Shown in pieces: positions 1 to 63,828 of a DNA stretch of 63,828 nt (within the stretch, counting starts at the first letter, position 1; each line of letters opens with the position of its first letter). The notes under the pieces are model-generated. The model was not told the origin of the DNA and did no database searches. It saw only the letters and a list, made by a program, of their open reading frames with translations. This stretch comes from Actinomycetes bacterium (GTDB taxonomy: Bacteria; Actinomycetota; Acidimicrobiia; Acidimicrobiales; RAAP-2): the NCBI GenBank assembly GCA_021793515.1, contig JAJYSP010000015.1, positions 1 through 63,828 of the forward strand, given 5' to 3'. Made by a program: the position numbers and the translations under genes.

Positions 1-293
1 CGGACGCCGCCATGGGCGAGCTCTCCCGCCAGCTCCTCTACAAGGCCCGCTGGCACGGGGTCGAGGTCCGAGTGGCCGACCGATGGTTCCCCTCGTCCAA
101 AACGTGCTCGTTCTGTGGCGTGGTCAGAAACGAGCTCGACCTGTCGACGCGGACCTTTTCGTGTGGGGCCTGTGGCCTCGTCATCGACCGCGACCTCAAC
201 GCGGCGATCAATTTGGCCCGCTGGCAGCCCACGGGACCATCCGCGGTGACACTGTTGGAACCAACGCACGCTCTGCTTCTCTCTACTGCCTGA
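1..293 (+). mobile_element. tnpB: IS200/IS605-type TnpB (OrfB), C-terminal fragment
   Basis: The reading frame is open from the first bases of the window, so the 5' part lies outside. About 97 residues remain. They carry the C-terminal zinc finger (CSFCG, then CGACG) followed by the RuvC-III stretch IDRDLNAAINLAR, whose Asp is a catalytic residue of TnpB nucleases. TnpB is the RNA-guided DNA nuclease encoded by IS605/IS607-like transposons. The fragment reads straight towards the broken tldE gene, with the putative right end of the element in between. No TnpA is visible; it would lie upstream, if present. Family certain; whether the complete element is active cannot be judged. Confidence 0.9.
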
Positions 294-359
294 TCCTTCA
301 CAGATCTGCACCGCGAAGCACGCGGGAAGAGCCGATCGTCACCCGCACAACCATCACGG

Positions 360-484
360 CAACGTGATGAGGGTTCTGGGTCGGAACCGAGCGATCAGAC
401 GAAACATCGTCTGGGAACTCGGACGGTGAGCAAGCACCGCTGGGCCTTTTGGTTCAGCTGGTCAAGGCGAACCGGTGGGTCCAA
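360..484 (+). ncRNA. Possible omega RNA scaffold / right end of the TnpB element
   Basis: The 191 bases between the tnpB stop and the tldE remnant hold no gene but are structured. A nested hairpin is visible: outer stem CCGAG (387-391) with CTCGG (418-422), inner stem CAGACG (396-401) with CGTCTG (408-413). A second hairpin pairs GGTTC (451-455) with GAACC (469-473). In IS605-type elements the omega RNA overlaps the tnpB 3' end and the right end of the element, and its guide is the flanking host DNA. Position and structure fit that, but the exact boundary (about 480-488) is inferred. Confidence 0.4.
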
Positions 485-907
485 TTAGGACACACGCTGT
501 AAGCGTTCGGTCTCGACCACGAGCGCCACCTTGTCGTCGAGGGACATCGATCGAACCGACAGGTCGGTCAGTTCGAGGGACGCCGCGGCGACACCATCGG
601 GGCGAGCGAACGCGAGGAACTCGTCCTCTGACGCAACACGTACGTTATCGCGCGCCTCACTGACGGCTCGATCAATGGCGTTCTCGTCGAGCGAACCGGT
701 CCACGCGACCCCGATCCTCGCGCCAGCTGCGCCTTCACGAAGGATTCGGATCCCGACGCCGCCGGACGCGGCTCGCGCCAGGTTCTCGACGCGCCCGTCG
801 TAGACCTTGATCTCGACCTCGGTCCCCGCCGAGGCGAAGACCTCCATGGCCTCACCGTCATCGGCGCGACCGAGTACCCCCTCGACGAGTTCATTCAGGT
901 CGTTCAC
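485..907 (-). pseudogene. tldE: TldE/PmbA protease subunit, truncated by mobile element
   Basis: Only the N-terminal 140 residues remain of a protein normally about 440-460 long. The frame stops at 485-487, exactly where TnpB-element sequence begins. The remnant matches the PmbA/TldE N-terminal domain (GGVGIRIL, then a DEFLAFARPDG stretch). TldD and TldE form a heterodimeric metalloprotease acting on unfolded or modified peptides. The GTG start overlaps the tldD stop (GTGA at 904-907), the usual translational coupling. Loss of the C-terminal domain should abolish dimer function. The other half of the gene may survive beyond the element outside this window. Confidence 0.85.
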
Positions 908-2264
908 GATGCCGTACCCCCAACGGTCACCGCGCTCAGACGCAGCGTGGGCTGTCCGGTGCCAACGGGCACCTGCTGACCGTCTTTGCCACAGGTGCCC
1001 GGACCGCCCATGGCGAAGTCCCCGGCGACGGCGTCCACTCGCTGCAGGATCGCTGGTCCGTTCCCGATCAGATTGCAGTCACGCAGCGGCGTCGTGATCC
1101 GACCACCCTCGATCAAGAAGGCCGACGTCATGCCGAAAACGAAGTCGCCAGTGGCGGTGTTGACCTGTCCACCGCCCAGCTGGGCCACGTAGATCCCGTA
1201 GGGTGTCTGGGCCACGATCTCGTCGGCGTCGGAATCCCCGGCGAGCAAGAACGTGTTCGTCATCCGGACCATCGGTAGATACTGATAGCCCTGTCGGCGC
1301 CCGTTGCCGGATCGCCCGTGACCAGCTGAGCGGGCCCGCAGGTAGTCCCACATGTAGTCAGTGAGGACGCCGTTCTCGATGAGCGTCGCGCGGGTGCCAC
1401 GGTGTCCTTCGTCGTCGACCGCGACGTACCCCCACTCACCCGCCTCCGTCCCGTCATCCACCAAGGTCACCAGCGGGCTCGCGACCCGCTGACCGCGTCG
1501 GCCTCGAGACCGTGACCACACGCCTCGTGAAAGAGGATGCCGCCCGAACCGCCGGCGAGCACGACAGGCAGATCACCCGAAGGTGCGGGGCGAGCCGCCA
1601 ACTTGGTGATCGCCTGGCGAGCGGCGGCTCGGGCCGTGTCCTCGACCAGGTCGTTGGTGATCTGTTCGTAGCCGGCCGTCGTGCCGAATGGTCGATACCC
1701 CGTCTGCATGCCGCCGTCACCCTCGGCGACGCAGGCGACGGTGAACCTCGTGCGAACCTGCTCGTCGGTGGCGACGAGACCCTCGGAATTGGCGATCAGG
1801 AGTCGGCGCGTCGAGCCACCCGCGCTGACCTGCACCTGGGTCAGCGAGCCACCCTCGCTGCGGGCCACGTCGTCGGCCCGGCGCAGTTGGTCGACGGTGC
1901 GGGCCTTGTCGACGCCCACTGGCGACAGGTCGTAGTCGGTGCGGTGTCGCTCGGGCGTACCGAGCGCGACGCGACTGACGCCGCGGCCATCATGCGCGGC
2001 CGTGGCGGCGGCTTCGGCGGCCGCCAGCAATCCGGCCTCGCTGAGGTCGGCCGTGTGGGCGAAGCCCGTCGTGGTTCCGGCAATGACGCGGATGCCTGCG
2101 CCATGCTCGTGGCCCGAGGCCAGGGTCTCGACGCGACGTTGGTCCAAAACGGCGGCGCGTGACGTACGGTCCTCGACGAAGAGCTCGGCGAAGTCGCCAC
2201 CTCGACGCTGCGCTGCGTGCAGTACCCGCTCGATGACGTCGACGGCAGCCAGGTCCTCACTCAC
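904..2264 (-). pseudogene. tldD: TldD metalloprotease, frameshifted
   Basis: Two frames together make a TldD. The upstream frame (start GTG at 2264, the codon before SEDLAAVD) runs through the metal site HEACGHGLEAD and stops at 1467. The downstream frame (904 to about 1505) resumes with GQRVASPLVTLVDDGT and continues to the normal C-terminus. TldD homologues have about 16 residues between these motifs; here only 11 nt separate them, so about 37 nt are missing, which shifts the frame. The ten bases CGACGCGGTC at the junction can be read in both frames, as expected for a deletion between short repeats. An assembly error is the alternative. It is divergent from dxs and coupled to tldE. Confidence 0.8.
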
Positions 2265-2304
2265 CGCGCCAGCGTATCGGGCCGGTCGATCGGTTTTCGA
2301 GACG

Positions 2305-2316
2305 TACCGGCCGGTA
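2305..2316. promoter_or_regulatory. 12-bp palindrome in the tldD/dxs divergent promoter
   Basis: TACCGGCCGGTA is a perfect palindrome, ending 10 bp before the dxs GTG in the 62-bp gap between the two divergent genes. Its position would suit an operator. No regulator is recognised, and short GC palindromes arise by chance in such DNA. Confidence 0.25.
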
Positions 2317-2326
2317 GGCTGACTGG

Positions 2327-4252
2327 GTGATTCTTCCGTCAATCGAGAGCCCCGCCGATCTGAAGGGTCTCTCCTATGACGAGTTGTACGAGCTGAGCGG
2401 CGAGATCCGAAACTTCATTATCGAAACCGTGACCACCACGGGCGGACACTTGGGTTCGAACCTCGGTGTGGTGGAGTTGACCATCGCGCTTCACCGCGTC
2501 TTCGACTCGCCCAATGACATCCTGCTCTGGGACACCGGCCACCAGGCCTACGTGCACAAGTTGTTGACGGGCCGCCGTTACGGCTTCAAACATCTGCGTC
2601 AACGCGGCGGACTCTCGGGCTACCCGAACCGGTCCGAGAGCCCGCACGACTGGATCGAGTCGTCCCACGCATCCACGGCCCTGTCGTACGCCCATGGGCT
2701 CTCGGTAGCCATGGAACAGCGTAAGGAGCTCGCGGGCCACGGTGGTACTCGCAACGTCGTAGCGGTCGTCGGCGACGGTTCGCTGACCGGTGGGATGGCG
2801 TACGAGGCACTCAACAACCTGGGTCATTCGAATCAGCGCGTCGTCATCATCTTCAACGACAACGGTCGCAGCTACGCCCCGACGATCTCGAAGCTCTCCG
2901 AATCCCTCACCAGTCTGCGCCTCAACCGGACGTACCTAACGATGCGCGACCGCTTGCGCCGGCTCGTGCCCCACCTGCCGTGGTTCGGTAAGGCCGCCTA
3001 CCGAGGAATCGACGGCTTCACGTCGGTCGTGCGCGAGATCGTCACCCCCCACACGTTCTTCGAGAACCTCGGGGTCCGGTACGTCGGTCCCGTCGACGGA
3101 CACAACCTCGAAGCCCTAGAGGCGACGATTCGTAGCGCCGCCACCTGGGACGGTCCGATCCTCGTGCACGTGATGACCCAAAAGGGCCGCGGTTACGAGC
3201 CGGCGGTCACCGACGACCTGCGGATGCACGACTTCAAATTGCCGCCCCGGTTGAACGACGAGGAAGTGCCGCCGCAGTCCTTCACCGAGGCCTTCAGCAA
3301 CGCATTGGTGACCCTCGCGGGCGTCGACGACCGCATCGTCGCCATCACGGCCGCTATGGCCGGTCCGACCGGCCTCATGCAATTCCAGGAACGCTTCCCG
3401 CACCGGTTTTTCGACGTCGGGATCGCCGAGCAGCACGCGGTCACCGCAGCGGCCGGCATGGCCATGGGCGGGCTCAAGCCCGTGGTCGCGGTGTACTCGA
3501 CGTTCTTCAGTCGAGCATTCGACCAGGCCCACCTTGACGTCGGCTTGCTGAACCTGCCCGTCGTGTTCGTCTTCGACCGCGCCGGGATAACGGGCGACGA
3601 CGGTCCGAGTCACCACGGGCTGCTCGACATCGCCCTGTGCCTAGCCATTCCCAACGTGACGATCTTCGCGCCCTCGAGCGCCGAGGAAGTTCCCGGCATG
3701 CTCGCGACCGCCCTCTCGATGAAGACGCCCACCGCCGTGCGATTCCCCAAGACCCTGCCGCGACCATTCGACGGTGCGATTGGCGAGGGACTTAACGCAC
3801 GCGAGGTCCTGCGAGGTGACGGTTCGCTGTGCGTGCTCGCCGTAGGCAAGATGGCCCCCAACGCGTGGGCGGCGATCAGGGCCATGGGCGCGAACAAGGG
3901 CCGCGTGACCCTCTACGACGTGCGCGTCCTACCACCGGACCGCTCGATGATCGACGACGCGCTCACCCATCAGCGCATCATCACCGTCGAAGATGGGACC
4001 CGCCACGGTGGCGCTGGCACCCTGATGGTCTCGGCAATCCGTGACCGGGCCCAAGAGCTTGCCATGCCCTTTCCCACCACGAGGATCCTCGGCGTCCCGC
4101 GCGCGTTCCTCGAACACCACCGCCCCGACCTACTCCTCGAAGAACTCGGGCTCGACCCGGCCGGGCTTGCGGGTGCCTTTACGAGGATGCTCGATGACCA
4201 ACCCGAGTTCCCCCGGCACCTGCCCGAAGCGCCACACTCGACTTACCTGTAA
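2327..4252 (+). CDS. dxs: 1-deoxy-D-xylulose-5-phosphate synthase
   Basis: DXS condenses pyruvate and glyceraldehyde 3-phosphate, with thiamine diphosphate, in the first step of the MEP isoprenoid pathway. The 641 residues are full family length. Visible are GHQAYVHKLLTGR near residue 70, the ThDP/Mg motif GDGSLTGGMAYEALNN around 150, NDNGRSYAPT, the transketolase-like DVGIAEQHAVTAAAG at about 365 and DRAGITGDDGPSHHG near 420. The start is GTG, just after the divergent tldD promoter. msrB follows after 33 bp in the same direction. ThiE in this window (32770) belongs to synthesis of its cofactor. Identification is secure. Confidence 0.97.
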   Translation: MILPSIESPADLKGLSYDELYELSGEIRNFIIETVTTTGGHLGSNLGVVELTIALHRVFDSPNDILLWDTGHQAYVHKLLTGRRYGFKHLRQRGGLSGYPNRSESPHDWIESSHASTALSYAHGLSVAMEQRKELAGHGGTRNVVAVVGDGSLTGGMAYEALNNLGHSNQRVVIIFNDNGRSYAPTISKLSESLTSLRLNRTYLTMRDRLRRLVPHLPWFGKAAYRGIDGFTSVVREIVTPHTFFENLGVRYVGPVDGHNLEALEATIRSAATWDGPILVHVMTQKGRGYEPAVTDDLRMHDFKLPPRLNDEEVPPQSFTEAFSNALVTLAGVDDRIVAITAAMAGPTGLMQFQERFPHRFFDVGIAEQHAVTAAAGMAMGGLKPVVAVYSTFFSRAFDQAHLDVGLLNLPVVFVFDRAGITGDDGPSHHGLLDIALCLAIPNVTIFAPSSAEEVPGMLATALSMKTPTAVRFPKTLPRPFDGAIGEGLNAREVLRGDGSLCVLAVGKMAPNAWAAIRAMGANKGRVTLYDVRVLPPDRSMIDDALTHQRIITVEDGTRHGGAGTLMVSAIRDRAQELAMPFPTTRILGVPRAFLEHHRPDLLLEELGLDPAGLAGAFTRMLDDQPEFPRHLPEAPHSTYL

Positions 4253-4285
4253 CCGCCGCACCGGCGCCCCGGTACTCTGAGACTC

Positions 4286-4681
4286 ATGTCGTATCTCGTG
4301 AACCGTACCGACGCCGAATGGCGAGCCCTACTTGACCCCGAGCGTTTCGCGGTGTTGCGTGAAGCCGCGACCGAGCCCCCCTTCACCGGGTCGCTGCTCG
4401 ACGTCGATGACGCCGGCGTCTTCACCTGCGGGGGCTGTGGCCAGAAGCTCTTCACCTCGGACCAGAAGTTCGACTCGCACTGTGGCTGGCCGAGTTTCGA
4501 CGCGTGCGAGCCGGGAACCATCGTGGAACGGCCCGACCACTCACTGGGGCGCGTGCGCACCGAGATCATCTGCGCCGCGTGCGGCGGACACCTCGGCCAC
4601 GTCTTTAACGATGGACCAACCGCGACCGGTCTTCGCTACTGTGTCAACTCACTCGCCATCGATTTCGACGCCGCCGAGTGA
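4286..4681 (+). CDS. msrB: Peptide-methionine (R)-S-oxide reductase
   Basis: MsrB reduces methionine-R-sulfoxide in proteins using thioredoxin. The 131-residue protein has both zinc CxxC pairs (CGGC and CAAC), the core HCGWPSFD and the catalytic Cys in RYCVNS near the C-terminus, all at the usual spacing. It is a single-domain MsrB without MsrA. It starts at ATG 33 bp after dxs and ends 4 bp from the convergent ftsX stop, leaving no room for a separate terminator. Confidence 0.97.
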   Translation: MSYLVNRTDAEWRALLDPERFAVLREAATEPPFTGSLLDVDDAGVFTCGGCGQKLFTSDQKFDSHCGWPSFDACEPGTIVERPDHSLGRVRTEIICAACGGHLGHVFNDGPTATGLRYCVNSLAIDFDAAE

Positions 4682-4685
4682 CGCC

Positions 4686-5540
4686 CTAGACGTCCAAGAA
4701 CCGACGGATCGCGAGCGCCGAGCCGACCGAGCCGATCACCACGCCCACGACGAGCACCACGAGGTTCGTGCCCAAGAGCGCAGTCGTGTCCAGTTGGAAC
4801 TCGTTGTGCAACGGGTACCAGGTGTGCAGTGCCGTCACGGCGAGCACGGCGACCAGTGAGCCGAGCAACCCCTGGATAAAGCCCTCGGTGATATAGGGAA
4901 TGCGGATGAACCAGTTGGTAGCGCCGACGAGCTTCATCACCGACACTTCGCGGCGTCGGGCGAAGATCGCCATACGGATCGTGTTGAGGATCAGTACCGT
5001 CGCCGAGAGCAGGAGGACCCCGGCGAGTGCCAGGAACACGATCTGCAAAATACGGATAGCACTGTTCATTTGGCGGATCTGCTGCTCGGGTGCCGTGACG
5101 TTGTAGACGCCCGGCTCGTTCTTGAAGGTCGACATCACCACGAAGGCGTCCGACGGCACCGTCGGCACGCATCGGAACGACGAGGGCACGTCTGAGACCG
5201 ACAGCACCGACCACTCGGACTGGGGCAGGATCCGCTTGGCCTCTTGGTAGTCCTGCGCCTGGGAGTTAAAGACGCAGTCCTTCACAATGGGCAGCGTCGC
5301 GAGCTGACTCCTCACGTTGGCGAGCTCACTCGTTGAGGCGTTCGGCTGCATCCAGACGGTGACTCGCGTGCCCTGCTGCCACTGCGCGGAGGCCTGCGCG
5401 GCGCTCTGCTTGAGCAATAATGCCGCTCCCACCAAGGAAAGTGACACCGCGACGGTCAAAACCGCAGCGATGGTCATCATTCGATTGCGCCACAAGTTGG
5501 CCAGTGTCTCTTTCACCGCGTAACGAAGGTAGACGCGCAT
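4686..5540 (-). CDS. ftsX: Cell division ABC transporter permease FtsX
   Basis: FtsX is the membrane partner of FtsE and activates septal peptidoglycan hydrolases from outside. The 284-residue protein has the expected plan: short cytoplasmic N-terminus (RYAVKETLANLWRNR), TM1 at about 22-44, a large extracellular loop, then three TM segments between about 170 and 280. Its ATG shares one base with the ftsE stop (TGATG at 5538-5542), so the two are coupled. The NlpC/P60 endopeptidase at 53963, with its coiled-coil N-terminal half, is a candidate partner hydrolase, but that link is only inferred. Confidence 0.95.
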   Translation of the reverse strand: MRVYLRYAVKETLANLWRNRMMTIAAVLTVAVSLSLVGAALLLKQSAAQASAQWQQGTRVTVWMQPNASTSELANVRSQLATLPIVKDCVFNSQAQDYQEAKRILPQSEWSVLSVSDVPSSFRCVPTVPSDAFVVMSTFKNEPGVYNVTAPEQQIRQMNSAIRILQIVFLALAGVLLLSATVLILNTIRMAIFARRREVSVMKLVGATNWFIRIPYITEGFIQGLLGSLVAVLAVTALHTWYPLHNEFQLDTTALLGTNLVVLVVGVVIGSVGSALAIRRFLDV

Positions 5541-6241
5541 CAGCGGATCTCCATCGGCTCGTCGATGCCGTAGACGCCACGGACCTGGTCTCGGACCATC
5601 TCGCCGTGGTCGAGCTCGATGACGCGTCGGCGCATGCGGTCGACCAGCGCCTTGTCGTGGGTCGCCATCACCACCGTCGTCCCAGTCCGGTTGATGCGTT
5701 CGAGCAACGCCATGATGGATTCGGAGTTCGTGGGGTCGAGGTTGCCCGTCGGCTCGTCGGCGAGCAGGATCAAAGGCCGGTTGAAGAAGGCCCGCGCCAC
5801 CGCCACGCGCTGCTGCTCACCGCCCGAGAGTTCGTTCGGCAGGTTCTTCGCCTTGTCCGAGAGACCCACGAGCTCGAGGATCTGGGGCACCTGGGACTCG
5901 ATGGTCGAGCGCGGCCGCCCTATCACCTCGAGGGCGAAGGCGACATTCTCGAAGACCGACTTGTTGGGCAGCAGCCGGAAGTCCTGGAAGACGCAGCCGA
6001 TGTTGCGCCGCAGGTACGGCACCCGCCACTTGGACAGTTCACTGATGTCGCGACCCGCCTCGAGGATGCGCCCTCGATCGGGCAACTCCTCGCGCAGCAG
6101 CAGGCGAAGGAACGTCGTCTTGCCGGAACCCGACGCGCCGACGAGAAAGACGAATTCGCCTTTCGCGATGTCGAGCGAGATGTCCTTCAGCGCGGGCGTC
6201 CCGTTCTTGTACGTCTTCGACACGTTCTCGAAACGAATCAC
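5540..6241 (-). CDS. ftsE: Cell division ATP-binding protein FtsE
   Basis: FtsE is the ATPase of the FtsEX complex at the division site. The 233 residues show Walker [10 protein letters not shown] (about 36-44), the signature [14 protein letters not shown], Walker [14 protein letters not shown], and the H-loop in MATHDKAL. It starts at ATG and overlaps ftsX by one base. The 112-bp gap to prfB suggests an independent promoter, though ftsEX downstream of prfB is a common actinobacterial order. Confidence 0.97.
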
Positions 6242-6353
6242 GGCAATGCCCCTTCGGGTTCACTTGGTCGGTGGTAGAACACCCAGAATCTCCTTGCGCA
6301 TTCTAGTTTGAGACCGGCGCTGGGACGTCATCGGCCGGCACGGGCCGGCACAA

Positions 6354-7499
6354 TCAGTTCCCTGTACGTTGCCGGCGCAGCTCGGCCTCCATGAAGGCGT
6401 CGATGTCCCCGTCGAGAACCGCGTCCACGTTCCCGGTCTCGACGTCGGTGCGGTGGTCCTTCACCAACTGGTACGGCGCTTGGACGTAACTACGGATTTG
6501 GGATCCCCAGGCGTTATCCGACCGGTCCCCCGTCAGCGCGTCCATCTCGGCGCGTCGCTGGACGCGAGCCCGTTCGGCGAGTTTGGCGGTCAGGATCTGC
6601 AGGGCGCGCGCTCGGTTCTGGTGTTGGCTGCGCTCGTTCTGGCAACTCACGACGATCCCCGAGGGCAGGTGCGTGATCCGAATGGCCGAGTCAGTCTTGT
6701 TGACGTGCTGACCACCGGCCCCCGATGATCGATAAGTATCGATGCGAAGGTCCTTCTCGTCGATGTCAACCTCGTGAGCGTCATCGTCGAGCAGCGGCGT
6801 GACCTCGAGGCTGGCGAAGCTGGTCTGGCGTCGCGCCTGGGAGTCGAAGGGGCTGATCCGCACGAGCCGGTGCACGCCGCGCTCCGCGGAGAGCCACCCG
6901 TAGGCGAAGGGGCCCTTCACGATGAAGGTGGCCGACAGCAGGCCCGCCTCTTGTCCCTCGGTGACCTCGTCCACCTCGACGCCGAACCCGCGACGCTCGG
7001 CCCAGCGCGAGTACATACGCAACAACATCTCGGTCCAGTCCTGGGCGTCGGTGCCGCCGGCCCCCGCGTGAAGCTCGGCGATGGCGTCGTTCTCGTCGTA
7101 GGGGCCCGAGAGCAGGCTCTGGGTTTCCAGTGCCGTCAGCGCGGCGTCCACCGCGGCCACGTTGGCTCGCAGCTCATCGAGCAATGTCCAGTCCACGTCG
7201 CCCGAACCCAATGACTCAGCGGAGAAATCGATCAGGACCGCGCAGTCGTCCAGTGAGCGTCGGAGCTGATCGAAAGCCTCGAGTTCGCTGGTCAGGCGAC
7301 CCAACTCCGTCGTCACCGCGCGCGCGTGGTCCTGGTCGTTCCACAGGTCGGGCGATGAAGCCTCGTCGTTGAGTATCGCGTGGCGCGCCCGATGTTCGTC
7401 GATGCTCAGGTACTCGCGGGCCGAACCCCACCGCTCTTCGAGCACGCCGAGCGACGCCTGCGCTTCTCGCAGCGCGTTCTCCGCTTTAGGGTCGGCCAT
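6354..7499 (-). CDS. prfB: Peptide chain release factor 2
   Basis: RF2 terminates translation at UGA/UAA. It has the stop-codon tripeptide motif SPF (in RISPFDSQ) and the GGQ motif (SSGAGGQHVNKTDSA) that triggers peptidyl-tRNA hydrolysis. The start chosen is the ATG at 7499 (MADPKAEN), giving 381 residues; it overlaps the secA stop by 14 nt in another frame. An in-frame extension upstream lies within secA and is not used. There is no in-frame UGA or slippery site near codon 25, so the autoregulatory +1 frameshift found in many bacteria is absent. Confidence 0.96.
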   Translation of the reverse strand: MADPKAENALREAQASLGVLEERWGSAREYLSIDEHRARHAILNDEASSPDLWNDQDHARAVTTELGRLTSELEAFDQLRRSLDDCAVLIDFSAESLGSGDVDWTLLDELRANVAAVDAALTALETQSLLSGPYDENDAIAELHAGAGGTDAQDWTEMLLRMYSRWAERRGFGVEVDEVTEGQEAGLLSATFIVKGPFAYGWLSAERGVHRLVRISPFDSQARRQTSFASLEVTPLLDDDAHEVDIDEKDLRIDTYRSSGAGGQHVNKTDSAIRITHLPSGIVVSCQNERSQHQNRARALQILTAKLAERARVQRRAEMDALTGDRSDNAWGSQIRSYVQAPYQLVKDHRTDVETGNVDAVLDGDIDAFMEAELRRQRTGN

Positions 7500-10164
7500 G
7501 GCACTGCTTGAACTTCTTGCCCGAACCGCACCAGCACGGCTGATTGCGTCCGAGTTTCTCGTTGGGCTTGGTCGCGGTGGCCGATGCGCCAGTCGCGTGC
7601 GAGGGCAGTTCGACCGCGCCCGGTGCAACTTCGGCGACGTTGGTCACGGCCCGATCGAGACCGTCGTCCTCGAGGTTCGCCTCTTCCTCGGGCTCGGTGG
7701 CCTCCACGTGGGTGACGTAACGGACGAAGTCGGTCTCGACAGCGTCGAGGAGGTGCTCGAACATGACGTAACCCTCCTTCTGCCACGCCGTGAGCGGGTC
7801 CTGCTGGGCGACTTGGCGCAGGTGGATGCCGTCACGCAGGTAGTCCATGTCCGACAAGTGATCACGCCAGCGTTGGTCGAGGATCTGCAGCATGACGTCG
7901 CGTTCGATCTCCTTGGCCGTGTCGAGGCCGCCGGGGTACTCCTCGCATTTGGCCTGGTACTCGGTCAGCGCGTCGTTCACGATCGCCTCGATGGCCTCGT
8001 CACGATCGGCGAACGACTCCAGGGTCGACATCGTCACGGTCGTCGGGTAGTAAGTCGGCAGATCCACGAGCAGGGCATTGAGGTCCCACGCTTCGGGGAA
8101 CTCGCTCTCGAGGTACGTCTCCACGACGGCGGCGATCTGTCGCTCAATCATCTCGAGTGTCGCCTCGTGGATGTCCTCACCGTCGATCACCTGCTGACGC
8201 CGCGCGTAGATCACCTTGCGCTGCTCGTTCATGACCTCGTCGTACTTGAGGACGTCCTTGCGGATCTCGGCGTTGCGCGCCTCCACCGTGTTCTGGGCCC
8301 GTTCGATGGCCTTGGAGACCATCTTGGCCTCGATGGCCTCGCCCTCGGGCATGGCTCGCTCCATGACCCAGGACACCGCACCGGTGGCGAAGAGTCGCAG
8401 CAAGTCGTCCTCGAGGGACAGATAGAAACGGCTCTCGCCGGGATCGCCTTGGCGACCGGAGCGACCACGCAGCTGGTTGTCGATACGTCGCGAGTCGTGG
8501 CGTTCCGTGCCGAGCACATAGAGCCCGCCCACGGCACGGACCTCATCGCCTTCACGGTCACAGACCTCTTTGAACTGCGCCAGGGCAACCGCGTAGGCGG
8601 CGTCGTACTCCGCGGTGTCCGCCACGAGTCCCTGAGCCGCGACTTCGCGGCGCGCCAGTCCTTCGGCGTTGCCACCCAGGATCACGTCCACGCCTCGTCC
8701 AGCCATGTTCGTCGCCACCGTCACAGCGTGCTTGCGGCCCGCTTGGGCCACGATCTCGGCCTCGCGGAAGTGCTGCTTCGCGTTGAGCACCTCGTGGGCG
8801 ATACCCGCCTTAGACAAGGCTCGAGAGAGCAGTTCGGACTTCTCGACCGACGCGGTACCGAGCAGGATCGGCTGGCCGAGATCCGTTCGCGCCCGCACAT
8901 CCTCGACGATCGCGTTGAACTTGTCCTCTTCGGTCTTAAAGATGAGGTCCGGCTCGTCCACGCGGCGCGACGGCCGGTGCGTCGGAATCGGCACGACCGC
9001 GAGGTTGTAGGTGCTACCGAACTCACTGGCCTCGGTCTCGGCGGTACCGGTCATGCCCGCGAGCTTCTCGTAGAGCCGGAAGTAGTTCTGCAAGGTCACG
9101 GTCGCCCAGGTGTGGTTCTCCTCTTGGATCCGCACCCGCTCCTTGGCCTCGACCGCCTGGTGGAGCCCGTCCGACCAGCGTCGGCCCTCGAGGGTCCGGC
9201 CGGTGAACTCGTCGACGATCTTCACCTCACCGGCGTCGACCAAGTAATCCTTGTCGCGGTGGAAGAGTTCCTTCGCGCGCAGGGCCTGACCCAGTTGGTG
9301 GACGTAGTTCGTCGCGACGGCGTCGTAGAGGTTGGTCACCCCGAGTTGACGCTCGACCTTCTCGATACCCGCCTCGGTGGGCACGACGGTCTTCTTCTCC
9401 TCGTCGACCTCGTAGTCCTCGTCACGCACCAGGGTCCGCACGATTGATGCGAACTGGTAGTACAGCTTGGTCACGTCGGACGCGGGACCCGAGATGATCA
9501 GCGGGGTGCGGGCCTCGTCGATCAGGATCGAGTCCACCTCGTCGACGATCGCGTAGTGGTGACCGCGTTGGACCATGTGCTCACGACGTCGGGCCATATT
9601 GTCGCGCAGGTAGTCGAAGCCAAACTCGGTGTTCGTCCCGTAGGTCACGTCAGACGCGTAGGCTTCGCGCTTCTGGTCGAAGTCAGGTAGATCCGGGCCA
9701 ACGCGACCCACGCTCAACCCGAGGAACCGGTGCAGTTCACCCATCCAGTTGGCGTCGCGGGTGGCGAGGTAGTCGTTGACGGTGACGACGTGGACGCCCT
9801 TGCCCGTCAAGGCGTTGAGGTACACCGGCAGGGTCGAGACAAGTGTCTTACCCTCACCGGTCTTCATCTCGGCGATCCACCCGAAGTGCAACGCCATGCC
9901 ACCCATCAACTGGACGTCGTAGTGGCGTTGGCCGAGCACGCGAGTGGCGGCCTCACGAACCACGGCGAACGCCTCGATGAGCAGGTCATCGAGGGTCTCG
10001 CCGTCGGCGAGGCGACGACGGAACTCGTCGGTCTTGGCCCGCAGTTCGGCGTCGCTCAATACCCCAATCTCATCGGCCAACTCGTTGATGGGTCCGACCA
10101 GCTCGGCGAGCTGACGCACGCGCTTGCCCTCACCGGCCCTCAAAATCTTGCTGAACACACTCAT
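7486..10164 (-). CDS. secA: Preprotein translocase ATPase SecA
   Basis: SecA drives post-translational export through SecYEG. About 892 residues include the DEAD motor with Walker A MKTGEGKT, helicase motifs (NDYLATRDANWM; RGRSGRQGDPGESRFYLS) and the C-terminal zinc domain (CWCGSGKKFKQCH) that binds SecB or phospholipid. ATG at 10164 (MSVFSKIL) is preferred because an AGGG lies 11 nt upstream; a GTG four codons earlier is possible. It is the single SecA in the window, and its stop overlaps the prfB start, implying coupling. Confidence 0.97.
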   Translation of the reverse strand: MSVFSKILRAGEGKRVRQLAELVGPINELADEIGVLSDAELRAKTDEFRRRLADGETLDDLLIEAFAVVREAATRVLGQRHYDVQLMGGMALHFGWIAEMKTGEGKTLVSTLPVYLNALTGKGVHVVTVNDYLATRDANWMGELHRFLGLSVGRVGPDLPDFDQKREAYASDVTYGTNTEFGFDYLRDNMARRREHMVQRGHHYAIVDEVDSILIDEARTPLIISGPASDVTKLYYQFASIVRTLVRDEDYEVDEEKKTVVPTEAGIEKVERQLGVTNLYDAVATNYVHQLGQALRAKELFHRDKDYLVDAGEVKIVDEFTGRTLEGRRWSDGLHQAVEAKERVRIQEENHTWATVTLQNYFRLYEKLAGMTGTAETEASEFGSTYNLAVVPIPTHRPSRRVDEPDLIFKTEEDKFNAIVEDVRARTDLGQPILLGTASVEKSELLSRALSKAGIAHEVLNAKQHFREAEIVAQAGRKHAVTVATNMAGRGVDVILGGNAEGLARREVAAQGLVADTAEYDAAYAVALAQFKEVCDREGDEVRAVGGLYVLGTERHDSRRIDNQLRGRSGRQGDPGESRFYLSLEDDLLRLFATGAVSWVMERAMPEGEAIEAKMVSKAIERAQNTVEARNAEIRKDVLKYDEVMNEQRKVIYARRQQVIDGEDIHEATLEMIERQIAAVVETYLESEFPEAWDLNALLVDLPTYYPTTVTMSTLESFADRDEAIEAIVNDALTEYQAKCEEYPGGLDTAKEIERDVMLQILDQRWRDHLSDMDYLRDGIHLRQVAQQDPLTAWQKEGYVMFEHLLDAVETDFVRYVTHVEATEPEEEANLEDDGLDRAVTNVAEVAPGAVELPSHATGASATATKPNEKLGRNQPCWCGSGKKFKQCHGRP

Positions 10165-10463
10165 GTCGTGTTTCACCCTACCGGTAGACGGACTGTCATT
10201 ACGGGGCTACGGGTGTCTGACCTGGTCTTTGACCCCACACCTGCCTGCAGCGGTGTCCACACGCGCCGCCGGCAGCCGAGGCTCTCCGACGTCGTTCCCG
10301 TGCACTTCACCGGCTCCCCTCGCGGCCACGGTGACCGAGAGCGGGCAGGACTTACATCTAAACCGCGCCATGCTCAGCGTCGACAAGACGCCTTACGTGG
10401 GTCGTTTCGCCCGCGGCTGGCCTCGACTTTCAACCACAGAACCACCCGCAGCCCCGCCCCAGT
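10165..10463. other. 299-bp gap upstream of secA
   Basis: The gap separates the secA start from the end of the glycosyltransferase gene, both on the minus strand. It presumably holds the secA promoter. No coding frame with recognisable protein, RNA gene or clear hairpin terminator was seen. Confidence 0.5.
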
Positions 10464-11309
10464 CTACGGCCGCGTACGCCGGGACCACGAGTCGGCCGCC
10501 AGCATGGCCGCGAGACGTGCGCCGAGCACCACACTCGCCACCGGGGCTAGGAGCCGCCGCCAACCGCGAGCGGTCTGCCACTCGAAACGCAAAGCGCTCT
10601 GGTGGTGCGCGACGATCATGGCCCTGGTCGCGCGCTGCCTCGAGAGTCCCTCGACGTGGGTCACGACCGCGTCGGGTACCGCCGCAACGTCCCACCCGGC
10701 GCCGCGGACCCGCCAACACAGCGCCATGTCCTCGGCGAACATGAAGTAACGCTCGTCGAAGCCACCCACCGCCTCAAAGACCGACCGCCGGATCACGAAG
10801 CAGGCGCCCGAGACCCAGTCGACGGTACCGTCAGCGCGCGGTGACCGGTAGCGCGCCGTCGCGGGGTTGCCTGGCCACCAGGGTGCGAGCAGGGCGTGGG
10901 CCCCGGCGAGCCACACGTTGGGAAAGACCCGTAGTGAGGGGTACCGCGACCCGTCGGGCCGTTCGATGGTCGGGCCGACCACGCCGACGCCGGGGTGCTC
11001 GTCGAGGTACGTCACCATCGTGGCCACCGCACCGTCGTGCACGATCAGGTCGGGGTTCGCGATCAGCAGGTAGGGGTTCGACCGCTCGGCGGCGACGCCA
11101 CGGTTGACGCCCCGGCCGTAGCCGAGGTTGAGGCCGGGTTCCACGAGGGTCACCGCATCGAGGTCGACGTACGCGCTCGTCGAGCCGGGCAGACCGTTCT
11201 CGACCACCACGATCCGAGCGACGTCGTTGGCGCGCAGCGAGCGTACGCAGCCCACCAGCGCTTCGTCGGCGTGGTAGTCCACCACCACAGCGGTGACGGG
11301 CAGGCTCAC
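10464..11309 (-). CDS. Family 2 glycosyltransferase (rhamnosyltransferase-like)
   Basis: The 281-residue GT-A protein has the usual N-terminal nucleotide-sugar half (TAVVVDYHADEAL start, VVENG, NLGYGRGVNRG) and the acceptor half with NPDL, WVSGACFVIRR, GGFDERYFMFAEDMALCWR. This layout matches WbbL-like rhamnosyl and related GT2 enzymes that build cell-wall polysaccharide. The GTG start at 11309 overlaps the rmlD stop (GTGA), so it is translated with rmlD, which makes dTDP-L-rhamnose. Rhamnose as the donated sugar is therefore a reasonable inference. The enzyme has no membrane segment and would act on the cytoplasmic face. Confidence 0.85.
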   Translation of the reverse strand: MSLPVTAVVVDYHADEALVGCVRSLRANDVARIVVVENGLPGSTSAYVDLDAVTLVEPGLNLGYGRGVNRGVAAERSNPYLLIANPDLIVHDGAVATMVTYLDEHPGVGVVGPTIERPDGSRYPSLRVFPNVWLAGAHALLAPWWPGNPATARYRSPRADGTVDWVSGACFVIRRSVFEAVGGFDERYFMFAEDMALCWRVRGAGWDVAAVPDAVVTHVEGLSRQRATRAMIVAHHQSALRFEWQTARGWRRLLAPVASVVLGARLAAMLAADSWSRRTRP

Positions 11310-12214
11310 GACGCCCGGTCCCGCAGCAGACGCGCGACGCCGTCGCGCCAATCGGGCAACGCCAACCAGTGCGAACGCCATTTCGTGGTGTCGAGGTCGC
11401 TACGCGTCGGTCGCGTCGCGAGCGGTTGGGGTGAGAGCGCCGCGGTCGCGATGGGTGTGGCGAACGTGTCGTCGCGGCCGAGTTCGTGGCCAACGAAGCG
11501 GGCCACGTCGAACCAGGTGGTGGTCCCCTCGTTCGCGACGTGCCACACACCCCCGGGGCGTTCGCGCACGATCGTGACGAGCGCCCGGGCGAGGTCGGCG
11601 GCGAGCGTCACGGTTCCGGTCTGGTCGTCCACGAATCGAACGTTCGACCCGTTGGCGGCCCGCTCAGCGATGACGTGCACGACGCTGTGGCCGCGCACGC
11701 CCATCACCCACGACGTGCGCACGATGGTGTCCTGGGCGCGACACCGTTGTTCACCGGCCCACTTGGACGCTCCGTAGACGCTCTGGGGATTCGGTCGGTC
11801 GTCCTCGACGTACCCGGTCCCCTTCTGCCCGTCAAAGACGTAGTCCGTCGAAACCGTGACGAAGTGGATGTCGAGCGCCGCACAAGACTCCGATAACAGC
11901 CCCGTTGCGTCCGCGTTCACGGCATAACACGCCTCGATGTCTTGTTCGGCCTGATCGACGGCTGTATAGGCCGCGAGGTTCACGACCACGTCGGGTCGCG
12001 CGAGCGAGAGCGCGTTGGTGACGGCCTCGCGGTTGGTGATGTCGAACTCACGCCGTGCCAGTCCGAGCACCTCAAACTCATCGTTCGCGATGGCCAGGCC
12101 GTCGGGCTGCCAGCTCGGCTCGGCGCCGGGGGGGAACTCGCCGCGCAACGTCGAGACCAGGTCCACCCCGACCTGGCCGGCCGCGCCGGTCACCAGCACC
12201 CGCACCGCGCTCAC
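11306..12214 (-). CDS. rmlD: dTDP-4-dehydrorhamnose reductase
   Basis: RmlD makes the last step of dTDP-L-rhamnose synthesis. The 302-residue SDR has the NAD(P) motif GAAGQVG, STDYVFDG, and the catalytic YGASKWAGE (YxxxK). It starts at GTG, overlapping the birA stop (GTGA at 12211-12214), and overlaps the downstream glycosyltransferase in the same way, so birA-rmlD-GT form a translationally coupled unit. rmlA, rmlB and rmlC are not in the window. Confidence 0.93.
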   Translation of the reverse strand: MSAVRVLVTGAAGQVGVDLVSTLRGEFPPGAEPSWQPDGLAIANDEFEVLGLARREFDITNREAVTNALSLARPDVVVNLAAYTAVDQAEQDIEACYAVNADATGLLSESCAALDIHFVTVSTDYVFDGQKGTGYVEDDRPNPQSVYGASKWAGEQRCRAQDTIVRTSWVMGVRGHSVVHVIAERAANGSNVRFVDDQTGTVTLAADLARALVTIVRERPGGVWHVANEGTTTWFDVARFVGHELGRDDTFATPIATAALSPQPLATRPTRSDLDTTKWRSHWLALPDWRDGVARLLRDRAS

Positions 12215-12957
12215 GAGTCGCCGGCCTGGTCCTGGGCGCGCAAGTGCACGACGTCGGCTGCGGAGAACACGCGCTGCTCACCCCTCACGTCGACCACGAG
12301 CGCACCGTTCTCGTCGACATCGACGGCGTCACCGACCACGGTGTCCTCGAGGAGCGTGACGCGCACGGACCGACCGATGGTCGCCGACGCGCCGCGGTAC
12401 TCGTCACGAAGCGTTGATAGCCCCTGCTCATCGTCGAGCAGGCGACGACGACCCTCGACCTCCTCGAAGACGATGTCCGCGAGCGCGCGCGGCCACAGGG
12501 TCACGCCCGAGCGATGTCGCACGCTGGTCGCCGCCAGGCCCGGCGGGTACTCGGTGAGGTTGACGCCGACGCCGACGACGACGGCCGGCGGAACGTCGGT
12601 CACCAATTCGGCGAGCAGTCCACCGAGCTTCTCATCCTCCACCACGAGGTCGTTCGGCCACTTGAGCAGCGGCCGCACGCCACTGAGGCGCACGAGTGCC
12701 GCGCGCACCGAAAGCGCCACCGCTGACACCGCCCATGACGCACCGCGAAGTGTGGGGGGTCTCAGCAGTAGCGAGAGCAGCAGCGCGCTGTCGGCGGGCG
12801 CCTCCCAACTGCGGTCCAGTCGTCCCCGACCGGCTCGCTGGAACCCCGCGAGGATGGCGCGCCCTTCGGGCGCACCCGCGCGGGCCTGCTCCACGAGCCA
12901 GGAATTGGTCGAATCGATGGACGTCACGTCCTCGACCTGCCAGATCATCGAATCCAC
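12211..12957 (-). CDS. birA: Biotin--[acetyl-CoA-carboxylase] ligase
   Basis: BirA attaches biotin to carrier lysines through biotinyl-AMP. The protein of about 248 residues has DSTNSWL, the GRGRLDRSW loop, KWPNDLVV and GVGVNL motifs of the catalytic domain. It lacks the N-terminal helix-turn-helix of E. coli BirA, so it is a group I ligase with no repressor role. The start is GTG 12957 or ATG 12948; neither has a strong ribosome site. It is divergent from the biotin carboxylase/carrier gene, a plausible substrate, 63 bp away. Confidence 0.94.
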
Positions 12958-13020
12958 GCACAGACTCTAGGGTCGAGAGACCGAGTGGTAGAAAAGGACA
13001 GTGCTGAGACGGAGGAACAC

Positions 13021-14775
13021 GTGTTACAGAAGGTCCTAATCGCCAACCGTGGCGAAATCGCCGTGCGGGTCATGCGCACGTGTCGTGAGCTCGGCATCGC
13101 GACCGTGGCCGTCTACTCCGAACTCGACCGCCACGCACTGCACGTACGCCTGGCTGACGAGGCCTACGCGCTCGGCGGCTCGACCGCCGCCGAGAGCTAC
13201 CTCAATACCGAGGCAATCCTCGCGATCATCGAACGCTCCGGCGCCGACGCCGTGCACCCCGGCTACGGCTTCTTCTCAGAAAACACCGATTTCGCGCGCG
13301 CCATCACCTCACGCGGGGTCACGTTCATCGGACCCCCGCCCGAGGCGATTGAGGTCATGGGCGACAAGATCTCCTCGCGGCTCGCGGCCGAGCGTGCGGG
13401 CGTGGCCGGTGTGCCCGGTCGCAACGAGACCCTCCAGCACGCCGATGAAGTCGTGGACTTCGGCCGCGAGTTCGGGTGGCCAGTCGCCATCAAGGCCGCG
13501 TACGGCGGTGGTGGACGCGGGATGAAGGTCGTATCGGGACCCGACGAGGCGGCCGCAGCCTTCGAGAGCGCCCAGCGCGAGGCCCTCAGCTACTTCGGGC
13601 GTGCCGAGTGCTACGTCGAGCGGTACCTGACGTGGCCCCGTCACATCGAGATGCAGGTCCTCGCCGACACCCACGGCAACACGCTCTGGCTCGGCGAGCG
13701 CGACTGCTCGGCCCAGCGACGTCACCAGAAGCTCGTCGAAGAGTCGCCGGCCGCCAACTTCCCCGACGCTATCCGCGTCGCGATGGGCGAGGCCGCGGTC
13801 AAGGTCTCGCGCGCGTGCGGCTACGTGAACGCCGGCACGGTCGAGTTCCTGTATCAAGATGACGAGTTCTACTTCCTCGAGATGAACACCCGGCTCCAGG
13901 TCGAGCACCCGGTGACCGAGTTGGTCACGGGACTCGACCTCGTCGAGTGGCAGTTGCGGATCGCCTCGGGTGAAGCGCTCCCCTTCGGCCAGGATGACGT
14001 GCGTCGTGACGGGCACGCCATCGAGATCCGCATCAACGCGGAGGACCCCGCTGGTGGTCGCTTCGTGCCGTCGCCGGGGACGATCACCGCGTTCCGCCAG
14101 CCGGCGGGTCCCGGTGTGCGCCTCGACGCCGGCTACGAGACCGGCGACACGATCTCCCAGTACTACGACAACCTCATCGGCAAGCTCATCGTCTGGGCAC
14201 CCGATCGTGAACGCGCTCGACGACGGATGCTGCGCGCCATCGAAGAGACGACGATCGAGGGCGTGGCGACCACGCTGCCCGCCGACACCGTCATCCTGTC
14301 GAGCGAAGACTTCGTGAACGGGACCCACTCCACCAAGTGGGTTGAAGAGACCCTCGACTTCTCGGGCCTCACGAGCCCCGCGGTCGGTGGCACCAGCATG
14401 AGCGACGGGCTCGTACGCCGCGACGTCCTCGCCGAGGTCGACGGGCGTCGGGTCACCGTCGCACTGTGGCTGGACGACGCCGGCGACGACGGGCTGGGTA
14501 AACCGACGAGCACGGCCGCCAAGCCCCGTCGCCAGCACCACGCCGGCGTCGTCGGGAGTGGTTCGGGTACCGTTTCGGTGCCGATGCAAGGCACCATCGT
14601 GAAGGTGTCCGTCGAGGTGGGCCAGTCGGTGAACGCGGGCGACACGCTGGTCATCCTCGAGGCCATGAAGATGGAGAACGCCGTCGGCGCCGAGAAGTCG
14701 GGCGTGGTCACGGCGATCAAGGTGAAGCCCGGCGACGCGGTCAGCGCCGGCGACGTAGTCGCCGTGGTCGAATGA
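13021..14775 (+). CDS. Acyl-CoA carboxylase alpha subunit (biotin carboxylase + BCCP)
   Basis: This subunit carboxylates biotin with bicarbonate and ATP; a separate beta subunit then makes malonyl- or methylmalonyl-CoA. The 584 residues comprise a biotin carboxylase ([10 protein letters not shown] start, GYGFFSEN, the glycine-rich [12 protein letters not shown] loop, [14 protein letters not shown]) and a C-terminal carrier domain with EAMKMEN, whose Lys is biotinylated. GTG 13021 is chosen because GGAGG lies five bases upstream; a GTG 36 nt earlier has none. The architecture is that of actinobacterial AccA3/PccA; the beta subunit is not in the window, so acetyl- versus propionyl-CoA specificity is open. 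Confidence 0.92.
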
Positions 14776-15929
14776 CGCCGCGAGATCGCGCCACTGCGGC
14801 CGTCACGGCGGCCCGCGAGGACCTGCTCGACCTGAGCCACTTCATCCACGCGAACCCCGAACTCGGCTACGAGGAGTTCCAGAGCGCCGATGCGGTCGCC
14901 CGGGCGGCCGAGTCCCACGGCTTTACGGTTGAGCGCGGGATCGCCGGTCTCACGACAGCCTTTCGAGCCTCCGCCGGACACGGGTCCCTGCACGTCGCGC
15001 TGTGCGCGGAATACGACGCGCTGCCCGACGTCGGTCACGCCTGCGGGCACAACATCATCGCCGCCACCTCCCTTGGGGCGGCCATCGGTCTTGCCGCGGT
15101 CGCCGACGAACTCGACCTCACCGTCGTGCTGCTCGGGACCCCCTCCGAGGAGGGTGGCGGCGGCAAGATCGACCTCCTGAACGCGGGCTACTTCGACGAC
15201 GTCCACGTCGCGATGATGGTCCACCCCTGGCCGAGCGACCGACTGGATGCCGCGTGCCTGGCCGTGGACCACTTCGACGTGCGCTACGACGGCCGAGAGG
15301 CCCACGCCTCAGCCGCACCCTGGGAGGGCATCAACGCTCTGGACGCACTGACGATCGCCCAGGTGTCGCTAAGCCTGCTGCGCCAGCAACTGCGCCCCGG
15401 TGACCAGATTCACGGCATCGTCGTCGAAGGCGGATCGGCCGCCAACATCATTCCGTCCCGGGTCGTCGGGCGCTACATGTGCCGCGCCACCACGATCGAC
15501 CGGCTAGCCGAACTACGCGAACGCGTCGACCAGTGCTTCAGCGCCGGCGCACTGGCTAGCGGGGCATCACTGACCATCACCACGCTCGGCAGCGCCTTCT
15601 CGCACATGGAGTCGGACCCCGACGTCCTTCGCCACTACCGCAGTGCGGCGGAGTCACTGGGTCGAAGGTTCGAACTCGACGATCGGGGCGAACCCGCGCC
15701 CACGCTCTCGACGGACATGGCGAATGTCTCACTGGTCGTTCCGTCCATCCACCCGCTGCTGGCTATTGAGACGAATGGTGCGGTGAACCACCAACCCGAG
15801 TTCGCCGCCGCCTGCGTCGGCGAGAGCGCTGACGCTGCCGTTCTCGACGGCGCCCTCGCTCTCGCACGCACAGCGATCCAGGTGGCTGCGGACGCGCCAC
15901 TTCGCCATCGACTTATGGAGCGCACATGA
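14772..15929 (+). CDS. M20-family amidohydrolase (peptidase M20D-like)
   Basis: A zinc-dependent amidohydrolase of about 385 residues. Metal-binding motifs are visible: [17 protein letters not shown] (about 75-94) and SEEGGGGK (about 126), followed by a dimerisation/lid domain. It resembles the AbgB/ACY1L2-like subfamily acting on N-acyl or aminobenzoyl-glutamate type substrates; the actual substrate cannot be told. The ATG overlaps the carboxylase stop (ATGA) and its own stop overlaps the next small gene the same way, so the three are co-translated. Confidence 0.88.
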
Positions 15930-16219
15930 TCAACGAACACGCCATCGTCCACGTCGACCCCGACAACGCCGAGGCATTCGAGGCCGCGATGCGCCAGGCT
16001 TTCGCGATCATCGAGTCGGCAACCGACTGTCACGGCGCCGAACTACGACGCCAGCACGAGGACCCGTCGACCTATCTGCTCACCGTGCGCTGGGCCTCAG
16101 TCGACGCCCACTTTCGCTTTCGCGAGTCGAGTGCCTTCGAACAGTGGCGCGCCGCGACGCACCCCTTCTACGTGACCGCGCCCGAGGTCACACACTTCCT
16201 CGAGCCGATCAGCCGCTAG
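15926..16219 (+). CDS. Antibiotic biosynthesis monooxygenase (ABM) domain protein
   Basis: A 97-residue single-domain protein with the ferredoxin-like ABM fold ([17 protein letters not shown], a central YLLTVRW strand and [10 protein letters not shown]). Such proteins include heme-degrading and quinol monooxygenases, but many have no known role. The ATGA overlap with the M20 gene makes it the last gene of the carboxylase-M20 unit. Its stop overlaps that of the convergent mutase gene. Confidence 0.8.
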
Positions 16220-17796
16220 TTCGGCTGATAGACACCAAAGACGCCGCGCAAGGTGTCGGCGACCTCACCGAGGGTGGCCATCGCCGCCAACGCGGTCTTC
16301 ATCGGGTACAGCACGTTGCTCGAACCGCGTGCGGCTCGCTCGAGGTCCTCGAGGGCGACGCGAACGGCGTCGGCGTCGCGGTCGCGCTTCACGCGCCGTA
16401 CCCGCTCCACCTGGCTACGCTGCTGGGCCTCGTCAACGGGGAACACGTCGTTGGCCGCCTCATCGTGGTCGGCGAAGCGGTTGACCCCGACCACGACCTT
16501 TTCGCCGCGATCGACCCGTCGGGCGAAGTCGTAGGCGGCGGACTCGATCTCCTCTTGCATGTAGCGCGCTTCGATGGCGGCCACCGCGCCACCCATCTCA
16601 TCGATGGTCGCGATGTACTGGCGCGCGAGTCGCTCCACCTCGTTGGTCATCGACTCGACGAAGTAGGACCCGGCGAGCGGGTCAACTGTATCGGCGATGC
16701 CCGACTCGTAGCCGACGATCTGCTGGGTGCGCAGGGCGAGCTTCGCCGCGCGCTCCGTCGGGAGCCCGAGTGCCTCGTCGAACCCGTTGGTGTGCAGACT
16801 CTGGGTCCCACCGAGGGCCGCGGCCAGTGCCTGGAGGGTCACGCGCACGATGTTGTTCTCGGGCTGTTGCGCGGTCAGCGTCGAGCCTCCCGTCTGGGTG
16901 TGGAAGCGGAGCATCAGCGACTTCGGGTCACGGGCGCCAAAGCGGTCGCGCATGACCGAGGACCAGATGCGACGGGCCGCGCGGTACTTGGCCACCTCCT
17001 CGAAGAGGTTGTTGTGGGCGTTGAAGAAGAAACTCAACCTCGGCGCGAAGTCGTCGAGCGCGAGGCCCGCCGCTAGGGCGGCCTCGACGTAGGCAATCCC
17101 GTTGGCGAGGGTGAACGCCACCTCCTGGACGGCGGTGGAGCCGGCCTCGCGGATGTGGTAGCCCGAGATCGAGATGGTGTTCCAGTTGGGCATCTCACGC
17201 GCACAGTAGGCGAACGTGTCGACGATCAGGCGCATCGATTGACGAGGGGGGTAGATGTACGTCCCACGCGCAACGTACTCCTTCAAGATGTCGTTCTGGA
17301 TCGTGCCGCGTAACTGATCGCCGCGCACTCCTTGCTCCTCGCCGACCAGCTGGTAGAGCAGCAGGAGCGTCGAGGCCGTCGAGTTGATCGTCATCGACGT
17401 GGTGACCTTGTCAAGGGGCAGGTCCGCCAGGAGCAGGCGCATGTCCTCCAGCGAGGAGATCGCCACGCCCACCTTGCCCACCTCGCCTTCGGCGCGCACG
17501 TGATCGGCGTCGAAGCCCATCTGCGTGGGCAGGTCGAAGGCGCACGACAGGCCGGTCTGTCCCGCGCCGAGGAGGAACTTGAAGCGCTCGTTAGTGGCCT
17601 CGGCCGTGCCGAATCCCGCGTACTGACGCATCGTCCATAGGCGGCCGCGGTACATGGTCGGGTGGACCCCACGGGTGTAGGGGAAATCACCCGGTTCCCC
17701 GAGCTCCTTCACCGGGTCGAAGCCCGCCACGTCGGTTACCCCGTACACGGGGCGTACTTCAATCCCAGAATCGGTCACTCGAGGGTCATCGCTCAC
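16216..17796 (-). CDS. Methylmalonyl-CoA mutase large (substrate-binding) subunit
   Basis: The 526-residue protein is the TIM-barrel half of an acyl-CoA mutase ([28 protein letters not shown]) and has no C-terminal B12-binding domain (no DxHxxG), so it must pair with a separate small subunit not present here. Specificity residues are of the methylmalonyl type: Tyr59 in RQYAGFG, where isobutyryl-CoA mutases have Phe, and Arg177 in [11 protein letters not shown], where they have Gln. It would convert methylmalonyl-CoA to succinyl-CoA, fitting the carboxylase opposite and the Mcd/Mch/Mcl set at 49-54 kb. GTG start at 17796; no clear ribosome site. Confidence 0.9.
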
Positions 17797-17836
17797 GATT
17801 CGTAGAATAGACGGTGGGTTTCACGAGTCTGAATCG

Positions 17837-18409
17837 GTGACGCGACCATCGGCCATCGACCAGAATGGACTGGTGTACTGCCCCAGTTGTGGAAGCGAAT
17901 CGAACGGACCATTCTGTCCCGTCTGCGGGTCGGCGATCGATGATCCCGTCCGCGTCGCGCGTTCGCACGGTGAGCTCAGCGGCTGGTGGCGACGTGTCGG
18001 GGCGACCGTCACCGACAATCTCATCTTGTTGGTCCCCACAACCGTGGTGCTCTGGTTGGTGAGCATGGTGGCGGGCTCGCTCATCGGCGTGCTCGCCGGC
18101 TTCGCCGTCCAGGGCGCCTACCTCGTCACCATGCTCGTCTCGCCCCGGGGCCAGACGTTCGGCAATCGAATCGTCGCGACGAGGGTTTGTGACCTCGCCA
18201 CCGGGGGGATCATCACCCGTCGTCAAGCCCTCTGGCGGTGGGGATTCGTCGCCGCCTACAGCGTGATCACGCTGCTCAACAACCCGATTGCGTCCTCCAT
18301 CGTGATGATGATCGCCGTCGTCGACGTGCTCTTCCCACTCGCGAACCCCCTCAAGCAGACGTTGCACGACCGCGTCGCTGGAACCCTCGTCGTCAGACAG
18401 CACATCTGA
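17837..18409 (+). CDS. Zinc-ribbon RDD-family membrane protein
   Basis: The 190-residue protein starts with a short zinc ribbon (CPSCGSESNGPFCPVCG, about 15-31) followed by an RDD domain of three to four hydrophobic segments. The RDD-like features are GWWRRVGATVTDN at the first helix, SPRGQTFGNRIVATRV and LHDRVAGTLVV at the end. RDD proteins are small integral membrane proteins of poorly known function, some linked to transport or stress. GTG start; it is divergent from the mutase gene 40 bp away. Confidence 0.75.
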   Translation: MTRPSAIDQNGLVYCPSCGSESNGPFCPVCGSAIDDPVRVARSHGELSGWWRRVGATVTDNLILLVPTTVVLWLVSMVAGSLIGVLAGFAVQGAYLVTMLVSPRGQTFGNRIVATRVCDLATGGIITRRQALWRWGFVAAYSVITLLNNPIASSIVMMIAVVDVLFPLANPLKQTLHDRVAGTLVVRQHI

Positions 18410-18448
18410 CCGACGGCGGCCGCGTACGGACGTCGTCGACGGCCACGT

Positions 18449-19618
18449 CTAAGCGGCACCGACCGCGACGTGGGGCATGCAGAGGTCGTCGTACTCAGCG
18501 ATGATGATCGGACCCGCGTCTTCGCCGCACGCCGGGCACGAGGGGTCACGACGAACCTTGAACGTGCGGAAACTCTCGTCCATCGAGTCATAGGTGAGTA
18601 GCCGACCGACTAAGGGCTCTCCGAGTTCGAGCAACAACTTGATCGTCTCGATCGCCTGAATCGAACCGATGATGCCGGGCAACACACCAAGCACGCCCGC
18701 CTCTGCGCAGCTCGGAGCGAGCTCGGCCGGCGGCGGCTCGGGGATCATGCACCGATAGCAGGGGCCGACGTAGGGGTGGAAGATCGTGACCTGACCCTCG
18801 AAGCGGAAGATCGAGCCGTGCACCACCGGGATTCTCTTCACGAGCGCCGCGTCATTGACGAGGTAGCGCGTGGGGAAGTTGTCGGTCCCGTCCACGATGA
18901 CGTCGTACCCGTCGATGATGTCGAGCACGTTGTCGGCGCCCAGGCGCACGTCGTAGGTCCTCACGTTCAAATCAGGATTGATCGCGGTGAGCGTCTGCTT
19001 GGCGCTGTCGACCTTGCGCATGCCAATGCGGTCCATGTTGTGCAGCACCTGTCGCTGCAGGTTGGACGCGTCCACGACGTCCATGTCGATGATGCCGATG
19101 GTGCCCACGCCCGCGGCCGCGAGGTAAAGCGCCGCCGGTGATCCCAGACCGCCGGCGCCGAGCAAGAGCACCTTGGAGTCAAGGAGTCGCAGCTGACCCT
19201 CGTCACCGACTTCGGGCAGCAGGAGATGGCGCTGGTAGCGGTTGCGCTGGTCCGGATTGAGCGTACGCGGGGTCGTCCACGTGAGACCCTCGTCCTTCCA
19301 CTTGTTGAACCCGCCGATCACCGACACGACGTCGGTGTAGCCAAGGTCCTGGAGGGTCTTGGCGGCGAACGCCGAACGGACGCCGCCGGCACAGTACACG
19401 GCGATCGGCGCGTGTTTGTCGGTCAGTCGTGATTCGACGGAGAACTCGAGGTTCCCACGGGGGATGTGCACCGCACCGGGCACGGCCCCCTGCTCGTGTT
19501 CGTCGGGCTCGCGAACGTCGAGAATTCGGTAGTAGTCCAGTCGAGCAGCGACGTCGCTCGGTTCAACCTCACGAATCGCCTGCTTGGCCGCGTTGAGTAA
19601 CTCGCGTGGTGTTGGCAA
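18449..19618 (-). CDS. Rhodanese-ThiF adenylyltransferase/sulfurtransferase (MoeZ-like, domains in reverse order)
   Basis: The protein activates a ubiquitin-like sulfur carrier (MoaD/ThiS/CysO type) by adenylation and may transfer sulfur to it. From the N-terminus: a rhodanese domain (ILDVREPDEHEQ, active loop CAGGVRS, about 1-105), then a ThiF/E1 domain (RNRYQRHLLLPEVG, GAGGLGSPAALYLAAAGVG, NLQRQVLHN, CYRCMIPEPPP, zinc CPAC). MoeZ and MOCS3 have these domains in the opposite order. The start is TTG 19618, six bases after AAAGGAG; an in-frame extension upstream would lie antisense in the nitroreductase gene and is rejected. 389 residues. Confidence 0.88.
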   Translation of the reverse strand: MPTPRELLNAAKQAIREVEPSDVAARLDYYRILDVREPDEHEQGAVPGAVHIPRGNLEFSVESRLTDKHAPIAVYCAGGVRSAFAAKTLQDLGYTDVVSVIGGFNKWKDEGLTWTTPRTLNPDQRNRYQRHLLLPEVGDEGQLRLLDSKVLLLGAGGLGSPAALYLAAAGVGTIGIIDMDVVDASNLQRQVLHNMDRIGMRKVDSAKQTLTAINPDLNVRTYDVRLGADNVLDIIDGYDVIVDGTDNFPTRYLVNDAALVKRIPVVHGSIFRFEGQVTIFHPYVGPCYRCMIPEPPPAELAPSCAEAGVLGVLPGIIGSIQAIETIKLLLELGEPLVGRLLTYDSMDESFRTFKVRRDPSCPACGEDAGPIIIAEYDDLCMPHVAVGAA

Positions 19619-19694
19619 GGGTCGCTCCTTTGTTTGGCGAAATCCTACCGGTCCAGTCGAGATTCCCGGCACCGCGCGTGCTAGACCTCCGACC

Positions 19695-20309
19695 ATGGAC
19701 CTCGCGACACTCCTCGCTCGACGGCGGATGGTCCGCTCCTTTGACGCGACGCCCGTCGACCCGCAGTGGCTCGACGATACTTGCGCGACCGCGTTGTGGG
19801 CGCCGACCGCGGGAAACAGTGCTGGCGTACGCATGCACACCATCAGCGCGAATCTGGTGGGCGCGTACTTCGAACGGGCGACCGACCCGCAGTGGCGTCG
19901 CGACTCGCCGCGCGCGCCCGGCCTCTTGCGCGCCGGTGCCGTGGTGCTAGTCACCTCGCGACCAGAGGACTACCTCGAGCGATACAGCGAGGCCGACAAG
20001 CGGTCCTCGGGTCTGTCGACGATGGCGGCGTGGCCGATCCCGTACTGGCACACCGACGCCGCGATGGCCACGATGGCGCTACTACTGCTACTGGAAGAGG
20101 GCGGGTGGTCAGCGACCCTCTGGGGCAATTTCCGACGAGACGCCGAGGTCCTCGACTGGGTCGGGGCACCCGAGGAGTCGCTGTTCGCCTCGGTGTTGAT
20201 CGGACGGCCCGACGGCCACGACCACCGCTCGCGCTCCCTCGACCGGATTGTCCCCGCGCGAAGCGCCCGCGTGCGGCGCGTCGAGGTCAGTCCCGAGCGA
20301 GCCCCGTGA
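19695..20309 (+). CDS. Nitroreductase-family flavoprotein
   Basis: A 204-residue nitroreductase-like protein: the N-terminal LLARRRMVRSFD binds FMN phosphate in the family, followed by APTAGNSAGVRMH and a C-terminal GNFRRD/VLIGRPDG segment. It would reduce an unknown substrate with NAD(P)H. The ATG 19695 is chosen because family similarity begins exactly there. It is divergent from the rhodanese-ThiF gene (76 bp), and its last 23 bases overlap the convergent pepA gene. Confidence 0.82.
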   Translation: MDLATLLARRRMVRSFDATPVDPQWLDDTCATALWAPTAGNSAGVRMHTISANLVGAYFERATDPQWRRDSPRAPGLLRAGAVVLVTSRPEDYLERYSEADKRSSGLSTMAAWPIPYWHTDAAMATMALLLLLEEGGWSATLWGNFRRDAEVLDWVGAPEESLFASVLIGRPDGHDHRSRSLDRIVPARSARVRRVEVSPERAP

Positions 20310-21774
20310 CTAAGTCGACGATCGTGCGCAGGCCAAAGGCCGTGCCGCCCTTGTTGACGTAGCCGCGAACGGCGTCGGAACGGCCAGGTCCGGCGATGTC
20401 GAAGTGGACCCACGGCCGCCCGGCCGTGAAGCGCTGCAGGAACAGGGCCGCAACCACCGAGCCGGCGACGCCGGTTTTGCCTATGTTCTTCAGATCGGCC
20501 ACGTCTGACTCCAACTGCCCGGCGTAGGACTGGGTGAGCGGCATGCGCCACACCTGTTCGCCGCTGCGCGCGCCCGCCGCCATCACCGCGGCCGCGAGGT
20601 CATCACTCGTTGCGTAGACCGCAGCGACCTCGTCGCCGAGGGCGACCCGTTGGGCACCGGTGAGTGTTGCGATGTCGACAATCACATCTGGTTGGGCCTC
20701 GGCCGCGAGACTGAGCGCGTCGGCGAGGATCAGTCGACCCTCGGCGTCGGTGTTGAGCACCTCAACGGTGAGGCCGTTTCGAATGGCCAGGACGTCGCCG
20801 GGCTTGATCGCCTTGTCCCCCGTGAGGTTCTCGGTCATCGGGGCGATGGCGGTGATACGTACCCGGACCCCCAGTTCACTGAGCACGTCGAGTGCCGCGA
20901 GGACGATGGCGGCGCCGGACATGTCGGTCTTTTGTCCCATCATGGACTCCGCGGGCTTGAGCGAGAGGCCACCGGAGTCGAACGTGACGCCCTTGCCCAC
21001 GAGGGCGACGTGGGTGAGCGGGGCACCGGGCTCGGGGTCATAGGACGCGTAGACGAGCCTCGTTGGCTGGGCCGAGCCCTGACCGACCCCGAGCAGTCCG
21101 CCGAGCCCCTCGGCGCGGATCCGTGATTCGGTCCACGCCTCCACGGCGACTCGAGGACGGTGTTCAAGCCGTTCGATGACGCGACCAGCGAGCTCACGCG
21201 GTGGCAGGTCACCCGCCGGGGTGTTGATGAGCCGCCTCGCCCAATTGACCGCGCCGGCGATGAGCGACCCGCGACGCGCACCCTCGGCGACGGCGTCGTG
21301 CGTAGCGACCGAGGGCAGCGGCGTCGCCAGCACCGCCAGATCGAAGGGTCGATCAGCTTCGTCCTTGTAGTCAAAGGACGCGAGGACCGCCCCTTCGGCG
21401 ACGGCCTGGGCGACGACGCCGGCGTCGGGTGATCCATCGACCGCCAGCAGGAAACCGATCGCGTCCTGGCCCGCGAGACGCACCCCCGCGGCCGCGCACG
21501 ACCGGTAGCCCTCGGCGTCACCGACGCCTACGGACACCACAACGAGGGTTGGACCCTCGAACGTCCGCACCACGGCGTTCGTCCCCGCCGTGCTGGTCAG
21601 ACCATGACGACGGCACCACGCCTCGTCGAGCTGTTCGACGAGTTCGACGCCACCGATCGTGGTCGGGATCGCGGCGTCGAGTGTCGCGGCACCATCGCGG
21701 ACGATAACGGGCACGATGACCGTCGGTCTGTTCAGGGCGTCAGCGGTGGCAACAACGTGGACGATACGGGGCAT
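20287..21774 (-). CDS. pepA: Leucyl aminopeptidase (M17)
   Basis: PepA is a hexameric cytoplasmic aminopeptidase with two metal ions. The 495-residue protein has the metal/active-site motifs VGKGVTFDSGGLSLKP, the Lys/Asp region around MSGAAIVLAAL, and the M17 signature NTDAEGRLILADAL, with HFDIAGPG near the end. The ATG follows a strong GAGGAGG ribosome site inside the end of the adenosyltransferase gene, nine bases downstream of its stop, so the two form an operon. Confidence 0.96.
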   Translation of the reverse strand: MPRIVHVVATADALNRPTVIVPVIVRDGAATLDAAIPTTIGGVELVEQLDEAWCRRHGLTSTAGTNAVVRTFEGPTLVVVSVGVGDAEGYRSCAAAGVRLAGQDAIGFLLAVDGSPDAGVVAQAVAEGAVLASFDYKDEADRPFDLAVLATPLPSVATHDAVAEGARRGSLIAGAVNWARRLINTPAGDLPPRELAGRVIERLEHRPRVAVEAWTESRIRAEGLGGLLGVGQGSAQPTRLVYASYDPEPGAPLTHVALVGKGVTFDSGGLSLKPAESMMGQKTDMSGAAIVLAALDVLSELGVRVRITAIAPMTENLTGDKAIKPGDVLAIRNGLTVEVLNTDAEGRLILADALSLAAEAQPDVIVDIATLTGAQRVALGDEVAAVYATSDDLAAAVMAAGARSGEQVWRMPLTQSYAGQLESDVADLKNIGKTGVAGSVVAALFLQRFTAGRPWVHFDIAGPGRSDAVRGYVNKGGTAFGLRTIVDLVTGLARD

Positions 21775-21783
21775 GGCTCCTCC

Positions 21784-22323
21784 TCAGTGCGACCGCGCCG
21801 TGCGGTGACTCGGTCCCTCGGCCCATCGGGCCATGGTCCACACGAGGTCGCTCAAGCGGTTCAGGTAGGCGACGATGTGACTCTCAGCGAGGGCGTAATC
21901 GACAGCGGTGCGCTCGGCCCGGCGCACGACGGTCCGGGCGACGTCGAGGGCGGCCGACACTTGGTTCTCACCCGGGACCACGAACTCGCTCGGCATCGTG
22001 GTCTCGGCCGAGAGCTCGTCGATCGTGGTCTCGAGTCGCGTCACCATGGTGGCGCTCACCATGGACTTGTCCGCTACGAGCTTGTGTCGGTTCTCGGGCA
22101 ACGTTGCCACCTCGGCCATGAGGACCCACAGGTCCCGTTCGAGGGAAACCAGCAGCTCATTGAGTCGACCACCCGGCTCGCTCAAGGACCTCGCCCAGCC
22201 GAGTGCGGCCTGCGCTTCGTCGACCGCACCGTTGAGTTCAATCTGGTGAGAACTCTTGGCCACGCGACCGCCGAAATACAGTCCGGTGGTCCCGTCATCG
22301 CCACCTCGGGTGTAAATCTTCAC
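21784..22323 (-). CDS. Cob(I)alamin adenosyltransferase (PduO type)
   Basis: It transfers adenosyl from ATP to cob(I)alamin, giving coenzyme B12 for enzymes such as the methylmalonyl-CoA mutase at 16216. The start is GTG 22323, which begins the conserved KIYTRGGDDGTTGLYFGG ATP-binding N-terminus; a longer frame upstream has no family similarity and would overlap metH. The C-terminal RTVVRRAERT motif is the PduO-type active-site signature. 179 residues, the normal length. It lies 47 bp from the divergent metH and directly upstream of pepA. Confidence 0.94.
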   Translation of the reverse strand: MKIYTRGGDDGTTGLYFGGRVAKSSHQIELNGAVDEAQAALGWARSLSEPGGRLNELLVSLERDLWVLMAEVATLPENRHKLVADKSMVSATMVTRLETTIDELSAETTMPSEFVVPGENQVSAALDVARTVVRRAERTAVDYALAESHIVAYLNRLSDLVWTMARWAEGPSHRTARSH

Positions 22324-22370
22324 GATTTCAGCGTAGTGAACGAATGGGTCACCGGTAGCCTTGCGACTGC

Positions 22371-25300
22371 ATGGACTCAATCATCCCCTACGCCAAGCCC
22401 GCCGCCGATGACCCGTACCTGACTGCCCTGGCCGAACGGGTCCTGATCTTCGACGGGGCGACGGGAACGAACCTCCAGCTGCAGAACCTGTCCGCGGACG
22501 ATTTCGGCGGTGAGGCCTTCGAGGGCTGCAACGAGCTCCTCACAATCACGAAGCCCCAGGCCATCGAGCGGCTCCACCGCTCGTTCCTCGACGTTGGCGT
22601 GGACGTGATCGAGACCGACTCGTTCGGTTCCTTCTCCACCGTTCTCACTGAATACGGCATCGCCGACCGCGCCCACGAGCTCGCCATCGCCTCGGCAACG
22701 ATCGCGCGTCGCACGGCTGACAGCTACGCCAGCCCCGGCTCGCCGCGGTTCGTCGCCGGTTCGATCGGTCCGGGGACGAAGTTCCCGACCCTCGGCCAGA
22801 TCCGCTACGACGACCTGGTCGCCAGTTACGAGGAGCTCGCCTACGGCCTGCTCGAGGGCGGCGTCGACCTACTGCTCGTCGAGACGATGTTCGACCTGCT
22901 CGCCGGCAAGGCCGCCATTGCCGCGTGCCACCGCGCCATGGCCCGACACGGCAGAATCGTCCCGATCCAAGCCCAGGTGACCATCGAACTGACCGGCCGC
23001 ATGCTCCCGGGTACCGAGATCGGCGCGGCGATCACGGCCCTCACGCCGCTCGGCATCGACGTGATCGGCATCAACTGCGCGACGGGGCCGGTCGAGATGT
23101 ACGAGCCGCTTCGCCAACTCGCCGAGTCGGCGCCGCTACCCGTCTCGTGCCTGCCAAACGCTGGCCTGCCGAGCGTGGTCGACGGTGCGATGCACTACGA
23201 CCTCACACCCGAGGCTCTCGCCGAGCACCACGCACGCTTTGTCACCGAGTACGGGATCAACGTCGTAGGCGGTTGCTGCGGCACGACACCCGAGCACCTC
23301 GCACACGTCGTCGAGGCCATCCGCCCGCTGGAACGTCACCGGCGTGAACCGGTGATGGAGCCGGGCGTGGCATCCATCTACTCGACCACGCCCTACCAAC
23401 AGGATCGATCGGTTCTGCTCGTCGGTGAACGGACCAACGCCAACGGATCCAAGAAGTTCCGCGAGGCCATGCTGGCGGGCGACTGGGAGACCTGTGTGAC
23501 CATCGGACGGGACCAGATCCGCGAGGGCGCACACATTCTTGACGTCTGCGTCGATTACACCGGCGCCGACGGCGTTCGCGACATGGCCGAGGTCATGAGC
23601 CGCCTCGCCACCCAGTCGTCGGTCCCCATCATGGTGGACACCACCGAGACCCCGGTCGCGCGCGAGGCGCTGACCTGGCTCGGCGGTAAGGCGATTCTCA
23701 ACTCGGTCAATCTCGAAGAGGGCGACGGTCCCGGCACCAGACTGGACGGTTTCCTCAGCCTCGCCGCGGAGTTCGGCGCAGCGGTCGTGGCAACCTGCAT
23801 CGACCAAGAGGGTCAGGCCCGCACGGCCGACTGGAAGGTGCGCGCCGCTTCGGCCATCACCGACCTCGCGGTGTCTCGCTACGGTCTCGACGCGCGTGAC
23901 ATCTTCATCGATCCCCTCGCGCTACCCCTGTCGACCGGCATGGCCGAATCCCGCCGCGACGGCATCGAGACCATTGAGGCGATCCGGCGGATCAAGGCCG
24001 AGCTGCCGGGTGTTCGCACGATCCTCGGTCTCTCGAATGTCTCGTTCGGGCTCAACCCGGCCGCCCGCCAGGTGCTCAACAGCGTGTTCCTCCACGAGTG
24101 CGCCCAGGTCGGTCTTGACGCCGCAATCGTGCACGCGTCCAAGATCCTGCCCCTGGCGCGCATCGACGACGACGCTCGCCAGATCTGCCTGGATCTCATC
24201 TACGACCGACGTCGCGAGGACTACGACCCGCTCACCGCCCTGCTCGAGATCTTCGACGGCTCCAAGTCGACGGGCTCGACGCAGAGTCCCCTCGACGAGA
24301 TGGCACTCAACGATCGCCTTCGTCGGCGCATCGTCGACGGTGCGCGCGCGGGCTTGGAAGCCGACCTCGACCAAGCGCTCACCGAGGGTCAGTCGCCCCT
24401 CGCCATCGTCAACGACATCCTCCTTGATGGGATGCGAGAGGTCGGCGAACTCTTCGCGACCGGTGAGATGCAGCTCCCCTTCGTCTTGCAGAGCGCCGAG
24501 ACGATGAAGGCCGCGGTGTCGCACCTCGAACCCCACATGGAGAAGAGCGACCAGGGCGGTCGCGGACGGGTCGTGCTCGCCACGGTCAAAGGTGACGTTC
24601 ACGACATCGGTAAGAACCTCGTCGACATCATCCTCACGAACAACGGGTACGAGGTCATCAACCTCGGTATCAAGGTCGGGATCAACGAGATGCTTCAGGC
24701 GATCGACGAACACCACGCCGACGCGCTCGGGATGAGTGGGCTCCTCGTGAAGTCGACGCTCATCATGCGCGAGAACCTCGAACTGATGAACGAACGCGGA
24801 ATGGCGAACGTGCCGGTCCTGCTCGGCGGTGCGGCGTTGACGCGCACGTACGTGGAACGAGACCTGCGTGGCGTCTACCAGGGTCGGGTCTTCTACGGCA
24901 AAGACGCCTTCGAGGGACTACGCGTACTCGACCGACTCGGCGAGATGCGCAAAAACAACGAGGAGGACGACGCCTTCGGCCGAGAGCTCTCCACGCGCAA
25001 GGTCCACCGCCGCATCCCGACCGATGGCCCCACGACACGCACGGATCTACCCGCACGCAGCCTGTCGGTCCCCCTCGACAACCCGCTGTTCCCACCACCG
25101 TTCCTCGGGAATCGCGTGGCCAAGGGGATGTCGATCGACGAGATCAGCGAGTACCTCAACCTCACCGCCCTGTTCCGTAACCAATGGGGCTTTCGCCCCG
25201 AGAACGACGAGGGGGACGCGGCCTTCAAGGAACGCATCCGCGCGACGTTGCGCGAGCAACTGGCCATCGTCAAACGCGACGACCTGCTCGTCCCCCAGGT

Positions 25301-25871
25301 CGTCTGGGGCCACTTCCCGGCCGCGGCCGACGGCAACGACCTGGTCATCTTCACCGATGACACCCGGACGACCGAGGCGACGCGCTTCAACTTCCCGCGC
25401 CAGGACCACGACCCCTACCTCTGCATCGCCGACTTCTTCCGACCCGTGGACAGCCCCGAACACGACTACGCGAGCTTCATGCTGGTCACGATGGGGCCGC
25501 GGGTCTCCGAACGCACACAGTCATTGTTCAGCGAGAATCGCTACACCGAGTACCTGCTGTTGCACGGGCTCGGCGTCGAGATGGCCGAGGCCCTAGCCGA
25601 GCTCTGGCACCGTCGCATCCGCGAGGAGTTGGGCTTCGCCGACGAGGACGGCCCAAGTCTGGCTGGTCTGTTCCGCCAGCAGTACCGCGGTGGGCGATAC
25701 TCGTGGGGCTATCCGGCGTGCCCGGACCTCACCGAGAACGCGAAGGTCGCCCAGCTGCTCGGCGCCGAGCGCATCGGCGTCGAGGTCTCCGAGGGCTACC
25801 AACTCCACCCCGAGCAGACCACCGACGCCATCATCTGCCACCACCCGTCGGCGAAATACTTCATCGCGTAA
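22371..25871 (+). CDS. metH: Cobalamin-dependent methionine synthase
   Basis: MetH methylates homocysteine from methyltetrahydrofolate through methylcobalamin. All four modules are present in 1166 residues: the homocysteine module (FDGATGTNLQ; zinc ligands Cys236 in GINC and Cys302/Cys303 in GGCCGT), the folate module (from about 345, VGERTNANGSKKF), the cobalamin module with His744 in DVHDIGKN as lower ligand, and the reactivation domain with RYSWGYPACPD near 1110. It is about 60 residues shorter than E. coli MetH, as usual in actinobacteria. No cobalamin riboswitch fits the 47-bp leader. Confidence 0.97.
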   Translation: MDSIIPYAKPAADDPYLTALAERVLIFDGATGTNLQLQNLSADDFGGEAFEGCNELLTITKPQAIERLHRSFLDVGVDVIETDSFGSFSTVLTEYGIADRAHELAIASATIARRTADSYASPGSPRFVAGSIGPGTKFPTLGQIRYDDLVASYEELAYGLLEGGVDLLLVETMFDLLAGKAAIAACHRAMARHGRIVPIQAQVTIELTGRMLPGTEIGAAITALTPLGIDVIGINCATGPVEMYEPLRQLAESAPLPVSCLPNAGLPSVVDGAMHYDLTPEALAEHHARFVTEYGINVVGGCCGTTPEHLAHVVEAIRPLERHRREPVMEPGVASIYSTTPYQQDRSVLLVGERTNANGSKKFREAMLAGDWETCVTIGRDQIREGAHILDVCVDYTGADGVRDMAEVMSRLATQSSVPIMVDTTETPVAREALTWLGGKAILNSVNLEEGDGPGTRLDGFLSLAAEFGAAVVATCIDQEGQARTADWKVRAASAITDLAVSRYGLDARDIFIDPLALPLSTGMAESRRDGIETIEAIRRIKAELPGVRTILGLSNVSFGLNPAARQVLNSVFLHECAQVGLDAAIVHASKILPLARIDDDARQICLDLIYDRRREDYDPLTALLEIFDGSKSTGSTQSPLDEMALNDRLRRRIVDGARAGLEADLDQALTEGQSPLAIVNDILLDGMREVGELFATGEMQLPFVLQSAETMKAAVSHLEPHMEKSDQGGRGRVVLATVKGDVHDIGKNLVDIILTNNGYEVINLGIKVGINEMLQAIDEHHADALGMSGLLVKSTLIMRENLELMNERGMANVPVLLGGAALTRTYVERDLRGVYQGRVFYGKDAFEGLRVLDRLGEMRKNNEEDDAFGRELSTRKVHRRIPTDGPTTRTDLPARSLSVPLDNPLFPPPFLGNRVAKGMSIDEISEYLNLTALFRNQWGFRPENDEGDAAFKERIRATLREQLAIVKRDDLLVPQVVWGHFPAAADGNDLVIFTDDTRTTEATRFNFPRQDHDPYLCIADFFRPVDSPEHDYASFMLVTMGPRVSERTQSLFSENRYTEYLLLHGLGVEMAEALAELWHRRIREELGFADEDGPSLAGLFRQQYRGGRYSWGYPACPDLTENAKVAQLLGAERIGVEVSEGYQLHPEQTTDAIICHHPSAKYFIA

Positions 25872-25914
25872 AGGCCGCCATTTTGGCGCCGCGTGCGTCA
25901 CCTAAACTTCCATC

Positions 25915-27450
25915 GTGGCGTCCGTTCCCTCCCGGCGAGACGTCCTTCGGGGCGTTGGCGCGTTCGTTGGCGCATTCGCGACCGTATCAACCCTTGATCT
26001 CACGGCGAGCGGAGCCTCGATACTCCCTGGTGACTTGACCGCGCAGTGGGTCCGGCGCGAGAACGTGCGGCCCGGTGACGGCTCGTGGTTACGTGGCGTC
26101 GCGGCCACCGCGGGCGACCTCGAGGGCTACGCCAGCGCGACCAGCATCAACCTGGGCCAACCGATCACCTTCTTCGTGAGCACCACGTCACCCACCTACT
26201 CGATCAAGGTCTACCGGATGGGCTACTACCAAGGGCTCGGAGCCCGGCTCATCGAGACCCGGCTCGACCTCACCGGCCACGCGAGGCCCATGCCGACACC
26301 GGACCAGTACGGCACCGTCGACTGCCGGTGGCCGGCCTCGTTCCGCGTCGTCGCCGACGAGCGCTACGCGCCGGGTCAGTACCTCGTGCGATTGGAGAAC
26401 ACCGAGCACCAGTTCCGCTTCGTGCCGTTCCTCGTGCGAGACGATTCGTCGCGGGCCGCCTTCGTGTACATGAGTTCGGTCACCACGTGGCAGGCCTACA
26501 ACACCTGGGGTGGTTTCAGCCTCTACCGCCAAGCCACGCCGGTGGGCAGTGTGACGGTCAGTGACGCCAACCGCGCCGTGCGGGTCTCCTTCAACCGACC
26601 CTACGACCGGGCCTTCGCCAACGGCGCGGCCGATTTCGTCGGGAACGAGTTTCCCCTCCTGTTCCTCGCCGAGCAGCTGGGACTCGACCTCACCTACTGG
26701 ACCGACATCGACCTGCACGAGCGCGGGGCCAGCCTCACGCGGCACCGGGCGTTGCTCTCGCTCGGCCACGACGAGTACTACTCGCCCGCCATGCGCGCGG
26801 CCGTCGTTAACGGGGTCGACCACGGTGTCAACGTAGCGTTCTTTGGCGCGAACTTCTGCTACCGCAAGATCCGCTTCGAGCCGAGTGTGAACGGCGCCGA
26901 CCGGTTGATGATCAACTACCGTTCCACCGCCGACCCGATCACCGCCACCAACCCGTCACTGGCGACCGTGAACTGGAGCCAGTATCCCTCAGACACCCCC
27001 GAGAGCACGTTCACCGGCTCGATCTACGGTGGTGTCGACGGTACCGGGTCACTATCGGTCGTGGACGCCAGTACCTGGTTCTGGCGCGGCACGGGTGTGC
27101 GCAACGGCTCGGTGCTCGCCGGCGCGCTCGGGGGCGAGTTCAACCACTACAACCCTGCCGTGACGAATCCAGCCAACGTGCAGATCCTTGGACACTCCAA
27201 CGTCGGTGGTGGCATCAGTGACGTCACCTACGTCGCCGAACCCGGACAGGGCGGCGTCTTCGCGAGCGGAACCGGGCACTGGGTGTTCGACCTGTCCGAC
27301 GCGCCGCGACTGGGCAATTTCTGGGTGCCGGCGGCTATACCCGGGGTCACCAACGTGATCCGTCGCGCGACGATCAACCTCCTCGCCCGATTCGGCGCCG
27401 CCCCCGCGGGCACGACGACGCCGTCGGTCGCCAACACGAATCAGTATTAA
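25915..27450 (+). CDS. Tat-exported N,N-dimethylformamidase beta-subunit-like protein
   Basis: The 511-residue protein begins with a Tat signal (SRRDVLRGVGAFVGAF, cleavage probably after about 35), so it is exported folded. The mature part resembles the large (beta) subunit of N,N-dimethylformamidase: an N-terminal beta-sandwich (ITFFVSTTSPTYSIKVYRMGYY) and a glutamine-amidotransferase-like part (AFVYMSSVTTWQAYN, SLGHDEYYSPAMR, WFWRGTG). The real enzyme is a cytoplasmic iron hydrolase with a small alpha subunit, absent here, so substrate and activity are open. GTG start. It follows metH by 43 bp and converges on the lipoate operon. Confidence 0.72.
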   Translation: MASVPSRRDVLRGVGAFVGAFATVSTLDLTASGASILPGDLTAQWVRRENVRPGDGSWLRGVAATAGDLEGYASATSINLGQPITFFVSTTSPTYSIKVYRMGYYQGLGARLIETRLDLTGHARPMPTPDQYGTVDCRWPASFRVVADERYAPGQYLVRLENTEHQFRFVPFLVRDDSSRAAFVYMSSVTTWQAYNTWGGFSLYRQATPVGSVTVSDANRAVRVSFNRPYDRAFANGAADFVGNEFPLLFLAEQLGLDLTYWTDIDLHERGASLTRHRALLSLGHDEYYSPAMRAAVVNGVDHGVNVAFFGANFCYRKIRFEPSVNGADRLMINYRSTADPITATNPSLATVNWSQYPSDTPESTFTGSIYGGVDGTGSLSVVDASTWFWRGTGVRNGSVLAGALGGEFNHYNPAVTNPANVQILGHSNVGGGISDVTYVAEPGQGGVFASGTGHWVFDLSDAPRLGNFWVPAAIPGVTNVIRRATINLLARFGAAPAGTTTPSVANTNQY

Positions 27451-27463
27451 CCGCGATTGAGTG

Positions 27464-29089
27464 CTACCGGCGTGCGGGTAGCGGCAGGGGCGTCGCCTCG
27501 CGCAACGCCTCACCGGCGTGGTAGCTCGATCGGGTGAGCGGTGAGGACTGCACGTGGTTAAGACCCAAACGACGACCACGTTGGGCCAAGTCATCGAACT
27601 CGGCCGGTTCCCACCACCGCGCCACCGGCACGTGGTCCGCCGTGGGACGGACGTACTGACCGATCGTCGCGATCGAGACCCCGACCGCCGCCAGGTCCGC
27701 GAGCGTCTCTTCGACTTCGTCGACGGTCTCGCCGAGGCCGACCATCATGCCCGACTTGGTGGTCAGACCCTGGGCGCCGGCGCGGGCGAGCACCGTTAGC
27801 GATCGCAAGTACCCCGCACTCGGGCGCACGGCCCGTTGGAGTCGTGCCACCGTCTCGATGTTGTGGTTGACCACGTCGGGGCGCACGTCGAGGATCAGTT
27901 CCAGGCTCGCTATGTCACCCTTCAGGTCGCTGATCAACACCTCGACCGCCGTCTCGGGCGAACGTTCACGGATCGCGGTGACGGTAGCGGCGATAGCGCC
28001 CGCGCCACCGTCGGCCAGGTCGTCTCGGGCGACGCACGTGATCACCGCGTGGTGCAGCCCGAGTCGCACCACGGCCTCGGCGACCCGATCGGGCTCGGTC
28101 GGGTCCAGCGGTAGCGGCTTACGGGTGTCAATGAGGCAGAAGCCGCACGCCCTGGTACATCGCTCCCCGTTCACCATGAACGTTGCGGTACCCGACGCCC
28201 AACACTCGTAGATGTTCGGACAACCCGCCTCTTCACAGACGGTCACGAGGCGTAGGTCATCGGTCAACTTGCGAAGCGACTGGTACTCGGTGCCCATATG
28301 TGCCTCAATACGCAGCCACGAGGGTTTGCGCGAGCGCAGTTCGACACCGGCGTCGGGGTCCACACCGGCCTTGCGGAGCCGACGAAGCAAGGGTCGTTCG
28401 GACGTCGAGGTCGCGCCGCTGCGGTCGACCGCGGCGACCGAGCCCGGACCTCCGAGCGCCGAATCGAGCGTCGCGCCCAGGAACTCCTCGACGTCAGCGA
28501 ATGACGCGTCGAGCCCGAGCGAGCGCATCGAGCCGACGGGCTTGTCGGGGATGCCGCACGGCACGATCGCGTCGAACGCCTTCAGGTCGACGTCGACGTT
28601 GAGAGCGACACCGTGAAGGGTCCGACGGTGACCCGTGCGATTCCGTTCCGTACGCACGCCTACGGCCGCGATCTTGATCGGTCGCTCGTCCAATCTGGCC
28701 CAGACCCCTGGATAGCCCTCGAGTCGTCCGACCCGGCCGAGTTTGCCCTCGGGGTCGAAGTGCACGACGGTGGCGATCACGGCGTCCTCCAAGCGGCCGA
28801 CATGCTCGCGGCCCGCCCCCGGGGCGTCGTCCACGGTGACAATGGCCCACGCCACCACTTGGCCGGGTCCGTGGTACGTCACGTCGCCACCTCGATCAGC
28901 TTCGACGACATCCGCGTCGAGGCTCGACGGCGGGACGAGGAAGTGCTCGGGAACGGCGCGGATCCCCAACGTGTACGTCGGAGGGTGTTCCATCACAAGG
29001 ACGTAGTCATCTGGCGCCTCCATCAACGCCCGCTGCAGGTCGTTCGCCTCACGGAAGGTCACCCGTCCGACGTGGCGGCGGCGCAGCAT
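27464..29089 (-). CDS. Fused LipB-LipA: octanoyltransferase and lipoyl synthase
   Basis: One 541-residue frame encodes both lipoate assembly enzymes. Residues 1 to about 215 are LipB: the RGGDVTYHGPGQ motif, catalytic Lys139 (PIKIAAVG) and Cys178 (IVPCGI). Residues from about 235 are LipA: auxiliary 4Fe-4S Cys285/290/296, radical-SAM Cys311/315/318 (CTRACGFC) and the C-terminal RSSY at 520-523. Every key residue is kept, so both halves should work: octanoyl transfer from ACP, then insertion of two sulfurs. The ATG follows the E2 stop directly, in an lpd-E2-lipBA operon. The two enzymes are normally separate proteins. Confidence 0.93.
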   Translation of the reverse strand: MLRRRHVGRVTFREANDLQRALMEAPDDYVLVMEHPPTYTLGIRAVPEHFLVPPSSLDADVVEADRGGDVTYHGPGQVVAWAIVTVDDAPGAGREHVGRLEDAVIATVVHFDPEGKLGRVGRLEGYPGVWARLDERPIKIAAVGVRTERNRTGHRRTLHGVALNVDVDLKAFDAIVPCGIPDKPVGSMRSLGLDASFADVEEFLGATLDSALGGPGSVAAVDRSGATSTSERPLLRRLRKAGVDPDAGVELRSRKPSWLRIEAHMGTEYQSLRKLTDDLRLVTVCEEAGCPNIYECWASGTATFMVNGERCTRACGFCLIDTRKPLPLDPTEPDRVAEAVVRLGLHHAVITCVARDDLADGGAGAIAATVTAIRERSPETAVEVLISDLKGDIASLELILDVRPDVVNHNIETVARLQRAVRPSAGYLRSLTVLARAGAQGLTTKSGMMVGLGETVDEVEETLADLAAVGVSIATIGQYVRPTADHVPVARWWEPAEFDDLAQRGRRLGLNHVQSSPLTRSSYHAGEALREATPLPLPARR

Positions 29090-30292
29090 CTAGTGCTCGC
29101 TGTCTAGGTCGAATCCAGCGAGCAGCTCGGCCACCCGTTCGAGGTACGCGGTCGCCGTGAACGGCTCACAGACCCGGTGGTCGAAAGACAGACCGATCAC
29201 CACGCGACGACCGACACCCACAGATGTGCCGTCCTCGAGAACGACCGGCACCCGACGCACCGCGCCCATGGAGAGCACCGCTACCTCGGGTTGGATGATG
29301 ATCGGATTGGTCCAGAGCGAATTCGGGCCCGTCGGACCGACGAGCGTGAAGGTCCCACCCATGAGGTCATCGGTCGTGAGCTGGCGCGTCGTGACGCGCT
29401 CGAAGAGCTCGTGCACTCGTCGCGCGAGTGCCCGCAGCGTGAGTCCAGCCGCAGCGTGCACGACCGGCACGAGCATGCCGTCGCGCAGGACCTCGCGCAT
29501 GAACCCCAGGTTCACCGTCCGGTGCACGACCAACTCGTCACCGGCGAACGTCGCGTTCAAGAACTCGAACTCGCCCAGCGCCCGAACGGCCGCCAGTCCC
29601 ATGACCATCTGGTCGGTTATCTCGACGCCGTCTCGCGTGCGCCGCCCGATCGCGTCCAGCTGGTCGAAGATCGACGCGTCAGCCTCGATCGCGACGAAGC
29701 CGTGCGGGGTGCTCTGCGTGGACAAGGTCATGTGCTGGCCCATCCGGCGAAGACCATTGGACAGCGGTACGACGACCTCGTCGGTTGGACCGTTCGCGAC
29801 CGCACGTTCCGCGTCGCGACGCGTGATCGCTCCTCCGGGACCCGATCCACGCACCGTCGCCGGCTCAACGCCGCCGTCGGCTAGAATCCGGCGCACGACT
29901 GGTGACATCACGACACCCGCCACGCTCGGCGCACCGGTAGTGGCGGCGTTCTCGACGACGGCCTTCGCGGGCGCGGGCGTTGCCGCCGGCGCACTCGGGG
30001 TCGCCACGGTGGCACTCGGCTCGGGTGCCGGCGATGGCGCCACCGAACCGGGGGCGGCGTTCTCATCGATCACGGCGACTCGCGATCCGGTCTCGACGGT
30101 GTCGCCCTCAGCGGCCAGGATCTCAGTCAAGACCCCCGCCGCCGGCGACGGCATCTCCGAGTCGACCTTGTCGGTCGAAACCTCGAAGAGTGGCTCATCG
30201 CGCGCGACCGAGTCGCCGACCTTCTTGAACCACCGAGTGATAATTCCTTCGGTCACCGACTCGCCCAGTGACGGCAGCGTGACATCAGCCAA
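29090..30292 (-). CDS. 2-oxoacid dehydrogenase E2 acyltransferase
   Basis: E2 core of a 2-oxoacid dehydrogenase complex, 400 residues. It has one lipoyl domain (Lys42 in STDKVDSE), an Ala/Pro-rich linker, a peripheral subunit-binding domain (MSPVVRRILADGG, about 128-163) and the catalytic domain. The active-site motif, normally HxxxDG, reads His372-R-V-C-E-P: the His stays but Asp-Gly has become Glu-Pro. Whether this is a pyruvate, oxoglutarate or branched-chain E2 cannot be told, since no E1 is nearby. It overlaps the lpd stop by 8 nt and abuts lipBA, which would lipoylate it. Confidence 0.9.
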   Translation of the reverse strand: MADVTLPSLGESVTEGIITRWFKKVGDSVARDEPLFEVSTDKVDSEMPSPAAGVLTEILAAEGDTVETGSRVAVIDENAAPGSVAPSPAPEPSATVATPSAPAATPAPAKAVVENAATTGAPSVAGVVMSPVVRRILADGGVEPATVRGSGPGGAITRRDAERAVANGPTDEVVVPLSNGLRRMGQHMTLSTQSTPHGFVAIEADASIFDQLDAIGRRTRDGVEITDQMVMGLAAVRALGEFEFLNATFAGDELVVHRTVNLGFMREVLRDGMLVPVVHAAAGLTLRALARRVHELFERVTTRQLTTDDLMGGTFTLVGPTGPNSLWTNPIIIQPEVAVLSMGAVRRVPVVLEDGTSVGVGRRVVIGLSFDHRVCEPFTATAYLERVAELLAGFDLDSEH

Positions 30293-31700
30293 CGTGGAGC
30301 CCCCTCCCCGATAGCGCCAACAGCGTTTCGCCGAACGTCTCCGACAGTGACGGGTGCGGCTGGATGAGCGCGGCGGCCTCCTCGGCCGTGGCCTCCCAGT
30401 TCACGGCGTAGTAGCCGGCGCCCAACTGCTCGGTCACCCAGGGTCCCGCCATGTGCACACCGAGAATCTGGCCCGCCGTTCCGTCAGCGCGCTTCTCCGC
30501 GATGATCTTGACGACCCCTTCGGTCTCGCCGATGATCTGGGCGCGACTGTTGCCACCGAACGGGTCCTTCTTCACCACTACGTCATAGCCCCGCTCCTTC
30601 GCGGCGGCCTCGGTGAGCCCGACGAAGGCGACTTCGGGATTGGAGTAGATCGCCCACGGCACGCGGTCGTAGTCGACCGGCACCACAGGCTCACCCAGAA
30701 TGGTCTTGATCGCCACGATCGCTTCGGCAAAACCGACGTGCGCGAGTTGCGGGGTGTTGGCGACGATGTCGCCGATGGCGTAGACGTTGGGGTTCGCGGT
30801 GCGCATCGAGGAGTTCGCGACGATGAAACCGCGCTCGTTCACCTCGACGCCGGTTCCGTCGCCGAGCAGGCCCTCACTGCGCGGGCGTCGCCCGACGGCG
30901 AGCACCACGACGTCCACGACGACGTCCTCGCCACCCTCGACGTGGACGGCGGTCGAACCCTTCTTTGGCGTGTGGCCAGTCACGTTCACTCCGGCGCGCA
31001 CGTCGATCCCGCGCTTCTTGAAAGAACGCTGCACCACGCTCACGACTTCGCTGTCGCAGCCCGCGAGGATCGTGGGCAGTCCCTCGAGGATCGTGACCGA
31101 CGCACCCATGTCGGACAGCATCGACGCGAACTCACAGCCGATCGCCCCACCGCCGATCACGGCGGCGCTCGACGGCAGCGTGTCGAGATCGAGGAATTCA
31201 TCAGAGGTCAACACGATCGTGCCGTCGACGTCGAAACCGGGCAGGGTTCGCGGCACCGAACCGGCGGCGAGGATCACGTTGGTCCCCTTCGCCTCTACGC
31301 CCGCGTCGGCCCCGTCCACGATACGTACGACCTGATCGGCGTCGAGGCGCGCCGTTCCCTCGAAGATGGTGACCTTGCGGCCCTTGAGCAGGCCCGAGAG
31401 CCCCTTGTGCAACTTGTCGACGACGTCGTTCTTGCGCGCCTGGCTGACTGAGAAGTCCACCGACACCTCGCCGGTACCAATGCCGAAGGCACTCGCGTGC
31501 TCGATGGTGCGACGGACGTGGGCCGTCTCGAGGAACTCCTTGGCCGGCACGCAGCCGCGGTGCAGGCAGGTGCCGCCCACTTTGTCGCGTTCGATCAGTG
31601 CGACGTTGAGCCCCGCCGCAGCTCCGTACAGCGCGGCGGCGTAGCCGCCGGGGCCACCCCCGATGATCACAACGTCAAACTGCTGGACCTCGTTTGCCAC
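30285..31700 (-). CDS. lpdA: Dihydrolipoyl dehydrogenase (E3)
   Basis: E3 reoxidises the dihydrolipoyl group of the E2, with FAD and NAD. The 471-residue protein has the FAD motif IIGGGPGGYAAALYGAAAG, the redox disulfide Cys45/Cys50 in GGTCLHRGC, the NAD motif VIGGGAIGCEFASML, YAIGDI and the C-terminal catalytic HPSLSET. GTG start with GAAGGGAA upstream. It is the first gene of the lpd-E2-lipBA operon; the 81-bp gap to rnhA should hold its promoter. Confidence 0.96.
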   Translation of the reverse strand: MANEVQQFDVVIIGGGPGGYAAALYGAAAGLNVALIERDKVGGTCLHRGCVPAKEFLETAHVRRTIEHASAFGIGTGEVSVDFSVSQARKNDVVDKLHKGLSGLLKGRKVTIFEGTARLDADQVVRIVDGADAGVEAKGTNVILAAGSVPRTLPGFDVDGTIVLTSDEFLDLDTLPSSAAVIGGGAIGCEFASMLSDMGASVTILEGLPTILAGCDSEVVSVVQRSFKKRGIDVRAGVNVTGHTPKKGSTAVHVEGGEDVVVDVVVLAVGRRPRSEGLLGDGTGVEVNERGFIVANSSMRTANPNVYAIGDIVANTPQLAHVGFAEAIVAIKTILGEPVVPVDYDRVPWAIYSNPEVAFVGLTEAAAKERGYDVVVKKDPFGGNSRAQIIGETEGVVKIIAEKRADGTAGQILGVHMAGPWVTEQLGAGYYAVNWEATAEEAAALIQPHPSLSETFGETLLALSGRGLHVG

Positions 31701-31781
31701 GGCGGATTCCCTTCGTCAATTTCGTCACTGAGACCTACGAAATCCTAATGTTTTTGGCGCCGTGGCCGACACCCCTGGGTG

Positions 31782-32219
31782 TTAGCGCTGTTGACCCTGC
31801 TGACGGTCGGCCGCCGCCGTGGCGAGTTCGTCCACGAACTCGTTCATCGGATCACCGGCGTGGCCCTTCACCCAGGTGAAAGTGACCGTGCGCCCACCGC
31901 GCAATACGAGGTCGAACAAGGGCTCCCAGATGTCCCGATTGGCGACGGGTTGGCCCTGGGAGTTCTTCCACCCCCGCCGCAACCACCCGACGTACCAGTG
32001 GTCGTTGAAGCACTTGACCACGTAGGTGGAGTCGCTCACGATCTCGACGTCGCCGTCGGGGTTGGCCCGTAGCGCCTCGAGGACGGCGCGCAACTCCATC
32101 CGCTGGTTCGTCGTACGCGCCTCGGCGCCGCTCGCGTACCCGTCAACACCACGCGCCCAGGCCCAGCCCCCCGGTCCGGGGTTCCCGCGACAGGCGCCGT
32201 CAGTATGGATCCGCGTCAC
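31782..32219 (-). CDS. rnhA: Ribonuclease HI
   Basis: RNase HI removes RNA from RNA-DNA hybrids. The 145-residue protein has all four acidic catalytic positions: Asp in IHTDGAC, Glu in RMELRA, Asp in VSDSTYV and Asp in the NEFVDELA segment. GTG 32219 is chosen because it overlaps the upstream stop (GTGA), the coupling pattern used throughout this window; a few more codons upstream are possible. Second gene after the Rrf2 regulator. Confidence 0.94.
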   Translation of the reverse strand: MTRIHTDGACRGNPGPGGWAWARGVDGYASGAEARTTNQRMELRAVLEALRANPDGDVEIVSDSTYVVKCFNDHWYVGWLRRGWKNSQGQPVANRDIWEPLFDLVLRGGRTVTFTWVKGHAGDPMNEFVDELATAAADRQQGQQR

Positions 32220-32674
32220 AGTTGGCGCGTGATCCACGCGTCCGGGTCCGAGGTGAAGCGCGTCACCGAGACCGGCAGGTCGCCACGCAGCACCTGGCCC
32301 AACGTGACGTGCTCGAGCACCTCGCGCAGCGCCGCTCGCACCGCGACCCAGACGTCGCGCAGATGCGTCGCGTCGCCACCGTAGTTGAGGGTTTCGGGAC
32401 GCATCCCACGCACGCCCGCCATCGGCCCGCTGACGACACGCAGGATGTCAGCGATCATGATCGTGTCGGGGTCGTGGGCGAGCTTGAACCCGCCTTCGGG
32501 GCCACGCTGGCTCGTGACGAGACCGCCGCGGCGCAGATCAGAGAGGATCGCACCGAGGAACTTCGCCGGTAGTTGCTGTTCGGCGGCCAAGTGTTCGGCA
32601 CTCACCGACGTGTTGCTGGCCGCCAGGGTGAGTAGCGCCCGAATGGCGTACTCGGCCTTCGCGGGGATCTGCAT
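32216..32674 (-). CDS. Rrf2-family transcriptional regulator without cysteines
   Basis: A 152-residue Rrf2 protein with the winged-helix DNA-binding domain (AKAEYAIRALLTLA, LPAKFLGAILSDLRRGGLV, RGPEGGFKLA). IscR, NsrR and RsrR of this family bind an Fe-S cluster through three cysteines; this protein has no cysteine at all, so it must sense something else or act without a cluster. It is coupled to rnhA by GTGA. The suf genes begin about 3.3 kb away, but nothing in the sequence links it to them. Confidence 0.87.
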   Translation of the reverse strand: MQIPAKAEYAIRALLTLAASNTSVSAEHLAAEQQLPAKFLGAILSDLRRGGLVTSQRGPEGGFKLAHDPDTIMIADILRVVSGPMAGVRGMRPETLNYGGDATHLRDVWVAVRAALREVLEHVTLGQVLRGDLPVSVTRFTSDPDAWITRQL

Positions 32675-32769
32675 AGGTCCATTCTGCCCGAGTCGGCGGT
32701 CCCGACCGCGTGATGGATGTCCGGCGCCACTTCGTCACGCGATGGACGCTTCGACGACTGACTTAAAGT

Positions 32770-33408
32770 GTGCCGATGTACCAACTCGACCAGCGCCGCC
32801 TGTACCTGTGCGTCGGCCACCGCGACGATCTCACGGACTTCCTGCCGGCGGTCCTGCGCGGGGGTGTGGACGTCGTGCAACTGCGTGAGAAGGACCTCGG
32901 CGATGAGCAGCGGCGAGTCTCGGGTGTGTTGATGGCCGCCATTTGTCGAGACTTCGGCGTCCCGTTCATCATGAACGACTCGCCGTACCTCGCCGCCGAG
33001 GTAGCGGCCGACGGCGTCCACGTGGGTCAAGACGACGTCAGTGTGGCCGTCTGTCGCGACGTGATGGGTCCCGACGCCATCGTCGGTCTCTCCACGCACG
33101 ATCCCGAGGAGTTCGCACGTGCACTCGAACAGCCCACGACCTACCGCAGCGCTGGGCCGATCGTGGCGACGCCGACCAAGCCCGGCCGATCGGGCACGGG
33201 CGTCGACTACGCCGTCGACTGCACAAAACGAAGTGACCAACCGGTGTTCGTAACCGGCGCAGTGACCGCCGACAACGTCGGGTCCCTCGTGGAAGCCGGA
33301 CTACGCCACTTCGTGGTGGTGCGCGCGCTGACCACGGCCCCGGACCCCTACGCCGCCGCGGTCTCGATCCGCCGCGCCCTGGACGAGGCGCTCGCCAGCG
33401 TCGCCTAG
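32770..33408 (+). CDS. thiE: Thiamine-phosphate synthase
   Basis: ThiE joins the pyrimidine and thiazole halves of thiamine. The TIM-barrel protein of about 212 residues has the pyrophosphate/pyrimidine site motifs VDVVQLREKD, MNDSPYLAAEVAADGVHVGQDD, and the glycine loop near TPTKPGRSGTG. Start is GTG 32770 or ATG two codons on. No TPP riboswitch is visible in the 95-bp leader. The last bases overlap the convergent hydrolase gene. Other thi genes are not in the window. Confidence 0.92.
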   Translation: MPMYQLDQRRLYLCVGHRDDLTDFLPAVLRGGVDVVQLREKDLGDEQRRVSGVLMAAICRDFGVPFIMNDSPYLAAEVAADGVHVGQDDVSVAVCRDVMGPDAIVGLSTHDPEEFARALEQPTTYRSAGPIVATPTKPGRSGTGVDYAVDCTKRSDQPVFVTGAVTADNVGSLVEAGLRHFVVVRALTTAPDPYAAAVSIRRALDEALASVA

Positions 33409-34151
33409 CGGTGCCGGTCGAGCCAGCCGAGAAGCGTGGCCACCATTCGAGGGTCCGCGCGAAGTTGGTGACCGGCCCCTTGGATCAGGCGCAGTTCGGC
33501 TCGGCCCTCGGCCGCGCTGAGTAGGTCTCGCGCGTCGCTCGAGGGCACCTCGAGGTCGTCCGTGCCGTGACCGATCAAGAGACGCCGCGGCGGAATCGTG
33601 GCCACCGCCCCGAGTGGGTCGACCGCCAGCACGTCGGCGCGTAACTCGTCGGGTGCGAGTAGGTCCTTCTCGTCACCCACCACGCCCGCCCCGATAATCC
33701 ACTGGCGAAAGGGGACCGCCGGACCGCACCAGGTATCCAGGTGCGCCGGTGCGGCGAAGGTGGCGACCCCGCGAACCCGTTCGTCGTCGGCCGTCACCGC
33801 GAGCGCGAGCGCACCCCCGAACCCGAATCCCGCGAGGGAGATCCGACCGCCCTCTTGGTCGATCCGCGCAATGATGGCGCCGAGGTCACGGCGCCACTGG
33901 CTGGCCGAGAACGTGCCCGTACTCCCACCGACACCCGACAACGTCCCGGTCGCCACCGTCCAACCCGACTCGCTCGCCAGATGTTCGGCGAGCTCAGGGA
34001 GCAGACCGGCCGCCTGGCGCCCCATGCCCGTCGCGCGCGGAAGCCCGTGTACGAGCACGAGCACGTGACCGGTTGCGGGACGGGCGCCCGAGGACGCGAT
34101 ACGCAGATCGAGGACCGACGTACCACTAGCGAGCTGTTCGTGAACGAGCAC
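33405..34151 (-). CDS. Alpha/beta hydrolase-fold protein lacking the nucleophilic serine
   Basis: The 248-residue protein has the alpha/beta hydrolase layout: oxyanion HGLPRATG, a nucleophile elbow, a charge-relay Asp near GHGTDDLEV (198-199) and His228 (GAGHQL). The elbow, normally GxSxG, reads G-F-G-F-G at 108-112, so Gly110 stands where Ser should be. It is therefore probably not a serine hydrolase. GTG start 6 bases after the acyl-CoA dehydrogenase stop, so the two share an operon. Substrate unknown. Confidence 0.75.
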   Translation of the reverse strand: MLVHEQLASGTSVLDLRIASSGARPATGHVLVLVHGLPRATGMGRQAAGLLPELAEHLASESGWTVATGTLSGVGGSTGTFSASQWRRDLGAIIARIDQEGGRISLAGFGFGGALALAVTADDERVRGVATFAAPAHLDTWCGPAVPFRQWIIGAGVVGDEKDLLAPDELRADVLAVDPLGAVATIPPRRLLIGHGTDDLEVPSSDARDLLSAAEGRAELRLIQGAGHQLRADPRMVATLLGWLDRHR

Positions 34152-34157
34152 GCGGCC

Positions 34158-35273
34158 TTAGATGCCCAGTCGGTTGGCGAGTAACTCGCGGTGGTACGCC
34201 GGATCGCCAAGGAACAACTCGGAACTCTTGGCCCGCTTGAAGTACAGGTGCGCGTGGTGTTCCCAGGTGAACCCGATACCACCGTGGATCTGGATGTTCT
34301 CGGCGGCGCAGTGGAAGTACGCCTCGGAGCAGAACGACTTGGCGAGGCTCGCCGCAATTGGTAGTTCGTCATTGCGCTCTTGAGCGGCCCACGCGGCGTA
34401 GTAGGCGGCCGACTTTGCCGACTCCACATCGAGCAGCATGTCGGCGCACTTGTGCTTGATCGCTTGGAACGACCCGATGGGCCGACCGAACTGGACGCGG
34501 TTCTTCGCGTATTCGACCGCGTTGTTGAGCACGCGTTGCGCGCCGCCAACCTGCTCGGCGGCCAGGGCGGCCACGGCGATCTGGACCGTCGTCTCGAGCC
34601 CGGCCAGCGCGCCGCCGTTCGAGCCCACCAGTCGCGCCGGGGTGTCGACGTAGACGATGCGACTCTGCTTGCGGGTCTGGTCCATGGTCGGTAGTGACGT
34701 GCGCTCGACCCCCGAAGCGTTCGCCTCCACGGCGAACAACGAAAGTCCGGCGTCGGTCATCGCCGGCACGAAGATCACCGAAGCAGTCTGGCCGTCGGTC
34801 ACGTAGTTGCTTACCCCGTTGACGACCCAGGCCCCACTCGCCTCGCGCGCGGTAACCGACGTCGTGGCGAGATCCCACTGTCCGTCGTCGTCCGTGAGTG
34901 CCACGGTGGCGATCGTGTCCCCCGACGCGATACCGGGTAGGTAGGTGGCCCGGTCCTCGTCAGTGCCGACGAGTAACACGGCGTTGGCCGCCAACGCCAC
35001 CGTTGAGAAGTACGGCGAACACAGGAGTGCCGCCCCCATCTCCTCGAACACCACGTACAGCTCCACGGGGCCGAAGCCTTGGCCACCGAACTCTTCGGGG
35101 ATGCCCAGCCCCTGCAGGGCGAGCTCGTCGGCCATCTGGCGCCACACGGCCGGGTCGAATCCCTCGTCGGTAGCCATGAGCCGACGAACCTCGGTCTCGG
35201 GCGACTTCTCGTCCAAGAACCGTCGCACCATCTTGCGAAGCTCCTCCTGCTCCTCTGAAAAGCCGAAGTTCAT
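34158..35273 (-). CDS. Acyl-CoA dehydrogenase
   Basis: FAD enzyme of 371 residues that makes an alpha,beta-double bond in an acyl-CoA. It starts at ATG 35273 (MNFGFSEEQEELRKMV), after GAGG; a longer frame upstream overlaps the divergent MBL gene. It has PEEFGGQG, GFTWEHHAHLYFKRAK near the C-terminus and RVQFGRPIGSFQAIKHK. The usual catalytic Glu position near the C-terminus is not obvious, as in steroid-degradation FadE subunits; that subfamily often works as heteromers. Substrate unknown. Confidence 0.88.
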   Translation of the reverse strand: MNFGFSEEQEELRKMVRRFLDEKSPETEVRRLMATDEGFDPAVWRQMADELALQGLGIPEEFGGQGFGPVELYVVFEEMGAALLCSPYFSTVALAANAVLLVGTDEDRATYLPGIASGDTIATVALTDDDGQWDLATTSVTAREASGAWVVNGVSNYVTDGQTASVIFVPAMTDAGLSLFAVEANASGVERTSLPTMDQTRKQSRIVYVDTPARLVGSNGGALAGLETTVQIAVAALAAEQVGGAQRVLNNAVEYAKNRVQFGRPIGSFQAIKHKCADMLLDVESAKSAAYYAAWAAQERNDELPIAASLAKSFCSEAYFHCAAENIQIHGGIGFTWEHHAHLYFKRAKSSELFLGDPAYHRELLANRLGI

Positions 35274-35363
35274 CGTCACCCTCGATTCCCGTCGGCTCGT
35301 GAGCCGTCGCACTTGCGAGGATAGCGAAATCCATCCGCCCACGTCGCGTGGCATCCTGAAGGT

Positions 35364-35981
35364 ATGGACGAATCGACGGTCATCTGGAGTGGCGCCGACC
35401 TGGAGGTCCACCGGGTCGTGGTCGGACCACTCGCCAACAACGTCTACGTCCTGCGGTGTCGCCGCTCGGCGCTAGCGGTGTTAATAGACGCCGCCGACGA
35501 GTCCGAGCGGCTCGTGCGCCTGGCGGACGCGCTCGGCGTGGTCACCGTGCTCGAGACCCACGGACACCACGACCACGTGGGCGCGATCCCCGCGTTGCGC
35601 GCGTCAGGTCGCCTCGTCTGGGGTCACCCCGAGGACGTCGCGCTATTCCCCGCCCTTGACCGGCACCTCGCGCACGACCAGGTGATCGAGGTGGGCGAGT
35701 TGCGCGTGCGGGTCATCCACACCCCGGGGCACACACCGGGCTCCACCTGTTTCTTCGTCGAGGGGAGCCCCGTGCTCTTCAGCGGCGACACTCTGTTTCC
35801 CGGTGGACCTGGTGCCACCGCCTACGAGGGCGGCGACTTCCCCACGATCATCGTCTCGATCGACCAACAACTGTTCCATCGCTTCAGCGACGACGTGCTC
35901 GTCCTGCCCGGTCACGGTGCCCCCACGACCATCGGCGCCGAACGTTCGCACCTCGACGACTGGATCGCACGGGGCTGGTGA
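35364..35981 (+). CDS. Metallo-beta-lactamase-fold hydrolase (glyoxalase II-like)
   Basis: A 205-residue MBL protein with the binuclear metal motifs THGHHDHVG (about 64-72), HTPGHTPGS (about 114), FSGDTLFP and LPGHG. Length and pattern fit small glyoxalase II-like thioesterases or similar hydrolases. Start ATG 35364, 90 bp from the divergent acyl-CoA dehydrogenase. It lies 38 bp ahead of sufC and could be transcribed with it; no functional tie to Fe-S assembly is evident. Confidence 0.85.
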   Translation: MDESTVIWSGADLEVHRVVVGPLANNVYVLRCRRSALAVLIDAADESERLVRLADALGVVTVLETHGHHDHVGAIPALRASGRLVWGHPEDVALFPALDRHLAHDQVIEVGELRVRVIHTPGHTPGSTCFFVEGSPVLFSGDTLFPGGPGATAYEGGDFPTIIVSIDQQLFHRFSDDVLVLPGHGAPTTIGAERSHLDDWIARGW

Positions 35982-36019
35982 CCGGCTGAAAATCCGGGCG
36001 CGAACGATAGGCTCGCCAT

Positions 36020-36778
36020 GTGTCTGTGCCCTTGCTAGAACTTCGAAACGTCCACGCCGTCGCCGAGGATACCGTCATCTTGCGCGGCGTCGATCTCACC
36101 ATCAACCCCGGCGAGGTCCACGCGCTGATGGGGCCCAACGGAGCAGGTAAATCGACCCTGGCGAGCGTCGTCATGGGTCACCCCGGCTATCGCGTCACCG
36201 ACGGGCAGATCCTGCTCAACGGCGTCGACATCGCGACGTGGTCCCCCGATCAGCGGGCCCGGGCCGGCATCTTTCTCGCCTTCCAGTACCCCGAGGCCAT
36301 CAGTGGCGTCTCGGTGATCCAGTTCCTGCGCCAGGCCATGGTGGCCCGCAAGGGTCTCAGTGAGCTGTCGGTGCTCGAGGTACGACTCGAGCTTGCTGAA
36401 TGGATGGACCGACTGGGCATGGACCCGGCGTTCGCAGAGCGACACCTGAACGACGGCTTCTCGGGGGGCGAGCGCAAGCGCAACGAAGTGCTGCAGATGG
36501 CCCTGCTCGAACCTGTCGTCGCGCTGCTCGATGAGACCGACTCGGGGCTCGACATTGACGCATTACGTATCGTGGCGCGCGGTGTGCGCACCGTACGGAG
36601 CGAACACCCGGCGATGGGTGTCGTGGTGGTGACCCACTACGTCAAACTGCTCGAAGAGATCGAGCCCGACCAGGTCCACATCCTCGTCGATGGACAGATC
36701 GTGCACAGTGGCGGTGTCGAGCTCGCCGCCGCCATCGAACACGACGGCTACGACGCGTGGCGAACGGTTCTGCGATGA
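36020..36778 (+). CDS. sufC: Fe-S assembly ATPase SufC, copy 1
   Basis: SufC is the ATPase of the SufBCD scaffold. This 252-residue copy has Walker A GPNGAGKST (38-46), the SufC-type Q-loop LAFQYPEAISGV, the signature FSGGERKRNEVLQMALL (147 on) and Walker B LLDETDSGLD with Glu172. It is close to the canonical SufC pattern. The sufS ATG overlaps its stop (ATGA), so it is translated with sufS and sufU. A second, different SufC lies at 39847. GTG start. Confidence 0.94.
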   Translation: MSVPLLELRNVHAVAEDTVILRGVDLTINPGEVHALMGPNGAGKSTLASVVMGHPGYRVTDGQILLNGVDIATWSPDQRARAGIFLAFQYPEAISGVSVIQFLRQAMVARKGLSELSVLEVRLELAEWMDRLGMDPAFAERHLNDGFSGGERKRNEVLQMALLEPVVALLDETDSGLDIDALRIVARGVRTVRSEHPAMGVVVVTHYVKLLEEIEPDQVHILVDGQIVHSGGVELAAAIEHDGYDAWRTVLR

Positions 36779-38010
36779 GCTCCTACAATCCGCGCCGGGT
36801 GCGCGTGGACACCCCACTCCTCGAGCGCGTGATCAACGGTCGTCCGATTACCTACCTCGACTCTGCCTCCTCCACCTTGCCCCCGCGACCCGTTATCGAG
36901 GCGATGGCGCGCTACTACGAGTTGAGACACGCCAACGTGCACCGCGGCGTCTACCAGACCGCCGTCGAGGCGACTGACGTCTACGAGGGCGCGCGAGCGG
37001 CCACCGCACGGTTCATCAACGCACCGCAGGGCATGGACGAGGTCGTCTTCACCAAGAACACGACCGAGTCGTTCAATCTTCTCGCCAAGTCGTGGGGCGC
37101 GGCGAATCTCAAGGCGGGCGACGTGGTCCTCGTAACCGAGATGGAGCACCACGCCAACATCGTTCCGTGGTTCCAGCTACGCGACCAGACCGGCATCGAG
37201 GTTCGTTTCGTACCGGTGAGCGACGACTTCCGCCTTGACGTGAGCGACCTCGACCGTCTGCTCGACGGTGTCAAGCTGTTCTCCTTCACCGCCGCTTCCA
37301 ACGTCCTGGGCACGCGTAATCCGGTCAAAGAGTTGACCCGGATCGCCCACGACCACGGCGCCCTCGTCGCTCTCGACGCCGCCCAGTCCGTCGGCCATCA
37401 ACCGACCGATGTCGTGGACCTCGACGTCGACTTCTTCTGCTTCTCCGCCCACAAGATGCTGGGGCCGACGGGACTGGGCGTGTTCTGGACGCGCGCCGCG
37501 ATCCTCGAGTCCATGCCCCCCTTCCTCGGCGGCGGCGGCATGATCGCCGACGTGCGACGCGATGGGTACGTACCAGCAGACGGCCCGACCCGCTTCGAGG
37601 CCGGCACCCCACCGATTGCCGAGACGGCCGGCCTCACGGCCGCCATCCGGTATCTCGAGGGCCTCGGACTCGCCAACATCGCCCGCCACGAGGACGAGCT
37701 CACCGGCGACGCACTCAAGCGACTCGCCAACGAGTTCGACGGCCGCGTCCGGGTCATCGGACCGGCGGACACCGTCGATCGCGGCGGTGTCCTGAGCCTG
37801 GACGTCGATGGGGTCCACCCCCACGACGTCGCTCAGGTGCTGGACCAGTTCGGCGTGTGCGTGCGACCCGGACACCATTGCGCCAAGCCCCTCATGCGCC
37901 GGTTCAACCTCGCGGCGACAGCGCGGGCGTCCTTCGGGCCATATTCACTGACTTCGGACACCGACGTCCTGCTCGAAGCGCTGGGCAGTGCCGTCACGAT
38001 GTTTGCCTAG
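36775..38010 (+). CDS. sufS: Cysteine desulfurase SufS
   Basis: SufS takes sulfur from cysteine as a persulfide. The 411-residue PLP enzyme has Lys227 (FSAHKMLG) for the cofactor and Cys369 in RPGHHCAKPL as the persulfide carrier, typical of type II desulfurases. ATG 36775 overlaps the sufC stop (ATGA). sufU, its usual sulfur acceptor, follows 3 bases later. Confidence 0.95.
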   Translation: MSSYNPRRVRVDTPLLERVINGRPITYLDSASSTLPPRPVIEAMARYYELRHANVHRGVYQTAVEATDVYEGARAATARFINAPQGMDEVVFTKNTTESFNLLAKSWGAANLKAGDVVLVTEMEHHANIVPWFQLRDQTGIEVRFVPVSDDFRLDVSDLDRLLDGVKLFSFTAASNVLGTRNPVKELTRIAHDHGALVALDAAQSVGHQPTDVVDLDVDFFCFSAHKMLGPTGLGVFWTRAAILESMPPFLGGGGMIADVRRDGYVPADGPTRFEAGTPPIAETAGLTAAIRYLEGLGLANIARHEDELTGDALKRLANEFDGRVRVIGPADTVDRGGVLSLDVDGVHPHDVAQVLDQFGVCVRPGHHCAKPLMRRFNLAATARASFGPYSLTSDTDVLLEALGSAVTMFA

Positions 38011-38013
38011 ACC

Positions 38014-38496
38014 ATGGCCAACCTCGACGACCTGTACCGCGAGATCATCCTCGACCACTACCGCACCCCGCGCAATCGCGGCGAGCTCAGTTCCCCACCC
38101 GCGATCCGAACCGAGGGCTTCAACCCGCTCTGTGGCGACGAGCTCGTCATCTACCTCGACATCCAAGACGACGTGCTCGTGGACATCAAGCTCTCGGGGC
38201 ACGGCTGCTCGATCTCCCAGGCGTCGTCGTCGATGATGAGTGCCGCGGTCAAGGGCAAGACCATCGACGAGGTGCGCGCCGCCATCGAACGGTTCAAGCA
38301 GTTGATGACCGTGCACGAGACGACCCTCGACGGCAATGGCGAGGCGCCCGTCGCCGACTTACGCACGATGGGCGAACTCGCCGCACTCCAGGGGGTCGTG
38401 AAATTCCCGGTTCGCATCAAGTGCGCCACGCTGGCTTGGAACACGCTCAGCCAGGGGCTCGACGACTACGGCGTACAGGGCACCGGGTCGAAGTAG
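38014..38496 (+). CDS. sufU: Zinc-dependent sulfurtransferase SufU
   Basis: SufU receives sulfur from SufS and passes it to SufBCD. The 160-residue protein has the zinc ligands Cys40 (NPLCGD, with Asp42), Cys65 (GHGCSIS) and Cys137 (RIKCATLAW), and the insertion between the second and third Cys that separates SufU from IscU. Its tail overlaps the convergent LCP gene by 31 bp. No sufT (DUF59) gene follows, unlike in many actinobacteria. Confidence 0.95.
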   Translation: MANLDDLYREIILDHYRTPRNRGELSSPPAIRTEGFNPLCGDELVIYLDIQDDVLVDIKLSGHGCSISQASSSMMSAAVKGKTIDEVRAAIERFKQLMTVHETTLDGNGEAPVADLRTMGELAALQGVVKFPVRIKCATLAWNTLSQGLDDYGVQGTGSK

Positions 38497-39821
38497 GGAA
38501 CCACCGCCGTCGGGTTGACCGGACTCTTTGTCGCGGTCGAAGTTGTGGTCTTAGTGGTCGAACTAGTCGCTCGGGTGGTTGACGCCGAAGCGATCGTGGT
38601 CGTAGTGGTGGTCGTTGCGACCACCGGGGGCATTGGCGTCTGCAGCTGGGCGTTGGGCGGCGGATTAGTCGGCGTGAGCAACGATGAACCGAAGATGTTG
38701 ACGAGCAGCTGCTGGGCCTGGGGCTCTTCGGTGAAGAGCACGTCACCGACGGGCGCCACGGTCGCGGGGACGGTCGGCAGGGTGTAGGTCAGCATGCTCG
38801 ACGGATTGAAGTTGTGGAACTTGACGGCGAAGGCAATTAGCTCATTGAGCGTGAAGCCGCTGTCGAGGGTGATGCCTTGGGGGATCTTGGAGAGGAACGT
38901 GTTGATCGTCAACGGGTTGTAGAGGCTCTTCGCTCGACTGATCATCGCGCGTAAGAAGACGTTCTGACGATCGATCCGGCCGAAGTCACTCGTGCCGTCG
39001 TAATTCCACACCCCGTTCTGGAACCACTGGTAGTGACGGCTTCGCGCGACCGCGAGCGCCTGGAAGCCGGTGACGAGCTGACAGCCCGCGTGGGGAATGT
39101 TCAGCCCCGAGTACGCGTCCTTCGCGGGATAGGGGAAGTCGAGATAGACCCCGCCGATCGCGTCGGCGGCGTTGATGAGACCGGCGAAGCTCACCTGGAT
39201 GACGTGGTTGATCGGTATGCCGAAGTTCGCCGTGATCGTCTGGGCGAGCAGGGACGGGCCGTTGCCGTAGTTGACGTTGATGCGGTTGAACTTGCCGAAG
39301 AGGGCCTGGTTGGCGAGCAGGGTGACCATCGTGTCGCGCGGTATCGAGAGGATTGTGATCGTGTCGGCCGCCGGGTCGACGTGCATGATCTTGACGACGT
39401 CGCTGCGCTGGCCGGCGACGGAATTGGTCGATGCACCCGTCTGACGAGCGACAGCGCCGGTCAACCCCGCTCGAGAGTCCGAACCGATCTCGAGGATGTT
39501 AAAGGGCCTCCCCGAGAGCTGGGGCAGTTCACCGACCACGTTGACCTTCGGGATCTGGCCGAAACGCCACTGGGCGTAGAGGTAGCCACCACCGACCAAC
39601 GCGATGAGCAGGCCGAGGACCACGACACCCGAGATGATCGCGATCCGGCGTCCCCGGTGGCGCCGACGAACCTTGGGTGCGCGCACCGGACGAGACGGGT
39701 CCGCCCGTTGTTCGACCGCTTGTCCGAGGGCGCGGAGCCGCTCTTCGTTCGCGAGTGAGCCCTTCGCCTCGGATCGTCGGTTCCCGCGGCCCCGCGAGGC
39801 GCTATGACGTCCGTCAGCCAT
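38466..39821 (-). CDS. LytR-CpsA-Psr (LCP) family glycopolymer transferase
   Basis: LCP proteins attach secondary polymers to peptidoglycan (arabinogalactan in actinobacteria with mycolates). The 451-residue protein has a basic cytoplasmic N-terminus (about 1-58), one TM helix (about 60-84), and the extracellular LCP domain with GSDSRAG, RSDVVKIMHVD, SIPRDTMV, KFNRINVNYG and DFGRIDRQNVFL. The C-terminal region (about 390-440) is almost all Thr/Ser/Ala, a likely wall-spanning linker. It lies between the two suf pieces and is convergent with sufU. Confidence 0.92.
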   Translation of the reverse strand: MADGRHSASRGRGNRRSEAKGSLANEERLRALGQAVEQRADPSRPVRAPKVRRRHRGRRIAIISGVVVLGLLIALVGGGYLYAQWRFGQIPKVNVVGELPQLSGRPFNILEIGSDSRAGLTGAVARQTGASTNSVAGQRSDVVKIMHVDPAADTITILSIPRDTMVTLLANQALFGKFNRINVNYGNGPSLLAQTITANFGIPINHVIQVSFAGLINAADAIGGVYLDFPYPAKDAYSGLNIPHAGCQLVTGFQALAVARSRHYQWFQNGVWNYDGTSDFGRIDRQNVFLRAMISRAKSLYNPLTINTFLSKIPQGITLDSGFTLNELIAFAVKFHNFNPSSMLTYTLPTVPATVAPVGDVLFTEEPQAQQLLVNIFGSSLLTPTNPPPNAQLQTPMPPVVATTTTTTTIASASTTRATSSTTKTTTSTATKSPVNPTAVVPYFDPVPCTP

Positions 39822-39846
39822 CGGTCAACTGTACTCCGCGGCCTCG

Positions 39847-40575
39847 TTACAGCGGATTGAGTTCGCGGAACGGCTCATAGCCGTCACGCTCGAGGACCTC
39901 GGAGAGTTCAGGACCACCGGTGGCCACGACTCGTCCCCCGCTCACGACGTGGATCATCGTCGGCGTTAGCTCCTGGAGGAGTCGTCGGAAGTGGGTAATC
40001 GCGAGTACGCCGCAACCCCACTCGGTGGTGGACGCCGCCAGGCGTCGTGCGACCGCGCCGAGCGCGTCGACGTCGAGACCCGAGTCGATCTCGTCGAGCA
40101 CCGCGAAGCGCGGACGTAGGACCCCGAACTGGACCATCTCGGCACGCTTGCGTTCGCCACCCGACAGGTCCACGTTCACGAAGCGTTCCAGTAGGTCCGG
40201 GCGCAGGTCGACTCGCCGGGCCTCGTCAGCCATCCGACCGAGCAAGCCAGCGGGTTCGGCGCCCGCGGCCGCGAGTACGTCGATGAGCCGCACGCCCGGT
40301 ACCTCCATGGGCTGCTGCATCGCGAGGAAGAGCCCGGCGCGTACGCGGTCGGTGGCCGAGAGCGAGAGCAGCTCCACGTCGTCGATCATCACCGAGCCGG
40401 CGAGGACTTCGTAGGCGGGGTGGCCCGAAAGCGCGTGGGCGAGGGTGGACTTACCCGAGCCGTTGGGGCCCATGATCACGTGAACCTCGCCCGAGTGCAT
40501 GGTCAGGTCGAAGCCCCGCAGGACTTCCGTACCGCCCACCGCCACACGCAGGCCCGCAATCGTCAAGGTCGTCAT
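39847..40575 (-). CDS. sufC: Fe-S assembly ATPase SufC, copy 2
   Basis: A second SufC, 242 residues, with Walker A GPNGSGKST (36-44), LSGGERKRAEMVQF (137 on) and Walker B VLDEIDSGLD with Glu162. It differs from copy 1 in the Q-loop region (LAMQQPMEVPGV rather than LAFQYP) and signature helix, so it is not a recent duplicate. It lies in the sufD-Rieske-sufC operon; its ATG overlaps the Rieske stop (ATGA). Both copies keep the catalytic Glu, so both may be active ATPases of one SufBCD-type scaffold. Confidence 0.92.
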   Translation of the reverse strand: MTTLTIAGLRVAVGGTEVLRGFDLTMHSGEVHVIMGPNGSGKSTLAHALSGHPAYEVLAGSVMIDDVELLSLSATDRVRAGLFLAMQQPMEVPGVRLIDVLAAAGAEPAGLLGRMADEARRVDLRPDLLERFVNVDLSGGERKRAEMVQFGVLRPRFAVLDEIDSGLDVDALGAVARRLAASTTEWGCGVLAITHFRRLLQELTPTMIHVVSGGRVVATGGPELSEVLERDGYEPFRELNPL

Positions 40576-40886
40576 GGGAAAGTCACCTCCACCCGTCCAT
40601 CGCGCACCACGACGTCATATCGAGCGACCGGTCGGGTCGCGGGGAACGACTGGGGGGTACCGTCCTTGAGGTCGAAGATGGCGCCGTGTCGTGCGCACTC
40701 GATAGTGGCGTCAGTCGCGTCGACCTCTCCCTGGGCGAGGCTGTAATCCTCATGGCTGCATCGGTCGTCGAGCACGTAGAAGTCATCCTCGATACGAACG
40801 ATGACCAGCGTCCTTGGTCCGATGCGGACCTGGCGAGCCTCGCCACTGACGTACTCGTCGACGGCACCGACATCCTGGGCACTCAC
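40572..40886 (-). CDS. Rieske 2Fe-2S ferredoxin-like protein
   Basis: A 104-residue single-domain Rieske protein with ligands Cys43/His45 (DRCSHED) and Cys64/His67 (ECARHG). It is the type of ferredoxin subunit found between sufD and sufC in Streptomyces and related actinobacteria, where an electron-transfer role in cluster assembly is assumed but not proven. It overlaps both neighbours (GTGA with sufD, ATGA with sufC), so the three are produced together. Confidence 0.93.
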   Translation of the reverse strand: MSAQDVGAVDEYVSGEARQVRIGPRTLVIVRIEDDFYVLDDRCSHEDYSLAQGEVDATDATIECARHGAIFDLKDGTPQSFPATRPVARYDVVVRDGRVEVTFP

Positions 40887-42121
40887 GCGCTCACCGGCAC
40901 TGATGCCAGTGCGAGGGATACGTCACCCTCGACCAAGCGGGCGAGCGACTTCGGGAGGGCGTCGAGCATCTCGAGGAAGAAGCCCTGAATCATCAGTCGC
41001 TCGGCGTCGGCGCGCGTCACGCCGCGCGATTCGAGGTACCAACGCTGCAGTGCGTCGAGTGGACCCACGCTCGACGCGTGCGCGCACACGACGTCGTTCT
41101 CTCGGATGTCGAGATTCGGCACGCTGTCGGCGTGCGCGTTCGCCGAGAGCAGCAGGTTGTGATTGGTCTGGCGCGCGTCCGTACGCTTGGCACCCTTCTC
41201 GATCTCGATCAACCCGGTGTACACCGATCGCGAGGTGTCCGCGACAGCCCCCTTTGAGAGCAGCGTCGAGCGGGTTCGAGGAGCCTGGTGAAACTGGTGG
41301 GTGCGGAAGTCGTGCACCTGGGCACCAGAACCGAAGAACGTGGTGCGAAGCTCGTTCTCCGCACCCGTCGCCAGTAGTTCTGCGTCGTTGCGCGAGCGGT
41401 CGTAGTGGGCACCCATGCCGAGCACCGCCTGGCTGAGTCGCGCGTCGCGCTCGAGCAGGCCGGTCGTTCGCGCCACGTGCCACGTAGTCGGTGCCAGTCG
41501 CTGGTAGGTGACGAGCCGTAGTGACGCATGCTCGGCGACACGGTACTCACTCACCGGCACGACGATGGCTCCGTCGCCCCCTTCGTAGTACTCGACCACG
41601 GTGGCGTTCGCACCGCGTTCGAGGACCAGGTGTGTGCGCGGCAACGACGCCGATGCGTTCGCCGAGTGGACGATCACGATCGGACCGTCGACAACCGTGC
41701 CCGCCGAGACCGTCACCACGACCGTCGCGGGGCACAGCGCGGCGTTAGCCAGGGCGAAGGCGTCGTTCGCGTACCGCTCGAGGGGGTCATCGCCACCGAG
41801 CGTCGACTGCGTGGTGTCCACATCGACCGTCACACCGGCGACCGGGTCGCCGATGTCCACGAGAAAGCCGTCCACCACTCGCACGACGCTCGCAGCCAAG
41901 GACGACAGGGACTCGGCGAAATCCGACGAGGGAGCGAGCGTCGGCGTCGCGGGCACGAGGTAGCGGTCGAGATCGAGTTCGGACAAGGGCGCGTAGCGCC
42001 ACACCTCGTCGGCGGTGGTGGGCAGCCCGAGGGACTCAAAACCGGACCACGCCCGACCACGAGGGCCCGAATCCGGTCGGCTACTGATGAATGAGGTGGC
42101 GGATTCGGTGAAGGTTGTCAT
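40883..42121 (-). CDS. sufD: Fe-S scaffold subunit SufD
   Basis: SufD pairs with SufB in the SufBCD scaffold. The 412-residue protein has the parallel beta-helix core of the SufB/SufD family and the C-terminal segment around DLDIRENDVVCAHASSVG-like residues (about 345-360), with the conserved His after a Cys. It starts at ATG and leads the operon with the Rieske gene and sufC copy 2. The 79-bp gap to the divergent enoyl-CoA hydratase gene should hold both promoters. sufB is separated from it by that gene. Confidence 0.92.
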   Translation of the reverse strand: MTTFTESATSFISSRPDSGPRGRAWSGFESLGLPTTADEVWRYAPLSELDLDRYLVPATPTLAPSSDFAESLSSLAASVVRVVDGFLVDIGDPVAGVTVDVDTTQSTLGGDDPLERYANDAFALANAALCPATVVVTVSAGTVVDGPIVIVHSANASASLPRTHLVLERGANATVVEYYEGGDGAIVVPVSEYRVAEHASLRLVTYQRLAPTTWHVARTTGLLERDARLSQAVLGMGAHYDRSRNDAELLATGAENELRTTFFGSGAQVHDFRTHQFHQAPRTRSTLLSKGAVADTSRSVYTGLIEIEKGAKRTDARQTNHNLLLSANAHADSVPNLDIRENDVVCAHASSVGPLDALQRWYLESRGVTRADAERLMIQGFFLEMLDALPKSLARLVEGDVSLALASVPVSA

Positions 42122-42200
42122 AGTCGAGAGCGTTAGCAGTGTAATGGGACCGATGACGCGGTCGATCCCCCGTTAACCTTCGACCGAGCAAGGAGACGAT

Positions 42201-43016
42201 ATGGAGTTCACCTCAACGGTCCTCACACTCGAGCTGCGTGGCGAGGTGGCCACACTCTGGCTCGACCGAGCCGAGCAACGCAACGCCATGGGTCGTGCGT
42301 TCTGGGAGGACCTCCCGCGCGCGGCCGCAGCACTTCGCGCCGAGCCGGGCGTGCGCGCACTCGTCATCGCCGCGCGGGGCCCGCACTTCACCGTCGGACT
42401 CGACCTGAAGGAGATGGCGGGCGGCCTGCTTTCGGGTGGCGACTCGACGTCACCGGCCGAACGCAACGCCACGCGCTACGAGGCCGTGCGCACGATGCAG
42501 CGTGCCATCAGCTCGATCGCCGAACTACCTTTCCCGGTCATCGCCGCGGTGCACGGCTACTGCATCGGGGGCGGCGTCGACTTGATCTGCGCGTGTGACA
42601 TCCGACTGGCCGCGAGCTCGGCGACCTTCTCGGTGCGCGAAACCAAGGTCGCGATCGTCGCCGACTTGGGCACGCTCCAGCGCCTGCCACGCATCATCGG
42701 AGCTGGTCACGTCGCCGAATTGGCGTACACGGGCATGGACGTCGACGCTGAGCGCGCGGCGGCCATCGGGCTCGTCAACCACGTAAGTGACGACGTGATC
42801 GCTGACGCCGCGGCGCTCGCCGAGCGCATCGCGGCCAACTCGCCACTCGCGGTAAAGGGCACCAAGGCAGTCCTCGCCGCGAACGACGGACGCACCGTCG
42901 CTGAGGGGTTGGAATTCGTCGCGAACTGGAACACGCTCTATCTGCGCAGTGACGACCTCGCCGAGGCGATGAACGCCTTCCTCGAACGTCGCGAACCCAC
43001 GTTCATCGGTCGTTAG
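42201..43016 (+). CDS. Enoyl-CoA hydratase/isomerase, dienoyl-CoA isomerase-like
   Basis: The 271-residue crotonase-fold protein has the oxyanion segments FTVGLDLKEM and VHGYCIGGGVDLICACD. The segment after it, RETKVAIVADLGTLQRLPRI, matches delta3,5-delta2,4-dienoyl-CoA isomerase, which uses a Glu and an Asp eight residues apart, and both are present here. It would help beta-oxidation of odd-position double bonds. It has a strong AAGGAG ribosome site. It sits alone on the plus strand between sufD and the sufB unit, and its stop overlaps that of the four-Cys gene. Confidence 0.85.
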   Translation: MEFTSTVLTLELRGEVATLWLDRAEQRNAMGRAFWEDLPRAAAALRAEPGVRALVIAARGPHFTVGLDLKEMAGGLLSGGDSTSPAERNATRYEAVRTMQRAISSIAELPFPVIAAVHGYCIGGGVDLICACDIRLAASSATFSVRETKVAIVADLGTLQRLPRIIGAGHVAELAYTGMDVDAERAAAIGLVNHVSDDVIADAAALAERIAANSPLAVKGTKAVLAANDGRTVAEGLEFVANWNTLYLRSDDLAEAMNAFLERREPTFIGR

Positions 43017-43366
43017 CGACGCCAGAACCGCCAGTTGCGACGCCTGCGGCGTTCCTGTTCGTCGATCTCGCGCCGTCGCTCGTTGACGAGCTCGGGCGCG
43101 ACGGCGTTCACGATCTCACTGGCTCGCTCGAGCAGGGCTCGTCGATCGTCGATTGGCACGTCGGTGGTGGGCAGTGCCTCGACCGGTCGATCGACCAGGG
43201 AGCCGTGTGCCCATCCGACGTCGGCGAGGCGGCGCTCGAAGGTGACACACCCCTCCGGACACGACCATGGCTGGTCTGGCGCGTTGCCCAAGACACAGAA
43301 CCTCGCGACCTCGCCGGAGTTATACGTTCGACTCTGAAAGTGCTTACACTCCTCGCGCATCGCCAC
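43013..43366 (-). CDS. Four-cysteine protein linked to sufB
   Basis: A 117-residue protein I cannot assign to a family. Its N-terminal third has four cysteines, Cys7, Cys24, Cys36 and Cys40 (ECKHF, RFCVLG, WSCPEGC), a spacing that could bind a zinc ion or Fe-S cluster. The rest is charged and ends in a very basic tail (RRRRNWRFWRR). GTG start with GGAAGGA seven bases upstream; ATG two codons later is possible. It lies 35 bp after sufB in the same direction, so a role in Fe-S assembly is a fair guess only. Confidence 0.75.
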   Translation of the reverse strand: MAMREECKHFQSRTYNSGEVARFCVLGNAPDQPWSCPEGCVTFERRLADVGWAHGSLVDRPVEALPTTDVPIDDRRALLERASEIVNAVAPELVNERRREIDEQERRRRRNWRFWRR

Positions 43367-43401
43367 GGGTTCATCCTTCCACGAGTCTCGAGGCTAAACC
43401 G

Positions 43402-44802
43402 TCAGCCGACGGAGCCTTCCATCTGCAACTCGATGAGGCGCGACCATTCGACGGCGTACTCCATAGGCAGCGTCCGCGTGACCGGCTCGATGAACCCGTT
43501 AACGATCATGCCCATCGCTTGGCTCTCGGTCAGGCCGCGGCTCATGAGGTAGAACAACTGGTCGTCGCCGATCTTGGAGACGGTCGCCTCATGCCCGATC
43601 GAGGCGTCCTGTTCGCCGACCTCCATGTAGGGCCTGGTCTCCGAGGTCGAGAACTCATCGAGGATCAACGCGTCACAGCGCACGAAACTCTTGGCCCCGG
43701 TCGCACCCTCTTCCACCTTCACCAGTCCGCGGTAGGCCGTTAGCCCCCCGTCCTTGGAGATCGACTTGGAGATGATCGTCGAGGTCGTCTCGGGGGCCAC
43801 GTGGACCATCTTCGCCCCAGCGTCTTGGACCTGTCCGGGACCCGCGTACGCCACCGACAAGACCTCGCCCGATGCCTTTGGACCCATGAGGTAGACCGAC
43901 GGGTACTTCATCGTCAATCGCGAGCCGATGTTGCCGTCAATCCATTCGACGTGCGCCTCAGCCTCAGCACGAGCCCGCTTGGTCACCAGGTTGTAGACGT
44001 TGTTCGACCAGTTCTGGATCGTCGTGTAGGTGATCCGCGATCCCGGCAGGGCTACCAGCTCGACGACCGCCGAGTGCAGCGAGTCTGACGAGTACACGGG
44101 CGCCGAGCAACCCTCGACGTAGTGGACCTGGGACCCCTCGTCGGCGATGATCAGCGTGCGCTCGAACTGTCCCATGTTTTCGGTGTTGATTCGGAAGTAC
44201 GCCTGCAGCGGCTGGTCAACCTTCACCCCCGGCGGTACGTAGATGAACGACCCACCACTCCAGACCGCCGAGTTAAGCGCCGCGAACTTGTTGTCGTTGG
44301 GCGGGATGACGGTGCCGAAGTACTTACGCACCAGGTCGGGGTACTCGCGTACCGCCGTGTCCATGTCACAGAACAGCACCCCGAGACGCTCGAGGTCCTC
44401 ACGATTGCGGTGAAAGACGACCTCGGATTCGTACTGGGCCGTGACGCCGGCGAGGTACTTCCGTTCGGCCTCGGGGATGCCGAGTCGCTCGTAGGTCGTC
44501 TTGATGGCGTCGGGCAGGTCCTCCCACCGGTCGACCCGGTTCTCGGTCGGCTTGATGTAGTAGTAGATGTCGTTGAAGTCGAGGTCTGGCATGCGGTCTG
44601 CGAACCACGGCAACATGGGCTTCTTCTCAAAGCGCTTGAGCGCGGCAAGACGGAAGTCGCGCATCCACGGCTCCTCATTCTTGATCCCCGACATTTCGCG
44701 CACGATCGCTTCGTTGATACCCTTCTTGGGCTTGAAGACGGGAATCTGCTCGTCAGACCAGCCCAGCTGGTACCGACTGAAGTCCAAGTTGTCGATCGTC
44801 AT
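43402..44802 (-). CDS. sufB: Fe-S scaffold subunit SufB
   Basis: SufB is the main scaffold on which the 4Fe-4S cluster is built. The 466-residue protein has the family motifs VPPGVKVDQPLQAYFRIN, HYVEGCSAP (with the conserved Cys that takes part in sulfur transfer), IQNWSNNVYN and the C-terminal ISKSISKDGG and CDALILDEFSTSETRPY. ATG start after AGAGGAG. It heads a two-gene unit with the four-Cys protein and is divergent from ptrB (83 bp). Confidence 0.96.
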   Translation of the reverse strand: MTIDNLDFSRYQLGWSDEQIPVFKPKKGINEAIVREMSGIKNEEPWMRDFRLAALKRFEKKPMLPWFADRMPDLDFNDIYYYIKPTENRVDRWEDLPDAIKTTYERLGIPEAERKYLAGVTAQYESEVVFHRNREDLERLGVLFCDMDTAVREYPDLVRKYFGTVIPPNDNKFAALNSAVWSGGSFIYVPPGVKVDQPLQAYFRINTENMGQFERTLIIADEGSQVHYVEGCSAPVYSSDSLHSAVVELVALPGSRITYTTIQNWSNNVYNLVTKRARAEAEAHVEWIDGNIGSRLTMKYPSVYLMGPKASGEVLSVAYAGPGQVQDAGAKMVHVAPETTSTIISKSISKDGGLTAYRGLVKVEEGATGAKSFVRCDALILDEFSTSETRPYMEVGEQDASIGHEATVSKIGDDQLFYLMSRGLTESQAMGMIVNGFIEPVTRTLPMEYAVEWSRLIELQMEGSVG

Positions 44803-44885
44803 GTCGCTCCTCTGGGTATTATCCCTACGCCCATAGTACTAACTACCGTCCCTGCCCTGTCAGAAATTACTGGCAAAGTGGAGCC

Positions 44886-47039
44886 GTGCCTCTCACCCCT
44901 TCCGTACCGCAACGTCCCCACCCGATCACTCGTCACGGGGACACCCGTGAAGACCCCTACTACTGGCTCATGGACCGAGACAACCCAGAAGTCCTCGAAC
45001 TTCTGCGTGCCGAGAATGATTTCCTCGCTGCCTCACTCAAGCACCTGGCTCCGCTCGAGGCCCAGCTCTTCGACGAGATCAAGCGACGAATCGAGGAGAC
45101 CGACATCTCGGTGCCGGTTCGCCGCGGCGCGTGGTGGTACTTCGAACGCACTCGCGAGGGGCTGAACTACCCGATCAGTTGTCGCGTTCCTGTCACCGAC
45201 GGCGACTCGACCCCGCCGATCGTCGACCCGCTCGTGGCCTTCGCCGGTGAACAGGTGATACTCGACGAGAACCTCGAGGCGCAGGGTCACGATTTCCTCT
45301 CGATCGGCGTACTCGACGTGAGTCCCGATGATCGATGGGTCGCGGTCGGCGTGGACTTCGATGGCGACGAGCGCCACCGGGTGACCGTGCGACCGCTCAC
45401 CGACACCGAGCCCCTCGCGGACACCCTCGATGACGTCTACTACGGCTTCGCGTGGTCCCGCGACAGCGACTACTTCTTCTATACGCGCGTCGACGACGCC
45501 ATGCGACCGTGGCAGGTCTGGCGCCACCGCCTCGGATCGGGGGCGAATGAGGACGTACTCGTTTACCAGGAGGACGACGCACAGTTCACCGTCTCGGTGG
45601 GACGATCACGCGACGACGAGGTGATCGTGATGTCGATTGCGTCGTCGACCACGACCGAAGTCCGCTACCTAGCCGCGGATCGACCCACCGATCAGCCCGT
45701 GGTCCTCGAAGTGCGGCGCCCGGGCATCGAGTACGGCGTCGAGCACCTCATCGCCGCCGACGGCACACGCTGGTGGTTAAAGATCACCAACGAGGATGCG
45801 ACCGACTTCCGTCTGCTCGGCCGTCCCGTCACGGACGACTCATGGCGTGAATTGATCGCGCACCGTCCGGGTACCCGAATCGACGGCGTCGATGCGTTCT
45901 CCACGTGCCTGGCCATCAGCGAGCGCGAGGACGGGTGCGCCACGGTGCGAATCGTCCCTCTCGATCCCACGGCCCCCTTCGACGCCGACCTCCTCGGGCG
46001 CTCCTGGCTCGTCGACGGAGTCGATCGACCGAGCACCGTCTCGCTCGGGGTGAACCCCACCTTCGAGACGGACACGCTCCGTGTAGCGATCACCTCGATG
46101 GTCACGCCGAACTTCATCGCCGACGTCGACCTCGCCTCGCACGAGTTGCTCGTTCGCAAGCGCCAGATCGTGCGAGGTGGCTATGACCGTGACGCGTACG
46201 TCACCGGCCGTCACTGGGTCGAGGCCAGCGACGGACAGCGCATCCCCGTGTCCATCGTCGCACGACGCGACGTCGTACACCTGAACGGCGACGGATCAAT
46301 CAGCCCGAACGGACCAGCCCCCCTGTTGCTCTACGGGTACGGGAGTTACGAGATCTCCATCGACCCGGGATTCTCGTCGATCCGCCTTTCGCTGCTCGAA
46401 CGCGGCGTGATCTTCGCGATCGCCCACGTACGTGGCGGCGGTGAGATGGGACGCTCCTGGTACGAGATGGGCAAGCTCGCCCAGAAACCGACAACCTTCA
46501 GCGACTTCGTTGCCGTCGCGAGAGACCTGATCACGACGGGTTGGACTGAACCACGTCGGCTCGCCATCCGCGGCGGTTCGGCCGGGGGGCTCTTGATGGG
46601 CGCGGTGATGAACCTCGCCCCCGAACTGTTCCGGTGCGTCGTGGCCGAGGTGCCCTTCGTCGACGCTCTCACGACGATGCTGGACGCCTCGCTCCCTCTC
46701 ACCGTTGGCGAGTGGGAGGAGTGGGGTGACCCCGACGCCAGTGCGACCACCTACCGGACGATGAAGTCGTACTCGCCCTACGACAACGTGCGCGCGACGA
46801 ACGACGACGGAAGTGTCCGGGTCTACCCACACCTCTTCGCCGCCGGCGGACTTAACGACTCGCGCGTCGGCTTTTGGGAGCCGGCCAAGTGGGTGTTGAA
46901 ACTCCGCGACGCGAACGCCGACAACGTCGCGTATCTGAAGACCGAGCTCGGCGCCGGCCACGGTGGTCCATCTGGCCGTTACGACGCGTGGCACGACGAG
47001 GCGCTGATCCTCGCCTTCATCATTAGCGAGATCGTGTGA
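44886..47039 (+). CDS. ptrB: Oligopeptidase B (S9A prolyl oligopeptidase family)
   Basis: Cytoplasmic serine peptidase that cuts short peptides after basic residues. The 717-residue protein has the N-terminal HGDTREDPYYWL, a seven-bladed propeller region, and the C-terminal catalytic domain: Ser in RGGSAGGLLMG (about 560), Asp in AAGGLNDSRV and His in GAGHGGPSGR near 695. YEISIDPGFSS and VPFVDALTTM are typical of oligopeptidase B rather than prolyl oligopeptidase. GTG start. The stop overlaps the convergent membrane-protein gene by 17 bp. Confidence 0.93.
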   Translation: MPLTPSVPQRPHPITRHGDTREDPYYWLMDRDNPEVLELLRAENDFLAASLKHLAPLEAQLFDEIKRRIEETDISVPVRRGAWWYFERTREGLNYPISCRVPVTDGDSTPPIVDPLVAFAGEQVILDENLEAQGHDFLSIGVLDVSPDDRWVAVGVDFDGDERHRVTVRPLTDTEPLADTLDDVYYGFAWSRDSDYFFYTRVDDAMRPWQVWRHRLGSGANEDVLVYQEDDAQFTVSVGRSRDDEVIVMSIASSTTTEVRYLAADRPTDQPVVLEVRRPGIEYGVEHLIAADGTRWWLKITNEDATDFRLLGRPVTDDSWRELIAHRPGTRIDGVDAFSTCLAISEREDGCATVRIVPLDPTAPFDADLLGRSWLVDGVDRPSTVSLGVNPTFETDTLRVAITSMVTPNFIADVDLASHELLVRKRQIVRGGYDRDAYVTGRHWVEASDGQRIPVSIVARRDVVHLNGDGSISPNGPAPLLLYGYGSYEISIDPGFSSIRLSLLERGVIFAIAHVRGGGEMGRSWYEMGKLAQKPTTFSDFVAVARDLITTGWTEPRRLAIRGGSAGGLLMGAVMNLAPELFRCVVAEVPFVDALTTMLDASLPLTVGEWEEWGDPDASATTYRTMKSYSPYDNVRATNDDGSVRVYPHLFAAGGLNDSRVGFWEPAKWVLKLRDANADNVAYLKTELGAGHGGPSGRYDAWHDEALILAFIISEIV

Positions 47040-47604
47040 CCGTCGCGACCAACGGCGACCGATGCCCGGTCACGACGTAGGTCACGGCGAACGATCTCGG
47101 GCTCTCGGTCGCGTGCGGTGCCGCGACAGGTACCACCGCACGAACCGCGGGTTCGCCCGACTTCGCGGGCGCGCTCGACCACGGGTGGTGCGCGAGCAGG
47201 AACGCGCCGACGATCACCACGACTGCGACGAGGAGAGCGACGACCACTCGTCGTCGGTACACCAGAGGGCTGCGATGCGCCGATCGGTCGAGCGCCCATT
47301 GCACGTCGTGGCGGTGCGGGCCGATCGACACCTCTTCCTCCTCGACCGGTGTCGTCTCGCCGAACACGTACTCACGCGAGGACTCGAGACGCAACGGGGC
47401 GGGCTCGTGGTGCGGTGGCGGCGTCTCACCGTCTAAGAGCCGGAAACCTTTGGCCGACTGATAGGGCGAGGGCGGCGGACTGATCAAGGTGCCCGTGTCA
47501 CTCAGGCGGCGCTCGTCACGACGGATCTTGCGCCAACGCAGTAGACCCGCCGCGAGCAGCCCGGCGACGACAATCGCCACTACCACTTCAATCGCCACGG
47601 TCAT
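47023..47604 (-). CDS. Hypothetical two-TM membrane protein
   Basis: No family recognised. Starting at ATG 47604 (MTVAIEVVVAIVVAG) it has 193 residues: one TM helix at the N-terminus (about 3-22), a charged cytoplasmic or extracellular middle part of about 100 residues with Pro-rich stretches, a second TM helix (about 127-147) and a short tail. A longer frame upstream overlaps the flavin reductase region and lacks similarity. Convergent with ptrB. Confidence 0.6.
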   Translation of the reverse strand: MTVAIEVVVAIVVAGLLAAGLLRWRKIRRDERRLSDTGTLISPPPSPYQSAKGFRLLDGETPPPHHEPAPLRLESSREYVFGETTPVEEEEVSIGPHRHDVQWALDRSAHRSPLVYRRRVVVALLVAVVVIVGAFLLAHHPWSSAPAKSGEPAVRAVVPVAAPHATESPRSFAVTYVVTGHRSPLVATVTRSR

Positions 47605-47674
47605 CGGACTCCGCTCGCCAGCGTCGCGGTTGGCCACGATGGCCCACCACGAAAAGCGTAGTGACTCGGCGCCG

Positions 47675-48133
47675 CTAGCCGAGTGCGGTGAAGCCCGCCC
47701 GGAAGAAGACCAAAGGCTGGCCGTCGTAGGCAGCCACAAAATCGGCCCGGACGATCGCTACGTCATGGTCGCCGTGGGTCCGCACCGAGACGATGGGTCC
47801 TTCGACGTGCGCGATCGCGCCCACGAGCAGCGGGGAACCGGCCGGACCTTGCGTCCACTCCCCCGTGGCAAAGCGGTCCGCGCCCGTCGTGGCGAATCGA
47901 CGCGCCTCGTCGACCTGGTCGACGCTAAGGATGTTGATACCGACCACACCCGTAGCGCGCACTTGCGCCCACGATCGGCCGTCGACGGCCGCGGCGAAGG
48001 TCACGAGTTGGGGTTCAAGCGAGAGGGATCCGAAGGTCTGACACGTGAAACCGGCCGGACCCTCGGGTGTCTGACTGGTGACGACCACGACACCCGTCGC
48101 GAAACGACTCACCGCGTCTTTGAAGTCGCTCAT
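47675..48133 (-). CDS. Flavin reductase-like domain protein
   Basis: A 152-residue split-barrel flavoprotein: FKDAVSRFATGVVVVTSQ, GFTCQTFGSLSLEP and THGDHDVAIVRAD are typical of the flavin reductase (HpaC/DIM6) family, which supplies reduced FMN/FAD to two-component monooxygenases. The second motif normally reads TxNSFxSVSLxPP; here the usual Asn/Ser pair is changed. ATG 48133 is used; an alternative GTG is five codons earlier. No partner monooxygenase is adjacent. Confidence 0.85.
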   Translation of the reverse strand: MSDFKDAVSRFATGVVVVTSQTPEGPAGFTCQTFGSLSLEPQLVTFAAAVDGRSWAQVRATGVVGINILSVDQVDEARRFATTGADRFATGEWTQGPAGSPLLVGAIAHVEGPIVSVRTHGDHDVAIVRADFVAAYDGQPLVFFRAGFTALG

Positions 48134-48170
48134 CGAGGGAGGGATCACATCGGGACACTACCGGGCAGGC

Positions 48171-49049
48171 TCACCCGACCGGTTCCCTCGTGTCACCGAC
48201 CAAGTGCACGGCGTGCGCACCGTGCTCGACGAGACCATCTTCGACGAGGGCCGCGAGCAGACGTTCAACGCGATCACGGGGTTCCGCGATTCGCACCAGT
48301 AGGGCGTCAAGGTTGCTAGGACCGTCGCGCAACACCGCGATGATGCGCCCGCGACATTGCCGATCCGATCCGACAAAGGCGCTCTGTCGCACCGAGACGG
48401 CGGCGCTGTACTGGGCGGGGTCGGGCCCACCGACGGCGCGCCAGGCGCAGCGTGACGCCATCGGGCAGGTAGGGCAGCGCGGTTTCGCCGTGCAGAACTG
48501 GGCGCCGAGGTCGAGCATGGCCTGGTTGTGCACGGCGCTATCTCGTCCGCGCACGAGCTCATCGGCGAGTCGTTGCGCCTCGCTTCGAGCTAAGGGCCGA
48601 TTAACGAGGGCCCGCGCGAGGATCCGTCCGACGTTCGTGTCAAGCACGCCTACGCCCACACCGAACGCGAAGGACGCGACGGCGTTCGCTGTGTACGCGC
48701 CGACCCCAGGGAGCCGACGCAGCGCGTCGGGGTCGCTCGGGACGAACCCGTCGAACTCGTCGAGAATCACACGCGCGGCGTCGTGGAGGTAGCCCGCGCG
48801 GCGGTTGTAGCCGAGCCCGCCCCACAGAGCGATCACCGCGGACCGAGGCGACGCGGCACACGCGCTCGGTGTCGGTAGCGACGCCATGAAGCGGCGCCAC
48901 GGCTCGATGACGCGGGTGGCCTGGGTCTGTTGGAGCATGACCTCACTGACGAGCACCGCCCACGGGTCACCGACCCCGAGCCAGGGCAGGTCACGGGCGA
49001 TCGACGGCGCGCAGGCTTCCAGCGAGCGCGCGAACGAGCGCGGTGTCAG
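48171..49049 (-). CDS. mutY: A/G-specific adenine glycosylase MutY, probable CTG start
   Basis: MutY removes adenine opposite 8-oxoguanine. The catalytic Glu (SEVMLQQTQ), Asp (LDTNVGRILAR), helix-hairpin-helix (LPGVGAYTANAV) and Fe-S cysteines (CTAKPRCPTCPMASRC) are present. The first ATG/GTG/TTG-type start in frame (GTG 48956) would cut off the conserved RDLPWLGVGDPWAVL; family similarity runs further up, and the only candidates there are CTG codons. CTG 49049 overlaps the mch stop as CTGA, with GAGGA nine bases upstream, giving 292 residues. The first Cys gap is five residues, one fewer than the usual six. The C-terminal NUDIX-like domain is very short. Confidence 0.88.
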   Translation of the reverse strand: MTPRSFARSLEACAPSIARDLPWLGVGDPWAVLVSEVMLQQTQATRVIEPWRRFMASLPTPSACAASPRSAVIALWGGLGYNRRAGYLHDAARVILDEFDGFVPSDPDALRRLPGVGAYTANAVASFAFGVGVGVLDTNVGRILARALVNRPLARSEAQRLADELVRGRDSAVHNQAMLDLGAQFCTAKPRCPTCPMASRCAWRAVGGPDPAQYSAAVSVRQSAFVGSDRQCRGRIIAVLRDGPSNLDALLVRIAEPRDRVERLLAALVEDGLVEHGAHAVHLVGDTREPVG

Positions 49050-49558
49050 TCCCAGACGTCCTCGCCGTAGGGGCGCTGGCGCACCGGGGCGGAGTCGCGC
49101 TTCCAGACCATCACCTTTCGCCGGAAGTAGCAGACCTCTTGACCATCCTGATTGAAGCCCTTGGTCTCGACGCGCACGATCCCCCGATCGGGCTTGGACG
49201 ACGACGGGGTCACGTCGAGCACCCGGGTCTCGGCGTAGATGGTGTCACCGTGGAACGTGGGGAACCGATGGATGAGGCTTTCCACCTCGAGGTTGGCGAT
49301 CGCCGAACCCGAGACGTCGGGCACACTCATGCCGAGCACCAGCGAGTAGACGAGGTTTCCCACGACGACGTTGCGGCCCTGGACGCTCTCATGTTCGGCG
49401 AACCACGCGTTGGTGTGAAGGGGATGATGGTTCATCGTGATCATGCAGAAGAGGTGGTCATCGGCCTCGGTGATGGTCTTGCCCGGCCAGTGTCGCAACA
49501 CATCGCCCGGCACGAAGTCCTCGAGGTAGCGTCCGAAGGGTCGATCGATCGTGGTCAT
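49046..49558 (-). CDS. MaoC-family hydratase, mesaconyl-CoA hydratase (Mch)-like
   Basis: A 170-residue single hotdog protein. HWPGKTITEADDHLFC, MNHHPLHTN, GNLVYSLVLGMSVPDVSG and PTFHGDTIYAETRV match the MaoC protein of the Streptomyces ethylmalonyl-CoA gene cluster, which hydrates mesaconyl-CoA to methylmalyl-CoA. A similar protein in Mycobacterium (Rv2499c) works on itaconyl-CoA in leucine breakdown, so that reading is open. The Mcd-like and Mcl-like genes nearby favour the ethylmalonyl-CoA pathway. ATG start; the stop overlaps the presumed mutY start. Confidence 0.82.
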   Translation of the reverse strand: MTTIDRPFGRYLEDFVPGDVLRHWPGKTITEADDHLFCMITMNHHPLHTNAWFAEHESVQGRNVVVGNLVYSLVLGMSVPDVSGSAIANLEVESLIHRFPTFHGDTIYAETRVLDVTPSSSKPDRGIVRVETKGFNQDGQEVCYFRRKVMVWKRDSAPVRQRPYGEDVWD

Positions 49559-49588
49559 GGGGCCAGCCTCCTTGGCACGCGAGAACGG

Positions 49589-50017
49589 CTATTCACTCGG
49601 TAGCGGACGGGTCGTGAAGGACGCAGTCGCGCCGGGCAGACTCTCACCGTCGATCACCATGCGCCAGGTGAACCGCTGGCCGGGCGCGAGGGGGATCGGT
49701 CCGAAGTTGACCGCGATCGGGACGTCGACCGGCGTGCCGAGGGGCACACCGACGGGCTCGCTCGCCGAGAAGTCGCCACGCACTTCGATGCCCTGCATCC
49801 CCTCGGGCGTCTCGAACTGGACGAGGCGACCATCGGCGTCTTCGAGGAACAGCTCCCAGTGGTGACTGACGTCGAACTCGTGCGCGTCCACGCTCACCTT
49901 GACCGCGACGGCCGAGGGCACCGGGTCCGGTCCGGTGACAGACCAGCCGCCGCCGAGGATGTACAACTTGCCGTCGGCCACCTGGGCCGAGTCCGCCAAA
50001 AGCATGGTCACGTTCAC
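49589..50017 (-). CDS. DUF6941-like beta-sandwich protein
   Basis: A 142-residue protein that starts MTMLLADSAQVADGKLYILGGGWS-like (NVTMLLADSAQ) and ends with QRFTWRMVIDGES. This all-beta pattern is found in small actinobacterial proteins of unknown function, annotated as DUF6941. No catalytic residue stands out, and there is no signal peptide. ATG start. It lies 30 bp before the mch gene in the same direction and could be transcribed with mch and mutY; it is divergent from the acyl-CoA dehydrogenase (56 bp). Confidence 0.7.
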   Translation of the reverse strand: MNVTMLLADSAQVADGKLYILGGGWSVTGPDPVPSAVAVKVSVDAHEFDVSHHWELFLEDADGRLVQFETPEGMQGIEVRGDFSASEPVGVPLGTPVDVPIAVNFGPIPLAPGQRFTWRMVIDGESLPGATASFTTRPLPSE

Positions 50018-50073
50018 CGGCCCAGCCTACGTCGCCACTCGACCCATCCACGTCCAGCCGGTAGTTTGCATGT

Positions 50074-51654
50074 ATGTCAACGCCGCCCAACTTGGCCACC
50101 CTCACCGAGCTCGTCGCCCGCGCCCAAGAGGTCATCGATTCTGCGACCGAGCAGTTGCGAGAGCGCGGCGGGCCCGATCGGGAGCAGTCGCTCGCCTACG
50201 ACCTCGCGCACGCGGCGAGCGCCATTGCCACCGCCCGAGCCAACCTCGCCTACGCCACCCACGGCGAAACCGAGGCGAACCTCACGAGCGCCTTCCTCGG
50301 ACTCGCCCTCAGTGACCTCGCCCAACGCGTACTCGGGCGCGAAGACCGCTGGGGTGTTAGCGGCGACTGGTTCGCGCCGTTTCGAGTATTCGTCACCGAG
50401 CAGCGCGACCCGAGTCGCCTCGCCTCACTCGCCGAATCGCCGGGGGACCGCCACCTCGGCGAAGACTTCGAGATGGTCCGGGACTACTTCGGGCGCTTCG
50501 CGGACGAGCAGATTCGCCCGCACGCCGAACACGTCCACCGCACCAATGGGGACATCCCCGAGTCGGTGATCGAGGGACTGCGCGACCTCGGGGGATTCGG
50601 CCTCTCCATCCCAACGGCCTACGGCGGGGACGCCACCGGCGGGGCTTCGGAATACCTGGCCATGGTGATCGCCACCGAGGAGCTCTCACGGGCAAGCCTT
50701 GGCATCGGCGGCTCGCTGATCACCCGACCGGAAATCCTCACGCGTGCGTTACTCGCCGGTGGTACACAGGCCCAGAAGGAAGAGTGGCTGCCGCGCGTGG
50801 CCACCGCCTCGGCGCTCGCCGCGATCGCGGTGACCGAGCCCGACTTCGGCAGCGACGTCGCCAATATCACCACCTCCGCCACCAAAACCGACGGCGGGTG
50901 GCTGATCAACGGGACCAAGACTTGGTGCACGTTCGCCGCGCGCGCCGAGGTGTTGGTGCTGCTCGCGCGCACCGACCCCGACCGGTCCAAGGCCCACCGG
51001 GGTCTGTCACTCTTCCTCGTTGACAAGCAGCGTGGCGACAGTCACGGCTTCGTGCTCAACCAGGACAGTGGCGGGCGATTGGAGGGCCGTCCGATTGACA
51101 CGATCGGCTATCGCGGCATGCACTCCTACGAGGTCAGCTTCTCGCAATGGTTCGTGCCCGATGACAACCTCGTTGGTGGCGAGGCCGGACTCGGCCGCGG
51201 CTTCTACTACCAGATGGCGGGATTCGAGAACGGGCGGATCCAGACCGCGGCGCGCGCCGTGGGTGTCATGCAGGCGGCCTACGAAGCGGCACTGGCCTAC
51301 GCGCGCGAGCGGCGGGTCTTCGGCGCGCCCATCATCGAGTACGAGCTCACGCGCGCGAAGCTAGGCACGATGGCCGCCATCATCCAGAGTTCACGCCAGT
51401 TCGCCCTCGCGGTCGCACGTCAGATGGGCGACGGGGGCGGGTCGATGGAGGCGTCGATGGCCAAGGCGTACGTCTGTCGAGCCGCCGAGTGGGTGACCCG
51501 CGAGGCCTTGCAGATTCATGGGGGCATGGGCTACGCCGAGGAGTACCCGGTCAGTCGCTACTTCGTCGACGCCCGCGTGCTCTCGATCTTCGAGGGTGCC
51601 GACGAGACGCTCTGTCTGAAAGTGGTCGCTCGGCGCCTACTCGACCGGGACTGA
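50074..51654 (+). CDS. Acyl-CoA dehydrogenase with N-terminal extension, methylsuccinyl-CoA dehydrogenase (Mcd)-like
   Basis: 526 residues: about 130 N-terminal helical residues (TELVARAQEVIDSATEQL) precede a standard acyl-CoA dehydrogenase (MVRDYFGRFADEQIRPHAEHVH, VTEPDFGSDVANITT, GGMGYAEEYPVSRYFVDAR). Mcd, which oxidises (2S)-methylsuccinyl-CoA to mesaconyl-CoA, is known for such an extension and length, while common acyl-CoA dehydrogenases have about 380-400 residues. The next enzymes of that pathway, Mch-like and Mcl-like, are encoded within 2 kb on either side. Crotonyl-CoA carboxylase and ethylmalonyl-CoA mutase are not in the window. ATG start. Confidence 0.85.
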   Translation: MSTPPNLATLTELVARAQEVIDSATEQLRERGGPDREQSLAYDLAHAASAIATARANLAYATHGETEANLTSAFLGLALSDLAQRVLGREDRWGVSGDWFAPFRVFVTEQRDPSRLASLAESPGDRHLGEDFEMVRDYFGRFADEQIRPHAEHVHRTNGDIPESVIEGLRDLGGFGLSIPTAYGGDATGGASEYLAMVIATEELSRASLGIGGSLITRPEILTRALLAGGTQAQKEEWLPRVATASALAAIAVTEPDFGSDVANITTSATKTDGGWLINGTKTWCTFAARAEVLVLLARTDPDRSKAHRGLSLFLVDKQRGDSHGFVLNQDSGGRLEGRPIDTIGYRGMHSYEVSFSQWFVPDDNLVGGEAGLGRGFYYQMAGFENGRIQTAARAVGVMQAAYEAALAYARERRVFGAPIIEYELTRAKLGTMAAIIQSSRQFALAVARQMGDGGGSMEASMAKAYVCRAAEWVTREALQIHGGMGYAEEYPVSRYFVDARVLSIFEGADETLCLKVVARRLLDRD

Positions 51655-51655
51655 C

Positions 51656-52852
51656 CTACTCGTCAATCGTGAAGGGCTCGTGCACCGCGCCGAGCGTGAT
51701 GCCCGCCGAGTGGAGGTTGACCTTCTCGCCGCGCGCGCGCTGGGCGTGCATGGCGGCGCGCTCCCAGCGCTCCTCGACGCGGCCGTAGCGCCAGAACCCG
51801 AGGGCACCCAGCCAGATGACCACGAACAGTCCGACGATAGTGAAGCCCGCGCGGTTGATATCGAAGGACGCGGCGAACGACCAGAAACCGCCCGAGAGCT
51901 TTAATTCATTGGCGAAAACTTGGGCCAGCTCGAGCGTGCCGATGTAGAACGCAACGAAAACGCTCAGCCCGGTAATGGTGATGTTGTAGTACACCTTGCG
52001 AACGGGCTTTGAGAACGCCCAGCCGTACGCGAAGTTCATGAAGGAGCCGTCGATCGTGTCGAGCAGGCTCATTCCCGCGGCGAAGAGGATGGGTAGCGAC
52101 AAGATCGCCCACAACGGCAATCCAGCGGCGACCGAGGTACCCGCTAGGACGAGGAACGCGACCTCCGTGGCGGTGTCAAAGCCGAGGCCGAACAGCACCC
52201 CGAGCGGATACATCTTCCACGGCGCGTCGATCGACCGCGCGAGCGGACCGAAGAAGCGCATCATGAAGCCTCTCGCGTTCAAGTGCTTCTCGAGCTCGGA
52301 GTCGTCGAAACGACCCTGGCGCATCGCGACGAAGAGCCGGATGATGCCCACGAGGATGATGAGGTTCAAGATCGCGATCAGATACAAGAAACTGCCCGAG
52401 ACGACAGTCCCGATCAACCCGCCGTAGTGGTGCAGGGACGAGTGGGTGTTGCGAACCTGCGAACCTAGGGCGCGCGCGCCCAGTCCGAGCAGGACCGTGA
52501 GCGCGAAGACCACCGAGGAGTGACCGAGGGAGAAGAAGAAACCGACCGACATCGGACGCTTGCCCTCAGACATGAACTTGCGAGTCGTGTTGTCAATCGC
52601 CGCGATGTGGTCGGCGTCGAAGGCGTGACGCATCCCCAGGGTGTAGGCGAGTACGCCCGTGCCGATTCCGAGGGTCTTGCCCGAGTCGATCCCGAAGTGT
52701 CGCGTCGCAGCCACCATCAGCAGTGTGAAACCGACGACGTGCAACAGCGCGACGAATCCGAACATTGACAGCAGGCTGCGGCGCTCGTGGGTCGAGAACG
52801 ACCCACGGACCCGTGCCATGGGAGATCGGTCGGTAGCCGGCGCGGTCGTCAC
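51656..52852 (-). CDS. Nickel/cobalt permease (NiCoT, HoxN/NixA family)
   Basis: A multi-spanning permease of 398 residues. The NiCoT signature RHAFDADHIAAIDN lies in TM2 (about 72-85), with further family motifs FFSLGHSSVVF, LGFDTATEVAFL and GMSLLDTIDGSFM; these His and Asp residues bind the metal. Nickel versus cobalt cannot be read from the sequence. The cobalamin-dependent enzymes in this window and the lack of a nickel enzyme here make cobalt plausible. GTG 52852 (ATG 11 codons on is possible). A near-perfect dyad lies just upstream. Confidence 0.93.
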   Translation of the reverse strand: MTTAPATDRSPMARVRGSFSTHERRSLLSMFGFVALLHVVGFTLLMVAATRHFGIDSGKTLGIGTGVLAYTLGMRHAFDADHIAAIDNTTRKFMSEGKRPMSVGFFFSLGHSSVVFALTVLLGLGARALGSQVRNTHSSLHHYGGLIGTVVSGSFLYLIAILNLIILVGIIRLFVAMRQGRFDDSELEKHLNARGFMMRFFGPLARSIDAPWKMYPLGVLFGLGFDTATEVAFLVLAGTSVAAGLPLWAILSLPILFAAGMSLLDTIDGSFMNFAYGWAFSKPVRKVYYNITITGLSVFVAFYIGTLELAQVFANELKLSGGFWSFAASFDINRAGFTIVGLFVVIWLGALGFWRYGRVEERWERAAMHAQRARGEKVNLHSAGITLGAVHEPFTIDE

Positions 52853-52861
52853 GCCGTCACC

Positions 52862-52884
52862 TTAGTAGGAGGGCTTCCTAATAA
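52862..52884. promoter_or_regulatory. Dyad upstream of the Ni/Co permease (possible metalloregulator site)
   Basis: TTAGTAGGA-gggct-TCCTAATAA pairs at eight of nine positions and lies 9 bp before the permease GTG. On the permease strand it contains TTAGG and CCTA half-sites seven bases apart, like DtxR/MntR-type boxes but with narrower spacing. A metal-dependent repressor is a reasonable guess. It is also within 7 bp of the end of the malyl-CoA lyase gene, so a terminator is the alternative, though no T-tract follows. Confidence 0.4.
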
Positions 52885-52890
52885 GACTCG

Positions 52891-53829
52891 CTACCTGAGA
52901 GAGCGCTTCAGCCCCGCTCGTTCCCCTCTGGTCAGGAATTTCATCGCCATCTTGCGACTCGCCTCGTCGATCATCTCATCGCCGAACATCACCGCACCGG
53001 TGTTATTCTCGTCGGTCGCCACCCGGTAGGCCTCGAGGATGTCCCACGCCTTGTCGAACTGCTCCTGGGTCGGCGAGTAGACCTCGTTGAGCACGAGCGC
53101 CTGATCCGGGGTGAGCGCCCACTTGCCGTCGTAGCCGAGCACCCGAGTGCGCTGGGCGAACTCGCGTAGCGAGTCGAGCTCGCGGACCTTGAGGAACGGC
53201 CCGTCGATCACCTGCAGTCCGTTCGCCCGTCCAGCCATCAGGATTCTCGAGAACACGTAGTTGAAGTGGTCGCCGGGGTACTCAGGTATGGCGACACCAC
53301 CGGTCAGGACGGGCATCTCGATCGACGCCGCGAAGTCGGCGGGTCCGAAGATGATCGTCTCGAGGCGCGGGGACGCCGCGCAGATCTCGTCGACGTTGAT
53401 GAGCCCGCGCGCGGTCTCGATCTGCGCCTCGATACCGATGTGCCCGACGGGCAGGCCGGCGTTGCGCTCGACCTGGGTCAAGAGCAGGTCCATGGCCACA
53501 ACCTCAGCGGCCGACTGCACCTTAGGCAGCATGACCTCGTCGAGGCGCGGGCCGGCGTTACCGACCACCTCGATCACGTCACCGTAAGTCCACGGCGTGT
53601 CCCACGCGTTCACTCGCACGCAGAGCACCCGCTCGCCCCAGTCCTGATCGCGGATTGCCGCGACGACCTTGGCGCGCGCGGCGACCTTCTCATTAGGCGC
53701 AACCGAGTCCTCGAGGTCGAGGAAGGTCATGTCCGCCGTCGCGCTCGGTGCCTTGGCGAGGAATCGGTCAGACGACCCCGGGGTTGACAGACAGGAGCGA
53801 CGTGGGAGGTTACGTGAGCGTTCAGACAT
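52891..53829 (-). CDS. CitE/HpcH-family lyase, malyl-CoA/beta-methylmalyl-CoA lyase (Mcl)-like
   Basis: A 312-residue TIM-barrel lyase. RRSCLSTPGSSDRFLAKA, TFLDLEDSVAP, MLPKVQSA, IGIEAQIETARGLIN and IIFGPADFAASI give the metal-binding Glu and Asp of the CitE family. The last part (GAVMFGDEMIDEASRKMA) is as in the CitE protein of the Streptomyces ethylmalonyl-CoA cluster, which splits methylmalyl-CoA to glyoxylate and propionyl-CoA. ATG 53829 is used, where similarity begins; the longer frame overlaps the divergent NlpC gene. Mycobacterial Rv2498c, a hydroxyacyl-CoA lyase of leucine/itaconate catabolism, is related, so the exact substrate is inferred from context. Confidence 0.85.
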   Translation of the reverse strand: MSERSRNLPRRSCLSTPGSSDRFLAKAPSATADMTFLDLEDSVAPNEKVAARAKVVAAIRDQDWGERVLCVRVNAWDTPWTYGDVIEVVGNAGPRLDEVMLPKVQSAAEVVAMDLLLTQVERNAGLPVGHIGIEAQIETARGLINVDEICAASPRLETIIFGPADFAASIEMPVLTGGVAIPEYPGDHFNYVFSRILMAGRANGLQVIDGPFLKVRELDSLREFAQRTRVLGYDGKWALTPDQALVLNEVYSPTQEQFDKAWDILEAYRVATDENNTGAVMFGDEMIDEASRKMAMKFLTRGERAGLKRSLR

Positions 53830-53962
53830 GGAAGAGAGCCTATTTCTGCGGCGAGGGGGGACGGGTCGGCGTATGCGCCGATAAATTCTGATAGCTGTTG
53901 ACCAGGTACTTTGCTTCGCAGCCCGACAAACGCCGGGGCGCCGATGGTGCCGAACCGGTAGC

Positions 53963-55066
53963 GTGGTGCGCGTGACTGACGTCGAGCGCCCCGCGCGCCA
54001 TTCGACGCCACGGCCGGCGCGAGGGCTAAGGCGACTACCACTGCGGGGACTAATCGTCGCCGCAGCAATGTTGACGACGACGCTGCCGATACCCGCCGGC
54101 GCCTCCAACTTGACCAACGCGCGAAGCGAAGCGGCCACGCTGTATCGCCAGATCCAGACGATCGACAACCGCGTCGGCTACCTCGGTCAGAAGTACGACA
54201 TGACCTTGATCACGCTGCACCACATCACCGATGTCATCACCAACACCAAGTCGATCGTCGCCCAGATCCAACGCGACCTAGCTAAGGGCAACAGCCAGCT
54301 TCAGGCCGACGCGATCTTCGCCTACGTGACCAACGGGTCCGCGGCGAGCAACAACCCACTCTTCTCGAAGAACGCCTCCAACATTGGCGCCACCAACGTC
54401 TACAACCAGCTCGCCGCGGGCAACGTCTCAACGACGATCGCGAATCTGAAGAGCTACCGGATCAAGTTGACCCAGGAGCGCTCCATCCTCGCCGCCGAAG
54501 ACCGCAAGGCCGCGAACGCCGCGCGAACGGCCGCGCGCGCCTTCCACGAGGCGAAGCTGCTCCAGGCCACGCTCCAGAACACCCTTAGCAAGGTGAAGGG
54601 TCAGATCGCCTACTTCATCAACCAGCAGGTGGCCGCGGCCGCCGCTCAATCGGCGAGCACGCTGCGCAACGCCCAGCCCCAGTCCAACTTCCCGGCGCCA
54701 CCGCCGGACTCGCGCGCCAACATCGCCGTGCGCGCCGCGCTGTCGTTCCTCGGTGTCCCCTACGTCTGGGGTGGCGCGTCGCGCGCCGGTGTCGACTGCT
54801 CGGGACTGGTCATGCTCGCCTACGCGGCCGCCGGCATCTTCCTGCCCCACTACTCGGGCTCGCAGTTCGCGGACACGATGCGCGTCCCGCTCATCGACAT
54901 CCAACCCGGCGACCTCCTGTTCTACGGGTACAACGGCGACCAGCACGTCGCGATGTACATCGGCCACGGTGAGATGATCGAGGCCCCGTCGGCCGGGTAC
55001 ACGGTGCACATCACCCCGGTGCGACTCGGGTACGGGTTCGCCGGTCTCGGCCGGCCGCGCGCCTAG
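53963..55066 (+). CDS. Secreted NlpC/P60 peptidoglycan endopeptidase
   Basis: A 367-residue exported protein. An N-terminal signal peptide (hydrophobic GLIVAAAMLTTTLPIPAGA, cleavage about residue 48) is followed by a long coiled-coil or helical part (about 50-225) and an NlpC/P60 domain: catalytic Cys in GVDCSGLV and His in DQHVAMYIGHG. This is the layout of RipA/PcsB-like hydrolases that split daughter cells under FtsEX control; the coiled coil supports that role here. Start GTG 53963, 133 bp from the divergent lyase. The Lgt-like gene follows 3 bases after its stop. Confidence 0.9.
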   Translation: MVRVTDVERPARHSTPRPARGLRRLPLRGLIVAAAMLTTTLPIPAGASNLTNARSEAATLYRQIQTIDNRVGYLGQKYDMTLITLHHITDVITNTKSIVAQIQRDLAKGNSQLQADAIFAYVTNGSAASNNPLFSKNASNIGATNVYNQLAAGNVSTTIANLKSYRIKLTQERSILAAEDRKAANAARTAARAFHEAKLLQATLQNTLSKVKGQIAYFINQQVAAAAAQSASTLRNAQPQSNFPAPPPDSRANIAVRAALSFLGVPYVWGGASRAGVDCSGLVMLAYAAAGIFLPHYSGSQFADTMRVPLIDIQPGDLLFYGYNGDQHVAMYIGHGEMIEAPSAGYTVHITPVRLGYGFAGLGRPRA

Positions 55067-55069
55067 GGC

Positions 55070-55867
55070 GTGTCCGCCTTCCCGACGTCCTTCCACCTCG
55101 GGCCGCTCACCTTCCACATCTACGGGTTCGGCCTCGCTGTCGCGGCCTACGTCGCATTCCTCTACAGCCGGCGGCGACTCGAGCGCGCCGGCTTTGACGT
55201 GCACCGCTACGGCTCCTTCGCCGGCGCGCTGATCGTTGCGGCCCTCGTCGGGGCTCGGGTCGCGCACATCGTCACCAACTGGGGCTACTACGCCGGTCAC
55301 CCTGGGCGATGGATCGCCGTCTGGCACGGGGGTTTGGCGAGCTTCGGTGGCATCGCCGCAGCCCTACCGGTCGCCCTGGTGCTTCGACGACGGTGGTGGC
55401 CGAATACCTCCCTCGCCCGCTTCGCCGACGCCGTCGTGCCAGCCCTGATCGCTGGTTGGGCCCTCGGTCGCCTGCTCGGCCCTCAATTCATGGTCCAGGG
55501 GGGTGGCCACCTCACGCACCAGTGGTTCGGCATGCACTACGTCGGTCAAGTCGGAAAGCGCGTGCCAGTGCCGATCATCCAGGCGGTCGAGGACGGACTG
55601 CTCTGGCTCGTGTTGCTGTGGGCGCAGCGACGATCGATCGGCCGCGTCGCCGGTGCGGTCTCGGCGCTCGCCATGATCGTCTGGGGCGCCGTACGCGCCC
55701 TCGACGAGCGGCTCCTGCTCGGTCAGCAGTCCCACAGCGGCTCGATCGGTGTGCAACTCGCTGGCGTCGTGCTCGCCATCGCGGGTGTCGTAGTCCTCGT
55801 GCGACAACTGCGCGTGGGCGAACGCGACGAGTCCCCGGTCAGCCGATCGGTTCGAAACGCGCCGTGA
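55070..55867 (+). CDS. Lgt-like membrane protein, catalytic residues not conserved
   Basis: A 265-residue polytopic membrane protein of the prolipoprotein diacylglyceryl transferase fold: LGPLTFHIYGFGLAVAAY at the first helix, GARVAHIVTNWGYY, WHGGLASFGGI, GWALGRLLGPQF. In true Lgt the third motif has an essential His (SFHGG or SHGG) and the fourth reads GRxGNFxNxE. Here the His is Phe92 and only Arg134 of the fourth motif remains. It is thus a divergent member, perhaps not an acyl transferase. GTG start three bases after the NlpC/P60 gene, so the two are co-transcribed. The tail overlaps the convergent gene by 29 bp. Confidence 0.72.
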   Translation: MSAFPTSFHLGPLTFHIYGFGLAVAAYVAFLYSRRRLERAGFDVHRYGSFAGALIVAALVGARVAHIVTNWGYYAGHPGRWIAVWHGGLASFGGIAAALPVALVLRRRWWPNTSLARFADAVVPALIAGWALGRLLGPQFMVQGGGHLTHQWFGMHYVGQVGKRVPVPIIQAVEDGLLWLVLLWAQRRSIGRVAGAVSALAMIVWGAVRALDERLLLGQQSHSGSIGVQLAGVVLAIAGVVVLVRQLRVGERDESPVSRSVRNAP

Positions 55868-57218
55868 AGTGACGTAGCGCAGCGGGCTCGTAGACCATGC
55901 GATAGCCCGGCAGCGATGCCGCTTCGCCGGCCACGGCGGTGACCACCTCGATCACGTAGTCGATGTGGCTCTGGGTGTAGGTGCGACGCGGGATGGCGAG
56001 GCGCACCAACTCCATGGCGGCTGGACGCTCGCTGCCGTCAGGTTGGCGACCGAACATCGCCGTACCGATCTCGACTGACCGAATGCCACCCATCTCGTAC
56101 ATCGCCACCGACAGCGCCTGACCGGGGTACTGCAACGGGTCGATGTGCGCCAGGAGCGTTTTGGCGTCGATGTAGACGGCGTGACCGCCGATGGGCTTGA
56201 CCACCGGCACGCCGGCCCGGTCGAGCGCGTCGCCCAGGTAGGCCGTCGAGCGGATCCGATAGCGCAGGTAGTCCGGGTGGACCGCCTCCTTCAACCCCTG
56301 AGCCAGTGCCTCGAGGTCACGGCCGGCCAGTCCGCCGTAGGTCGGGAATCCCTCAGTAAGGATGAGGAGGTTGCGGCACCGTTCAGCGAGCGAGTCATCG
56401 TTGAGCGCGAGCCAGCCACCGATGTTCCCGAAGGGGTCCTTCTTCGCCGACATGGCCATGCCGTCCGCGAGGGAGGCCATCTCGCGCACGATATCGGCCA
56501 CTTCACGATCGCCCTGACCTGCCTCGCGCTCATGGATGAACCACGCGTTCTCGGCGAAACGGCAGGCGTCGAGGAAGAACGGCACACCGTAACGGTGGCA
56601 GACCTCGCTCACTGCGCGCAGGTTGGCCAATGACACCGGCTGTCCCCCACCCGAGTTATTGGTGACTGTCACCATCACCACGGGTACGTCGGCGCCTCGT
56701 TCGACGAGCACCGCCTCGAGGGCCGCCACGTCCATGTTGCCCTTGAACGGGTGAATCAACGACGCGTCGAGACCTTCGGGGATCACGAGGTCGAGTGCCT
56801 CGGCTCCCGAAGCTTCAACGTTGGCCCGGGTCGTGTCGAAGTGGGTGTTGTTGGGCACCACCTTGCCCGCGCCGCCGAGGGCGGTGAAGAGGATCTTCTC
56901 TGCCGCTCGACCCTGGTGGGTCGGGATCACGTGGTTGAAAGGAAAGAGTTCTTTGACCGCAGCTTCGAATCGGAACCACGAGGGCGACCCGGCGTAGCTC
57001 TCGTCGCCGTGTTGGATCGCGGCCCACTGGTCGCGTGACATCGCGCCCGTCCCCGAGTCGGTCAACAGGTCGATCAGTACGTCTTCGGCGCGCAGATTGA
57101 AGAGGTTGTACCCGGCGTCTCGGATGGCATCGGCGCGCTGAGACGCCGTAGTCATCCGTAGTGGCTCCACCGAGTGAATACGGAAGGGCTCGATAATCGT
57201 TGAAAAAGTGTGCTCCAT
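55839..57218 (-). CDS. Tryptophanase/tyrosine phenol-lyase family enzyme, tryptophanase-like
   Basis: A 459-residue PLP beta-eliminating lyase. The PLP Lys lies in SAKKDPFGN. Nearby are NSGGGQPVS, FLDACRFAENAWF and HGRAAEK-like residues (QGRAAEKILF). The motif that separates the two enzymes reads GIRSVEIGTAMFGR: tryptophanase has VEIG here, tyrosine phenol-lyase VERG with a substrate-binding Arg. Hence tryptophan or a related amino acid is the likelier substrate. ATG 57218 chosen; GTG 8 codons earlier is possible. No tnaC leader or transporter gene is adjacent. Confidence 0.85.
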   Translation of the reverse strand: MEHTFSTIIEPFRIHSVEPLRMTTASQRADAIRDAGYNLFNLRAEDVLIDLLTDSGTGAMSRDQWAAIQHGDESYAGSPSWFRFEAAVKELFPFNHVIPTHQGRAAEKILFTALGGAGKVVPNNTHFDTTRANVEASGAEALDLVIPEGLDASLIHPFKGNMDVAALEAVLVERGADVPVVMVTVTNNSGGGQPVSLANLRAVSEVCHRYGVPFFLDACRFAENAWFIHEREAGQGDREVADIVREMASLADGMAMSAKKDPFGNIGGWLALNDDSLAERCRNLLILTEGFPTYGGLAGRDLEALAQGLKEAVHPDYLRYRIRSTAYLGDALDRAGVPVVKPIGGHAVYIDAKTLLAHIDPLQYPGQALSVAMYEMGGIRSVEIGTAMFGRQPDGSERPAAMELVRLAIPRRTYTQSHIDYVIEVVTAVAGEAASLPGYRMVYEPAALRHFTARFEPIG

Positions 57219-57258
57219 GCGATCGATGGTACGCCGGTTCACGGACGTGCCGGATCGG

Positions 57259-58269
57259 TCACCAGAGCGAGTTCCACTCCTCGTCGGTCAGCCTCGCGAG
57301 CTCGACCACGGGCATCGCGGTCACGTCAATCATCTGTCGCTCATCACTGATGTAGGAGACGTGGTCGAGTCCGAGCCGACGCCACGGCCCGAACAGCTGT
57401 CGGTTGGCGAACTGATTCGAATAGATGCCACGCACCAACAAGACCGAATCGGACGCCGCGACTACGACGGCCGGGCGCTGTTTCGAGTGGACGTCTGGCG
57501 TCGCGGGGTCAATCGAATCAAAGGGGATTTCGACACTCACGACAGATCCCGCCCTGACGTGGTCGGCGTCGACCAATCTCGCCTCGGCGGGTGTCAAGGT
57601 GGCGCGGCGACGCGCCACAACCAACGTCGCCGCAACCGAATCGGTGGGCGCAGCCGGTGTGCTCACATTCGCGCTGGACTTGGCCTTCACCGGTCGAGAC
57701 GGTGGTGCGTTGACCTTCTTCTTGCTTTTCGCGGCCTCACGCCGCAGACGCCTCGCCTCGCGAATCGCCGGATCCACTTCCTTTAGCGATAACAACGAAC
57801 CGGAGGATTCGACGACTTCGACGTCGGGCAACGCAAACTCCGGTCGTTCCTCGATCAAGCGTCGGCAATGTTCGGCGGCCGGGAACTGCTCGCCGATGGC
57901 GAACGCGAGGAGCGCCGCCAGTTGAGCGTCCTCGGTGCCCTCGGCGCGCATCGCGTCCACTGCGGCCGCCATCTGGTCGTATGTGGGGCGCTCCGAATGC
58001 TCACCCAGGAGTTCGATAATCCGGTCGAGGCTTGCCGCCACGAGTAGTTCAAGTAGGGCCCGGACCGCAATCAGCGGCGCACTCGCGGTGAACGACGCGA
58101 CGTCACCGCGTTGCTGAAGTCCTCGTAACGGCATGCCAACGGCCGGTGAGATCTTGGTACTGGGACGAAGGTCAAGTGACGAGACGACCTCGAGGACTGC
58201 CGCCTCGTCCAGTCGAGCGAGACCTCGACGTATGGCTTCAGCCGGTCCGGCCAACGTTGACACCACCAC
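57259..58269 (-). CDS. Large protein with C-terminal MazF/PemK-like domain
   Basis: I cannot assign the full 336-residue protein. Residues 1-150 are mainly helical with no known motif. Residues about 165-215 are a Lys/Ala/Pro-rich linker (EARRLRREAAKSKKKV). The C-terminal 100 residues (from RAGSVVSVEIPF, then KQRPAVVVAASD, LLVRGIYSN, DHVSYISDERQMIDV) resemble the SH3-like barrel of the PemK/MazF toxin family. There is no adjacent antitoxin gene, and the protein is about three times the size of a free MazF, so a toxin role is doubtful. Start GTG 58269. Confidence 0.5.
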   Translation of the reverse strand: MVVSTLAGPAEAIRRGLARLDEAAVLEVVSSLDLRPSTKISPAVGMPLRGLQQRGDVASFTASAPLIAVRALLELLVAASLDRIIELLGEHSERPTYDQMAAAVDAMRAEGTEDAQLAALLAFAIGEQFPAAEHCRRLIEERPEFALPDVEVVESSGSLLSLKEVDPAIREARRLRREAAKSKKKVNAPPSRPVKAKSSANVSTPAAPTDSVAATLVVARRRATLTPAEARLVDADHVRAGSVVSVEIPFDSIDPATPDVHSKQRPAVVVAASDSVLLVRGIYSNQFANRQLFGPWRRLGLDHVSYISDERQMIDVTAMPVVELARLTDEEWNSLW

Positions 58270-58657
58270 CTACTTCAGCAGGTACTGGGCGACGATTGGA
58301 CGTCGCACGTGGTCGAGGTTCTGGTCGAGTCCAGTGGACAGAACGGAATAACTCGACGCCGGGGAACGACGAGCCTGCGCCGAATCACCATCACCACGAA
58401 TTTGTGCTGTCACTCCATGAATCTACCACCCACGACGAGAAGTACCCCCTGGATCACGACGCCCGCTCGGTGACAAACGACCGCAGCGAACGCCGTGACC
58501 GTCGCCTCGTGGGGTAACCCCGCCGAGCGCACGAGGGTCGATCGACCCATCGCGCTCAGCCAGTAGTGACGCCGCTCGCGACCCAAGCAAACCGGTACAC
58601 CGAACGCCGGTTTGGCTCGAAGTGGCGAAGACCGAAGCGCCTCTCGAGGTACGCGAA
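58270..58657. other. 388-bp gap without a recognised gene
   Basis: Between the MazF-like gene start and the end of the SDR gene. Short frames here show no family similarity. The only clear structure is the inverted repeat at 58588-58614, listed separately. Confidence 0.5.
58588..58614. repeat. 8-bp inverted repeat after the SDR gene (possible terminator)
   Basis: CAAACCGG (58588-58595) and CCGGTTTG (58607-58614) form a perfect 8-bp stem with an 11-base loop. It lies 44 bp past the end of the SDR gene on the minus strand, a terminator-like position. No T-run follows on either strand, so the role is uncertain. Confidence 0.4.
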
Positions 58658-60148
58658 TTACGTGGCCGCTGCTTTGGCCATCGCCAACTCAGCGCTGCGG
58701 CACACCGCTCGTATCAGTCCCGGAAAGAGGAAACGGTGAAAGGGTAGGAAGACGTACCAATACAGGTAACCGAAGAGGCCACGAGGATCGAAGAACGCGG
58801 TTTGATCGACCCTGGAGCCTTCCCCCTCGGGAGAGATTTCGAACTGCAGCCACGCCGTCCCCGGCAACTTCATCTCTGCACGCAGACGCAGAAGATGGGA
58901 TGGCTCGAGCGCTTCGACCCGCCAGAAGTCGAGCGGCTCACCGACGCGTAGCTGTCGAGGATGTCGACGGCCCCGCCGCATGCCCACCCCGCCGACGACT
59001 CGGTCCATCAGCCCGCGAATCTGCCACAGCACGTTTCCAGACGGCCAGCCGGCGTCACCGCCGAGCGCGCACGCTGCATCAAACACCGCGTCAGGTGGTG
59101 CCGAGCAACTGAAGTGGTAACTGTCGGTAAGCATCCCCTCGTGAATCGAAAGTTGACGACCTGGAAACTGCTTCCCGCCCGAGCTGGCCATACTGGAGGC
59201 CCACGTCGTCTCAATTTCATCACCCGCCATTCGCGTAAGCGCCAATTCGACGGCGGTGCGATAGCCCATCGGCCGCACTGAGAATTCGCGTAGCGCACGG
59301 TCGTCTTGTACCACCATGTCGGTATGCAGGCCAGCTACCAGAGGCTGAGCGATGGCGTACGGGATCGGAGTGACGAGATCGATGAACCGGGCGCTCCATT
59401 CGGGGTGCGGCACCCGGGGGGTGAAAATCCAACGTCGGAGCCCGCGAAGCTTGGCGTAGTCGAGCATCATCTGCCGGTAACTGAGTACGTCCGAACCACC
59501 GATCTCGTAGATGCCTTCGGCGCGGGGCTGTTCGAGCGCTGCGAGCAGATACTCGAGAACATTGCGCACCCCGATTGGTTGACAGCGATGGGTCACCCAC
59601 CGCGGCGCAATCATGACTGGTACGCGCTCGGTCAGGCATCGGAGCATCTCGAAGCTCACGGATCCGGAGCCGACAATCATCGCGGCGCGAAACTCGACCA
59701 CGGGGACACCGGTGGTGGCCAGTAATCGGCCGACCTCATGGCGTGAATTTAGGTGCTCGCTCAGAACTTCGGTGGAATCGCCGAGTCCCCCAAGGTAGAT
59801 GATGCGAGAGACATCCGCTCGACGCGCGGCGGTCGCGAAGATCAGTGCTATCTGACGATCACGCTCGACGAATACTTCCCCACTCGCCATGGAGTGCACG
59901 AGATAGTAGGCGACGTCAATACCTTCCAACGCCCTCTGTGCGGTGTCCGCATCGGCCAGGTCACCTTGGATCACTTCCACGTCAGGCCAGCGACTACGGT
60001 CGAACCGTCCGAGATCACGGGTCACGCAACGCACCCGCACCCCCTGACGATGAAAACGTTCCATCAACCGACCACCGATGTAACCGGTGACGCCCGTGAC
60101 GAGCACCCTCGGCCTCTGATCGTTCTCGTCGGAGGCGGGACTCACCAC
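58658..60148 (-). CDS. SDR-family NAD(P)-binding protein with DUF2867 domain
   Basis: A 496-residue protein with two parts. Residues 1 to about 300 are an atypical SDR/NmrA-like domain (VLVTGVTGYIGGRLMERF, ALEGIDVAYYLVHSM, YEIGGSDVLSYRQMM), which binds NAD(P) but lacks a clear YxxxK. The C-terminal about 150 residues (GWPSGNVLWQIRGLMD, GEPLDFWRVEALEP, YLYWYVFLPFHRFLFPGL) match DUF2867. The pair is common in actinobacteria, with no assigned reaction. Start GTG 60148; a second GTG follows at once. Confidence 0.85.
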   Translation of the reverse strand: MVSPASDENDQRPRVLVTGVTGYIGGRLMERFHRQGVRVRCVTRDLGRFDRSRWPDVEVIQGDLADADTAQRALEGIDVAYYLVHSMASGEVFVERDRQIALIFATAARRADVSRIIYLGGLGDSTEVLSEHLNSRHEVGRLLATTGVPVVEFRAAMIVGSGSVSFEMLRCLTERVPVMIAPRWVTHRCQPIGVRNVLEYLLAALEQPRAEGIYEIGGSDVLSYRQMMLDYAKLRGLRRWIFTPRVPHPEWSARFIDLVTPIPYAIAQPLVAGLHTDMVVQDDRALREFSVRPMGYRTAVELALTRMAGDEIETTWASSMASSGGKQFPGRQLSIHEGMLTDSYHFSCSAPPDAVFDAACALGGDAGWPSGNVLWQIRGLMDRVVGGVGMRRGRRHPRQLRVGEPLDFWRVEALEPSHLLRLRAEMKLPGTAWLQFEISPEGEGSRVDQTAFFDPRGLFGYLYWYVFLPFHRFLFPGLIRAVCRSAELAMAKAAAT

Positions 60149-60744
60149 TGTCGCCCGTGATCGCTCGCCCGCGTCGTGTGGCCGTCGTCCATGTCCTAAC
60201 TTGTGCTCTCGTCGATAAGCGGTACCAGAGGCGAAGGTCCCACACTTCCAATACTCATCGGACTGTCACGCAGCAACACGAAAACCCGAACTGAATCGTT
60301 GACCGTGATGGCTGACATCCTCGTGACGCGAGCAACCCACGTCCTCATTGCCAAGTGAGGCGATTGCCGAACGGCTGACCGCCGGTATTCATGGCGCGAC
60401 AGCCAATACCAGGCTGTGCCTCGAGGACCGAGGGATCTCGTTCGATGCCCCCGTTCGACCGCGGCCCGAACTCGGCCGAGGTCTTAGTCGCCGAGGCCCG
60501 GTGGGAACACTCGTCGTCACCACGCGCAGCAGAAAGGTGCGACCGGGTCGCGCGCACGTCGGCGGCGCAACCCGACCGTCGATTCGCCGGCCGACACGTC
60601 GCCAGATATCGGTAAACGTCGTTTGGGAACGCAGTCTGTGACGTCTCAACTGAACTCATCATGTCCGAGTAAGCCGTAGCGAGGAATAACAATGAGAATG
60701 ATGACCGGTGGGCGTCAGTGGAGCCACGGGAGGAGTGAGCAATA
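60149..60744. other. 596-bp gap without a recognised gene
   Basis: A divergent intergenic region between the SDR gene and the dehydratase pair, the longest gene-free stretch here. Frames of up to about 145 codons exist on both strands but none shows a family motif or codon pattern like the neighbours. A GGGAGGAG ribosome site for the dehydratase gene lies at its right end. I see no RNA gene or repeat. Confidence 0.5.
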
Positions 60745-61263
60745 GTGACCGCATCGAAATTCCCTATTGAGGCGGGGTTCATCATGACTTTCGCTCGAGC
60801 AATCGGTGACTACAACCCCGTGTATCGAGACGAGGACCAGGCGCGCAACTCGGAGGTTGCGGGAATAATCGCGCCACCGACCTTCGTTCAGGCCAGCGCC
60901 CACTATGACCCCGACTACCCGTTGCGACCGCAACCGGGCGTTCCGTGGTTCGGCTCCGGGGCGACGCCAACGGGCCGACCACCGGAGACGCAGACTGGGG
61001 CGACGCGTCTCGCGGTGGGCGGTGAGGCGAATGGGGGCACCAGTCTTCACGCCGAACAACACTATGAATATCGTCGCCCGATTCGGCCCGGCGAAGTGCT
61101 CACCCTCGCCGCGCACGCCGGAAAGACGTGGGAAAAGCAAGGCCGCCGCGGCGGCGTGCTCCGCTTCGAGGAGACCGTCATCGAATACCGAGGCGCGGAC
61201 GGTGAGTTGGTCGTGATCGCACGAGCCGTCGGCGTTCGCACTGAACAGACGGTGAGGGACTGA
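60745..61263 (+). CDS. MaoC N-terminal-like (FAS1-type) dehydratase subunit
   Basis: A 172-residue hotdog protein of the FAS1-dehydratase/HadA-HadC type (FARAIGDYNPVYRDED, APPTFVQASAHY, LHAEQHYEYRRPIRPGEVL). These proteins form the non-catalytic or substrate-positioning half of heterodimers with a MaoC partner, which follows 2 bases after its stop. GTG start nine bases after GGAGGAG. In mycobacteria HadAB acts in the FAS-II cycle; here an acyl-CoA or steroid-side-chain hydratase is equally possible. Confidence 0.82.
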   Translation: MTASKFPIEAGFIMTFARAIGDYNPVYRDEDQARNSEVAGIIAPPTFVQASAHYDPDYPLRPQPGVPWFGSGATPTGRPPETQTGATRLAVGGEANGGTSLHAEQHYEYRRPIRPGEVLTLAAHAGKTWEKQGRRGGVLRFEETVIEYRGADGELVVIARAVGVRTEQTVRD

Positions 61264-61265
61264 CG

Positions 61266-61685
61266 ATGCCCCTCAACGCGAGCAGCCTCCGCGTCGGTGC
61301 CCGTCACAGCGCGGAGGTCGTTAACAACCTCACACGTAGTCAGATCGTCCAGTACGCCGGCGCCTCCGGGGACTTCAACCCCCTCCACACCGACGAGGTA
61401 TACGCCACACAAGTCGCGGGCTATCCGAGCGTCTTCGCCCACGGCATGCTGACGATGGGCATGACGGGCCGAATGCTTACCGACTACGTCGGCGACGGAC
61501 GACTGACTCATTTTGGCGGGCGCTTCACCGCCCAGGTCTGGCCCGGCGACACCCTGACGGCAACGGCGACGGCCACGGCGATTGAGACACGCGACGGAGT
61601 CGTCGTCGCCGATTTCGAAGTCGAGACCTGCAACCAAGATGGCGTAACCGTCTTTTACGGTTCGGCAACTGCCCGACTCGATTAA
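61266..61685 (+). CDS. MaoC-like hydratase/dehydratase subunit
   Basis: A 139-residue hotdog protein with the hydratase-2 motif YAGASGDFNPLHTDEVYA (about 30-47), which carries the catalytic Asp and His, plus FAHGMLTMG and the R-F-x-A-Q-V-W-P-G-D strand. It is the catalytic partner of the gene 2 bases upstream (HadAB-like heterodimer). ATG preceded by GGTGAGGG. Confidence 0.87.
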   Translation: MPLNASSLRVGARHSAEVVNNLTRSQIVQYAGASGDFNPLHTDEVYATQVAGYPSVFAHGMLTMGMTGRMLTDYVGDGRLTHFGGRFTAQVWPGDTLTATATATAIETRDGVVVADFEVETCNQDGVTVFYGSATARLD

Positions 61686-62006
61686 CCCCTCGAACGCGAC
61701 GTCGAGCCCTTGTTCGGCTAATCGTGAATCGCGTGACCGCTCTCTCTCCGTGACCCAAACTGCGAATGGCTTCCGGCGCTTCGGGAAATCGTTCCACGCG
61801 CTCTTTCGACACTGAATGATCTCGCAAACTCTCCATCCACCACGACGCCGAGTGGGCCCGCAACGACGATGGACCATTCGTCACTGAGGACACACGAAAT
61901 CCACAGTTCGACCGGATGGCGTTGCGACGACTAGCGCGAGTTTCGGGGTTATTTGAGAAGCGGACTTCGTTGTCGCTGATCAGAAGGGCTGAGGGGTAGC
62001 GACGGC
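61686..62006. other. 321-bp gap before the IS element
   Basis: No gene is recognised between the dehydratase stop and the IS end. It contains one copy of the long inverted repeat (61931-61950) whose partner is at the very end of the window. No target duplication matching the other side of the IS was found. Confidence 0.5.
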
Positions 62007-63706
62007 TGTATTACCTAAGAACGCGGTGCGAGAGCCTGCAGATTGAAGATCTCGAAGAGCCGTTCCTGGGTGGGGGTCATTTCAGTCAGCACGCGCCGGA
62101 CCCGTGGTCGTCCCCCCGTCGAGGGGTAGACGAGCACCGTCTCTTGGAGGCCGGCGAGCTCTCGCATGATTTCGCCGGTCGACATCGAAAGACCGGCACG
62201 GCGCACGTCACGGGTCATGAGACGCAGCACGCTCAGCGCGAGCACGCAGCTGAACAGGTGCACCGCGATCTTCTGGTCGGTCCAGTGGAACATCGGAGCC
62301 ACCGCGATGTAGTCGTGGTCCTTGAGCTGGCGAAACCCGGCCTCGACCTCCCACTGGGAACGGTAGGCGGTGATGACCTCGGCCGTCGTCCAGTCAAAGC
62401 GGTCGGTGATGAGCACGCGCTTGCCGAAGATCTCCTCTTCGAGGATGGCCCGCTCGTTCGCGTCGATCGTAAAGTCCAGGGCCATGTCCTTTGGGGTCGA
62501 GCCAGCGAGCTCGACGGACAGCACCCGCTTCACCCAGCGCGGCGCGCAGATCTGGTCGATCTCGGCCTCAACAGCCTTTCGACCCCGACGGCTCTGGCCC
62601 CCGGCGAGGCGTCGGGCGAGGTCGCTCAGCAACCCTGCGGCCTTGGCGAGGGTCTGGTCAAAGCCCCGGGACTGCTGGCGATGAAACTCCTGCGAGTGGG
62701 TCACCACGACACGTAGGACGCGCCCGAGGATCACCTGCTCGGTCTCAAAGGCCACCACGCCGGGCAGTGCCTGCTCGTCGACGGTTCCGTAGTCCTTGCG
62801 GGCCACGGCTAAGAGGTCGGGGTGCAGGGACGGCGGCACCGAACCCACGAAGCACAGGTCGAGGTCCTTAACCAGGGCCAGGTTGTCCGCAGAGTCCATG
62901 CCGGCGTCAAAGACGACCGTGAGCTGATCGTCGGTGCCGGGAAACTGACGACGCAGGGCACTGAGCGCGGTGGCGAACTGGGTGACGTCGGGTCGGTTGC
63001 CCGAGTAGGCGTGACTGGCCACAGGGATCGCCCCGTCGCGGGTCACGATGAGCGAGAGCCCCACGATGCGCAGGTCGTGGCGCTTCTGCTTGGAGTGACC
63101 TCGCTTAGCGATGGTGTTGCGCTCGTTGGCCGAGTCCACGTAGGTGACCACGTTGGTCATGTCGAGCACCAGACCCGAGACGTCGATGTCGTAGTGCTCG
63201 AGCATGGCGGCGACGATCCGGCGGTGGATCTCTTGGAGATCAGCGGGCGAGAGCCGGTCCATGGCGTCCCAGAACTTGCGGTGATCGAGCGCGGCTAACG
63301 GGAGCTTCACGAGCCGGTCGCCCGCGGTCTTTTGCCACCAGTCCGAAAAGGCCAGCTTCGAACACGGCGCGACCACCCGATTGGCCACCATGAGCTCGAG
63401 GTAGGTGCCGACGCTCGCGGTGGTGTCGTCGCGTCGCGGTCCCACCACGGCGTCGACGATCTCTCGCAGGTGGAGCCGGCCCAGCACCGAGAGGGCGGAG
63501 GCCAGGTCACCGAACCCCAAGTGTCTCGTGCGCTCGGGGAGCACCTGGGCCCCGGCCATCGCCGCCTCGATGTCGCTTGCTTTGCCTAGGTAGCGCTGGG
63601 ACACGATGCGCGGTTGGCCACCCACCCGGGCCGACTCGACCAGGTAGTAGTAGGTGTGCCCGGCCACCTTCTTGGAGATGATCGAACTCATACTTTAGGT
63701 AATACA
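62007..63706 (-). mobile_element. IS1634-like insertion sequence, complete
   Basis: A 1700-bp element with 12-bp perfect terminal inverted repeats, TGTATTACCTAA at 62007-62018 and its complement at 63695-63706, bounding one transposase gene. The left repeat contains the transposase stop codon. The five or six bases next to the two ends (GACGGC and CCCTCG) do not match, so no short target duplication is visible. IS1634 elements are known for long and variable duplications, which could lie beyond the window. Confidence 0.82.
62015..63691 (-). CDS. IS1634-family DDE transposase
   Basis: A 558-residue transposase, full length for IS1634. N-terminal GHTYYYLVESARVGGQPRIV is typical. The DDE triad: Asp in LVLDMTNVV (about 178), Asp in TVVFDAGMDS (about 268) and Glu in YRSQWEVEAGFRQLKD (about 450), which is the family YxxR...E...K signature. 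Every catalytic residue is kept and there is no frameshift, so it may be active. The ATG is 3 bases inside the right terminal repeat, so its promoter probably lies in the flank. Confidence 0.93.
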   Translation of the reverse strand: MSSIISKKVAGHTYYYLVESARVGGQPRIVSQRYLGKASDIEAAMAGAQVLPERTRHLGFGDLASALSVLGRLHLREIVDAVVGPRRDDTTASVGTYLELMVANRVVAPCSKLAFSDWWQKTAGDRLVKLPLAALDHRKFWDAMDRLSPADLQEIHRRIVAAMLEHYDIDVSGLVLDMTNVVTYVDSANERNTIAKRGHSKQKRHDLRIVGLSLIVTRDGAIPVASHAYSGNRPDVTQFATALSALRRQFPGTDDQLTVVFDAGMDSADNLALVKDLDLCFVGSVPPSLHPDLLAVARKDYGTVDEQALPGVVAFETEQVILGRVLRVVVTHSQEFHRQQSRGFDQTLAKAAGLLSDLARRLAGGQSRRGRKAVEAEIDQICAPRWVKRVLSVELAGSTPKDMALDFTIDANERAILEEEIFGKRVLITDRFDWTTAEVITAYRSQWEVEAGFRQLKDHDYIAVAPMFHWTDQKIAVHLFSCVLALSVLRLMTRDVRRAGLSMSTGEIMRELAGLQETVLVYPSTGGRPRVRRVLTEMTPTQERLFEIFNLQALAPRS

Positions 63707-63828
63707 CCCTCGTGACAATCAATGCAAGCACCCTCGACCACTAATCGCGCTGGTCACGCGAATCTTTGAAGGGAATCTCTCCGAACGAATGGAGCGCGCT
63801 CAGGAGACAGCCCCGAAACTCGCGCTAG

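Follow-up and report, generated by a model that had tools for sequence, protein, structure and literature searches.

Two diverged SufC genes appear to serve a single SUF scaffold in an Acidimicrobiia bacterium

The bacterium represented by the window (the whole stretch of 63,828 nucleotides that was analyzed) and most of the sampled Acidimicrobiia seem to use two distinct, long-kept versions of SufC, here called C1 and C2. That both serve a single scaffold is well supported. We infer the pairing of copy to partner, the heterodimer, and any division of labor; as judged from sequence, the probability is roughly 0.5 that one SUF scaffold of SufB and SufD carries two dedicated paralogs, C1 with SufB and C2 with SufD, as a heterodimeric ATPase. 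In the known SufBC2D complex, both SufC positions are filled from one gene, and a SufC mutation therefore affects the SufB and SufD sides together, so that any difference in job between the ATP sites is difficult to probe. If the proposed arrangement is correct, each side would naturally have its own gene and each ATP site could be inactivated singly, and an ABC ATPase homodimer would have become an apparent heterodimer throughout a class with the catalytic residues complete in both copies. Relatives outside the Acidimicrobiia make the SufC subunit from one gene; two copies would allow the two sides of the machine to be investigated independently of each other. The genes concerned are as follows.

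36020 to 36778, forward strand: sufC copy 1 (C1), 252 amino acids, GTG start; TIGR01978, 314.4 bits; clade C1
36775 to 38010, forward strand: sufS, cysteine desulfurase; TIGR01979, 489.5 bits (cutoff, 475.1)
38014 to 38496, forward strand: sufU, sulfur transfer protein; TIGR01994, 144.8 bits (cutoff, 92.5)
39847 to 40575, reverse strand: sufC copy 2 (C2), 242 amino acids; TIGR01978, 234.4 bits; clade C2
40572 to 40886, reverse strand: Rieske-type ferredoxin gene, between sufD and C2
40883 to 42121, reverse strand: sufD; TIGR01981, 213.7 bits, slightly below the cutoff of 222; PF01458 match
43013 to 43366, reverse strand: four-cysteine protein of 117 amino acids, directly downstream of sufB and linked to the locus
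43402 to 44802, reverse strand: sufB; TIGR01980, 682.7 bits (cutoff, 346.4); separate from the other suf genes

The layout described in an earlier note on this DNA was borne out by the coordinates and by reading the sequence: C1 overlaps sufS by ATGA (sufS ATG at 36775) with sufU next, C2 overlaps the Rieske gene of the sufD-Rieske operon by ATGA, and sufB lies apart. The Rieske gene in turn overlaps sufD by GTGA; the top NCBIfam match of its product was a dioxygenase ferredoxin subunit, at 82.5 bits under a cutoff of 113. The sufD product matched PDB SufD with an E value of 9e-33 (phmmer), and it has a Cys and a His at the alignment positions of the Cys-x-His of E. coli SufD (C358 and H360 in paper numbering), while SufB retains the equivalents of E. 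coli C254, C405, H433, and E434. These two are the SUFBD-core genes of the genome, and scaffold residues are retained in both.

SufC was called with the NCBIfam equivalog TIGR01978 at its curated cutoff of 212.8 bits, which both copies exceeded and no third protein in the genome did. The two share 43% identity over 231 aligned columns. The best structural match of the predicted C2 model was 5awf_C, a SufC subunit in the structure of E. coli SufBCD (TM score, 0.87), and that of the C1 model was 2d2f (0.85 by query length); neither copy is a non-Suf ABC ATPase. The Walker motifs and catalytic Glu previously claimed for both are present. Among 262 sequences (137 C1 and 125 C2) preselected at ≥140 bits to the C1 or C2 of the window and ≥200 amino acids, no deviation occurred at 14 strict catalytic positions, including the Walker A Lys40, Q85, the signature SGGE, K152, E171, D173, and H203. 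Both copies are expected to be active ATPases. Heterodimeric ABC ATPases such as TAP1/TAP2 pair two different nucleotide-binding subunits, often with one degenerate site; unlike in those with such a site, the catalytic residues of C1 and C2 are both complete. The Q-loop difference that had been pointed out does exist between the two copies of the window, but Tyr versus Gln is not diagnostic, because Tyr also occurs in 43/125 C2 sequences; the positions that do tell the copies apart lie elsewhere.

Two SufC matches were found in 126/149 sampled Acidimicrobiia genomes, compared with 1/136 Actinomycetota genomes outside the class. Loci carrying both copies span 36 families, and C1-sufS-sufU was convergent to sufD-Rieske-C2 in 116/117 loci (114/115 distinct loci). 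Every one of the 125 class loci containing both sufD and Rieske also had C2, and C1 was present in 139 of the 141 with sufS and no foreign set; in the other two, the contig end cuts inside sufS. Matched stretches lay ≤60 nt apart for Rieske-C2 in 122/127 loci and for C1-sufS in 131/138. No intact native locus with a single SufC was seen among the 15 one-copy class genomes without a foreign set, in which the neighbors of the missing copy were absent, the contig ran off, or an N gap intervened. It is hardly credible that one copy is a redundant duplicate being lost. C2 is shorter and more divergent than C1, and the C2 of locus L055 forms a very long branch in the tree, as such a duplicate might. 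Against this stand the spread of two-copy loci over 36 families with invariant catalytic residues, nearly equal tree lengths (15.9 for C1 and 15.7 for C2), and a dN/dS of ≤0.15 for both copies in every pair with estimable dS (19 pairs), which points to purifying selection. The catalytic residues and dN/dS thus answer the earlier question of a decaying remnant: neither copy decays where the native scaffold exists.

Phylogenetically, C1 and C2 formed separate clades throughout the class (support of 89/60 and 100/99, respectively). They were not sisters in the free tree, but sisterhood was not rejected (p-AU, 0.26), and an origin by single duplication is therefore possible. Among outgroup loci, the Rieske gene lay between sufD and sufC in 11/20, and the order D-Rieske-C-S-U or D-C-S-U was seen in 12/20. 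The duplication probably took place at or before the base of the Acidimicrobiia, and we infer that it occurred in place: SufC would have been duplicated within an ancestral operon sufB-sufD-Rieske-sufC-sufS-sufU, after which the C1-sufS-sufU half would have become convergent to the sufD-Rieske-C2 half. The window has the same genes as this Actinomycetota operon, and its halves D-Rieske-C and C-S-U keep their order. Most Actinomycetota operons have one SufC at the junction, whereas here C2 closes one half and C1 opens the other, in convergent orientation.

Fixed differences between the copies cluster in and directly after the Q-loop region, and type-specific sites were enriched at E. coli positions 71 to 143 (16 of the top 30; p 0.0008). 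Site 172 is fixed by type, with Thr in 137/137 C1 and Ile, Leu, or Val in 125/125 C2, and site 187 is likewise fixed between the two. The set used for these sites excluded strays that arose from gene-context labels (outgroup sequences L126, L127, and L133, labeled C1, and L120, labeled C2) and also L107, the second actinobacterial-type copy of G128; the L114 copy at the C2 position was labeled “Cstd” and stood outside both sets. In SufD, one helix motif of the SufC-binding domain, which in other Actinomycetota is common to SufD and SufB, has changed in the class: residue 360 is Arg in 96/122 class loci and Leu in 16/19 outgroup sequences, and residue 364 is Glu in 106/122 class loci. The corresponding SufB motif is unchanged in the class. 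The SufB C-terminal domain is also altered, at 435, 442, 444, 453, and 454, and SufD is therefore not the sole site of change; in deeper class families the SufD changes are partial. Both points weigh against the proposed arrangement.

The asymmetric arrangement fits several observations: throughout the class, both copies are kept next to a single SufB and a single SufD, their catalytic sites are invariant, their fixed differences gather around the Q-loop and directly after it, and a SufD helix motif changed alongside C2. Under it, C2, which is coupled to sufD, would sit on SufD and C1 on SufB, and ATP binding would join them head to tail as a C1-C2 heterodimer, opening the SufB-SufD interface for cluster assembly. 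Labor might be divided, for example, through a changed latency of C2 via residue 172; this residue is flanked by the two acidic residues that help to keep SufC latent, and it could give each side its own resting state. In its full form, an obligate heterodimer across the class with C1 on SufB, C2 on SufD, ATP sites dividing the labor, and residue 172 setting the resting states, the proposal falls a little short of an even chance.

It is possible, though rather unlikely, that the scaffolds are instead interchangeable, with SufB-SufD taking two C1 or two C2 by condition as regulatory alternatives from two operons. C1 and C2 do lie in separate convergent gene groups, and since both catalytic sites are complete, either homodimer could work. 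Conditional alternatives should, however, vanish more often than the absence of any intact native single-copy locus indicates, and the SufD helix motif changed where its SufB counterpart did not. Still less likely is a C2 specific to SufD that tunes the complex without being obligatory, with a generic C1 able to occupy either side. The mean divergence per column from other actinobacterial SufC is lower for C1 than for C2 (0.185 versus 0.231), as a generic C1 would suggest, but C2 accompanies every class sufD-Rieske locus, its dN/dS is as low as that of C1, and C1 has class-specific changes of its own at positions 88, 118, 122, 125, and 127.

Rate covariation was calculated for C1, C2, SufB, SufD, SufS, SufU, and Rieske over 56 genomes and 109 branches and gave 0.34 for C1-C2, 0.26 for SufB-C1, 0.22 for SufB-C2, 0.33 for SufD-C2, and 0.30 for SufD-C1; the pairing C1-SufB/C2-SufD was not separated from its reverse (0.63 of bootstraps). 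Raw distance correlations over 27 genomes, which retain shared ancestry, were 0.67 for SufB-C1 versus 0.52 for SufB-C2 and 0.82 for SufD-C2 versus 0.77 for SufD-C1, with SufD-SufS higher at 0.84. When covariation was assessed by alignment column, over 83 loci that amount to about 31 effective sequences, SufS and SufU pairs were equally strong. No covariation of SufD residue 360 with C2 residue 97 was found within the class, and SufD evolves fast regardless (tree length of 24.5 versus 7.0 for SufB). The asymmetric SufB-C1-C2-D complex first suggested is partly supported, but its partner assignment was not separated by covariation. A candidate charge swap linking residue 88 of C1 to residue 444 of SufB was rejected because Glu444 is kept in three deeper class members, although the C1 of their families already has Glu88 in the four examples checked.

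The other suggestion made earlier, that C1 couples ATP use to sulfur mobilization by SufS/SufU rather than acting on the scaffold, is disfavored and very improbable. C1 overlaps sufS in the window and adjoins it in most loci, as this role would predict. Five genomes, however, have their only intact SufC inside a foreign sufB-C-D operon and keep SufS with no intact native C1 or C2. sufS persists without adjoining C1 in G055, G068, and G126, which have a foreign sufBCD; in G085, also with a foreign set, the native C1 beside full-length sufS is without ATPase motifs, and the leftover SufB has lost the equivalents of C405 and E434; and in G151, again with foreign sufBCD, sufS is present and C1 was not found in the genome. 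Because SufS is kept without intact C1, the role of C1 appears to lie with the scaffold and not with SufS/SufU.

The window resembles E. coli SufBC2D (PDB 5awf) in having SufB, SufD, and SufC with all tested SufC catalytic residues, as well as the scaffold residues named above. It differs from the E. coli operon, which has one sufC, in carrying two diverged sufC genes in separate gene groups, and thus departs from the SufBC2D pattern of two SufC subunits from one gene. According to PMC5571166, a single kind of SufC serves both sides in E. coli, and specialization is therefore unnecessary for function. Several SufC per genome also occur in Paenibacillus polymyxa, with a second set sufC2D2B2, and in Methanosarcina acetivorans, with sufC1B1 and sufC2B2 (PMC8038749 and PMC10500019); as described there, the extra SufC has its own SufB (and SufD), whereas both copies in the window share one SufB and SufD. 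In SmsC2B2 of Methanocaldococcus jannaschii, a SufC-like dimer is likewise carried by a SufB-like dimer, and the SmsC dimer is reported to be asymmetric with the cluster bound (PMC12192291), but there the asymmetry lies between identical subunits and SufD is absent. Among the open-literature matches listed, as far as their available text goes, no system with dedicated SufC paralogs on one scaffold was described, in keeping with the earlier note. Separately, the 117-amino-acid protein encoded downstream of sufB had no Pfam or NCBIfam match, and all four of its cysteines were invariant in 95/95 aligned sequences.

The suf genes of the window include two sufC copies, C1 and C2, which very probably serve one scaffold (a probability of about 0.85). 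They are arranged as follows.

36020-36778, plus strand: sufC copy 1 (C1)
36775-38010, plus strand: sufS
38014-38496, plus strand: sufU
39847-40575, minus strand: sufC copy 2 (C2)
40572-40886, minus strand: Rieske gene
40883-42121, minus strand: sufD
43402-44802, minus strand: sufB

The sufC1-sufS-sufU genes were faced by sufC2-Rieske-sufD on the opposite strand, with sufB further out. The copies were 43% identical, and both exceeded the SufC equivalog cut-off. No other SufC passed that cut-off in the source genome (2.38 Mb, 43 contigs, 97.65% complete), and the SUFBD-core genes likewise numbered two, SufB and SufD. A metallo-beta-lactamase-fold gene (35364-35981, plus strand) ended 38 nt before C1; 70 of 139 C1-labelled loci had a homolog directly upstream of C1 in the same orientation.

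Two SufC copies were found to be the common state of the Acidimicrobiia (the class). Among 149 class genomes at least 90% complete, in which some matches may be partial and the type of the second copy is known among the matches listed, 126 had two SufC matches, 20 had one, and 3 had three. Near relatives gave two matches in 56 of 61 genomes (SufC model, E <= 1e-38), one in 4, and none in 1. In a sample of the phylum Actinomycetota, two SufC were present in 12/13 class members; of the 136 genomes outside the class, 119 had one, 16 had none, and a single genome (G225, locus L125) had two. Its layout was C-B-D-Rieske-C-S-U, and its copies grouped among other actinobacterial SufC at different tree positions; it is apparently an independent case, with one sufC before sufB and one after the Rieske gene. 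The 80 named loci retrieved with C2 as query were titled Acidimicrobiia, Acidimicrobiales, or Acidimicrobiaceae (42), Microthrixaceae (1), unspecified actinobacteria (26), Acidobacteria (5), Saccharibacteria (1), and Chloroflexota (5), the Chloroflexota SufC being distant (43-44% identity). Among the genomes with three copies, two (G130 and G192) combined the native pair with a foreign sufB-C-D set, and G128 combined it with an actinobacterial-type SufC adjoining sufS. A further SufC-like match (G194:C12:51693-52388) had one TGA counted inside.

Both copies were present in 117 loci by gene-context labels (52 loci of the sampled genomes, spread over 36 families, plus 65 named records), of which two duplicate another locus, leaving 115 distinct loci that are not independent species samples. 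C1 and C2 were convergent in 116/117 (114/115 distinct), the exception being L055 (genome G073), where, alone among the loci read, both lay on the same strand; its C2 had a very long branch, yet no deviation at 14 catalytic positions. Within the fetched stretch, C1 occurred without C2 in 25 further loci and C2 without C1 in 12, numbers that include strays mislabelled by context. C2 was found in 125/125 class loci holding sufD and the Rieske gene, and C1 in 139/141 holding sufS without a foreign set; in the two exceptions (L162 and L184), sufS itself was cut by a contig end. Since 12 of the 20 outgroup loci read had the order D-Rieske-C-S-U or D-C-S-U, the class layout may represent this gene order split in two, each half with its own SufC.

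In a tree of 136 rows labelled from context alone, C1 and C2 formed separate groups through the class, with support of 100/99 for C2 and 89/60 for C1 in a more careful 61-row tree. C1 lay near other actinobacterial SufC, adjoining a Chloroflexota row, and C2 was on a long branch; a joint C1+C2 clade was absent from the free tree and was not rejected (p-AU 0.26). Fourteen strict catalytic positions matched the E. coli residues in all 137 C1 and 125 C2 checked, sets preselected by score and length, so that badly decayed copies would escape this check. In 19 close pairs, dN/dS was <=0.15 for both copies wherever dS was estimable, and the tree lengths were 15.9 for C1 and 15.7 for C2.

Five of the 20 single-copy genomes (G055, G085, G151, G068, and G126) had their sole intact SufC in a foreign sufB-C-D operon, which in G126 runs off the contig, with SufB alone beside its SufC. 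SufS was kept in 5/5 of these genomes. The foreign SufC included in the 61-row tree, five in all, formed one group (100/99). No C1 adjoined sufS in the loci of G055, G068, and G126; in G151, sufS lay at a contig edge, and no further SufC was found in the genome at E 1e-30. The single-contig genome G085 kept full-length sufU and sufS beside an open-frame C1 that lacked the Walker A motif, Q-loop Gln, signature, catalytic Glu, and H-loop His. Its native SufB, also in open frame, had Thr at the C405 equivalent and His at E434 (C1 and SufB remnants, L236 9226-9999, minus strand, and 2086-3144, plus strand). These leftovers alongside foreign sufBCD may represent decay or repurposing. Native SufD and C2 were not found in the genome, nor a Rieske gene at the locus. 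Within its family, G342, G357, and G350 had one SufC each, of foreign type by score; G338 had three, and G370, of the same genus, had two of native type by score. From these scaffold swaps, loss of the native copies appears to be tolerated only in genomes with another scaffold, and SufS is retained even when C1 is gone.

None of the other 15 single-copy genomes showed a native locus that was intact yet held a single SufC. No SufS match at E 1e-50 was obtained in six C2-only genomes (G051, G113, G179, G115, G178, and G152), and no SUFBD match in three C1-only genomes (G134, G147, and G184); two more C1-only genomes (G177 and G075) had one each, SufB. In G132 a stretch of 100 N broke up C2, in G157 C2 ran off the contig, G173 had only a contig-end SufC fragment of uncertain type and no SufS or SUFBD match, and in G149 a contig end cut SufS, beyond which C1 would lie. 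The single-copy state of these 15 fits missing assembly pieces, though true loss may apply case by case.

The copies were distinguished at particular residues (E. coli numbering): 172 was Thr in 137/137 C1 and Ile/Leu/Val in 125/125 C2, 187 was Gly in 137/137 C1 and 0/125 C2, and 88 was Glu/Gln in 136/137 C1 and 0/125 C2. Compared with SufC from other actinobacteria, the derived positions of C2 were 97, 98, 100, 145, 146, 172, and 187, and those of C1 were 88, 118, 122, 125, and 127. We infer that residue 172 may alter latency in C2. Positions 71-143 were enriched in type-specific sites, with 16 of the 30 highest-ranked ones (p 0.0008; by Mann-Whitney, p 7.6e-5), and the narrower 71-112 was only weakly so, with 8 of the 30 (p 0.049; by Mann-Whitney, p 0.09), the placement of SufC elements at ~71-112 being our own assignment. 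In predicted models, the post-Q-loop helix had 13 residues in C1, with low confidence just before it, and 7 in C2. Little weight is given to the model comparisons, in which C2 (mean pLDDT 89.1) best matched complexed E. coli SufC (5awf_C, rmsd 2.1) and fitted the free form more poorly (2d3w_C, rmsd 3.8), while C1 (mean pLDDT 83.7) had its best E-value with free Thermus thermophilus SufC (2d2f, rmsd 2.5) and was about as close by rmsd to complexed SufC.

The earlier note had suggested that each copy may serve one side of the scaffold; we give roughly even odds to a heterodimeric ATP sandwich in which SufB pairs with C1 and SufD with C2. An LFYL motif in the SufC-binding C-terminal domain, common to SufB and SufD of other Actinomycetota, was kept in class SufB and changed in SufD: residue 360 was Arg in 96/122 class and Leu in 16/19 outgroup sequences, 364 was Glu in 106/122 and Met in 8/19, and 354 was Pro in 121/122 and 3/19, two of the 19 coming from minimal-type loci that have one SufB/D gene. 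This sequence pattern is consistent with SufD carrying C2 and SufB carrying C1. However, the SufB C-terminal domain was also altered at 435, 442, 444, 453, and 454 (Glu444 being retained in three deeper class members), the SufD changes were only partly present in deeper families, and SufD is fast-evolving in any case. Rate covariation favored neither this pairing nor its reverse, and column covariation was just as strong with SufS and SufU. When set against the core, SufB-SufD identity in the C-terminal part was lower in the class (difference 0.05 versus 0.10 in other actinobacteria), but C-terminal identity says little because foreign single-SufC sets equaled the class (0.30).

E. coli SufC ATPase activity is reported to rise ~180-fold with SufB and 5-fold with SufD (PMC6006206); this existing inequality of the two sides could favor specialized subunits after a SufC duplication. 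Multi-SufC cases in the accessible parts of the literature (among PMC6006206, PMC5571166, PMC12584684, PMC10500019, PMC9628965, PMC8038749, and PMC12192291) bring their own SufB, whereas in the class C1 and C2 stand beside one SufB. The acidophile survey PMC9628965, in its available portion, predicts sufBCDSU for acidophilic Actinobacteria and mentions no second SufC. Among the matches listed, no description of dedicated SufC paralogs was found, and the literature search returned no paper on sufC in Acidimicrobiia.

Just downstream of sufB, the window encodes a 117-aa protein (43013-43366, minus strand) with no Pfam or NCBIfam match. Homologs occurred in 95 fetched loci, with Cys 7, 24, 36, and 40 invariant in 95/95 aligned sequences. 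The gene lay between sufB and sufD in 82/82 loci with both and directly downstream of sufB in 43/85 loci with sufB, C1, and C2, and it persisted in three loci of foreign-scaffold genomes.
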